Source: an uncultured cyanobacterium (GTDB lineage Bacteria; Cyanobacteriota; Cyanobacteriia; Thermostichales; Thermostichaceae). From it: a DNA stretch of 32,723 bases. Below are positions 1 to 32,723 of this stretch, piece after piece. The stretch covers positions 1 through 32,723 of the forward strand of contig CALFBB010000039.1 in NCBI GenBank assembly GCA_937944885.1, written 5' to 3'. Position numbers and translations under genes: made by a program. Each line of letters opens with the position of its first letter. Position 1 is the first letter of the stretch. The notes beneath the pieces were generated by a model. It was not told the origin of the DNA and searched no databases. It saw only the letters and a program-made list of their open reading frames with translations.

Positions 1-141
<141 letters not shown>

Positions 142-554
142 AGTGAGCGATGAGTTTTTTGCCAGGGATCCACTCCCTGCGATTGTCGGGATCCTTGAAC
201 CTGCGGGTTTGAGGATCCCTTTTTGGGCAGAGGGTAAGCTCTCAGTGGCCAGGATAGCCACTGCTTGCACTTGTTTTTTCACCCTAAGCTAGTGGCATGC
301 CAAGCATCCCAAAAAGCCAGTCGCAAAACGGCCCGCTCAAACCAGTTTCTCCGCTGCTAGCTCTGCTGTCACTAGGAAGTGGGTGTGGGGTGCTACCAGA
401 GCTGTGAGTGGGTCAGAGGGCACCACCCCCTAAGCGGCAGTCAAAGCTTCCAAGGCACATTCAGCAGCTGTGATCTCCCGAAGTTCTCAAGCTCAGGGTT
501 CGCCCCAATTGCCTTTATGATCAAAAGCTGAGCCAGTGAAACCTTAGGGATCCC
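142..554. other. Intergenic region after psbD, no supported gene
   Basis: Apart from the hairpin at 243-279 I see nothing coding here. On the minus strand, roughly 460-345 reads as short stretches rich in Ala and Leu broken by stops, which could be a decayed gene end, but I could not match it to a family. No tRNA-like or known ncRNA-like fold is apparent by eye. Confidence 0.5.
243..279 (+). terminator. Possible intrinsic terminator downstream of psbD
   Basis: A perfect 7-bp inverted repeat, CAGTGGC (243-249) and GCCACTG (257-263), encloses a 7-nt loop. A run of six T lies at 274-279, about ten bases after the stem. It sits about 100 bp downstream of the psbD stop in the right orientation. 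The gap between stem and T-run makes it an imperfect example. Confidence 0.4.
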
Positions 555-1976
555 TTGCCGACACTTGATCATCCCCTACACTATTGGCGGCAGAAAAACC
601 GCTATTACCACGAGGATCTGGAGCGGTTACATCGCTTCTTTGTGCCTGCAGGCCTGCGCATCTTAGAAATTGGTTCGGGTACGGGATCCCTTTTGAATGC
701 CCTACAACCCAGCCTTGGCGTGGGGATTGACTGGGATGCCGAAATTGTGGCCCAGGCCCAGGCACAGTTTCCCCACTTGCATTTCCGGGTACAGGATGCC
801 CATGACCTAGAGCAACTGGCCCGGGATCCCCTGTTGGCGGATCCTTTTGATGTTATTTTGCTAACCAATACCTTGGGCAGCTTGACGGACATTCAACAGG
901 TTTTGCAGCAGCTGCGCCGCTTTTGTAGCCCGCGTACCCGTTTGATCCTCTCCCACCACAATCCTCTGTGGGAACCGATTCTGGCTTTGGCTACCCTGCT
1001 CAAGCAGCGCATGCCCTTGCCCACCACCAACTGGTTATCGGCAGCAGATGTAGCCAACCTGCTGCACCTGGCAGGGTATGAGATCATTCAGCAGGGTAAG
1101 CGGCTGTTGTTGCCCCGCCGTATCCCCTGGGTTTCGGCGGTGGTAAATCGGGTGATCGCACCGTTACCGGGGATCAATGCCCTCTGCTTGACGGAATACA
1201 CCCTTGCTCGGCTGCAACTACCTGCCAATGGGGATCTCCCCCCGCCAGCTCAGCAACCTTCCTGTACTGTGGTGATTCCGGCTCGCAATGAAGCCGGCAA
1301 CATCCGTCAGTGTGTGGAGCGCTTACCGGAAATGGGATCCCGTACCGAGATTATTTTTGTGGAGGGGCATTCCGATGACGATACCTGGGCTGAGATCCAA
1401 CGGGTAATATCCGAATATCAAGGGATCCGCGAGATTCGGGGGCTACGGCAACAGGGCAAAGGCAAAGGGGATGCGGTGCGCCAGGGATTTGCAGCAGCTA
1501 CGGGGGAGGTGTTGATCATTCTGGATGCCGATTTAACCGTACGGCCAGAGGACATGACCAAGTTTTTCTGGGCGGTGGCTTCAGGGCGGTGCGATTTTGC
1601 CAATGGGTGTCGGCTAATTTACCCCCTCAAGCCAGAGGCCATGCCCAGGCTGAACCAGTGGGCCAACCGTTTTTTTGCCGCTTTGCTATCCTATATTCTC
1701 GGCATTCGCATTAAGGACTCCCTCTGCGGTACCAAGGCCTTGCGACGGGAAGATTATCTGGAAATAACCAAGCTGCGGCAGGAGTGGGGTGACTTTGATC
1801 CTTTTGGGGATTTTGATCTGTTGCTGGGATCCGCCAAGCGCAGCTTGAAAATTCTGGATATTCCGGTGCGCTATTTCCCGAGAACCTATGGCCGTTCCAA
1901 TATCCAACATGTACGGGAGGGATTGCGGCTGTTGCAAATCTGTGCTTTTGCCCTGAAGTGCTTTAAGGGGTATTGA
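555..1976 (+). CDS. Bifunctional SAM-dependent methyltransferase / family 2 glycosyltransferase
   Basis: A 473-residue fusion. Residues about 1-190 form a class I SAM-dependent methyltransferase with glycine-rich motif I (LEIGSGTG, 37-44) and an acidic post-I position in GVGIDWD. Residues about 236-473 form a GT-A glycosyltransferase resembling dolichol-phosphate-mannose synthase: CTVVIPARNEAGNI (237-250), a DxD-like LDADLT (D324, D326), and DSLCGTKAL in the acceptor region. Together they would transfer a nucleotide- or lipid-linked sugar and methylate a sugar or lipid intermediate in envelope glycan synthesis; the substrate is unknown. The start is TTG at 555: an in-frame stop lies at 537-539, no ATG or GTG comes between, and an AGGGA purine run precedes it. 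The stop is three bases before the RidA/TnpB remnant on the other strand. Confidence 0.85.
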   Translation: MPTLDHPLHYWRQKNRYYHEDLERLHRFFVPAGLRILEIGSGTGSLLNALQPSLGVGIDWDAEIVAQAQAQFPHLHFRVQDAHDLEQLARDPLLADPFDVILLTNTLGSLTDIQQVLQQLRRFCSPRTRLILSHHNPLWEPILALATLLKQRMPLPTTNWLSAADVANLLHLAGYEIIQQGKRLLLPRRIPWVSAVVNRVIAPLPGINALCLTEYTLARLQLPANGDLPPPAQQPSCTVVIPARNEAGNIRQCVERLPEMGSRTEIIFVEGHSDDDTWAEIQRVISEYQGIREIRGLRQQGKGKGDAVRQGFAAATGEVLIILDADLTVRPEDMTKFFWAVASGRCDFANGCRLIYPLKPEAMPRLNQWANRFFAALLSYILGIRIKDSLCGTKALRREDYLEITKLRQEWGDFDPFGDFDLLLGSAKRSLKILDIPVRYFPRTYGRSNIQHVREGLRLLQICAFALKCFKGY

Positions 1977-1979
1977 AGG

Positions 1980-2090
1980 CTACTTCGATACAATAGCGCT
2001 GACTTCGATTTCCACCCAAAACTCTGGGCTGGCCAAGGCACTCACCTGCGCTATCGTTGAGGCGGGGCGAATTTCTCCGAATACTTCCCC
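1980..2090 (-). pseudogene. RidA/YjgF-family protein, 3' end only
   Basis: The minus strand encodes about 36 residues ending at a stop at 1980. They match the C-terminal strand region of RidA/YjgF proteins: GEVFGEIRPAS, then TIAQVSAL, then VEIEVSAIVSK. RidA proteins deaminate reactive enamine and imine intermediates of PLP enzymes. Everything upstream of about 2090 is replaced by transposase sequence in the same frame, so about the first two thirds of the gene is missing, including the conserved N-terminal region. I did not find that missing part on the far side of the insertion element (2735-3007). The fragment is almost certainly non-functional. The junction near 2090 was placed by eye, within about 10 bases. 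Confidence 0.7.
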
Positions 2091-2297
2091 ATGGGCACCT
2101 CCGCCAGCCACTGGGTATCGGTGCTGTTGCGCCACTTGGTGAGCAGCTTGCACAATCCGGCATAACCCAGCTTTTTCTCGCCTTGCTCGTAACGCGCTTT
2201 CTGCAACGCCAAGGCCTTGTTCAGCGAAGCGGCGCATCAGGCGCTGTTGTTCGCCGGTCGGCATGAGTTTGTACTGGAAGGCTTGGAGACGCTGCAT
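2091..2297 (-). pseudogene. tnpB: TnpB (IS605 OrfB) N-terminal remnant with internal deletion
   Basis: From an ATG at 2297 the minus strand encodes MQRLQAFQYKLMPTGEQQR and then LMRRFA, the typical start of TnpB, the RNA-guided nuclease of IS200/IS605 elements. After RRFA the reading frame shifts: another frame continues the family sequence with NKALALQKARYEQGEKK, then LGYAGLCKLLTKWRNS and TDTQWLAEVPM. The expected short segment resembling GSCRFVF is absent, so a small out-of-frame deletion has occurred. The RuvC core and zinc ribbon are missing, because the sequence runs directly into the RidA 3' end near 2090. The broken frame stays open by chance as a 105-codon chimera (1980-2297). It lies divergent to tnpA, the classical IS605 arrangement. 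Confidence 0.8.
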
Positions 2298-2320
2298 GTC
2301 GTGAATTATACTCTTGGTCC

Positions 2321-2734
2321 ATGAACGATGACAGTAATATTCGGCGCGGTAGACATTGTGTCTTCAAGATGCACGTCCACTTGGTCTTTGTGACGAAATA
2401 CCGCCGCAGTGTGTTTGATGGCGACGCCATCAACCGGCTACGCACGATCTTCGCCAAGGTTTGTACCGATTTGGAGGCGCAACTGGTCGAGATGGACGGC
2501 GAGGACGATCACGTGCATCTGCTCGTGGAATATCCGCCCAAAGTCGTCGTCTCCAACCTCGTGAACAGTCTGAAAGGCGTGTCCAGTCGCTTGCTGCGCA
2601 AGGAGCGGCCCGACATCCAGAAGCATTACTGGAAAGGCGTGCTGTGGTCGCCGTCCTACTTTGCTTCAAGCTGTGGCGACGCACCGATTTCCATCCTGCG
2701 CCAATACATTGAGCAACAGCAGACGCCACACTGA
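2321..2734 (+). CDS. tnpA: IS200/IS605-family Y1 transposase TnpA
   Basis: A 137-residue HUH single-strand transposase that cuts and joins the top strand at hairpin ends. The HUH motif is H64-V-H66 within DDHVHLL, and the nucleophilic tyrosine is Y129 within ILRQYIEQQ. The early strand MHVHLVFVTKYRR is typical of the family. Length is normal for TnpA, with no internal stop or frameshift, so it may still be active, unlike its partner TnpB. It starts 23 bp from the divergent tnpB start. The surrounding stretch from about 1828 to 2981 contains no GGATCC, in contrast to the flanks, which fits relatively recent arrival. Confidence 0.93.
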   Translation: MNDDSNIRRGRHCVFKMHVHLVFVTKYRRSVFDGDAINRLRTIFAKVCTDLEAQLVEMDGEDDHVHLLVEYPPKVVVSNLVNSLKGVSSRLLRKERPDIQKHYWKGVLWSPSYFASSCGDAPISILRQYIEQQQTPH

Positions 2735-2780
2735 AAACAAGCCGCAGGCGAAGTTTCGGCGCAGCCAAACCCAAAGACAA

Positions 2781-2797
2781 GGACGGCTACGCTGTCC
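2781..2797 (+). repeat. Hairpin in the IS605 right-end region
   Basis: GGACGGC and GCTGTCC pair as a 7-bp stem with one G-T wobble around a TAC loop. Small subterminal hairpins of this kind are what the Y1 transposase recognises on single-stranded DNA. It lies 47 bp after the tnpA stop. Confidence 0.6.
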
Positions 2798-3007
2798 GCG
2801 CTATCCTTCCCCGCCCTGTTAGCTTGCTCCCGCGCAGCAGTAGAGCGGGGCTTGCCGCGCACCGGGTCAGGATAAAAGCCACGGGATTGGGGTATGGCCA
2901 TGGCAGGGCTGGTCAACCCACTGTGCAGCAGAAACTGTAAGCTGGGAGGGTGTGCCTTGCTACTTGTAGCAGCCTCAGCTGGGATCCCCAACCAGGCCAT
3001 TCACACT

Positions 3008-4231
3008 TCAGCTAGAACTGATGCTGGTGAGATGGTAGCTACCATCTGCCTGAACCCAAGCCACCTCCGGGATGCAACATTGGTGGGCGTAGGCTTCCAC
3101 CTCCTCTGGGGAGCGACCCAGCAGTTCTAGCTCTACAGGCTCAGATTGTCTCCAGCGGGCAGCTAGAGCCAGCGCCGCCGGGATCCCTGCCGGCAGCAAA
3201 GGAACGACGAGACGTTTACAACCGCTCTCCTGCAGGTCATGAGCCAGGGGCAAAAGCCGAAGCAACTTATCAGGGAGCAAGGTGAAGCCAATTCCCGGCT
3301 GCTCCACTTGCTGGGGGCTGTAGAGAGCATAGAGCCGGTCGTAGCGGCCTCCCAGGCCTACCACTTCACCCTCCACCACCGCCTGAAAGACAATGCCTGT
3401 GTAGTAGGCCAAGGTTTGCAGCAAGCTGAGATCCAGCACAACATCTACCTGTTGCTCCTGCAGGATCTGGCAGAGTTGTTGCAGATCCTGCAGCCGCTCC
3501 GGCGGCACAGGCAACTGAGCTAACTGGGGTAAAACACGGCTGGGCCGGCCCCGGAGAGCCAGAATCTGGGATCCCATCTGGCGGGCGGCTTCCGGTAGGG
3601 GTGCTGACTCTAGATAGACATAATCCAATTGGGCAATGGCTCGTCGAACCGCCGCTTGGGCAGTGGGGGGAATGGGGCTAAGCAAACTTTCGGTGAGACT
3701 GACATCCCCCAGCAACAACATCCAAGCCCCCTGGTGCACAGAACGGATAGAATCGGCCAGGAGCGTCAGGATCTCAGCATCCGCCAGCCAACCCCCCGCC
3801 CCGATCAGCTCCACCCCCGACTGGAAAAACTCCTGCCCACCGGTGGATCCCTCCTGCCGCTGGCTGTTGCGGAAAACACTGCCATGGTAGTAAAGACGCA
3901 AAGGTAAGGGACCAGAAGCAAGACGCGTGGCCGCTGCCCGCACAATGGAAGCTGTCAATTCTGGACGTAACCCCAGCATCGTCCCTTCACTATCCCGCAG
4001 TTGCAGCACAGCCTCTGCCTGGATGGATCCCCCGGCCAACAGGGTTTCCAATCGCTCCAGAGTAGGGGTAATAATGCGCTGATAGCCATAGCGCCGGAAC
4101 ACCTGGCTCAGTTGCGACTCCAAGCGTTCCCGCCGCTGGACCTCACGGGGAAGAAGATCCCGGGCGCCGCTGGGTGGCCGTAAGCTGCTAGGACCGGTGG
4201 AGGAGGCTAGGCGGGAATCGGTATCGTACAC
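3008..4231 (-). CDS. hisZ: ATP phosphoribosyltransferase regulatory subunit HisZ
   Basis: A 407-residue protein of the class II histidyl-tRNA-synthetase-like fold. It begins RPPSGARDLLP a few residues in, as HisZ proteins do, and has a motif-2-like LRLYYHGSVFRN, a GLRPELTASIVRAAA stretch and GLGGRYDRLYALY. HisZ has no aminoacylation role; it joins short-form HisG to make the hetero-octameric ATP-phosphoribosyltransferase, the first and feedback-regulated step of histidine synthesis. hisG is not in the window. The start is GTG at 4231 with no clear ribosome site. The gene lies 30 bp downstream of the hydrolase at 4262-5368 on the same strand, so the two may be co-transcribed. Confidence 0.9.
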   Translation of the reverse strand: MYDTDSRLASSTGPSSLRPPSGARDLLPREVQRRERLESQLSQVFRRYGYQRIITPTLERLETLLAGGSIQAEAVLQLRDSEGTMLGLRPELTASIVRAAATRLASGPLPLRLYYHGSVFRNSQRQEGSTGGQEFFQSGVELIGAGGWLADAEILTLLADSIRSVHQGAWMLLLGDVSLTESLLSPIPPTAQAAVRRAIAQLDYVYLESAPLPEAARQMGSQILALRGRPSRVLPQLAQLPVPPERLQDLQQLCQILQEQQVDVVLDLSLLQTLAYYTGIVFQAVVEGEVVGLGGRYDRLYALYSPQQVEQPGIGFTLLPDKLLRLLPLAHDLQESGCKRLVVPLLPAGIPAALALAARWRQSEPVELELLGRSPEEVEAYAHQCCIPEVAWVQADGSYHLTSISSS

Positions 4232-4261
4232 GGTTCAGCTTTGATGTGGTGTCCTGCCGCA

Positions 4262-5368
4262 TCATACCGAATGTGGGGTCGGGGAAGCGGGATCCCAAGG
4301 GAAATCCGGCCAAGTCCACATCGGGTCGGTGGAGCGAACCCGGTGCATGCCGGCTGCGGCAAAGCTGGCAAAAGCTGCATCCGCCTGCTCACTAAAATCC
4401 ACTACCCCCGGAATCACCACCGGCGAGGTGCAATCTTCTAGAAGGTAAACCTTGCCGGCCAGCTTGGGATCACGGGCTTGGATTTCCTCTAACAGATCGC
4501 TCACCGTCCAGGCCAGACAATGGCTTTTGGCTTGGCCGGCAATGATCAGAGCATCAAACCCCAGCAAAAAGTGGATCAGCTGCTCATTTTTTTCGTCGAT
4601 GGGATCCCCTTCCGGCCCGGTTAAGACTTCTGGGCTGAGTACCGAATAGTTCTCCGTTAGAGGGTTAGCCCCTTTCAGTTCCAAACTAGCCTGGCTGCAG
4701 CGGGCCAAGCTGTGGAAAAAAATCGCCTCCTCCACCGCCGGCACCAACGCATGACCAATGCCCCCCAACATGGAGTGATAAGGCCAGACCATGAGCGGGT
4801 ACTTTCCCCCTTCTTCCAGCTGTTGGGCATAGTGCAGAGCATGGGCTTGCAATGTCGACAGATCCCCCCGGGTTAAGCTGGCGGCCACAGCAGGGTTCAC
4901 CTGCCAGCGACCGGAGCGAATCTCCTCCACCGAGATCGGGGTTGCCGGTTGTGGATGGGATCCCTGGGCATCCACCCAAAAGATGGGGTGGAAAATCTGC
5001 ATGGCCGTGTGGGTGTCCAGGGTAGCAACGATTTGGGTAATCTGGGCCAGGTTGCGGTAGATAAACTGGCAAAGACGTTGATTGTCTTCCACCGCCCCCT
5101 GCCCGGAGCTACCGGCAACAAACAACTCGAACCCAGGGATACAAAAGGTATTCTGCACATCAATCAACAGCAGGCCCACCCGCACCCGATCCTTCGCCGC
5201 TGCCGGGATCCCGTGTTGCTTGGCCCAGGACTCGGCTTCTGCAGCCCGTTGTTGGTAGGGCACACGCCACACTTCTCCCACCCGCTCCGCCTGAAAGTGG
5301 GGGGGCAAGGGCAGGGTTCCGGCAAAGGGAGCATCGGCAGCTCTCTCCTGTACAGGGGTGATCGTCAT
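4262..5368 (-). CDS. Isochorismatase-family cysteine hydrolase, probable nicotinamidase-like
   Basis: A 368-residue member of the isochorismatase/nicotinamidase superfamily. The catalytic triad is visible as D70 ([10 protein letters not shown]), K189 ([12 protein letters not shown]) and C284 ([11 protein letters not shown]). D118 and H120 in TLDTH, with H127, match the metal-binding D-x-H...H of nicotinamidases, which isochorismatases lack. Nicotinamidase deamidates nicotinamide to nicotinate, the substrate of PncB, and a divergent pncB starts 256 bp away, so an NAD-salvage role is the best inference. The protein is much longer than typical PncA (about 180-220 residues), with an extra N-terminal segment and insertions between 130 and 260, so another amide substrate is possible. 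A 21-bp palindrome lies 66 bp upstream of the ATG. Confidence 0.8.
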
Positions 5369-5433
5369 GATGGATGAATGTTCAATAGGGTTAGTGCGTG
5401 CAGGTGTCGCTGGGTTAGAGTAGAAGGCTCTAT

Positions 5434-5454
5434 TTATGGTTGTTTTTACTATAA
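5434..5454. promoter_or_regulatory. 21-bp palindromic operator candidate, hydrolase side
   Basis: The site reads TTATGGT-N7-ACTATAA, where the arms are inverted repeats except for one base. The same arms at the same spacing recur at 5578-5598, next to pncB. On the minus strand it contains TATAGT, which could serve as a -10 element for the hydrolase gene starting at 5368. A shared repressor of NAD salvage, for example of the NrtR type, is a reasonable hypothesis; no regulator gene is in the window. Confidence 0.6.
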
Positions 5455-5577
5455 GTGGGAGCCGTTAAGCTTGTCCAGCCGGTGGGGATCGGCAGCAAAA
5501 AAGCTGTGGCAAAAAAGGTTGAAGTCTCTTCACACAAGGGCTGAGCCAAGAGAGGGATCCCCTAACAGATATCCTTC

Positions 5578-5598
5578 TTATGGTAATTTTTACTATAA
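5578..5598. promoter_or_regulatory. 21-bp palindromic operator candidate overlapping the pncB -10
   Basis: TTATGGT-N7-ACTATAA, identical in both arms to the site at 5434-5454 and in the same orientation. A perfect TATAAT hexamer (5594-5599) lies within and just beyond its right arm, so a protein bound here would cover the pncB promoter. The site ends 26 bp before the pncB start at 5625. Confidence 0.65.
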
Positions 5599-5624
5599 TT
5601 GGCCTTCTCCCCCGAGGTTACTTC

Positions 5625-6980
5625 ATGCTGGCCCCTGACTTTTCGTCGTTGCAGCCGCCAGACTATGGCCTGCTGACGGACCTTTACCAGTTCACCATGG
5701 TTGCCTGCTATGCGGGAGAAGGTCTGGAAGCCCAGCCTGCGGCTTTTGAACTGTTTGTGCGGCGGTTGCCCCCCGACTATGGTTACCTCATTGCCATGGG
5801 TCTTACCCAAGCGGTGGAGTACCTGCAGCAGCTGCACTTCACGCCAGACGCCTTGCAAGCCTTACGGGATACCGGCATTTTTAATGACGCACCGCAGCGG
5901 TTTTGGAGCTTGCTGGAAGAATGCCGTTTTCAGGGAGATGTCTGGGCAGTGCCGGAGGGATGCGCCCTTTTTGCCAACCAACCCTTGCTGCGCATCGAAG
6001 CCCCCTTATGGCAGGCGCAACTGGTGGAAACCTACCTGCTGTCCACCTTTAATTACCAAACCTTGATCGCTACCAAAGCCGCACGCATGCGGGATGCAGC
6101 CGGGGATGAAGCCATTTTGCTGGAGTTTGGCACCCGGCGGGCCTTTGGTCCACAGGCGGGGTTGTGGGCAGCACGGGCTGCTCTGGCGGCAGGCTTCAAT
6201 GCCACCTCCAACGTACTGGCGGCCCTGAAATTGGGTCGCAAACCGGCAGGTACCATGGCCCATTCCCTGGTCATGGCCATTGCTGCTTTGTCCGGCGATG
6301 AGACCCGGGCCTTTCAGTCCTTTCAGCGCTACTTCCCGCAAGCAGCTCTGTTAATTGATACCTACGATCCCATTCAAGGGGCACGTACAGCAGCTCAACT
6401 GTTTGCAGCGAAAAACCCAGACCAACTGGGATCCCGTGGGGAGTTTGGTGGTGTACGCATCGACTCCGGTGATTTGGAAGCTCTCTCCCGCCAGGTGAAG
6501 CAAATTTTGCCTCAGGGATCCCCGGTGTTTGTGAGTGGGGATTTGGATGAGTATGAAATCGAACGGCTGCATCGCTCGCAAGCTCCGATTAGCGGCTATG
6601 GGGTCGGTACCCGCTTGGTGAGCGGGAACGGGGTCAACGGCGTGTATAAGCTGGTGGAAATCAACGGCATCCCTGTGGCCAAAGCCTCCTTTGCCAAGGC
6701 TACCCTGCCGGGGCGCAAGCAAATCTTTCGCGGCCCCAGCTGCGATTGGCTCGGTCACGCAGAGGAAACTCCCCCCCCCGGTTGTGAGCCGCTCCTGCGC
6801 AAAGTGATGCAGGCGGGGGTGCTTCTCGAGCCTTTGCCGGATCTGGAAACCATTGCCCACACCAGTCGCGCCTCGGTCACCCGACTTCCTAAGGGGGTGA
6901 GACAGCTGCGCCAGCCGGATCCCTGGCCGATGAACCTAACCCAGACTTTGCAGCAGCTGAAAGATCAACCCCTACCCTGA
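5625..6980 (+). CDS. pncB: Nicotinate phosphoribosyltransferase
   Basis: A 451-residue enzyme that condenses nicotinate with PRPP to nicotinate mononucleotide in the Preiss-Handler NAD salvage route. Family signatures include YGLLTDLYQFTM near the N-terminus, AAFELFVRRLPPDYGYLIA, LLEFGTRRAFGPQAG, GGVRIDSGDLEAL and GVGTRLVSG. I chose ATG 5625 (MLAPDFSSLQPPDYG) over an in-frame ATG at 5580. The earlier one falls inside the palindrome and predicted -10 element, whereas a GAGG ribosome site (5614-5617) precedes 5625 and the protein then begins as in the family. It is divergent from the nicotinamidase-like gene and apparently shares regulation with it through paired palindromes. A hairpin follows the stop. 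Confidence 0.94.
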   Translation: MLAPDFSSLQPPDYGLLTDLYQFTMVACYAGEGLEAQPAAFELFVRRLPPDYGYLIAMGLTQAVEYLQQLHFTPDALQALRDTGIFNDAPQRFWSLLEECRFQGDVWAVPEGCALFANQPLLRIEAPLWQAQLVETYLLSTFNYQTLIATKAARMRDAAGDEAILLEFGTRRAFGPQAGLWAARAALAAGFNATSNVLAALKLGRKPAGTMAHSLVMAIAALSGDETRAFQSFQRYFPQAALLIDTYDPIQGARTAAQLFAAKNPDQLGSRGEFGGVRIDSGDLEALSRQVKQILPQGSPVFVSGDLDEYEIERLHRSQAPISGYGVGTRLVSGNGVNGVYKLVEINGIPVAKASFAKATLPGRKQIFRGPSCDWLGHAEETPPPGCEPLLRKVMQAGVLLEPLPDLETIAHTSRASVTRLPKGVRQLRQPDPWPMNLTQTLQQLKDQPLP

Positions 6981-6990
6981 GCAGGGATCC

Positions 6991-7013
6991 CACCCCTCGG
7001 CAAGAAAGGGGTG
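6991..7013 (+). terminator. Hairpin after pncB, possible terminator
   Basis: CACCCCT (6991-6997) and AGGGGTG (7007-7013) form a perfect 7-bp stem with a 9-nt loop, 10 bp after the pncB stop. No T-run follows, as is frequent in cyanobacteria, so termination is inferred from position only. Confidence 0.4.
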
Positions 7014-7025
7014 AACAGCAAGAAC

Positions 7026-7031
7026 TATAAT
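7026..7031 (+). promoter_or_regulatory. -10 element candidate for gmd
   Basis: A perfect TATAAT hexamer lies 36 bp upstream of the chosen gmd ATG. No good -35 hexamer is seen 16-18 bp further upstream, so an activator or a weak promoter is possible. Confidence 0.45.
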
Positions 7032-7067
7032 ATTTGAGCTTTGTCCTGCTCTTTGACCCCTAATGTT

Positions 7068-8204
7068 ATGACCCAACGTGCCTTAATTACCGGCATCACC
7101 GGACAGGATGGTTCTTACCTGGCAGAATTGTTGATGCAAAAAGGCTACGAAGTTCACGGCATCATCCGCCGCGCTAGCACCTTTAACACCGACCGCATCG
7201 ACCATATTTACGTCGATTCCCATGATCCGCAGGCCAAGCTTTTTCTCCACTACGGGGATCTTACCGATGGCACCACGCTGCGCAAGATTCTGGAGCAGGT
7301 ACAACCAAGCGAGGTCTACAACCTAGGGGCACAATCTCATGTGCGGGTTAGCTTTGATGCACCGGAATACACGGTCGATGCAGTAGCAATGGGTACCTTG
7401 CGGCTGCTGGAAGCCATTCGCGATTACCAGCAACGGACAGGGATCCGCGTAAAGTTTTACCAAGCCGGATCCTCAGAGATGTTTGGACTGGTGCAAGAGA
7501 TACCCCAAAAAGAAACCACCCCCTTCTACCCCCGCAGCCCCTATGCCTGCGCCAAGGTGTACGGCTATTGGCAAACCGTCAACTACCGTGAGGCCTACAA
7601 TCTCTTCGCTTGCAACGGCATTCTCTTTAACCACGAAAGCCCGCGGCGGGGAGAAACCTTCGTTACCCGCAAAATTACCCGTGCCGTCAGCCGCATCGTT
7701 GCCGGTAAACAAAATAAGCTCTACCTAGGTAACCTGGATGCCAAGCGGGATTGGGGCTACGCCAAAGATTACGTGGAAGGCATGTGGATGATGTTGCAGC
7801 AGCCGCAGCCGGATGATTTTGTCTTGGCCACCGGCGAAACCCACACCGTGCGAGAGTTTGTGGAACGGGCTTTTGCACTGGTGGATATGCCCATCACCTG
7901 GAAGGGATCCGGTGAAGCAGAACAGGGGCTGTACAAGGATCGGGTACTGATTGAAATCGACCCCCGCTACTACCGACCCACAGAAGTGGATCTGCTCCTG
8001 GGGGATCCCTCGAAAGCCAAACGAGTGCTGGGTTGGCAGCCAAAGGTGAGTTTCCCAGAATTGGTGGAGCTGATGGTTTTGGCCGATTTGGAAGCAATGG
8101 GACTGGATCCCAACCCCATCCTAGGGGAACGGCGTACCCTCAATGGCTTACTCAGCGAGGATCGGGCTTTTATCCGCACCCAACAGGGGGTTCACTACGA
8201 CTAA
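7068..8204 (+). CDS. gmd: GDP-mannose 4,6-dehydratase
   Basis: A 378-residue extended short-chain dehydrogenase that converts GDP-mannose to GDP-4-keto-6-deoxymannose, the precursor of GDP-fucose and GDP-rhamnose. The NADP-binding loop is [14 protein letters not shown] near the N-terminus. The catalytic YxxxK is in [12 protein letters not shown], followed by the Gmd-specific [21 protein letters not shown] 7068 was chosen over an in-frame TTG at 7041 because family members start just before [19 protein letters not shown] sits upstream. No GDP-fucose synthase (fcl) follows; rpsD does. Possible users of the sugar are envelope glycans or the fucosyl/rhamnosyl group of myxoxanthophyll-type carotenoids; a GT2 that could act there is at 20846-22030. 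Confidence 0.95.
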
Positions 8205-8228
8205 TCTAAAAAAATAGCTTCACCCCGC

Positions 8229-8259
8229 TTGCACAAAAAAGGGGGTAAGCGCTTACTAT
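8229..8259 (+). promoter_or_regulatory. rpsD promoter candidate with embedded palindrome
   Basis: TTGCAC (8229-8234) and TACTAT (8254-8259) are separated by 19 bp, slightly long for a sigma-70 promoter. A perfect 12-bp palindrome, GTAAGCGCTTAC (8245-8256), overlaps the spacer and the -10. This lies 80-110 bp upstream of the rpsD ATG. Confidence 0.4.
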
Positions 8260-8340
8260 AGTAGATCGCCACTTCTTTTGGCACTCTATACTTGTGACTT
8301 CCTGCCAAACACCCTCTGCTGCATTTGGAGTACCGTCTGC

Positions 8341-8952
8341 ATGTCCCGCTACACAGGCCCCCGCTTAAAAATCGTGCGTCGTTTCGGGGGACTTGATCTA
8401 CCCGGCCTGACCCGCAAACGCCCCAAAAACACCAATGCACCGGGGCAACACGGGGCCGAGCGCAAAAAGAAATCGGAATACGCCATCCGTCTGGAAGAGA
8501 AGCAAAAGGTACGTTTCAACTACGGCGTCAGCGAGCGGCAGATGATCCGCTACATGCGCAAGGCCCGTCGCTCCAAAGGAGCTACCGGGTTGGCGCTGTT
8601 GCAAATGCTGGAGATGCGGCTGGATTGCATTGTGTTTCGCCTCGGTATGGCCCCCACCATTCCGGCAGCCCGGCAGGTGGTCAGCCATGGCCACATTGAA
8701 GTGAATGGTCGCAGAGTAACCATCCCCAGTTACGGCTGCAAGGTGGGGGATGTAGTCACTGTCAAGAACAAAGAATCCTCTCGCAAGCTGGTGGCTGCCT
8801 ATGCCGAGTATCCTGGTTTGTTCCTGCCGGACTACCTCGAGTTTGATAAAGAAAAATTGCGTGGCCGTATCAAGGAGTTGCCTCCCCGTGAACAAATTTG
8901 TGCTCCTGTGAATGAACTTTTGGTGGTGGAGTTTTACTCCCGCAAACTGTAG
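8341..8952 (+). CDS. rpsD: 30S ribosomal protein S4
   Basis: A 203-residue primary 16S rRNA-binding protein that nucleates 30S assembly and helps form the mRNA entry site. It starts [16 protein letters not shown], as cyanobacterial S4 does. The S4 RNA-binding domain includes [35 protein letters not shown] and a C-terminal [14 protein letters not shown] 8341 is chosen; the frame extends upstream to a TTG at 8278 but that part has no S4 similarity. The gene stands alone, outside the alpha operon, as usual in cyanobacteria. It contains no GGATCC, in contrast to most neighbours, presumably because of sequence constraint. Confidence 0.97.
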
Positions 8953-9502
8953 GGATCCGCATAGATACCTCCCTACTTTCAGATAAGCTTTCTGCATAGG
9001 GGCGAAGGGGATCTTTATGACCGATTGCGCCTAGGCTACGCAACCAGAGATCTCGCCGACTACTTCAGATTTTCCCCTCAGCAGCAGTGACATCTCCACC
9101 CGGAAGAGGGCGAATCGTGCCGGGATGGTAAGTTGTTTAAGTGTGGCCATTGTGGGTTTGAGGGGGATGCTGATCAAAACGCTTCTCAAACTCAAATAAT
9201 TTCTCTCCTTGGGGTTGTTGTTGTAAATCAGCCCGAAATTCCGAAACTTAGCTGCTCTATTGCAGTCGAGGATTGGGATAAAGCCCGCACTGTAGCATAA
9301 GCTCAGTGTTGGGTAATTTACACAATGAATTTATAACTTACTTTGCCTCCCTAAGCCTGTTAACAAATTCTCTCCCAGAGGGGATGAGTGATGGGATCCC
9401 GGCTAGCGGGTTAGCTCGGCAACCATCAGGCATCTATCCCAAGACCTAACCTCGCCCACTAAGATAGATCAGCACCTGAAGCTGGCAGCCTTACGGTTAA
9501 CT
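8953..9502. other. Long non-coding region with a transposase fossil
   Basis: Between rpsD and rimO, 550 bp carry no intact gene. A TnpB zinc-ribbon fragment is present at 9118-9300 (listed separately). The stretch 9310-9340 is AT-rich, but I could not assign a promoter with acceptable spacing. A GGGATCCC copy is at about 9393. No tRNA or riboswitch consensus was recognised. Confidence 0.5.
9118..9300 (+). pseudogene. tnpB: TnpB C-terminal zinc-ribbon remnant
   Basis: The frame reads CRDGKLFKCGHCGFEGDADQ then NASQTQ. This is the second half of the TnpB zinc ribbon (CxxC), followed by the D-x-D-x-N-A motif that carries the last RuvC acidic residue. Upstream in the same frame an in-frame TGA appears within about 45 bases, and no RuvC sequence can be read, so only the 3' end of a former tnpB remains. 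The frame continues to TAA at 9298-9300 without family resemblance. No terminal hairpins were recognised. It is on the opposite strand to the TnpB 5' remnant at 2091-2297, and nothing links the two. Confidence 0.72.
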
Positions 9503-10885
9503 ATGCATCTGCTGGAAAACACTTCCCTCCCCCCATCTGCCCCAACCTGCAAATCCATTGCCATTTTGCACCTGGGTTGTGAGAAAAATCGGGTGGATAC
9601 GGAGCATATGCTCGGTTTACTGGCTACAGCAGGCTACCGACTGGAGGAGGACGAAGAGGCTGCCGATTATGTTATTGTCAACACCTGCAGTTTTATTGAG
9701 GCAGCGCGGCGGGAGTCGGTTAGCACCCTGATGAACTTGGCGGTGCAGGGCAAAAAGATTGTTATCGCCGGGTGTTTGGCGCAGCACTTCCAGCAGGAAC
9801 TCTTGGATGAGATTCCGGAGGCGGTTGCTTTGGTGGGCACCGGCGATTATCACCAGATCGTACAAGTCATCGAGCGGGTAGAACGGGGAGAACGGGTGAA
9901 GGCCGTCACCTCCAGTCTGGACTACATTGCCGATGAGACGGTGCCCCGTTACCGCACTACCCATGCTCCAGTTGCCTATGTGCGGGTAGCGGAGGGCTGT
10001 GATTACCGCTGCGCTTTTTGTATCATTCCCCATTTGCGGGGGAACCAACGCTCCCGTTCCATTGAGTCGATTGTGCGGGAGGCAGAACAACTGGCAGCAG
10101 AAGGGGTACAAGAGCTGATTTTAATTTCTCAGATCACCACCAATTACGGTCTGGATGTCTACGGGGAGCCACGGCTGGCGGAGCTGATCCGGGCTCTGGG
10201 AAAGGTTGATATTCCCTGGATCCGCATGCTCTATGCCTACCCCACCGGCTTGACTCCCAAGGTGCTAGAAGCCATTCAGGAAACTCCCAACTTCTTGCCC
10301 TATTTGGATTTGCCGCTGCAACACAGCCATCCAGAGGTGCTCAAGGCGATGAATCGCCCTTGGCAAGGGCAAGTCAATGACCGGATCATCGAGCGGTTAC
10401 GCCAGGTTTTGCCGGAGGCGGTGCTGCGAACCACGTTCATTGTCGGCTTCCCAGGGGAAACAGAAGCCCACTTTCAACATTTGTTGGAGTTTGTGCAGCG
10501 CTATCAATTTGACCATGTGGGGGTATTTACGTTTTCTCCGGAGGAGGGCACGCCTGCCTATACTCTTGCCAAGCCGGTTCCGGAATCGGTGAAGCAGGAG
10601 CGGCGGGATCGGCTGATGCAGCTGCAACAGGGCATCGCCTTCCGGCGTAACCGTGAACAGGTGGGCAAAATCGTGCCCGTTCTCTTGGAGCAGGAAAATC
10701 CCCAAACCGGAGAGTGGATTGGTCGGTCTCCTCGCTTTGCTCCGGAGGTGGATGGGGTGGTCTATGTGCGGGGTGAGGGATCCCTGGGATCCCTGGTGCC
10801 GGTCCAGATTACCCGTGCCGAGCCCTATGACCTGTTCGGGCAGGTGGTGGCAGCTCCGCCAGGATTTACTTGGAGCGGTCGGTAA
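9503..10885 (+). CDS. rimO: Ribosomal protein S12 methylthiotransferase RimO
   Basis: A 460-residue radical-SAM methylthiotransferase that adds a methylthio group to the conserved aspartate of ribosomal protein S12. The order is an N-terminal UPF0004 domain with three cluster-binding cysteines ([21 protein letters not shown]), the radical-SAM core with CxxxCxxC in [13 protein letters not shown], and a C-terminal TRAM domain ending in an AEPYDLFG-type motif. [11 protein letters not shown] and [14 protein letters not shown] separate it from MiaB, which has a different N-terminal motif. ATG 9503 leaves about 17 residues before the conserved start. rpiA follows 150 bp downstream on the same strand with a hairpin between. 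Confidence 0.95.
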
Positions 10886-10895
10886 TCTCTCCAGA

Positions 10896-10926
10896 TTGGG
10901 GGTTGGAAGAGCAGAAAATCCCCCAA
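10896..10926 (+). terminator. Hairpin after rimO, possible terminator
   Basis: TTGGGGG (10896-10902) pairs with CCCCCAA (10920-10926) across a 17-nt loop, 10 bp after the rimO stop. There is no T-run; the role is inferred from position. Confidence 0.35.
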
Positions 10927-11035
10927 AATCATCAGGAGATCGATAGATTACCCTCTAGCTCGACCTTTTGTCCTAAACTGCTAGTGCGTAAACTTCTGTC
11001 TTGGCGGCAGCTGCTCCGCAAAAGAGGAATCAGGA

Positions 11036-11755
11036 ATGACTAGGCAAGATGAACTGAAGCAAGCTGCTGCTCGGGCTGCCGCCCAAAAGGTGCAATCCGG
11101 CATGGTGGTGGGCTTAGGTACGGGATCCACCGCTGCTTTTGCAGTCAGTGCCCTGGCGGAGCGGATGCAAAGGGAGGGGCTGAAATTTATTGGGGTGCCT
11201 ACCTCGGTGCGAACGGCAGAACAGGCCCGTTCTTTGGGGATCCCTTTGGCTACCTTGGAGGAGCAACCGCACCTGGATATGGCCATTGATGGGGCGGATG
11301 AAATTGAGGTGGGATCCCTGAATTTGATCAAGGGAGCAGGGGGGGCTCTTTTGCGGGAAAAATTGGTGGAAGCCAGTGCCGCCGAGCTGATTATCATTGC
11401 CGATGCTTCTAAAAAGGTAACCCAGTTGGGTAGCCGCTTTGCCGTGCCGGTAGAGGTGGTGCGCTTTGGCTGGAAAACCACTTTGGCCCGTGTGCAAGCC
11501 CTGGGTTGTACTCCTGTTTTGCGCCTGGATGAGAAAGGGGAGCCCTATCTTACAGATGAGCAACACTATATTTTGGATTGTCGGTTTGGCCCCATAGCCG
11601 ATCCGGCTAAGTTGGCCGATCAACTCAAGGGAGCGGTAGGGGTTGTGGAGCATGGCCTGTTCATCGGGATGGCCAAAGAAGCCATTATCGCCCTCCCGGA
11701 TGGGATCGAAACTTTGCACCCCACCTCAGCTTTGGGAACAATGGAATGTCCCTGA
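11036..11755 (+). CDS. rpiA: Ribose-5-phosphate isomerase A
   Basis: A 239-residue enzyme that interconverts ribose 5-phosphate and ribulose 5-phosphate in the Calvin and pentose phosphate cycles in the cytoplasm. Signatures are VVGLGTGSTAAFAV near residue 25 (phosphate-binding loop), DMAIDGADEI with catalytic aspartates near residue 85, and LIKGAGGALLREKLV with the catalytic Glu/Lys region. It ends with the family's usual G(V/I)ETLHP-type tail. ATG 11036 is preceded by AGGA. Length is normal. It lies between rimO and msrA with gaps of 150-200 bp, so it is probably transcribed on its own. Confidence 0.95.
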   Translation: MTRQDELKQAAARAAAQKVQSGMVVGLGTGSTAAFAVSALAERMQREGLKFIGVPTSVRTAEQARSLGIPLATLEEQPHLDMAIDGADEIEVGSLNLIKGAGGALLREKLVEASAAELIIIADASKKVTQLGSRFAVPVEVVRFGWKTTLARVQALGCTPVLRLDEKGEPYLTDEQHYILDCRFGPIADPAKLADQLKGAVGVVEHGLFIGMAKEAIIALPDGIETLHPTSALGTMECP

Positions 11756-11954
11756 TGTCCCTCCTACCCGAAGTTTACCCCGGAGAGGAGCTATCCTGCC
11801 TGTTGGGAATCGGCCTGAATTGCAGCCGGTTAGCTGTTTCCACTGGTCTATCTTTTTGCCGGTAGGGGATCCTGTTGCCAGCGGTGCCCTAGCCTAGATC
11901 AAGGTTGGGCTATCCATTCCTGCTTTTGCACTCCCCCTAAGAGTATTGATATTG

Positions 11955-12584
11955 ATGTTGACTTTGCGCTATTGTCTCCTGCTGATTTTGAGTTTCTCTT
12001 TTTGGCTAGGAGGATCCTCTGCTGCTTTTGCTCAGTCTCAGGCAGTACCTGGGGAGCTGCCAGCGGTGGCCACCTTTGCAGGAGGCTGTTTTTGGTGTAT
12101 GGAGCCGCCTTTTGATAAGCTGCCGGGGGTTTTGAGCACCACTTCCGGCTATGTAGGCGGGCATGTGGTGAATCCTACCTACGAGGAGGTGTCGCGGGGT
12201 AATACGGGTCATTACGAAGGGGTACAGGTGGCTTATGACCCGCAGGTGATCACCTACCGGCAGCTGTTGCAGGTGTTTTGGCAGAATGTGGATCCCTTTG
12301 ATGCAAGGGGACAATTTTGTGACCGAGGCAAACAATATCGCTCGGCCATTTTTGTTAGCAATGAAGCTGAGCGACGGTGGGCGGAAGAGTCTAAGGCTGA
12401 ACTGCAAAAGCGCTTTGCCCAGCCGATTGTAACGGCAGTGCTACCGGCAACTCCCTTTTATCCGGCTGAGGAGTACCACCAGGATTACTACCTGAAGCAT
12501 CCCAATCGTTACCGCTTCTATCGCTACGCCTGTGGCCGGGATCGACGGCTGGATCAGATTTGGGGAAAAGAGCGAGCCCACTAG
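11955..12584 (+). CDS. msrA: Exported peptide-methionine (S)-S-oxide reductase MsrA
   Basis: A 209-residue MsrA that reduces methionine-S-sulfoxide in proteins. The catalytic cysteine is C45 in AGGCFWCMEPPF, followed by GVLSTTSGYVGGH, the GNTGHYEGVQVAYDP stretch and EEYHQDYYLKHP. Before the domain is a hydrophobic signal peptide (about residues 5-26, ending AFA-QS), so the enzyme should act in the periplasm or lumen rather than in the cytoplasm, where most MsrA proteins work. ATG 11955 is preferred to an in-frame TTG at 11946. Only a short tail follows the domain; no MsrB is fused or adjacent. The gene converges on the SpoIID-domain gene with 20 bp between stops. Confidence 0.93.
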   Translation: MLTLRYCLLLILSFSFWLGGSSAAFAQSQAVPGELPAVATFAGGCFWCMEPPFDKLPGVLSTTSGYVGGHVVNPTYEEVSRGNTGHYEGVQVAYDPQVITYRQLLQVFWQNVDPFDARGQFCDRGKQYRSAIFVSNEAERRWAEESKAELQKRFAQPIVTAVLPATPFYPAEEYHQDYYLKHPNRYRFYRYACGRDRRLDQIWGKERAH

Positions 12585-12604
12585 AGTTGACTGGTTTGGA
12601 CCAG

Positions 12605-13768
12605 CTAGGAGAGCAAGGTGAGTTGGGATCCCGGTAAGTAATGGCTGAGAATGTGCTGGGCCGAGTAGCCTTGTTCGGCCATGCCACGGGCTCCCCATTG
12701 GCATAGTCCTACCCCATGTCCGGCGCCACGATAGGTGAAAACTAAGTAACGGGATCCCGCCGATGGCGGTTCCAGGGTAAAGCGGTTGCTGGGTAGGATC
12801 CCCCAGCCTAAGGTTTGACCCAGACGCAGCCAGACCTCCTGACCGGTTAACAGACGAGAGCCTACGCGGAGGCGCAGCGGCCGCCCCTGGGGATCCGCCT
12901 GCAGGACCTCTAGATCGCTGCTACCCAGGGCTTGTTCCAGATCCTCAAAGGGGATGCGAACGCGGTGGGGACCATAAAAGGGAGAGGGTTGGCACCCCTC
13001 ACAAGCAACCCCTTGTAAGTAGGGCTGGGGGGGTGGGCCAAAGATATCTTGGTTGGCACTGGTGTGACCGCCACAGGTGGAGTGGAAGAGAGCAGCAATG
13101 GGTTTTCCTGCGTGGGTGAGAATCTGTCCCTGGGTGGCCCGTACTGCGGCGGTGGTGGCAGGAGTTTCGTAGATCAGACCCCCATACACTTGATTGGCAG
13201 TGGAGTCCCGCAGGTGGAATCCCTGGGGTAGATCCGCCCGCGGTCGGGGCTGGAGGTGGGGAACGACCAAGGTGCGGGCGAGAATAGCTTGGGCCTGCAA
13301 AGCGGCAGCCGGCCAATCGGTAGGCATTTCACCGGGGACTAAAGCCAGTAGGTAGTCCTCCAGTTCCACCCAGTTGATCAGCTGGAGTTGCTCCGGCCCC
13401 TGGGGACGAATCTGCACCCTGCCCCGATAACGCCGGGCTGCTCCGCCGGGGCTGCGCAGCTCCCCCCCCTCTAGCCACAGGGATCCCCAGTAACGACGTG
13501 ACTGCCCTGGCCCTGTCAACACCAGCTGATGATTATGCACCTGAATCTGCCAAGTGCCTCGAGGAAAAGGTTGCTGCTGTAGGTAAAAGGGGCCGGTGAC
13601 CTGCAACTGGGTTAGGGGATCCCTGCCCCACCGGCTAAACAGCTCCACCGCCAGCCAACGGTGCAGCCTCACAGGCTGAGGTGAAGCTTCTGCCTGAGAG
13701 ATAGAACCGGCGACAGCCCCTAGGGATCCCAGTAAACCTGCCCCAAACTGCCGTCGCCGCATGGACAT
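12605..13768 (-). CDS. SpoIID/LytB domain-containing exported protein
   Basis: A 387-residue protein with an N-terminal MRRRQFG arginine cluster and a hydrophobic stretch (about 8-25) that resembles a Tat- or Sec-type signal. The SpoIID domain follows: LEDYLLALVPGEMP (about 130-145), a central ALFHSTCGGHT and the C-terminal signature GAGHGVGLCQWGARGMAEQG. In sporulating bacteria SpoIID is a lytic transglycosylase acting on denuded peptidoglycan; cyanobacterial homologues are assumed to act on the cell wall, but their role is not established. It starts 12 bp after the dus stop, so it is probably translated from the rpmG-rpsR-dus transcript. A second in-frame ATG lies two codons later. Confidence 0.87.
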   Translation of the reverse strand: MSMRRRQFGAGLLGSLGAVAGSISQAEASPQPVRLHRWLAVELFSRWGRDPLTQLQVTGPFYLQQQPFPRGTWQIQVHNHQLVLTGPGQSRRYWGSLWLEGGELRSPGGAARRYRGRVQIRPQGPEQLQLINWVELEDYLLALVPGEMPTDWPAAALQAQAILARTLVVPHLQPRPRADLPQGFHLRDSTANQVYGGLIYETPATTAAVRATQGQILTHAGKPIAALFHSTCGGHTSANQDIFGPPPQPYLQGVACEGCQPSPFYGPHRVRIPFEDLEQALGSSDLEVLQADPQGRPLRLRVGSRLLTGQEVWLRLGQTLGWGILPSNRFTLEPPSAGSRYLVFTYRGAGHGVGLCQWGARGMAEQGYSAQHILSHYLPGSQLTLLS

Positions 13769-13780
13769 CCTCAGGGATCC

Positions 13781-14878
13781 TCAGGCGGCTTGAGCCGATA
13801 CCACATCCAGAACAGGATCCCCCTCGTTCCGGCTATCCTGGCTGCTTTCGCAATCGGCTCGGGATCCCTCTTGGCAGCGTTCCATGGCCTGTAGCAAGAG
13901 GGCTTCCCCCTCCCGCAGCGTTTCAATCCGACACAACAGAGCACGGAATTGGGAAGCACCGGCAAAATCCTTGATGTACCAAGTCATGTGCTTGCGGGCT
14001 TGACGGATCCCACGTTCTCCCTTGTATTCCCAAAGGCCGCGCAGGTGTTCCAAAGCCATCTGAATGCGATCCAAAGGAGTAGGAGCCGGTCTTTCTTGCC
14101 CGGTCCTGAGAAAATGATCCACCTCCCCTACCAAAAAGGGGTAGCCCATCGTTCCCCGCGAGCACATCACCCCATCCGCTCCTGTCTCTTCCAAACACTT
14201 TACTGCCGCTGCCGGCGAGAAAATATCCCCATTGGCAATCACCGGAATCCGTAGGTGCTGCTTGACTTTGCGAATCCAGTCCCAACGGGCCGAACCGCTG
14301 AAGCCTTGAGCGCGTGTACGGCCATGCAAGGTAAGCAACTGGGCCCCCGCTTCCTGTAAACGATGGGCAAAGTCCAAAATGGTGATCTCTTGATCCGACC
14401 AGCCAAGGCGGGTTTTCACCGTCACCGGTACACTCACCGCCTGGGCCACTGCTTCCACGATTCGCGCTGCCGTATCCGGATCCCTGAGCAGAGAGGAGCC
14501 ACCCCCATTTTTGGTGATCTTGTTCACAGGGCAGCCCATGTTGATATCCACCAAGGTTGCCCCCTCATCCACGGCCATGCGCGCTGCTTCTGCCAAAAAA
14601 TAGGGCCGACAGTCAAACAATTGAATGCCAATGGGATCCTCTTCCGGTCCTACCTCCATGATGCGAGGCAGCTCGCGAGCATAGTGCAACCCCGTAGCAT
14701 TCACCATCTCGGTGTAAACCAGACTGTGGGGAGCAAAACGCCGCACCAGTCCCCGAAATACCTTATCGGTCACACCTGACAAAGGAGCCTGAAATACACG
14801 GCTATAAATCTTCACCCCCCCAATTTCTAGGGGCTGAGCCAGTCGTGCTTGCAGTTCTGGCGAGAGATGCAGGCTCAT
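13781..14878 (-). CDS. dusB: tRNA-dihydrouridine synthase (DusB/NifR3 family)
   Basis: A 365-residue FMN enzyme that reduces specific uridines in tRNA. The TIM barrel begins with YSRVFQAPLSGVTDKVFR; the proton-donating cysteine is C116 in DINMGCPVNKI, followed by GGGSSLLRDP. The FMN-phosphate region is IPVIANGDIFS and GADGVMCSRGTMGYP. The last 40 or so residues are a non-conserved tail, making it slightly longer than bacterial DusB (about 320-340). The ATG is 8 bp after the rpsR stop and the SpoIID gene follows after 12 bp, indicating one leftward operon. The exact Dus subclass cannot be settled by eye. Confidence 0.92.
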   Translation of the reverse strand: MSLHLSPELQARLAQPLEIGGVKIYSRVFQAPLSGVTDKVFRGLVRRFAPHSLVYTEMVNATGLHYARELPRIMEVGPEEDPIGIQLFDCRPYFLAEAARMAVDEGATLVDINMGCPVNKITKNGGGSSLLRDPDTAARIVEAVAQAVSVPVTVKTRLGWSDQEITILDFAHRLQEAGAQLLTLHGRTRAQGFSGSARWDWIRKVKQHLRIPVIANGDIFSPAAAVKCLEETGADGVMCSRGTMGYPFLVGEVDHFLRTGQERPAPTPLDRIQMALEHLRGLWEYKGERGIRQARKHMTWYIKDFAGASQFRALLCRIETLREGEALLLQAMERCQEGSRADCESSQDSRNEGDPVLDVVSAQAA

Positions 14879-14886
14879 GCGCCGCC

Positions 14887-15102
14887 CTAACCCTCTTTGT
14901 TGACAAAGTAAAGCAAGCCCATGATCCGTGCCCGTTTGATCGCCACCGTCAAATCCCGTTGCTGCTTAGCAGTCAGACCGGTGATGCGACGAGGTAGAAT
15001 CTTACCGCGCTCGGTGACAAATTTCTTCAGCAGTTCCACATCGGTGTACTTAATCGGGTCTCCAGGCTTAATCGGAGACATGCGACGGCGGGCATAAACC
15101 AT
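14887..15102 (-). CDS. rpsR: 30S ribosomal protein S18
   Basis: A 71-residue protein of standard length: it contains [20 protein letters not shown], the [14 protein letters not shown] motif and [15 protein letters not shown]18 binds S6 and 16S rRNA in the platform of the small subunit. It follows rpmG after about 34 bp on the same strand, the conserved cyanobacterial rpmG-rpsR pair. Confidence 0.97.
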
Positions 15103-15136
15103 AGGGCTAAAGAGAATGAAAGGAACAAGTTGAGTT

Positions 15137-15331
15137 TTACTTAATCTCTTTGTGGACAGTGTGCCGGTTGCAGTTGGGGCAGAACTTCTTCAGCTCCAAA
15201 CGGGCCGTGGTATTACGGCGATTCTTGGTAGTGGTGTAGCGATTCACACCCGGAGAGCGCTTGTCGGGGTTGCTCCGACACTCGGTACACTCCAGGTTAA
15301 TAATAATGCGGACACCTTTTGCTTTGGCCAT
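15137..15331 (-). CDS. rpmG: 50S ribosomal protein L33
   Basis: A 64-residue L33 with four zinc-ligand cysteines as two CxxC pairs (LECTECRSN and KFCPNCNRH), so it is the zinc-binding (C+) form. I chose the ATG at 15331 (MAKAKGVRI); the frame extends 11 codons upstream without L33 similarity. It is the first gene of the probable rpmG-rpsR-dus-SpoIID operon. Confidence 0.96.
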
Positions 15332-15421
15332 AACGGATCCCAGACTGAGGTGAGAGGCTAGCAAACTCAGAAGCTACCCAAGTTTGGGCAACAACGAGTA
15401 TCCATACTGCGAGCGTAATCA

Positions 15422-16285
15422 CTAATTATCCAACTTTTCTTTGACAGAATCAACCCAAGATTTGACCTGCTTGCCGGTTTGTTGGCGAAGGCTACGGGTA
15501 TTTTGATCTATGTCTTTGCCCAGGCGCCGCACCTGCTTCGAGAGGTCCCGCACAGTCTCATTGCGTTGGGCTTGGCTCAACAGGTTACGGGCAGCAGATT
15601 TTACATCTTCGGCAGCATCACCCTGCAGCAGCTCTTGCAAAAATTGCTTGGCTTTTTCATCCAGATGATAGCCCCGTTCCGATTCCACCACCAGCGTGCG
15701 CCCGGCGCGGTCGTGAATGGTTTGGCGTTTTTCCTTGTCAAAGACCGCAAACAGGGCATCGGCAGCCAAAGGTACCAGCAGGGCCTCTGTAAGCACAAAT
15801 AGCGATAGAACCCCTTCGCGGGCCATCGAGCGAATCAGATGGGGAGAAGCTTCGGTCTCTGGATCCAGAGTTTTAAGGTTGAGCAACCACTTGCCCAGGC
15901 TTTGCCCTTCCGGCCGAGACTGAAAATAGCCGCGATTCACCAGCCAAGTGGCGAAAAAGGCTATGTAGCCGGTCATATCCACCGCCGCTGTATTGGCCCC
16001 AAACAGGGAGGCTAGCCCTTGCGCCACATAGGAAACCCCCAAACCTACACCAAAGTCAAGGGCAAAAGCACCAATGCGCTTGCCCCAAGGGGCCAATTTC
16101 GGGAGCGTTTCTACCGGTGCAGTGGACGGGGCTGTAGCCGCCTGTGGGGCTGGTCGTTCCGCCAAGGGGCTAGGGGGAGGCAAGGCACTCAAGGTTTGCC
16201 ACTCGCCGGAGCTTTGACCCAGCTGCTCGGTTTTGGGCCGTTCTGGAAATTGGGGTCGTTCGGAATAGGGTCTCGGATCCGTCAT
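15422..16285 (-). CDS. RDD-family membrane protein with C-terminal helical tail
   Basis: A 287-residue protein in three parts. Residues 1-65 are a Pro-rich, low-complexity cytoplasmic tail. Residues about 66-190 are an RDD domain: APWGKRIGAFALDF carries the Arg and Asp of the family name, followed by helices around 75-95, 100-115 and 158-178, with GQSLGKWLLNLKTL and TIHDRAGRTLVV between and after. Residues about 205-287 are charged and helical and may form a coiled coil. RDD proteins are poorly characterised, and some affect ion transport or envelope stress. It sits 28 bp downstream of rnz on the same strand and may be co-transcribed with it. Confidence 0.8.
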   Translation of the reverse strand: MTDPRPYSERPQFPERPKTEQLGQSSGEWQTLSALPPPSPLAERPAPQAATAPSTAPVETLPKLAPWGKRIGAFALDFGVGLGVSYVAQGLASLFGANTAAVDMTGYIAFFATWLVNRGYFQSRPEGQSLGKWLLNLKTLDPETEASPHLIRSMAREGVLSLFVLTEALLVPLAADALFAVFDKEKRQTIHDRAGRTLVVESERGYHLDEKAKQFLQELLQGDAAEDVKSAARNLLSQAQRNETVRDLSKQVRRLGKDIDQNTRSLRQQTGKQVKSWVDSVKEKLDN

Positions 16286-16313
16286 CGCTGTGTAAGCAGT
16301 CAGTTCTCCTATT

Positions 16314-17318
16314 CTAGCGAGATGGGCCTACATCCTCTGCTAGAGGGGCTGGTGCTGCCGGCATGCGTCGCGGGATGGCGTAGGTCAGGCGGTCATGGGC
16401 CAAGTGGGTGTTGGGGAAAATGGCCTGGGCCTCCGCTAGGAGATGCTCTGGGGTAATGGGGGCTGACGGGGTATAGCGGGGGCTGAAGTGGGTGAGGATC
16501 AGGGTTTGAGCTTTGGCTTCGGCGGCCACCTGCGCTGCCATGGCGGCGGTGGAATGTTTGGCGCGGCAGGCCAGATCCCGATCGGCTTCAGCATAGGTAG
16601 CCTCGTGGATCACCAAATCGGCAGCCCGAGATAAATCCACGGCATTACGACAAAAAATGGTGTCGGTGCAGTAGGAGAACTTGCGACCGGGGATTGGATC
16701 CCCGACATAGTCTCGCCCATGAAAGATCCGCCCTTGCCAGGTGATGGATTGGCCGGCCTTCAGCTGCCCATACAGCGGCCCAAAGGGGATCCCATCCGCT
16801 TGCGCTTTATTTACATCAAAGCTGCCCGGTCGATCCTGCTCCACCACCCGATAGCCAAAGGCCGGCACGCGGTGATCCAGTGGGGCACAGAAGACCGAAT
16901 ATTCCGCCTCCTCCAGGATCAGACCTGTTTCGACCGTATGGATGCGCAGCGGATAGGGAATGCGGGTTTCGCTGTAGCGCAGTACCATCTTGAGGTACTC
17001 TTCCAGTCCGGGCGGGCCATAGACATCGATGCGTTCCGGCGTGCTACCCAGACCACAGGAGGCCAGTAACCCCGGCAGCCCGTAAATGTGATCCCCGTGC
17101 ATGTGGGTAATAAAGATGCGGCGCAATTGGCTAGGACGCAACTCATCTAGGCGCAACAACTGGTGCTGCGTTCCCTCCCCACAATCAAACAGCCACCATT
17201 CCGAGCGCTGGGGAAACTGCACGGCAATCCCGGAAACATTGCGTTGACGGGTGGGTAAACCAGAGCTGGTGCCCAGAAACGTAACCCGAATGGCATTGGC
17301 ATCGGCAGAAGGACTCAC
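16314..17318 (-). CDS. rnz: Ribonuclease Z
   Basis: A 334-residue metallo-beta-lactamase nuclease that removes the 3' trailer from tRNA precursors lacking an encoded CCA. The zinc motif THMHGDH is at 71-77 in IFITHMHGDHIYGLPGLL. The RNase Z signature FLGTSSGLPTRQRNVS lies near the N-terminus, and LVIHEATYAE, AKHSTA and LILTHFSPRY supply the remaining ligands. The PGPPGLEEYL-like YGPPGLEEYLKM segment and downstream region correspond to the flexible exosite arm. The start is GTG at 17318. Length is typical. It is divergent from the Fe-S carrier gene starting at 17450. Confidence 0.95.
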   Translation of the reverse strand: MSPSADANAIRVTFLGTSSGLPTRQRNVSGIAVQFPQRSEWWLFDCGEGTQHQLLRLDELRPSQLRRIFITHMHGDHIYGLPGLLASCGLGSTPERIDVYGPPGLEEYLKMVLRYSETRIPYPLRIHTVETGLILEEAEYSVFCAPLDHRVPAFGYRVVEQDRPGSFDVNKAQADGIPFGPLYGQLKAGQSITWQGRIFHGRDYVGDPIPGRKFSYCTDTIFCRNAVDLSRAADLVIHEATYAEADRDLACRAKHSTAAMAAQVAAEAKAQTLILTHFSPRYTPSAPITPEHLLAEAQAIFPNTHLAHDRLTYAIPRRMPAAPAPLAEDVGPSR

Positions 17319-17449
17319 GAAGCAAGATGTTAAGGTTTGGGATCCCGATCCCTAGCTTATCAATTCAGCTGCTAGCACTGGCTAGTTGGAATCAGGGGCC
17401 TGCCCAAAACCCTTGATAGGATGGAGAACAAAACCTGAGCGTTCCTGCC

Positions 17450-17806
17450 ATGATTACGGTTACCGACAGTGCTGTTCAAGAGTTGAAGCGCCTGCGCAGC
17501 AAGTATGAAAAAGACGGGGCCGAGCCGATTCTACGTCTGGGGGTGAAACCCAGCGGTTGCTCTGGCCTTTCCTATGTGATGAACTTTGAGTCCCAGGCCA
17601 ATCCGGACGATCAAACCTTTGAGTTCGATGGCCTCCGGGTGGCGGTGGATCCCTTGAGCATGACGCTGATCAGTGGCATCACCGTTGATTTTTCGGAAGA
17701 TTTGCTGGGTGGAGGCTTCCGCTTCAAGAATCCCAATGCTGTTGCCAGTTGTGGCTGTGGTACCTCCTTTGCCATCTCGGAAACAGCTGCCGCCGCTGGC
17801 CACTAG
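17450..17806 (+). CDS. A-type iron-sulfur cluster carrier (IscA/SufA/ErpA family)
   Basis: A 118-residue protein with the three conserved ligand cysteines: C37 in SGCSG and C101, C103 in SCGCG near the C-terminus. The fold signatures LRLGVKPSGCSGLSYVMNFE and DLLGGGFRFKNPNA are complete. A-type carriers receive Fe-S clusters or iron and pass them to target proteins, in cyanobacteria mostly alongside the SUF system. Close to IscA and SufA forms; which paralogue this is cannot be fixed without a tree. The ATG at 17450 directly precedes the conserved ITVTDSAV start. No suf or isc genes are nearby. Confidence 0.92.
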   Translation: MITVTDSAVQELKRLRSKYEKDGAEPILRLGVKPSGCSGLSYVMNFESQANPDDQTFEFDGLRVAVDPLSMTLISGITVDFSEDLLGGGFRFKNPNAVASCGCGTSFAISETAAAAGH

Positions 17807-17836
17807 AAATTTAGTTTCGGATTTTCAAGTTGGGCT

Positions 17837-17868
17837 CTCTCACAGGTTGGGGTATTAACCTGTGGGGG
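17837..17868 (+). terminator. Strong hairpin after the Fe-S carrier gene
   Basis: CACAGGTT (17841-17848) and AACCTGTG (17857-17864) form a perfect 8-bp stem with an 8-nt loop, extendable by four pairs including G-T wobbles. It begins 30 bp after the stop. There is no T-run; termination is inferred. Confidence 0.5.
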
Positions 17869-17942
17869 AAACCTAAGGTCTGTCTGTTGGGCCAGTCGGT
17901 TGCTATTGTGGGCAAGGTCTTCTCTGAGAGTACCCCGGATCT

Positions 17943-17960
17943 CACGCCTCTGTGGGCGTG
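17943..17960 (-). terminator. Small hairpin after the SDR gene
   Basis: CACGCC and GGCGTG form a 6-bp stem around a 6-nt loop, directly downstream of the leftward SDR gene ending at 17968. No T-run follows in that direction. Confidence 0.3.
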
Positions 17961-17967
17961 CCGCCGA

Positions 17968-18924
17968 TCAAAGGTAGGCATCTAGCAATGTAGCCACTGT
18001 TGGAAACTGGGAAACCATGCCCAAAGTTTCTGGAGAAATGGCCGGGTAGACAAAATGCCGATGACGCAGGCAATACTCGTCCCATTCTGAAAGTTGTACC
18101 CGAAATAAAAAAGCCAACAGCCGAAACAAACCCACCGGTAGGGGCAAGCGAAAGTAGATGGTTTTCTTGTAGTAGGCGCACACTTGCTCCACACACTGGT
18201 CGAGGGACAAAGGAGGATTCCCCAGCACCCAATCGCCACCTCCGGGCGGATGGGCAACCCAATAGGCTACCATCTGAGCAATATCGGCAGCATGGATAAA
18301 GTGAAAGCTGGCATCGATCCTTAAAAAGCGAATCAAATCTAACCAGCGGAAGACATCCTTGAGGCCGCCAGTGATATGGGAGTAGGGATGGTAAGGACTT
18401 CCCCCAAATAAGAGAGTTGGGTACAGGGTCAGAAGTCGATCCGGCCAGAAGCAACTCTCTTGTCGGCGCATTAGCATCTCGTACTTGCTGCGGATGTAGT
18501 CGGTTCCGGTCCGTCCCGCGATGGCCAACGGTTCGAGGTTATGGTTGAGGAGGCTGGCGGTGGAAAAGTAGATCACCTGCCGACAGCGATCCGGATCCAG
18601 TAAGTTCAGCAGCTCCAGGGTATGGGTGACGTTGACCCCCCAGGCCGCTACGGGATCCCCCCAGGCTGCAGCCATGTGAATCAAGCCATCCATTTGCCGA
18701 AGTAAGGTGGCCTGTTCACTGATGCGCATTAAGTCTCCGGGTACCAAAGTAATTGGGGCCGGAAGGCGCTCTACGGGCAGCCGTAGACGGCTGGGCTCAC
18801 GGATCAAGACATATAGATGGTAAGCTGGCCGAGTAGGATGGGCGGGATCCATTTGCTGGGCCAAGCGTTCCAAAACGTAGTGACCCAAGCAACCGCTAGC
18901 GCCAGTAAGAAACAGGTTCTGCAA
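17968..18924 (-). CDS. NAD(P)-dependent epimerase/dehydratase (extended SDR)
   Basis: A 318-residue extended short-chain dehydrogenase. The Rossmann loop is LFLTGASGCLGHYV (GxxGxxG at 8-14), the catalytic YxxxK is Y143-K147 in TDYIRSKYEML, and a preceding IYFSTAS supplies the Ser/Thr. HPYSHITGGLKDVF and FHFIHAADIAQMV fit the substrate domain of the family. The substrate cannot be read from sequence; relatives act on nucleotide sugars, sterols or flavonoid-like ketones. The start is TTG at 18924, with GGAG about 8 bases upstream. Flanking genes are unrelated and on the opposite strand. Confidence 0.82.
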   Translation of the reverse strand: MQNLFLTGASGCLGHYVLERLAQQMDPAHPTRPAYHLYVLIREPSRLRLPVERLPAPITLVPGDLMRISEQATLLRQMDGLIHMAAAWGDPVAAWGVNVTHTLELLNLLDPDRCRQVIYFSTASLLNHNLEPLAIAGRTGTDYIRSKYEMLMRRQESCFWPDRLLTLYPTLLFGGSPYHPYSHITGGLKDVFRWLDLIRFLRIDASFHFIHAADIAQMVAYWVAHPPGGGDWVLGNPPLSLDQCVEQVCAYYKKTIYFRLPLPVGLFRLLAFLFRVQLSEWDEYCLRHRHFVYPAISPETLGMVSQFPTVATLLDAYL

Positions 18925-19078
18925 AGGGTCTCCAGCCCCGACGGGAACTTGATCAAAAAAGCTTCTGACTAGTGTATCGCCTGTGTTGTCTTGCTTGCTG
19001 GGTTGGGAGCGAAAGGACTTTGTCCCGCTTTGTGTCCCTGACAGGAGAGGCTGTTGAGGTTATGGGCACTGGCAATGG

Positions 19079-20149
19079 ATGAGCAAGGATGTCAGCATAA
19101 TTGGTTACAGCCTCTTGTCCAGTTTTGTTGTGACGACCACCACCTCTCGCCCCCCCTTTTTCAAGCTTGGGCCGCCCTTGGCTTTGATTTTGGAACGGCT
19201 GACCCAAGCTTTGCCGGTGCTGTTGTTGATTACGGTGCTTAGCTTTCTGTTGTTGCAGCTGGCCCCGGGGGACTTTCTGGATCAGCTACGGGCGGATCCT
19301 AGTGTTAGTCAAGAGTTTATTGCTCAAGAGGAAGCTCGCCTGGGGTTGGATCAGCCTTTGCTTGGGCAGTACCTCATCTGGTTGGGGAATCTACTACAGG
19401 GGGATTTTGGCATCAGTTACACCTACCGGATCCCGGTATTGGGGTTGATTGCCTCGCGGGCGGGGGCCACCTTGCTGTTGGCGGCTAGCTCCATTTTGCT
19501 GACCTGGATGATCGCTGTTCCACTGGGGATCTTGGGAGCACTGCGCCAGAATACCCCCCTGGATCGGGCTTTGCAGTTGCTGAGCTACTTGGGACAGGCG
19601 GTGCCCAGTTTTGTTTTGGCAATTTTGTTGCTCATTTTGGCCCAAAATATCGGTTGGCTACCGGTGGGGGGAATGACCAGTGTGTACTTTGCTGAGCTGA
19701 ATCCCGGGGAAAAACTGCTGGATCTGGGCCGCCACCTACTACTGCCCACTTTGGTGCTCAGTATCACCAGTTTTGCCGGACTGCAACGGATCACCCGTGG
19801 TAACTTCTTGGATGTGCTGCGGCAGGAATACATCCAAGCGGCACGGGCGCGGGGCATCCCCGAATGGCGAGTCATTGGCCTACATGCTCTGCGCAATGCC
19901 ATTAACCCTTTGGTAACCATTTTGGGCTTTGAGTTTGCCAATCTCCTCAGTGGTTCCTTTGTTGCCGAGTTTTTCTTTAACTGGCCGGGACTGGGCAAGC
20001 TCCTCCTAGAGGCGGTGCAGAGCTTCGATATCAATGTGGTGATGGCAGGGCTTTTGCTGGGGGCGGTGATGCTGATTTTGGGCAATTTGTTGGCAGATCT
20101 GCTGTTGCAATGGGTGGATCCCCGCATTCGGCGGGATTCTTTCCTGTGA
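19079..20149 (+). CDS. ABC transporter permease, peptide/nickel (DppB/OppB) type
   Basis: A 356-residue inner-membrane permease of the DppB/OppB class. Six hydrophobic segments are seen at about 43-63, 135-157, 172-193, 213-230, 280-300 and 320-345. The cytoplasmic EAA-type loop is YIQAARARGIPEWRVIGLHALRNAINP, and RLGLDQPLLGQYLIWLGNLLQGDFGISY is the typical periplasmic loop. It would import oligopeptides or a similar solute using a solute-binding protein, a second permease and ATPases, none of which are adjacent; a family-5 binding protein starts at 32274. About 35 N-terminal residues precede the conserved start, so the true start may lie later than ATG 19079. A palindromic hairpin follows the stop. 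Confidence 0.9.
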   Translation: MSKDVSIIGYSLLSSFVVTTTTSRPPFFKLGPPLALILERLTQALPVLLLITVLSFLLLQLAPGDFLDQLRADPSVSQEFIAQEEARLGLDQPLLGQYLIWLGNLLQGDFGISYTYRIPVLGLIASRAGATLLLAASSILLTWMIAVPLGILGALRQNTPLDRALQLLSYLGQAVPSFVLAILLLILAQNIGWLPVGGMTSVYFAELNPGEKLLDLGRHLLLPTLVLSITSFAGLQRITRGNFLDVLRQEYIQAARARGIPEWRVIGLHALRNAINPLVTILGFEFANLLSGSFVAEFFFNWPGLGKLLLEAVQSFDINVVMAGLLLGAVMLILGNLLADLLLQWVDPRIRRDSFL

Positions 20150-20168
20150 TGCTGGCTTTTTGCTCGGC

Positions 20169-20199
20169 GGGGGCAAGCTTAGCTAAGCTTAGCTTCCCC
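20169..20199 (+). terminator. Palindromic hairpin after the permease gene
   Basis: GGGG near 20169-20173 and CCCC at 20196-20199 bracket a perfect 16-bp palindrome, AAGCTTAGCTAAGCTT (20175-20190). It can fold as alternative AGCT-based stems. It lies 20 bp after the stop and before the convergent STAS gene, so it may end both transcripts. Confidence 0.45.
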
Positions 20200-20242
20200 T
20201 ATTCACGCTTCTTTCACCGGGCTCCGAGGAGACTTTCGCATC

Positions 20243-20596
20243 TCAGGGAGCAGGCAAGTCAGCCAGTGCTTCTGCAACCGAGGGATAGAACTCAAAAATT
20301 GAATTGAGACGAGTAACGGCAAAAACCAGCTTCGCTTGCTCTTGGAGACCGACCAGTTTGAGTTGGTAGCCCGCCGAGCGGCAGTTCCGCTGGGTGGAGA
20401 CCAAGACAGATAACCCCATACTGTCGATTAGAGTAACCTCACTCAGATCCAGCAGTAAGTGACTGGGCTGCTCCGCTAAGATACGGCTCAGTTCTGCCCG
20501 GATAGCAGGGGCATTGGCAGCGCTAAGGTTCCCTTTGGGGAAACGGACAATGGTGGCCCGGGATCCCTTGGGGCTGATTTGGGTGGAGATATCCAT
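20243..20596 (-). CDS. STAS-domain anti-sigma-factor antagonist
   Basis: A 117-residue STAS protein of the SpoIIAA/RsbV type. The phosphorylatable serine is S59 in VTLIDSMGLSVLVS, preceded by SHLLLDLSEV. Such proteins bind anti-sigma or other kinase partners when dephosphorylated; cyanobacterial versions act in partner-switching cascades. No kinase or phosphatase partner is adjacent. ATG 20596 fits the domain boundary. A longer form starting at TTG 20668 adds 24 residues and has a very good ribosome site (AAGGAG, 8-nt spacing), so the longer protein cannot be dismissed. The gene converges with the permease gene. Confidence 0.85.
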   Translation of the reverse strand: MDISTQISPKGSRATIVRFPKGNLSAANAPAIRAELSRILAEQPSHLLLDLSEVTLIDSMGLSVLVSTQRNCRSAGYQLKLVGLQEQAKLVFAVTRLNSIFEFYPSVAEALADLPAP

Positions 20597-20814
20597 CGAT
20601 GGATTGACTTTGTTATGGGTAAAAGTACACTGAGTTGCGTCAAACAATTGCAGCTGGTTCGGAAGCAACGGTGCAACTCCTTACAGGGTGTCTCATCGCC
20701 GAGTAATCGCAAAGTGAATGATACTCGATACTCTGCCCTTGCACAGCAAGGTCACTCCTGACGCAGGCAACCGGAGCCTAGAGTACACCGGAATGGCCCA
20801 GAAAAAGAACTCGG

Positions 20815-20828
20815 GGCTCTTAAGAGCC
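20815..20828. promoter_or_regulatory. 14-bp perfect palindrome upstream of the GT2 gene
   Basis: GGCTCTTAAGAGCC is a perfect palindrome ending 17 bp before the ATG at 20846. Its position would suit an operator, but it has no second copy that I could find in the window. Confidence 0.35.
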
Positions 20829-20845
20829 AAAGATATGGAATAACA

Positions 20846-22030
20846 ATGGACGGGATCCCGGATTGGACAATGGACGCGCTAGCTCTAGGTGTACTGGCCT
20901 TGCAGGTGCCGATGGTCTTGATTTTGCTGGCTCGCCTATTTCCCTCTTTGCGTCGCCCTGCCCCTTTGCCAGCCGGTATACCTGATTCTCCCCCTCTGCC
21001 CGGCTCGGTTAGCGTGATTGTGCCCACGCTCAATGAAGCGGAGCGGATTGATCCCTGTTTGCAGGGGTTGCATATCCAGGGATCCGCCCTGCGGGAGGTC
21101 TTGGTGGTGGATAGCCGCTCCCAGGATAGTACCCCGGAGAAGGTTTGGGCCATGGCCAGACGGGATCCCCGCTTTCGGCTGGTTACGGATGATCCTCTGC
21201 CCAGCGGCTGGGTGGGTCGCCCCTGGGCTTTACATTACGGCTTTCTCAAGTCGGATCCGGCTTCTGAGTGGATCTTGGGCATCGATGCCGATACCCGCCC
21301 ACAGCTAGGCTTGGTGGAGCGCTTACTCGAAACCGCCCAGAAGCAAGGGTTTGACCTGATCACCTTGGCCCCGCAGTTTATCTTGCAGCACTGGGGAGAA
21401 GGCTGGTTGCAGCCGGCTCTTTTGGTGACCTTAATCTATCGCTACGGAGCAGCAGGGGATACTGCCGTTGTGCCGGAGCGGACAATGGCTAATGGACAAT
21501 GTATGCTGGTGCGGCGGTCAGTACTAGAAGCCATGGACGGCTATAGCGTGGCGCGGGCCTCCTTTTGTGATGATGTCACCTTGGTCCGGCAGATCGCAGC
21601 AGCAGGCTTCAAGGTGGGTTTTTACGATGGTCGGCATCTGCTCAAGGTGCGCATGTATACCTCTTTTGGGGAAACTTGGCGGGAATGGGGTCGTTCGTTG
21701 GACTTAAAAGATGCCACCCCAAGAGCACAATTGTGGGGGGATGTAGGCCTGTTGATCTTGACCCAAGGGATCCCTTGGGTTATCGCTCTGGGGGTGTTAG
21801 CCATGGCTATCCTGGGGGTTCCTCTCTCCCGAACCCAATCTCTAGTGTTGGGGTTGAACCTGGGGCTAATTGCCTTCCGGTTTGGATTACTTGGGGGCAT
21901 TCGCGGCTCTTATCAGGATCCCCCTTGGACCTTCTGGCTTTCGCCGCTGGCGGATCCCTTGGCCGTTTTCAGGATTGTTTTGTCGGCTCTGAGTCGCCCC
22001 CGTTCCTGGCGAGGACGCACCTACCATTGA
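20846..22030 (+). CDS. Membrane-associated family 2 glycosyltransferase (CruG-like)
   Basis: A 394-residue GT2 with an N-terminal membrane helix (about 10-30), a GT-A domain and two or three C-terminal helices (about 300-360). Motifs are GSVSVIVPTLNEAERI, VVDSRSQDST, the DxD loop in WILGIDADTRP, and a QxxRW-like region around WREWGRSLDL. The stretch PSGWVGRPWALHYGF resembles carotenoid 2'-O-glycosyltransferase CruG and hopanoid-type GT2s. If CruG-like, it would add fucose or rhamnose to myxol, consistent with gmd at 7068; this is inference, and the partner hydroxylase cruF is not here. A 14-bp palindrome precedes the start. The 3' end overlaps the convergent response regulator by 10 bp. Confidence 0.8.
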   Translation: MDGIPDWTMDALALGVLALQVPMVLILLARLFPSLRRPAPLPAGIPDSPPLPGSVSVIVPTLNEAERIDPCLQGLHIQGSALREVLVVDSRSQDSTPEKVWAMARRDPRFRLVTDDPLPSGWVGRPWALHYGFLKSDPASEWILGIDADTRPQLGLVERLLETAQKQGFDLITLAPQFILQHWGEGWLQPALLVTLIYRYGAAGDTAVVPERTMANGQCMLVRRSVLEAMDGYSVARASFCDDVTLVRQIAAAGFKVGFYDGRHLLKVRMYTSFGETWREWGRSLDLKDATPRAQLWGDVGLLILTQGIPWVIALGVLAMAILGVPLSRTQSLVLGLNLGLIAFRFGLLGGIRGSYQDPPWTFWLSPLADPLAVFRIVLSALSRPRSWRGRTYH

Positions 22031-22695
22031 ATAATTTTTTTCTGGACGGCTGTCATGCACATGGCAACACGAGCGTTGATCTCATCCTCAGACTCAAAGA
22101 TATCCAGCTTTTCTTTGAGTCTTTGGATACAATTTTGTACGGTTTTTTTGCTGGTATGGATGCGATCGGCAATCGCTTGATCGGTGAGAGCTTCCTTACA
22201 GAGGAGATTCAAGACTTCAATTTCCCGTTCGGTTAGTTTGGTCAGGCCACGCAATTCGCGCGGCATGCGCAGCTCTCCGTTCAAGGCACTTTTGGCCCCC
22301 TCTAAAAATACGGTGCGCCGTTCCATCTTGTTGACGGCGGCAAATCCACCCTGGTGCTTGCTGATCAAGCCTACCAATGGCGTCAGGAGCAACGGCTCAC
22401 TGGAGTAGGCCATTACATTCAAAGTGGGGTAGTTTTCAAAAATGTGGCGCAAAAACTCTAACCCTGGTTCGGCAGACTGTTCCCCGCTGGTTTGGCCATA
22501 GAGCAGGTCGGACACGACCAAATCCGGCGCTTCCCGTTGTAGGCGCAGGATCGCATCCATGGGGTTGGTTACTGTAATACACTGGGCATCCGCCGCAATC
22601 CGCTGTAGCCACTCGCAGTTGTTTTGGGCTACTTCTGGGTGATCTTCAACAACCAAAAATTTGAGCGGGGCAGTTGGGCTTTCTACCTCAGACAT
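22021..22695 (-). CDS. LuxR/NarL-type response regulator
   Basis: A 224-residue two-component regulator. The receiver domain (about 10-135) has acidic residues E17 and D18, phosphoacceptor D63 in LVVSDLLYG, and K123. The receiver is atypical, with an insertion after D63 (GQTSGEQSAEPG). The C-terminal LuxR helix-turn-helix (about 150-215) contains LTEREIEVLNLLCKEALTD and TSKKTVQNCIQRLKEKL. The ATG at 22695 has GAGGAG with 7-nt spacing; an in-frame TTG at 22710 would add five residues. The start overlaps the end of a 16-codon leader ORF (22688-22738). No histidine kinase is adjacent. The target genes are unknown; the tandem repeats at 22782-22801 could be its own operator. Confidence 0.9.
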   Translation of the reverse strand: MSEVESPTAPLKFLVVEDHPEVAQNNCEWLQRIAADAQCITVTNPMDAILRLQREAPDLVVSDLLYGQTSGEQSAEPGLEFLRHIFENYPTLNVMAYSSEPLLLTPLVGLISKHQGGFAAVNKMERRTVFLEGAKSALNGELRMPRELRGLTKLTEREIEVLNLLCKEALTDQAIADRIHTSKKTVQNCIQRLKEKLDIFESEDEINARVAMCMTAVQKKIIQW

Positions 22696-22738
22696 CAATC
22701 CACTCCTCAATCCACTCCTCGATGAGTTGGGCTGGCAT
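22688..22738 (-). CDS. Putative 16-residue leader peptide, overlapping the response-regulator start
   Basis: The ORF encodes MPAQLIEEWIEEWIDV and stops with TGA at 22690-22688, just inside the regulator gene whose ATG is at 22695. Its own ATG (22738) has a near-ideal ribosome site, AAGGAG (22752-22747), with 8-nt spacing. The IEEW repeat comes from a 12-bp tandem duplication that also duplicates the regulator's ribosome site. Overlap of stop and start favours translational coupling. Expression is not shown; it may also be a chance short frame. Confidence 0.45.
   Translation of the reverse strand: MPAQLIEEWIEEWIDV
22695..22718. repeat. 12-bp tandem duplication at the response-regulator start
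   Basis: TCAATCCACTCC occurs twice head-to-tail (22695-22706 and 22707-22718). On the minus strand each unit supplies a GAGGAG ribosome site, so the regulator mRNA has two candidates, of which the proximal is well placed. Confidence 0.9.
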
Positions 22739-22781
22739 GGCTAAGACTCCTTTACCAACAAGGGATCTAGACCCTACAGCC

Positions 22782-22801
22782 CTTTCACTAACTTTCACTA
22801 A
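22782..22801. repeat. Two perfect 10-bp tandem repeats upstream of the response regulator
   Basis: CTTTCACTAA occurs twice head-to-tail (TTAGTGAAAG twice in the direction of the regulator gene), 44-63 bp upstream of the leader ORF start. A one-helical-turn period suits binding of a dimeric regulator near a promoter. Confidence 0.7.
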
Positions 22802-22851
22802 TCATTTAGCACGTCACTCAACATGGGGTTAATCCCCAAAGCACCTCTGTA

Positions 22852-22957
22852 AGGGGTTAGGGATACAACAGTTGCAGCAAGCCACGTCCATTTTGAGGAT
22901 GCGAAGCAGCAAAGGGCTGGTATCGGTGACCCAGTAGGCTGTCTTAGTCTAACCCCT
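22852..22957. repeat. Distant inverted repeat between regulator and rhomboid genes
   Basis: AGGGGTTAG (22852-22860) and CTAACCCCT (22949-22957) are perfect inverted 9-mers 88 bases apart. A smaller GGGGTTAATCCCC motif lies at 22824-22836. The role is unknown; they could fold an untranslated leader of the rhomboid gene. Confidence 0.35.
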
Positions 22958-23031
22958 AAGGGTAGGCCGAGCAAAGTCAAGATCCAAGGTCAACAGGTTA
23001 GGCTAGAGGGGATGTCAAGAGGATCCCATCT

Positions 23032-23778
23032 GTGGTACCGCTGCAAGATCGCAACCCAACCACCCGCACAGCCTATGTCACCTATGCACTATTGATTCTC
23101 AACATCCTGGTATTTATTTATGAGTTAACCCTTTCACCACAGGAATTAAGAGCTTTTTTTTATGAGTGGGCAGTGGTACCGGCGGAGTTAACGGCTAGTT
23201 TTCGGGGAGAAGTCACCTCTTCCCTCCGTCCAGAATGGATAACCCTATTCACCTCGCAATTTTTGCATGGTGGTTTTTTACATATTGCCGGAAACATGCT
23301 CTTTCTGTGGGTTTTTGGCAACAATGTCGAGGATCGCTTGGGCCATGTGCGCTACCTCATTTTTTATCTCACCTGTGGTGCTTTGGCAGCTTTAACCCAA
23401 TGGTTTTTTGATATGGAATCCACTATTCCTTCCCTAGGGGCAAGTGGAGCAATTGCTGGGGTGCTAGGGGCCTATATTTTGCGCTTTCCCCGGGCTGAGG
23501 TCTTGACTCTGGTGCCATTGGGGATCTTTATTACCACCATTTATGTTCCGGCTTGGGTGTTTCTGGGGTTTTGGTTTGTGCAGCAGGCTTTCTATGGCAT
23601 TGCCAGTCTACAGATGCCTACCAATATCGGCATGCAAGGGGGAGGGATTGCCTACTGGGCACACGCGGGTGGCTTTGTGTTTGGGGCAATTTTGGGGCCA
23701 TTCATGGGACTGTTTTCGGGCAGAAGCCCTTACGACCGTCAATCTGCCTTGCGACAACGAGATCGGGAGCTGTTTTGA
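23032..23778 (+). CDS. Rhomboid-family intramembrane serine protease
   Basis: A 248-residue membrane protein with about six helices. The catalytic serine is S138 in GASGAIAGVLGAY and the catalytic histidine is H211 in YWAHAGGFVFG. HGGFLHIAGNMLFLWVFGNNVEDRLG is the conserved helix-2 motif, and an enlarged first loop (about 40-75) is present. Rhomboids cleave single-pass membrane substrates inside the bilayer; the substrate here is unknown. The start is GTG at 23032 just before the conserved VPLQDRNPTTR. It contains no GGATCC, and the response regulator on its left also lacks one. Confidence 0.92.
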   Translation: MVPLQDRNPTTRTAYVTYALLILNILVFIYELTLSPQELRAFFYEWAVVPAELTASFRGEVTSSLRPEWITLFTSQFLHGGFLHIAGNMLFLWVFGNNVEDRLGHVRYLIFYLTCGALAALTQWFFDMESTIPSLGASGAIAGVLGAYILRFPRAEVLTLVPLGIFITTIYVPAWVFLGFWFVQQAFYGIASLQMPTNIGMQGGGIAYWAHAGGFVFGAILGPFMGLFSGRSPYDRQSALRQRDRELF

Positions 23779-23884
23779 GCTTTTTTGCCAGGGTAGGACC
23801 GTGTTGCACCTGTTGGATGGTTTCGGCCCTCTAGTATTTGGATAGATACAAGATAGATACAAGAGGGTTATACCCCAGACACAA

Positions 23885-25075
23885 TCAATGACGATTCAAC
23901 CTTTGGCTGAATCGTTCTGGAGATAGGCTCGGGATCCATTCATCTGCCGCTCCGTAGAGATGCCGGGCAAAGCGATGGGCCAAGGCCGGCACTATGGCCA
24001 GCGGATTGCTGAAGCCGGAAAACAGTTGCAACCCTTCTACGCCCGGCAGGGATCCCAGCAAAGGATTTTGATCTCCACTAAAGGCTACCAAGCAGTGGTA
24101 CCATCGGCCGGGTAGGTGGGCCAGTTTGGGTAGGTAGTGGCCCACCTGCTGACGGATCTGGGCTTCGCTGGCTACCCTGTCTGCAACGGTATGGGGATCG
24201 GTGAACACACGGCTAATCTGACCCATGCGGATGCTGCCATCAGTAAATTGCAGAACACCCACGTCCAAAATCGGGGGAGAGAGTTCCTGTCCGGGTTCAT
24301 CCCAAAGGGTCTCCAGCCCAGGACGGGTGGCTGCCTGTTCCAGTTCAAAGCGGCGCACCGGTGTTGTCATCACCAGGGCCTTGAGTTGGATATCCGTAGG
24401 ATCCAATTCCACCAATTCGGCATGGGTAAAGTAGATGGGTACTCGGATCCCGGTTTGGCGCAACAAAGCCCTTGTCCAGCCCCCGGTGCATACCACCACT
24501 TGGGCCGCCTCGTGCAAGATTTCGCCAATTTCTACCCCGACAACGCGATTCCCCTGCTTGTGCAAGCCTGTTACCGTTCCTGTTAAAAGGGATCCCCCCA
24601 ACCCTTGAAAAGCTTTTCGAAACGCAAGCGCAGTGAGAAGGGGGTTAATGTGGCCGTGGCTGGCCCAGAGGACTCGCTCCAGGGCTGCCGGCTCCAGGAG
24701 GGGTTCCAGTTCACAGGCCGCCTCCACCGAGATGGGTTGGGGTGGGATCCGGCACTGGGCCATGTCTGCTTCCACTGCATCGGCATCATCGCCGGGGGCA
24801 ATTGGCATGAGTAGATCCAGCTCACGAAACTGGATGTCCGCTTGCAACTCTGCAGAGAGGGTGCGGTAGCGTTGGATCCCTTCTGCCCCCAAAGCTTTCA
24901 AAAAAGGAGTTTTGCCTGCCCAATGGGCCAGCCCACCGTAGCTGTAGCGGGTGGCTCCCTGCAGGACAGCATCTTTTTCCACCAGCAGCACGGATCCCCC
25001 CTGGCGGGCCAGCTCGTAGCTGAGGGCTGCTCCTGTGATCCCACCACCAATGACAATCCAGTCGTAGTTGACCAT
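23885..25075 (-). CDS. FAD-dependent oxidoreductase, D-amino-acid/glycine oxidase family
   Basis: A 396-residue DAO-fold flavoprotein. The dinucleotide loop is VIGGGITGAALSYELAR (about 8-24), the FAD contact VVVCTGGWTRALL is in the middle, and the C-terminal FSGFSNPLAIVPALA replaces the usual GHG(x)T-type motif. It is likely soluble and oxidises an amine or amino-acid-like substrate. It resembles glycine oxidase (ThiO) and sarcosine oxidase relatives, but no thi genes are nearby, so the substrate is open. The ATG has AGAGG directly upstream. It is divergent from the MscS gene with 134 bp between. Confidence 0.85.
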   Translation of the reverse strand: MVNYDWIVIGGGITGAALSYELARQGGSVLLVEKDAVLQGATRYSYGGLAHWAGKTPFLKALGAEGIQRYRTLSAELQADIQFRELDLLMPIAPGDDADAVEADMAQCRIPPQPISVEAACELEPLLEPAALERVLWASHGHINPLLTALAFRKAFQGLGGSLLTGTVTGLHKQGNRVVGVEIGEILHEAAQVVVCTGGWTRALLRQTGIRVPIYFTHAELVELDPTDIQLKALVMTTPVRRFELEQAATRPGLETLWDEPGQELSPPILDVGVLQFTDGSIRMGQISRVFTDPHTVADRVASEAQIRQQVGHYLPKLAHLPGRWYHCLVAFSGDQNPLLGSLPGVEGLQLFSGFSNPLAIVPALAHRFARHLYGAADEWIPSLSPERFSQRLNRH

Positions 25076-25209
25076 CCTCTAACCTTTGCTCAAGCCCCAC
25101 TTATTGTGGCCACAAAAAAGCTGAGTTGGAATAGCGGGCAGGGCAGAAATGGATCCCTATCGCTACGGGTAAGGGATACTAGCAAGGGATCCAAGAGGCA
25201 AACTCAACC

Positions 25210-26082
25210 ATGAATGAACTGTTGCAAACCATCAACCGCAGTTTGCTGGAGCTGGTGGCCAGAAGTATTGAACTGTTGCCAGGCTTTTTGATTGCGGCTG
25301 CCGTTCTCTGGGTTACTCGTTACGGCATGCAAGGTGTCCGCCGTTTGGTTGCTTCCGCTGCTGCCCGTTGGATCCCTAGCCCCTCCTTACAATTGCTGTT
25401 GGTACAAATCAGTCAGGTGGGAACCTGGGTGATCGGGATCCTGGCTGCTAGTGTCATTGCCTTTCCAGATTTGCGTTTGGGGGATTTAATTGGGCTGCTG
25501 GGTTTAGGGTCAGTAGCTATTGGTTTTGCCTTTCAAGACATTTTCAAGAACTTCCTGGCAGGTGTGCTGCTGTTGCTGAATGAGCCTTTTCAGCTTAACG
25601 ATCAAATTCTGGTCGGTGACTTTGAAGGCACCGTCGAAGAAATCAACATTCGCTCCACCCAAATTCGCACCTATCAAGGGGAGCGGGTGGTCATTCCCAA
25701 TGCGTTGGTGTTCACCAGCCCGATCACTGTCCTAACGGATCGGCCTTATCGTCGCACCGATCTGGAAATTGGCCTGGACTACAATACCCCCTTGCCACAG
25801 GGGTTGGAGGTGTTGCGCTCGGCTATGGAGAAAGTGGAAGGGATCCTCAAAGATCCCCCCTTTGAAATCGATATTGTTGGCTTTGGGGATAGCTCTATTG
25901 ATTTTGTTGTGCGCTACTGGAGCCGACCGCGCAAAGCCGAGGTGCGTTATGCCCGCACCCAGGTGATGATGGCCCTCAAACAAGCCTGTGATCAAGCTGG
26001 ACTGGTGATCCCCTATCCGATTCGCACCGTCTACCTGTTTGACCAAAACCATTTTCAGGATCACACCTCCAAAGCTGCCTAG
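25210..26082 (+). CDS. Small-conductance mechanosensitive channel, MscS family
   Basis: A 290-residue channel with three hydrophobic segments (about 22-42, 65-87 and 93-127). The pore helix TM3 is GLGSVAIGFAFQDIFKNFLAGVLLLL, rich in Gly and Ala as in MscS. The beta domain (FQLNDQILVGDFEGTVEEINIRSTQIRTYQGERVVIPN) and an alpha/beta vestibule up to about 280 complete the family order. Such channels open under membrane tension and release solutes on osmotic downshock. Length matches E. coli MscS (286). ndbB follows after 48 bp on the same strand, so the two may share a transcript. Confidence 0.94.
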   Translation: MNELLQTINRSLLELVARSIELLPGFLIAAAVLWVTRYGMQGVRRLVASAAARWIPSPSLQLLLVQISQVGTWVIGILAASVIAFPDLRLGDLIGLLGLGSVAIGFAFQDIFKNFLAGVLLLLNEPFQLNDQILVGDFEGTVEEINIRSTQIRTYQGERVVIPNALVFTSPITVLTDRPYRRTDLEIGLDYNTPLPQGLEVLRSAMEKVEGILKDPPFEIDIVGFGDSSIDFVVRYWSRPRKAEVRYARTQVMMALKQACDQAGLVIPYPIRTVYLFDQNHFQDHTSKAA

Positions 26083-26130
26083 GAAGCCTACAGGGTTTGC
26101 TAGGGTAGGAGCATTCTCAACCCTCTGAGT

Positions 26131-27348
26131 ATGAGTCGCCTTTGCATTCTTGGTGGTGGGTTTGGCGGGCTGTACACTGCCCTAGAACTGAGCCGATACC
26201 CCTGGTCAGAACCACCCCAAATTACCCTGGTAGACCGACAGGACCGGTTTGTCTTTAGCCCCCTCCTTTACGAGCTGCTGACCGGGGAGATGGAGCCTTG
26301 GGAAGTGGCCCCCCGCTTTCGGGATCTTTTGTCCTCCACCTCGGTGCAGTTTGTGCAGGGATCCGTTGCTTCTGTTGATCTCAAAAGCAAGCGGGTGATG
26401 TTGGCAGATGGCCGGAGCCTAGACTACGACGGCCTGGTACTGGCTTTGGGCGGGGAAACTCCCCTAGACCGGGTACCGGGAGCAGCAGAGTATGCTTTTC
26501 CCTTTCGCACCTTGGCCGATGCCCAACGGCTGCGCACCCACCTCGGGTTCCTAGAGGAGCAACAGGAACAGCCTCCGATTCAATTGGCCATTGCCGGCGG
26601 TGGAGCCAGCGGCGTGGAATTGGCCTGTAAATTGGCGGATCGGTTGGGGGTACGTGCCCAGATTCGCCTGATTGAGTTGGGATCCCAGATTTTGTCCGGG
26701 TTTGCCGAGTCTAGCCGTGTAGCGGCTCAACAGGCTCTGCAGGATCGCGGCGTTCAAGTGGAGCTGCGTACCCAGGTGTTGCGCATCGAGGCCGCTAATG
26801 AGAAACAAAAAGATAACCTGCTCCTTCATGTCCGCCGGATCGATAGCGAAGCAGTGGCTGCGGATCCCGTCCATACCGTCCTCTGGACAGTGGGTACCCA
26901 AGTGTCTGCAGTCATCCGGGCTCTTGACCTGCCCAAAACTGAGCAAGGGCGGTTGCAGGTGTTGCCCACTTTACAGCTCCCCTCCTTCCCAACGGTATTC
27001 GCCTTGGGGGATGTGGCTGCTGTGGTAGATGCAGAGGGGCAACGGGTGCCGGCTACCGCTCAAGCGGCTTTTCAACAGGCCAGCTACTGCGCCTGGAACC
27101 TTTGGGCCGTCCTGACTCAAGAACGTCCCCTCTTGCCTTTCCGTTACCTATCCTTGGGAGAAATGCTCAGTTTAGGGGTGGATACGGCGGTGCTCTCCGG
27201 CCTAGGAGGCTTTACCCTGGCCGGGCCACTTGGCTACCTGGCCCGACGGCTTATTTACCTGGTGCGTATGCCTACCCTGGAGCATCAACTCAAGGTGGGC
27301 TGGAACTGGATTAGCCGCCCCTTTTGGGAAGGGCTGTTGCCCCGCTAG
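26131..27348 (+). CDS. ndbB: Type II NAD(P)H:quinone oxidoreductase, NdbB-like
   Basis: A 405-residue two-dinucleotide-binding-domain flavoprotein. The FAD loop is CILGGGFGGLYTALEL at the N-terminus, the NAD(P)H loop is LAIAGGGASGVELACKLA (near 152-170), and FALGDVAAV contacts FAD. RFVFSPLLYELLTGEMEPWEVAPRF closely resembles the NdbB/NDC1 group rather than NdbA or NdbC, and length also fits. NdbB/NDC1 reduces demethylphylloquinone in phylloquinone synthesis and quinone pools at the thylakoid or plasma membrane. A C-terminal amphipathic region (about 355-400) probably attaches it to the membrane. Its last 38 bp overlap the 3' end of convergent proC. Confidence 0.82.
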   Translation: MSRLCILGGGFGGLYTALELSRYPWSEPPQITLVDRQDRFVFSPLLYELLTGEMEPWEVAPRFRDLLSSTSVQFVQGSVASVDLKSKRVMLADGRSLDYDGLVLALGGETPLDRVPGAAEYAFPFRTLADAQRLRTHLGFLEEQQEQPPIQLAIAGGGASGVELACKLADRLGVRAQIRLIELGSQILSGFAESSRVAAQQALQDRGVQVELRTQVLRIEAANEKQKDNLLLHVRRIDSEAVAADPVHTVLWTVGTQVSAVIRALDLPKTEQGRLQVLPTLQLPSFPTVFALGDVAAVVDAEGQRVPATAQAAFQQASYCAWNLWAVLTQERPLLPFRYLSLGEMLSLGVDTAVLSGLGGFTLAGPLGYLARRLIYLVRMPTLEHQLKVGWNWISRPFWEGLLPR

Positions 27349-28141
27349 TGAGTTGGCAAGAACGTTCATAGGCGGCCTGAACCGCTTGCATCAAGGCCCC
27401 ACGCACACCTGCTTGTTCAAGGGCATCAATTCCGGCAATGGTAGTGCCACCGGGACTGGTGACCCGATCTTTCAAAAGAGCGGGGTGAAGCTGTTCCTGC
27501 TGCAACAGAGCCGTCGTGCCCGCTAAGGTCTGTAGAGCCAGTTGAGTAGCCAGCGGGCGAGGCAAGCCGACGCGCACACCCCCGTCGATCAAAGCTTCCA
27601 CCATCACCGCCACATACCCTGGCCCAGAACCGGAAAGGGCCGTCACCGCATCCATTTGGCTCTCCGCAACCGTAACCACCTCCCCCACAGCCCGAAACAG
27701 CTTCTCCACCTGCTCCACCTGCGTAGGGGTAATGCCTGCTCCGTAGCTGATTGCCGTCATACCCGCCCCAACCAGAGCAGGCGTATTGGGCATCGTCCGC
27801 ACCACCACCTGCTTGGGGAAAGCCTGCTGCAATTGCTCTAAAGGGATCCCTGCCATAATCGAGATCACCAGCTCCGGGCTGGTGGGCTGGCCCATCTCTG
27901 CTGCTACCGTAGTAAAAACCTGCGGCTTCACCGCCAAAAATAAAACCCTTGCCTCTCCCGCCTGAGCAGGATCCGAGAGAAGACGAATACCCAACTCTTC
28001 CTGCAAAGCCCTAGCCCGCCCCAAGTCCGGCTCCCGCAACCCGATCTGGTCGGGAGGGCAAACACCCGAATTAACCCAGCGGCGCAACAAGGCGGATCCC
28101 ATTGCTCCACCGCCGATGACACCGAGAAACAGTTGCTCCAT
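27311..28141 (-). CDS. proC: Pyrroline-5-carboxylate reductase
   Basis: A 276-residue enzyme for the last step of proline synthesis. The NADPH loop is LGVIGGGAMGSALL (about 6-19), VVRTMPNTPALVGAGMT is the central motif, and the substrate site is ALSGSGPGYVAVMVEALIDGGVRVGL, followed by VTSPGGTTIAGI. Length is normal. It lies downstream of sepF on the same strand with 95 bp between, and pipY, sepF and proC occur together in many Gram-positive and cyanobacterial genomes. An AT-rich direct-repeat tract lies 28-68 bp before the ATG. Its end overlaps ndbB. Confidence 0.96.
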   Translation of the reverse strand: MEQLFLGVIGGGAMGSALLRRWVNSGVCPPDQIGLREPDLGRARALQEELGIRLLSDPAQAGEARVLFLAVKPQVFTTVAAEMGQPTSPELVISIMAGIPLEQLQQAFPKQVVVRTMPNTPALVGAGMTAISYGAGITPTQVEQVEKLFRAVGEVVTVAESQMDAVTALSGSGPGYVAVMVEALIDGGVRVGLPRPLATQLALQTLAGTTALLQQEQLHPALLKDRVTSPGGTTIAGIDALEQAGVRGALMQAVQAAYERSCQLTSGATALPKRGG

Positions 28142-28168
28142 GCCTGAACCGGAGTCGAGAGAGGGCTA

Positions 28169-28209
28169 TATCAATATCAATCAATATCAATTTACGAAAT
28201 CAATTTACG
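28169..28209. repeat. AT-rich direct repeats upstream of proC
   Basis: ATCAATTTACG occurs twice (28186-28196 and 28199-28209, 13-bp period), adjacent to TATCAA units at 28169, 28175 and 28185. The tract sits between the sepF stop and the proC start and is much more AT-rich than its surroundings. Confidence 0.75.
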
Positions 28210-28236
28210 GATCCGGTTCCCACCCTACCCTCAAAA

Positions 28237-28893
28237 TCAGTGTTGACCAACAGCCTGCAAATGCTCATAGCTACTCGACCAGAGGGGAGTTGGACTTTGC
28301 AAAGGCCGCTGCAAGGGTTGCGTCATGTGGCTACTGGGGGTTGAAACCGTTACATTGCTGGGGGTGAACAAAAAAATGTTTTCACCAATCCGCTCCTGAT
28401 GGCCATCAATGGCGTAGGTGCCACCGGCAACAAAGTCCACCGAACGCTGGGCATCGGCGGGATCCATCAAAGTTAAATTCATAATCACCGTCTTGCGCTC
28501 CCGCAGGTACTGCACCACCTGAGCCATTTCATCAAAGCTGCGTGGCTCGATAACCACTACCTCACTGGTGGGTTGGCTCACACTCGGCAATCCGATGACA
28601 TTGCTACCCATATTGCCCCCTAATCCCCGCTCCCGATGTTGACTGCGCCGATGTCCCCGAGACTCCTCCCGACCGGGAGAGCTGTCTGTCCCTTCTGTTG
28701 GCCGTTGCCGTCGTCCGCGCAAAAAGTCCACTCCCTCCTCCTCGGCTGGAGCAGCCGGTGCAGTACGGTGCCCTTCATATATCCGTTGGAAATCCTCTTG
28801 GCCTCCTTCATCGAGGTACTCTTCTAACCCATCTACGGGATCCGTCAGGCCAACAAAATCCTTTACCCTGCTCCAGATTCCATTGACAGTCAT
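28237..28893 (-). CDS. sepF: Cell division protein SepF
   Basis: A 218-residue SepF that links FtsZ filaments to the membrane during division. The N-terminus, [16 protein letters not shown], is the amphipathic membrane helix; residues about 25-115 are a disordered Glu/Arg-rich linker; the C-terminal SepF domain (about 115-195) contains [30 protein letters not shown] and [33 protein letters not shown] chose ATG 28893 because the frame's upstream extension to 28944 adds no SepF-like residues. A short Ser/Pro-rich tail follows the domain. The neighbours proC and pipY support the call. Confidence 0.95.
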
Positions 28894-29018
28894 CACACAC
28901 ATCCTCACTACAGGACTACAGGTTATGGCTCGCGCTAGGCACATGATTCACGCTTTTGAGGGCAGATCCCCAGAAGGAGATCCCAACCCACCCTTTCAAG
29001 CAATTGAAACAGGGTCCA

Positions 29019-29059
29019 CTTAAGGAGCTCTCAAGCCAACGGATAACCTTTGTTAAGAG
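29019..29059 (+). promoter_or_regulatory. Weak 11-bp-period TTAA-like array upstream of the small ORF
   Basis: 8-mers starting at 29019 (CTTAAGGA), 29030 (CTCAAGCC), 29041 (GGATAACC, shifted by one) and 29052 (GTTAAGAG) are spaced 11 bp apart and partly resemble Pho-box units. Two of the four lack a full TTAA, so this may be coincidence. Confidence 0.25.
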
Positions 29060-29091
29060 CATCCAACTGGCTTGACGAATAGAGTCTACCT

Positions 29092-29096
29092 AGGAG
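29092..29096 (+). promoter_or_regulatory. Ribosome binding site of the 52-residue ORF
   Basis: AGGAG with 8-nt spacing to ATG 29105. This is unusually good for this window, where many genes lack a clear site. Confidence 0.6.
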
Positions 29097-29104
29097 AAAC
29101 AAAA

Positions 29105-29263
29105 ATGTCATCCCACTTGCTGACCCGTTCCTTTTATACAGAGAATGAGCAGGCTAAACGCATGTTAACGAAAGTAACAGAGACGAATGCAAATCTCTCT
29201 GAAATTTCCCTAGAAGTGCAAACTTCCCAGGCAAATCTCCCGGTTTTTACTGGCTTGAGCTGA
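29105..29263 (+). CDS. Hypothetical 52-residue protein
   Basis: The ORF starts at ATG 29105 after an AGGAG site and encodes a hydrophilic, Thr/Ser/Asn-rich peptide: MSSHLLTRSFYTENEQAKRM to start, NLPVFTGLS at the end. It has no cysteine, no signal peptide and no membrane segment; the middle (about 14-40) could be helical. I recognise no family. It lies alone on the plus strand inside a leftward cluster (pipY on its right, sepF on its left). Its codons are more AT-rich than those of the flanking genes, and no GGATCC occurs for several hundred bases around. A Pho-box-like array begins about 60 bp after its stop. It is real on the strength of the ribosome site only; a chance frame remains possible. 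Confidence 0.5.
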   Translation: MSSHLLTRSFYTENEQAKRMLTKVTETNANLSEISLEVQTSQANLPVFTGLS

Positions 29264-29319
29264 ACCTAGTTATGAGCTGACCCTGGAATCAGCCAGAAAA
29301 GGTGACTCCAAGCTGGCTT

Positions 29320-29349
29320 AACTTAACACAAACTTAACTATAACTTAAT
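29320..29349 (+). promoter_or_regulatory. Three AACTTAA repeats at exact 11-bp period, Pho-box-like
   Basis: AACTTAAC (29320), AACTTAAC (29331) and AACTTAAT (29342) recur every 11 bp. Direct repeats at 11-bp spacing are typical of OmpR/PhoB-class regulators, and the cyanobacterial SphR (PhoB) box is described as PyTTAAPyPy(T/A) repeated with 3-bp spacers; the middle unit, CTTAACTA, fits exactly. The array lies between the small ORF and the 3' end of pipY, so the gene it controls is unclear. Confidence 0.55.
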
Positions 29350-29374
29350 GCTTTGATGAAGGGGAGATCCGGAG

Positions 29375-30070
29375 TTATTCCAGCTCGGCATCGGCAAACA
29401 GGGAGCGCCCCAGCCGAATCAAGGTAGAGCCCGCCGCCACTGCCAGGGGGTAGTCATCCGACATACCCATGGAGAGGGTTTGCAACTGGAGGTGTTGGTA
29501 GCCACTGCGTTGAATGTGATCCGCCAGCTCTGCCAGCTTGCGAAACAGGCTCAGGGTTGTTTCCGAATCCAGGCCTAGGGGCAGAATGGTCATCAGGCCA
29601 ACGATTTGCACCTGCAACAGTTGATCTAGCTGGGGCAAGCTCTGCAACAGATCGGAAACTGACCAGCCGAATTTGTTGGGATCCGGGGCCAACTTCACCT
29701 GCAAGCAAAGCTTGGGGGACACGCGCAGCTCCCAAGCTTTTTGGTTGAGTAACTTGGCCAGTCGTAGGCTATCGACGCTGTCGATCCAAGCAAATTGCTT
29801 AAGGGCAGGCTTGACTTTATTGGTTTGCAAATGCCCGATCAAATGCCAGACAATATCCGGCAAATCCTGCAGCTGCGCCTGTTTTTGAGCGGCTTCCTGA
29901 ACACGGCTTTCCCCAAAATGCCGGATCCCCGCCTGGTAGGCAGCACGAATGTGGTCAACACTGTAGCCTTTGCTCACTGCCATCATTTCCACATGCTTTG
30001 GGATTTGTTCCCGTATCGCCTGGATGCGGCTGTGAATTAAAGGCGCATTGACTGAGGTGGAGAGTGACAT
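29375..30070 (-). CDS. pipY: PLP homeostasis protein (YggS/PipY family)
   Basis: A 231-residue single-domain PLP-binding protein. The PLP lysine is K34 in MAVSKGYSVDHIRAAY; HFGESRVQEA, WHLIGHLQTNKVK, GLMTIL and the C-terminal LSMGMSDDYPLAVAAGSTLIRLGRSLF are all present. Family members keep vitamin B6 and amino-acid pools balanced, and in cyanobacteria PipY is genetically tied to nitrogen regulator PipX. pipX is not adjacent here. The gene lies upstream of sepF and proC on the same strand, but about 480 bp and the opposite-strand ORF separate it from sepF, so a shared transcript is uncertain. The ATG is 53 bp after the prohibitin-like gene's stop. Confidence 0.94.
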   Translation of the reverse strand: MSLSTSVNAPLIHSRIQAIREQIPKHVEMMAVSKGYSVDHIRAAYQAGIRHFGESRVQEAAQKQAQLQDLPDIVWHLIGHLQTNKVKPALKQFAWIDSVDSLRLAKLLNQKAWELRVSPKLCLQVKLAPDPNKFGWSVSDLLQSLPQLDQLLQVQIVGLMTILPLGLDSETTLSLFRKLAELADHIQRSGYQHLQLQTLSMGMSDDYPLAVAAGSTLIRLGRSLFADAELE

Positions 30071-30123
30071 TGGCAGTTTGAGGGGAAGGGATCCCTTAAA
30101 CAGATGAATGGGTAAGTCAGCTG

Positions 30124-30990
30124 CTATCGCTTTAGGGTATCCGTGAGCACTTCCGGTCGGGAGACAATGACACGGGTGCCAGGCGCCAATTTACGCACAT
30201 AGTCTAGCTGTATCACCTCTGGGTTTTGCTTCAGAGCCTCCCCCTGCAACTGAATGGACTGGGCTTCCCCTTCAGCCAGTATTACCGCCCGTTGTTTTTC
30301 TAGCTCTGCTTTTTCCACCAGAAAGCGCTCTCGCTCTTTTTCTTGCTCAGCAATTTGCTTTTGTTCGATGGCGGTTTGGAATTGGTCAGAAAAACGGACA
30401 TTGCGCAGGAGCACATTTTGTAGAATCAGGTCGTTTGCAGCAAAGATACTGGAGAGTTGCTTCTCAACATTGTTTTGGATCTGCTCCCGCTCCTCGGAAA
30501 AAACAGCAATGGCCCGGTGCAGAGCCAGTTCATTGCGCATGACAGTACGTACCTCCGGGCGGATCACTTTGTCCACATAAGAAGGGCCAATGGTTTGGTG
30601 CAGATGGGCAACCTTGGCCGGATCCAATCGGAAGCGCACCGATACATCCAAAGTAATTTGCTGGCCGTCGGCACTCAGTACCTTGAGGGCATCATCCCCC
30701 AAAGATTGGCTCTCGGAACGTTGCGAAGCCATAGTGTAGGTTTGAGTGCGCACATCGTAAAAGATGGGCGTTTCGATCACTGGCAGCAATAGGTGTAGCC
30801 CTTCTCCCAAGGGTTGTGGTTTGAGTCCTGTCAGCGAGTTAAAGACCACAGCCCGCGTGCCGGCAGGTACCACCAACAGACACTGCAGCACGGTAGCTAA
30901 GAGAATTAACACCAGTGCCCCACCCACTAAGGGGATCCAGGACAGGCTAGACGGATCAAAAATAGGACGACGGGGATGAGCCGATTTCAC
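30124..30990 (-). CDS. Prohibitin-like SPFH-domain protein
   Basis: A 288-residue membrane-anchored SPFH/band-7 protein. One transmembrane helix (about 17-40) is followed by the SPFH domain (about 41-200: AVVFNSLTGLKPQPLGEGLHLLLP, LSADGQQITLDVSVRFRLDP, YVDKVIRPEVRTVMRN) and a charged coiled coil (about 205-255: EQKQIAEQEKERERFLVEKA). Prohibitins form ring assemblies that organise membranes and shield membrane proteases such as FtsH. The start is GTG at 30990. Length is close to that of mitochondrial prohibitins (about 270-300). It lies directly upstream of pipY. Confidence 0.92.
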   Translation of the reverse strand: MKSAHPRRPIFDPSSLSWIPLVGGALVLILLATVLQCLLVVPAGTRAVVFNSLTGLKPQPLGEGLHLLLPVIETPIFYDVRTQTYTMASQRSESQSLGDDALKVLSADGQQITLDVSVRFRLDPAKVAHLHQTIGPSYVDKVIRPEVRTVMRNELALHRAIAVFSEEREQIQNNVEKQLSSIFAANDLILQNVLLRNVRFSDQFQTAIEQKQIAEQEKERERFLVEKAELEKQRAVILAEGEAQSIQLQGEALKQNPEVIQLDYVRKLAPGTRVIVSRPEVLTDTLKR

Positions 30991-31232
30991 AGGAGTGCCA
31001 CCCAGACAACAGACAGAAATAAAGCTAGGAACCAGGATGATGCAGAGGCAGGACCTCTTATCAAAGAATTGGGGATCCCGGTTGGTAACCCCTTGAGCTT
31101 AACCCAGGCAGAGGGTGTTACTGCAGCGCCACCTTTCCCTTCCCTTGCGCCCCTTCTAAGCAGCTCTCCAGGGATCCCTGTCAGGATGGCAACAGGTAGA
31201 AACTCAAGCAACCTGCAACTCCCAGCCACCTT

Positions 31233-32132
31233 TCAGCCCAGCGCTGCCGCCAGGATTTGATAGGTTAGTTTGGCTACATTAAAGGCGCTGCGCCGATCTG
31301 CTTCCTGCTCCCCTGTGACTGCTAGCTCCACCACATCCGCGCCAACGATCTGTCGTTGCTGACCCAAAGCGCGGATTAGCTCCAGGGTTTCCCACCAGCC
31401 CAAGCCACCCGGCTCTGGGGTACCGGTGGAGGGAACCACCGCCGGATCTATTCCATCCACATCCACCGTCAAGTACACCCGCGGGCCAAGGGTATCGATC
31501 ACCTCTTGAATCCACTGCCGCGGGGGCTTGCTCTGCAAACTGTGGGCAAAAAACGTGTGTAGGCGGCGTTCTCGAATCACCTGCCGATCTTCAGCACAAA
31601 GGGAACGGATACCCACCTGGGTGAGGCGATTGTCCACCTGATCCACCACCCGGGCCATGGCCGAAGCATGGGAGTAGAGGGATCCCTCATAGCTGTTTCT
31701 CAGATCACAGTGGGCATCGATTTGCAACACATGCACATCCGGGTAATGGGGAAGATGAGCGGTGATCAGAGGGCCGGTGATGGAGTGTTCTCCGCCAATG
31801 GAAAGTAAAAATCGCCCCGGTCGCACCCACTCAGCGGCGCGCCGTTGGATCTCCGCCATAGCCGGTTCATGGGGATCCGTAAACTCCACATCAGGAGCTG
31901 TCCAGTAACGAGAGAGCAGCGTTGGGGAGTCAGGCTGCAGGGCTGGCTCTCGATCCCGCACCTCATCGTAGATTTCCACATAAGCAGAAGCGTGCAAAAG
32001 CGCCTGGGGACCTTTGGCCGTACCTTTGCCATAGGAGGTGGTGGCTTCATAGGGAACCGGCAGCAGAATGGCTTGAGCGGACTCGGGATCCGGCTCCGGC
32101 AAACCCAAAAACGGGACAGGGGAACGGTACAT
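31233..32132 (-). CDS. speB: Ureohydrolase, agmatinase-like
   Basis: A 299-residue arginase-superfamily enzyme. Metal ligands are H116 (GGEHSIT), D139, H141 and D143 (QIDAHCDLR), and D224 and D226 (LTVDVDGIDPA). PGTGTPEPGG-like SSTGTPEPGGLGWWE and the closing loop fit agmatinases, which hydrolyse agmatine to putrescine and urea. Related cyanobacterial proteins include guanidine hydrolases, which are usually longer, so agmatinase is favoured but substrate specificity is unproven. The ATG at 32132 lies 141 bp from a divergent binding-protein gene; no other polyamine gene is near. Confidence 0.85.
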   Translation of the reverse strand: MYRSPVPFLGLPEPDPESAQAILLPVPYEATTSYGKGTAKGPQALLHASAYVEIYDEVRDREPALQPDSPTLLSRYWTAPDVEFTDPHEPAMAEIQRRAAEWVRPGRFLLSIGGEHSITGPLITAHLPHYPDVHVLQIDAHCDLRNSYEGSLYSHASAMARVVDQVDNRLTQVGIRSLCAEDRQVIRERRLHTFFAHSLQSKPPRQWIQEVIDTLGPRVYLTVDVDGIDPAVVPSTGTPEPGGLGWWETLELIRALGQQRQIVGADVVELAVTGEQEADRRSAFNVAKLTYQILAAALG

Positions 32133-32273
32133 AGCGGTCTTCCAAAGGGGATCCCTATTTTAGCGGTAGCTGCTCCCTCTATCGGGGTGAGAACGAGTAA
32201 CTGGATGCTCCCCCCAGGCATTGTGGGGGCAGGAGCAGAGGCCTAACACGCTGATGAACTGAAGCGATTGGCT

Positions 32274-32723
32274 ATGACTCTGGAAAATTTAACCCCTTGG
32301 CGTTTGGGATCCTCATTGCTGTTGGCTGTGTCTGCCCCATTCTTGACCCTCCATTCTCAGCCTGCCCTTAGCCGACCAGCCCCTGAGCAAATCTTTTTGG
32401 CCATTCGGGGAGAACCGAGAGATGGCTATGATCCCACTCTGGGTTGGGGCCGCTACGGATCGCCGCTGTTTCAGAGCACGTTACTGAAGCGGGATCAAAA
32501 CATGAACATCGTCAATGATCTAGCCGAGAGGGTGACCGTCAGTGAGGATGGCCTGGTCTACCGGGTCAAGATTCGAGAAGATGTCAAGTTCAGCGATGGC
32601 CAACCCCTGACCGCCAAGGATGTGGCCTATACCTTCAATACAGCCGCCAGCAGCGGTGGATTGGTGGATATGAGTGGTTTTGCAGAGGCGGTGGTTACCG
32701 GGGACTATGAAGTGGAGTTGCGC
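32274..32723 (+). CDS. ABC transporter solute-binding protein, family 5, N-terminal part
   Basis: The frame opens at ATG 32274 and runs off the window (150 codons seen of an expected 500-600). A signal peptide (about 8-32) precedes the family-5 start: ILFLAIRGEPRD-like IFLAIRGEPRDGYDPTLGWGRYGSPLFQSTL, then DLAERVTVSEDGLVYRVKIREDVKFSDGQPLTAKDVAYTF, which is the family signature. These periplasmic proteins bind oligopeptides, nickel or similar solutes and deliver them to DppB/DppC-type permeases. A DppB-type permease is at 19079-20149, 12 kb away, and could be its partner. Confidence 0.9.
   Translation, partial: MTLENLTPWRLGSSLLLAVSAPFLTLHSQPALSRPAPEQIFLAIRGEPRDGYDPTLGWGRYGSPLFQSTLLKRDQNMNIVNDLAERVTVSEDGLVYRVKIREDVKFSDGQPLTAKDVAYTFNTAASSGGLVDMSGFAEAVVTGDYEVELR

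Follow-up and report, generated by a model that had tools for sequence, protein, structure and literature searches.

Twin palindromes between divergent NAD-salvage genes of a Thermostichaceae cyanobacterium are probable operators of an NrtR-type repressor

In an uncultured, thermophilic cyanobacterium of the family Thermostichaceae, a pncA-like gene and pncB are divergently oriented, and two copies of the sequence TTATGGT-N7-ACTATAA lie between them (5434–5454, box 1; 5578–5598, box 2). Which NAD regulator acts at this divergent pair? The analysed stretch (the window) comprises positions 1–32,723 of contig CALFBB010000039.1 and belongs to the genome designated here as G000. A preliminary description of this DNA had noted twin 21-bp palindromes with identical arms and an N7 spacing, and had considered a single repressor that senses an NAD-related metabolite likely, leaving the choice between NrtR and NiaR open. 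The palindromes were recovered exactly as described, and the evidence presented below answers the question in favour of NrtR.

The 7-bp arms are the same in both boxes and the spacers differ, with TTATGGT-TGTTTTT-ACTATAA in box 1 and TTATGGT-AATTTTT-ACTATAA in box 2. Six of the seven arm positions are mutually complementary, so that each box is an imperfect palindrome. When up to three mismatches were tolerated, four matches were found in the window, which correspond to the two boxes, each read on both strands. After dinucleotide shuffling of the window (100 shuffles) the mean was 1.01 matches at the same tolerance, and none of the 100 shuffles reached four. In genome-wide pattern searches, the exact sequence occurs twice in the 2.8-Mb genome, with the two copies 144 bp apart, compared to ~0.008 occurrences expected on both strands from base composition. 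Matches with one or two mismatches were not commoner in the genome than matches to the reversed control. A one-mismatch site near prk/petH (C35:31163) was attributed to chance, as it was conserved in none of the five sister species, and a two-mismatch site (C16:30818) was rejected because it lies within a coding ORF. The features of the locus are collected in Table 1.

Table 1. Positions of the salvage genes, predicted operators and promoter elements in the window, and loci of the second box type
Feature	Position	Strand	Basis
pncA-like gene P0001 (368 aa), nicotinamidase-fold amidohydrolase	4262–5368	−	Invariant residues and fold matches
Box 1, predicted NrtR operator of the pncA-like gene	5434–5454	−	Exact motif; minus-strand sequence TTATAGTAAAAACAACCATAA; overlaps a sigma-70-like promoter
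TGGACA-N18-TATAGT, promoter-like, for the pncA-like gene	5448–5477	−	Consensus scan; −10 inside box 1
Box 2, predicted NrtR operator of pncB	5578–5598	+	Exact motif; overlaps TATAAT
TATAAT, probable −10 of pncB	5594–5599	+	Sequence; box 2 holds most of the element
pncB, nicotinate phosphoribosyltransferase	5625–6980	+	NF006696, 583.6 bits, above cut-off
TTAGTGT box and clade-A loci	L215–L225; L042, L045, L102, L114		

The product of the pncA-like gene is barely recognised by sequence profiles. P0001 scored 20.4 bits against the curated nicotinamidase model PRK11609, which has a cut-off of 174 bits, and gave no Pfam match. Its residues D70, K232 and C284, as well as D118, H120 and H127, were invariant in 24 aligned sequences. 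We take the first three to be the Asp-Lys-Cys triad and the last three to be the Asp-His-His metal ligands of an isochorismatase-like fold. The nine best PDB fold matches of the predicted P0001 structure (mean pLDDT 80) were all nicotinamidases, with a best E of 4.7e-8. These residues and the predicted structure indicate that P0001 is likely a nicotinamidase, and the box in front of its gene supports this role. The protein is conserved in cyanobacteria, yet hardly detected by profile databases. In other cyanobacteria, the pncA-like gene is often located 3′ of PP2C-like and kinase-like ORFs, apparently in one operon (L085, L087, L088 and L164).

The longest pncB ORF begins at 5580, within box 2. 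The true start is likely at 5625, since homologues in sister species begin with MLAPDFSS or MLSPDFSS. Automatic gene calling would place the start at 5580 and include the segment 5580–5624 in the gene. Box 2 ends 26 bp before this most likely start, and the distance between the end of box 1 and the start codon of the pncA-like gene (5368) is 65 bp.

Both boxes coincide with promoter elements. The TATAAT that the preliminary description had placed across the second box is indeed present, and no strong −35 element was seen for it. The promoter-like sequence of the pncA-like gene is a consensus match alone, agreeing at 10 of 12 positions, with one such sequence found and 0.3 expected. In both promoters, the probable −10 element is covered by a box.

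The motif is retained between the divergent genes in five of the six species of the genus. Box 1 retains its arms and position in these five species; box 2 is exact in four of the six. Among the sister species, both boxes are kept in G002–G005, with one base missing from box 2 in G002. The flanks and spacers vary and the intergenic sequence has diverged, while the arms are conserved as a footprint. Four sister species also carry a near-perfect box upstream of nadE, of which the window genome retains an eroded half site (L244). The remaining species, G001, is a natural experiment, being a Thermostichus sister without nrtR and without boxes at the places examined. No NrtR was found in this genome, which is rated 100% complete, nor any nrtR remnant at the position where G004 carries nrtR, and no box was found before pncA/pncB, nadE or the symporter gene described below.

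Next, the distribution of the motif was analysed across cyanobacteria with the slightly relaxed form TTATGGT-N7-ACYATAA. This motif was present in 76 of 242 genomes, and 81 sites were inspected. Of the 81 sites, 72 lay no more than 260 bp from an NAD-related target. Fifty of these 72 sites were located at pncB, either alone (42), together with a pncA-like gene (7) or together with a second PncA-type gene (1); motifs of the box 2 type precede pncB in dozens of cyanobacteria. PncA-like genes accounted for 14 sites (7 alone and the 7 shared with pncB), and the other targets were nadA (10), nadM (1, with a nadV-like ORF following nadM), nadD (1) and a Thermostichus symporter operon (3). Two of the nine remaining sites also fit, one lying 263 bp from a nadD-nrtR pair (L128) and the other heading an operon that ends in a pncA-like gene (L164). 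Gene names other than pncB, pncA-like and NrtR were assigned by eye from sequence resemblance. With nadE included, the motif occurs across cyanobacteria before pncB, pncA-like, nadA, nadD, nadE and nadM, and it heads operons that include a Nudix-HTH gene. The operator definition given here predicts NAD-gene control across cyanobacteria.

The Nudix-HTH gene is part of a recurrent operon with the order [box]-pncB-nadD-nrtR-nadE; its third gene codes for a protein with a Nudix and a winged-helix domain. By comparison of coordinates and inspection of loci, nrtR-B (the nrtR of clade B, see below) was placed no more than about 3 kb from the box in at least 43 of the motif genomes (n = 76), typically in this operon. 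NrtR-B was encoded by all 76 motif genomes, compared to 113 of the 166 genomes without the exact motif (Fisher p ~9e-11, ignoring relatedness). The apparent exception among the motif genomes, G007, has a full-length NrtR-B copy with an insertion. The 113 genomes that encode NrtR-B and lack the exact motif may use variant boxes.

The window genome contains exactly one NrtR_WHD match, in an NrtR encoded at C28:37118–37924. This protein matched NUDIX (55.9 bits), NrtR_WHD (65.0 bits) and AraR_C (142.6 bits), all above their cut-offs. It scored 123.5 bits against NCBIfam NF050029 (ADPR-responsive repressor, equivalog), with a cut-off of 400, and is thus related to this narrower group without being an equivalog of it. 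According to the Nudix motif rule GX5EX7REUXEEXGU (PMC4666351), the motif is broken in clade B, where R-x-L-x-E-K-x-R stands in place of the expected R-E-U-x-E-E-x-G. The nrtR gene of the window genome is unlinked to NAD genes and has no box upstream, so that no autoregulation is evident there.

Recurrence of the motif, its linkage to Nudix-HTH operons, the conserved divergent pair and the joint loss of boxes and NrtR support the single repressor that had been proposed for NAD salvage. Together with the lack of NiaR, they strongly favour NrtR of the two candidates between which the preliminary description did not choose. With a probability of about 0.92, the twin palindromes are NrtR operators through which NrtR would repress the pncA-like gene and pncB until it is released by an ADP-ribose-type ligand. 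An NrtR dimer on each box would cover the −10 region of both promoters and block transcription of both genes. Upon breakdown of NAD, ADP-ribose or a related product would bind to the degenerate Nudix domain and free the repressor, whereupon the nicotinamidase and the nicotinate phosphoribosyltransferase would be made and nicotinamide would be recycled to NAD. Cleavage of NAD yields nicotinamide and ADP-ribose. Release by ADP-ribose would fit because nicotinamide arises together with it and the released genes recycle nicotinamide. As each box overlaps with a probable −10 element, repression is likely steric, with relief by ADP-ribose. The ligand in the window genome is likely ADP-ribose by analogy with the published NrtR proteins of Synechocystis and Shewanella, both of which are released by it (PMC4666351). 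Points against this reading are the unlinked nrtR without a box of its own, the eroded nadE box of the window genome and the genomes with NrtR-B that lack an exact motif.

The boxes could also bind NrtR with a different outcome, in which the signal is NAD or another pyridine intermediate, or in which NrtR activates the genes instead of repressing them. Ligands do vary within the NrtR family, where BtAraR responds to arabinose and NdnR of C. glutamicum to NAD; however, the NrtR of Synechocystis, a member of the same phylum, was reported to respond to ADP-ribose (PMC4666351). The position of the boxes over the probable −10 of both promoters suits repression rather than activation. We consider such a deviation from the proposed mechanism unlikely.

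A second possibility is that a different regulator binds the TTATGGT boxes and that NrtR merely shares the operon. This has to be weighed together with a second type of box. The cyanobacterial NrtR proteins form two clades, A and B, each monophyletic (support 0.84 and 0.90, respectively) and 44% identical to each other, and the Nudix motif is apparently intact in clade A and broken in clade B. The sequence TTAGTGT-N7-ACACTAA was found exact in 11 of the 242 genomes, and in all 11 it adjoins nrtR-A or a pncA-like, ADP-ribosylglycohydrolase-like or PP2C-like ORF. At L016 (1459–1479, and just upstream) and L044 (3944–3964), both kinds of NrtR box are adjacent before one pncA-like gene, which suggests joint control of this gene by two NrtR paralogues. 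Two regulators can therefore act at such a site, and the arms of the clade-A box differ from those of the TTATGGT box, both of which speak for this possibility. However, the second NrtR clade accounts for the second box type, NrtR-B accompanies the motif in every motif genome, and motif and nrtR were lost together in G001. In an unsystematic inspection, no other regulator was seen at these loci. We regard a regulator other than NrtR as quite improbable. Action of NrtR on the window pair via the TTAGTGT box was rejected, as both this box and a second NrtR are absent from the window genome.

NiaR controls niacin genes in other phyla (PMC7713382), but its 3H domain (PF02829) had no match in the window genome, of which roughly 5% may be missing, and was found in the B. 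subtilis and T. maritima controls; NiaR is therefore rejected as the regulator for this assembly, with a negligible probability left to it. Chance duplication of a functionless promoter or AT-rich motif, to which the −10-like TATAAT and TATAGT within the arms might point, is refuted by the conservation of the arms amid varying flanks and spacers, by the minute number of exact matches expected and by the NAD-gene targets across the class, and has practically no probability.

The switch proposed here, repression by NrtR, is of an ordinary, known kind, to which this lineage adds some new details. That NrtR regulates NAD genes is already known, and a characterised member of the family exists in Synechocystis. 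The NrtR family and the NrtR regulon of Synechocystis were reportedly described by Rodionov et al. in 2008. As predicted for the present locus, a Nudix-HTH repressor controls NAD genes in Synechocystis, and ADP-ribose was reported as its ligand (PMC4666351). The nadE gene of Synechocystis is slr1691 (PMC7196632), and in many of the cyanobacterial loci examined here, nadE lies 3′ of nrtR. In contrast to the Synechocystis regulon, nrtR of the window genome is unlinked, its predicted targets are the divergent pncA-like gene and pncB, and tandem boxes occur at a PanF-like symporter operon. SoNrtR of Shewanella oneidensis (PDB 3GZ5, 3GZ6) has the same two-domain architecture as the window NrtR, with full-length homology at E 1.8e-32 and a Nudix motif that is degenerate in both proteins, and is about 39% identical to clade B. 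Between groups of the NrtR family, DNA motifs vary strongly (PMC4666351). MsNrtR of Mycobacterium smegmatis is likewise an NAD-gene repressor with an N7-spaced palindrome, but differs in its operator, GTTTTCGA-N7-TCGAAAAC, and in its targets, nadABC (PMC6800001). The best sequence match to the window NrtR among solved structures is BtAraR (PDB 5BS6; E 1.2e-35), whose operators are also 21 bp long and in places tandem; unlike NrtR, it responds to arabinose, and its targets are sugar genes rather than NAD genes (PMC4666351). NiaR and NadR also repress NAD salvage or synthesis and belong to protein families unrelated to NrtR.

The symporter operon is preceded by tandem boxes, one exact and one near-exact, at L001:7188–7234 (C25:83187–83233 of the window genome), as well as at L168 and L167. 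In the window genome, G002 and G005, these tandem boxes are followed by a membrane-like ORF of 85 aa and an SSS-family symporter; they were not found before the symporter in G001, G003 and G004. The symporter is PanF-like and scored below the PanF cut-off (192 vs 328 bits). The boxes point to it as a candidate vitamin-B3 transporter, and in view of this score the substrate is hypothetical.

A joint reading of both clades, in which cyanobacteria share out NAD control between two NrtR paralogues with operators of their own, is possible and is put forward tentatively. NAD synthesis and salvage would be the task of clade B, whose Nudix motif is broken and which would use TTATGGT-N7-ACYATAA boxes. 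Clade A, in which the Nudix motif is apparently intact, would act through TTAGTGT-N7-ACACTAA boxes to control the nicotinamidase-like gene, the ADP-ribosylglycohydrolase-like gene and the PP2C-like/kinase-like pair, and may both sense and destroy ADP-ribose. Some clade-B regulons of Thermostichus would have captured the PanF-like sodium symporter, which, if this reading is true, would be a vitamin-B3 transporter. At a further locus (L145:69–500), nadA and a Nudix hydrolase-like ORF are arranged divergently, with a TTATGGT box between the two.
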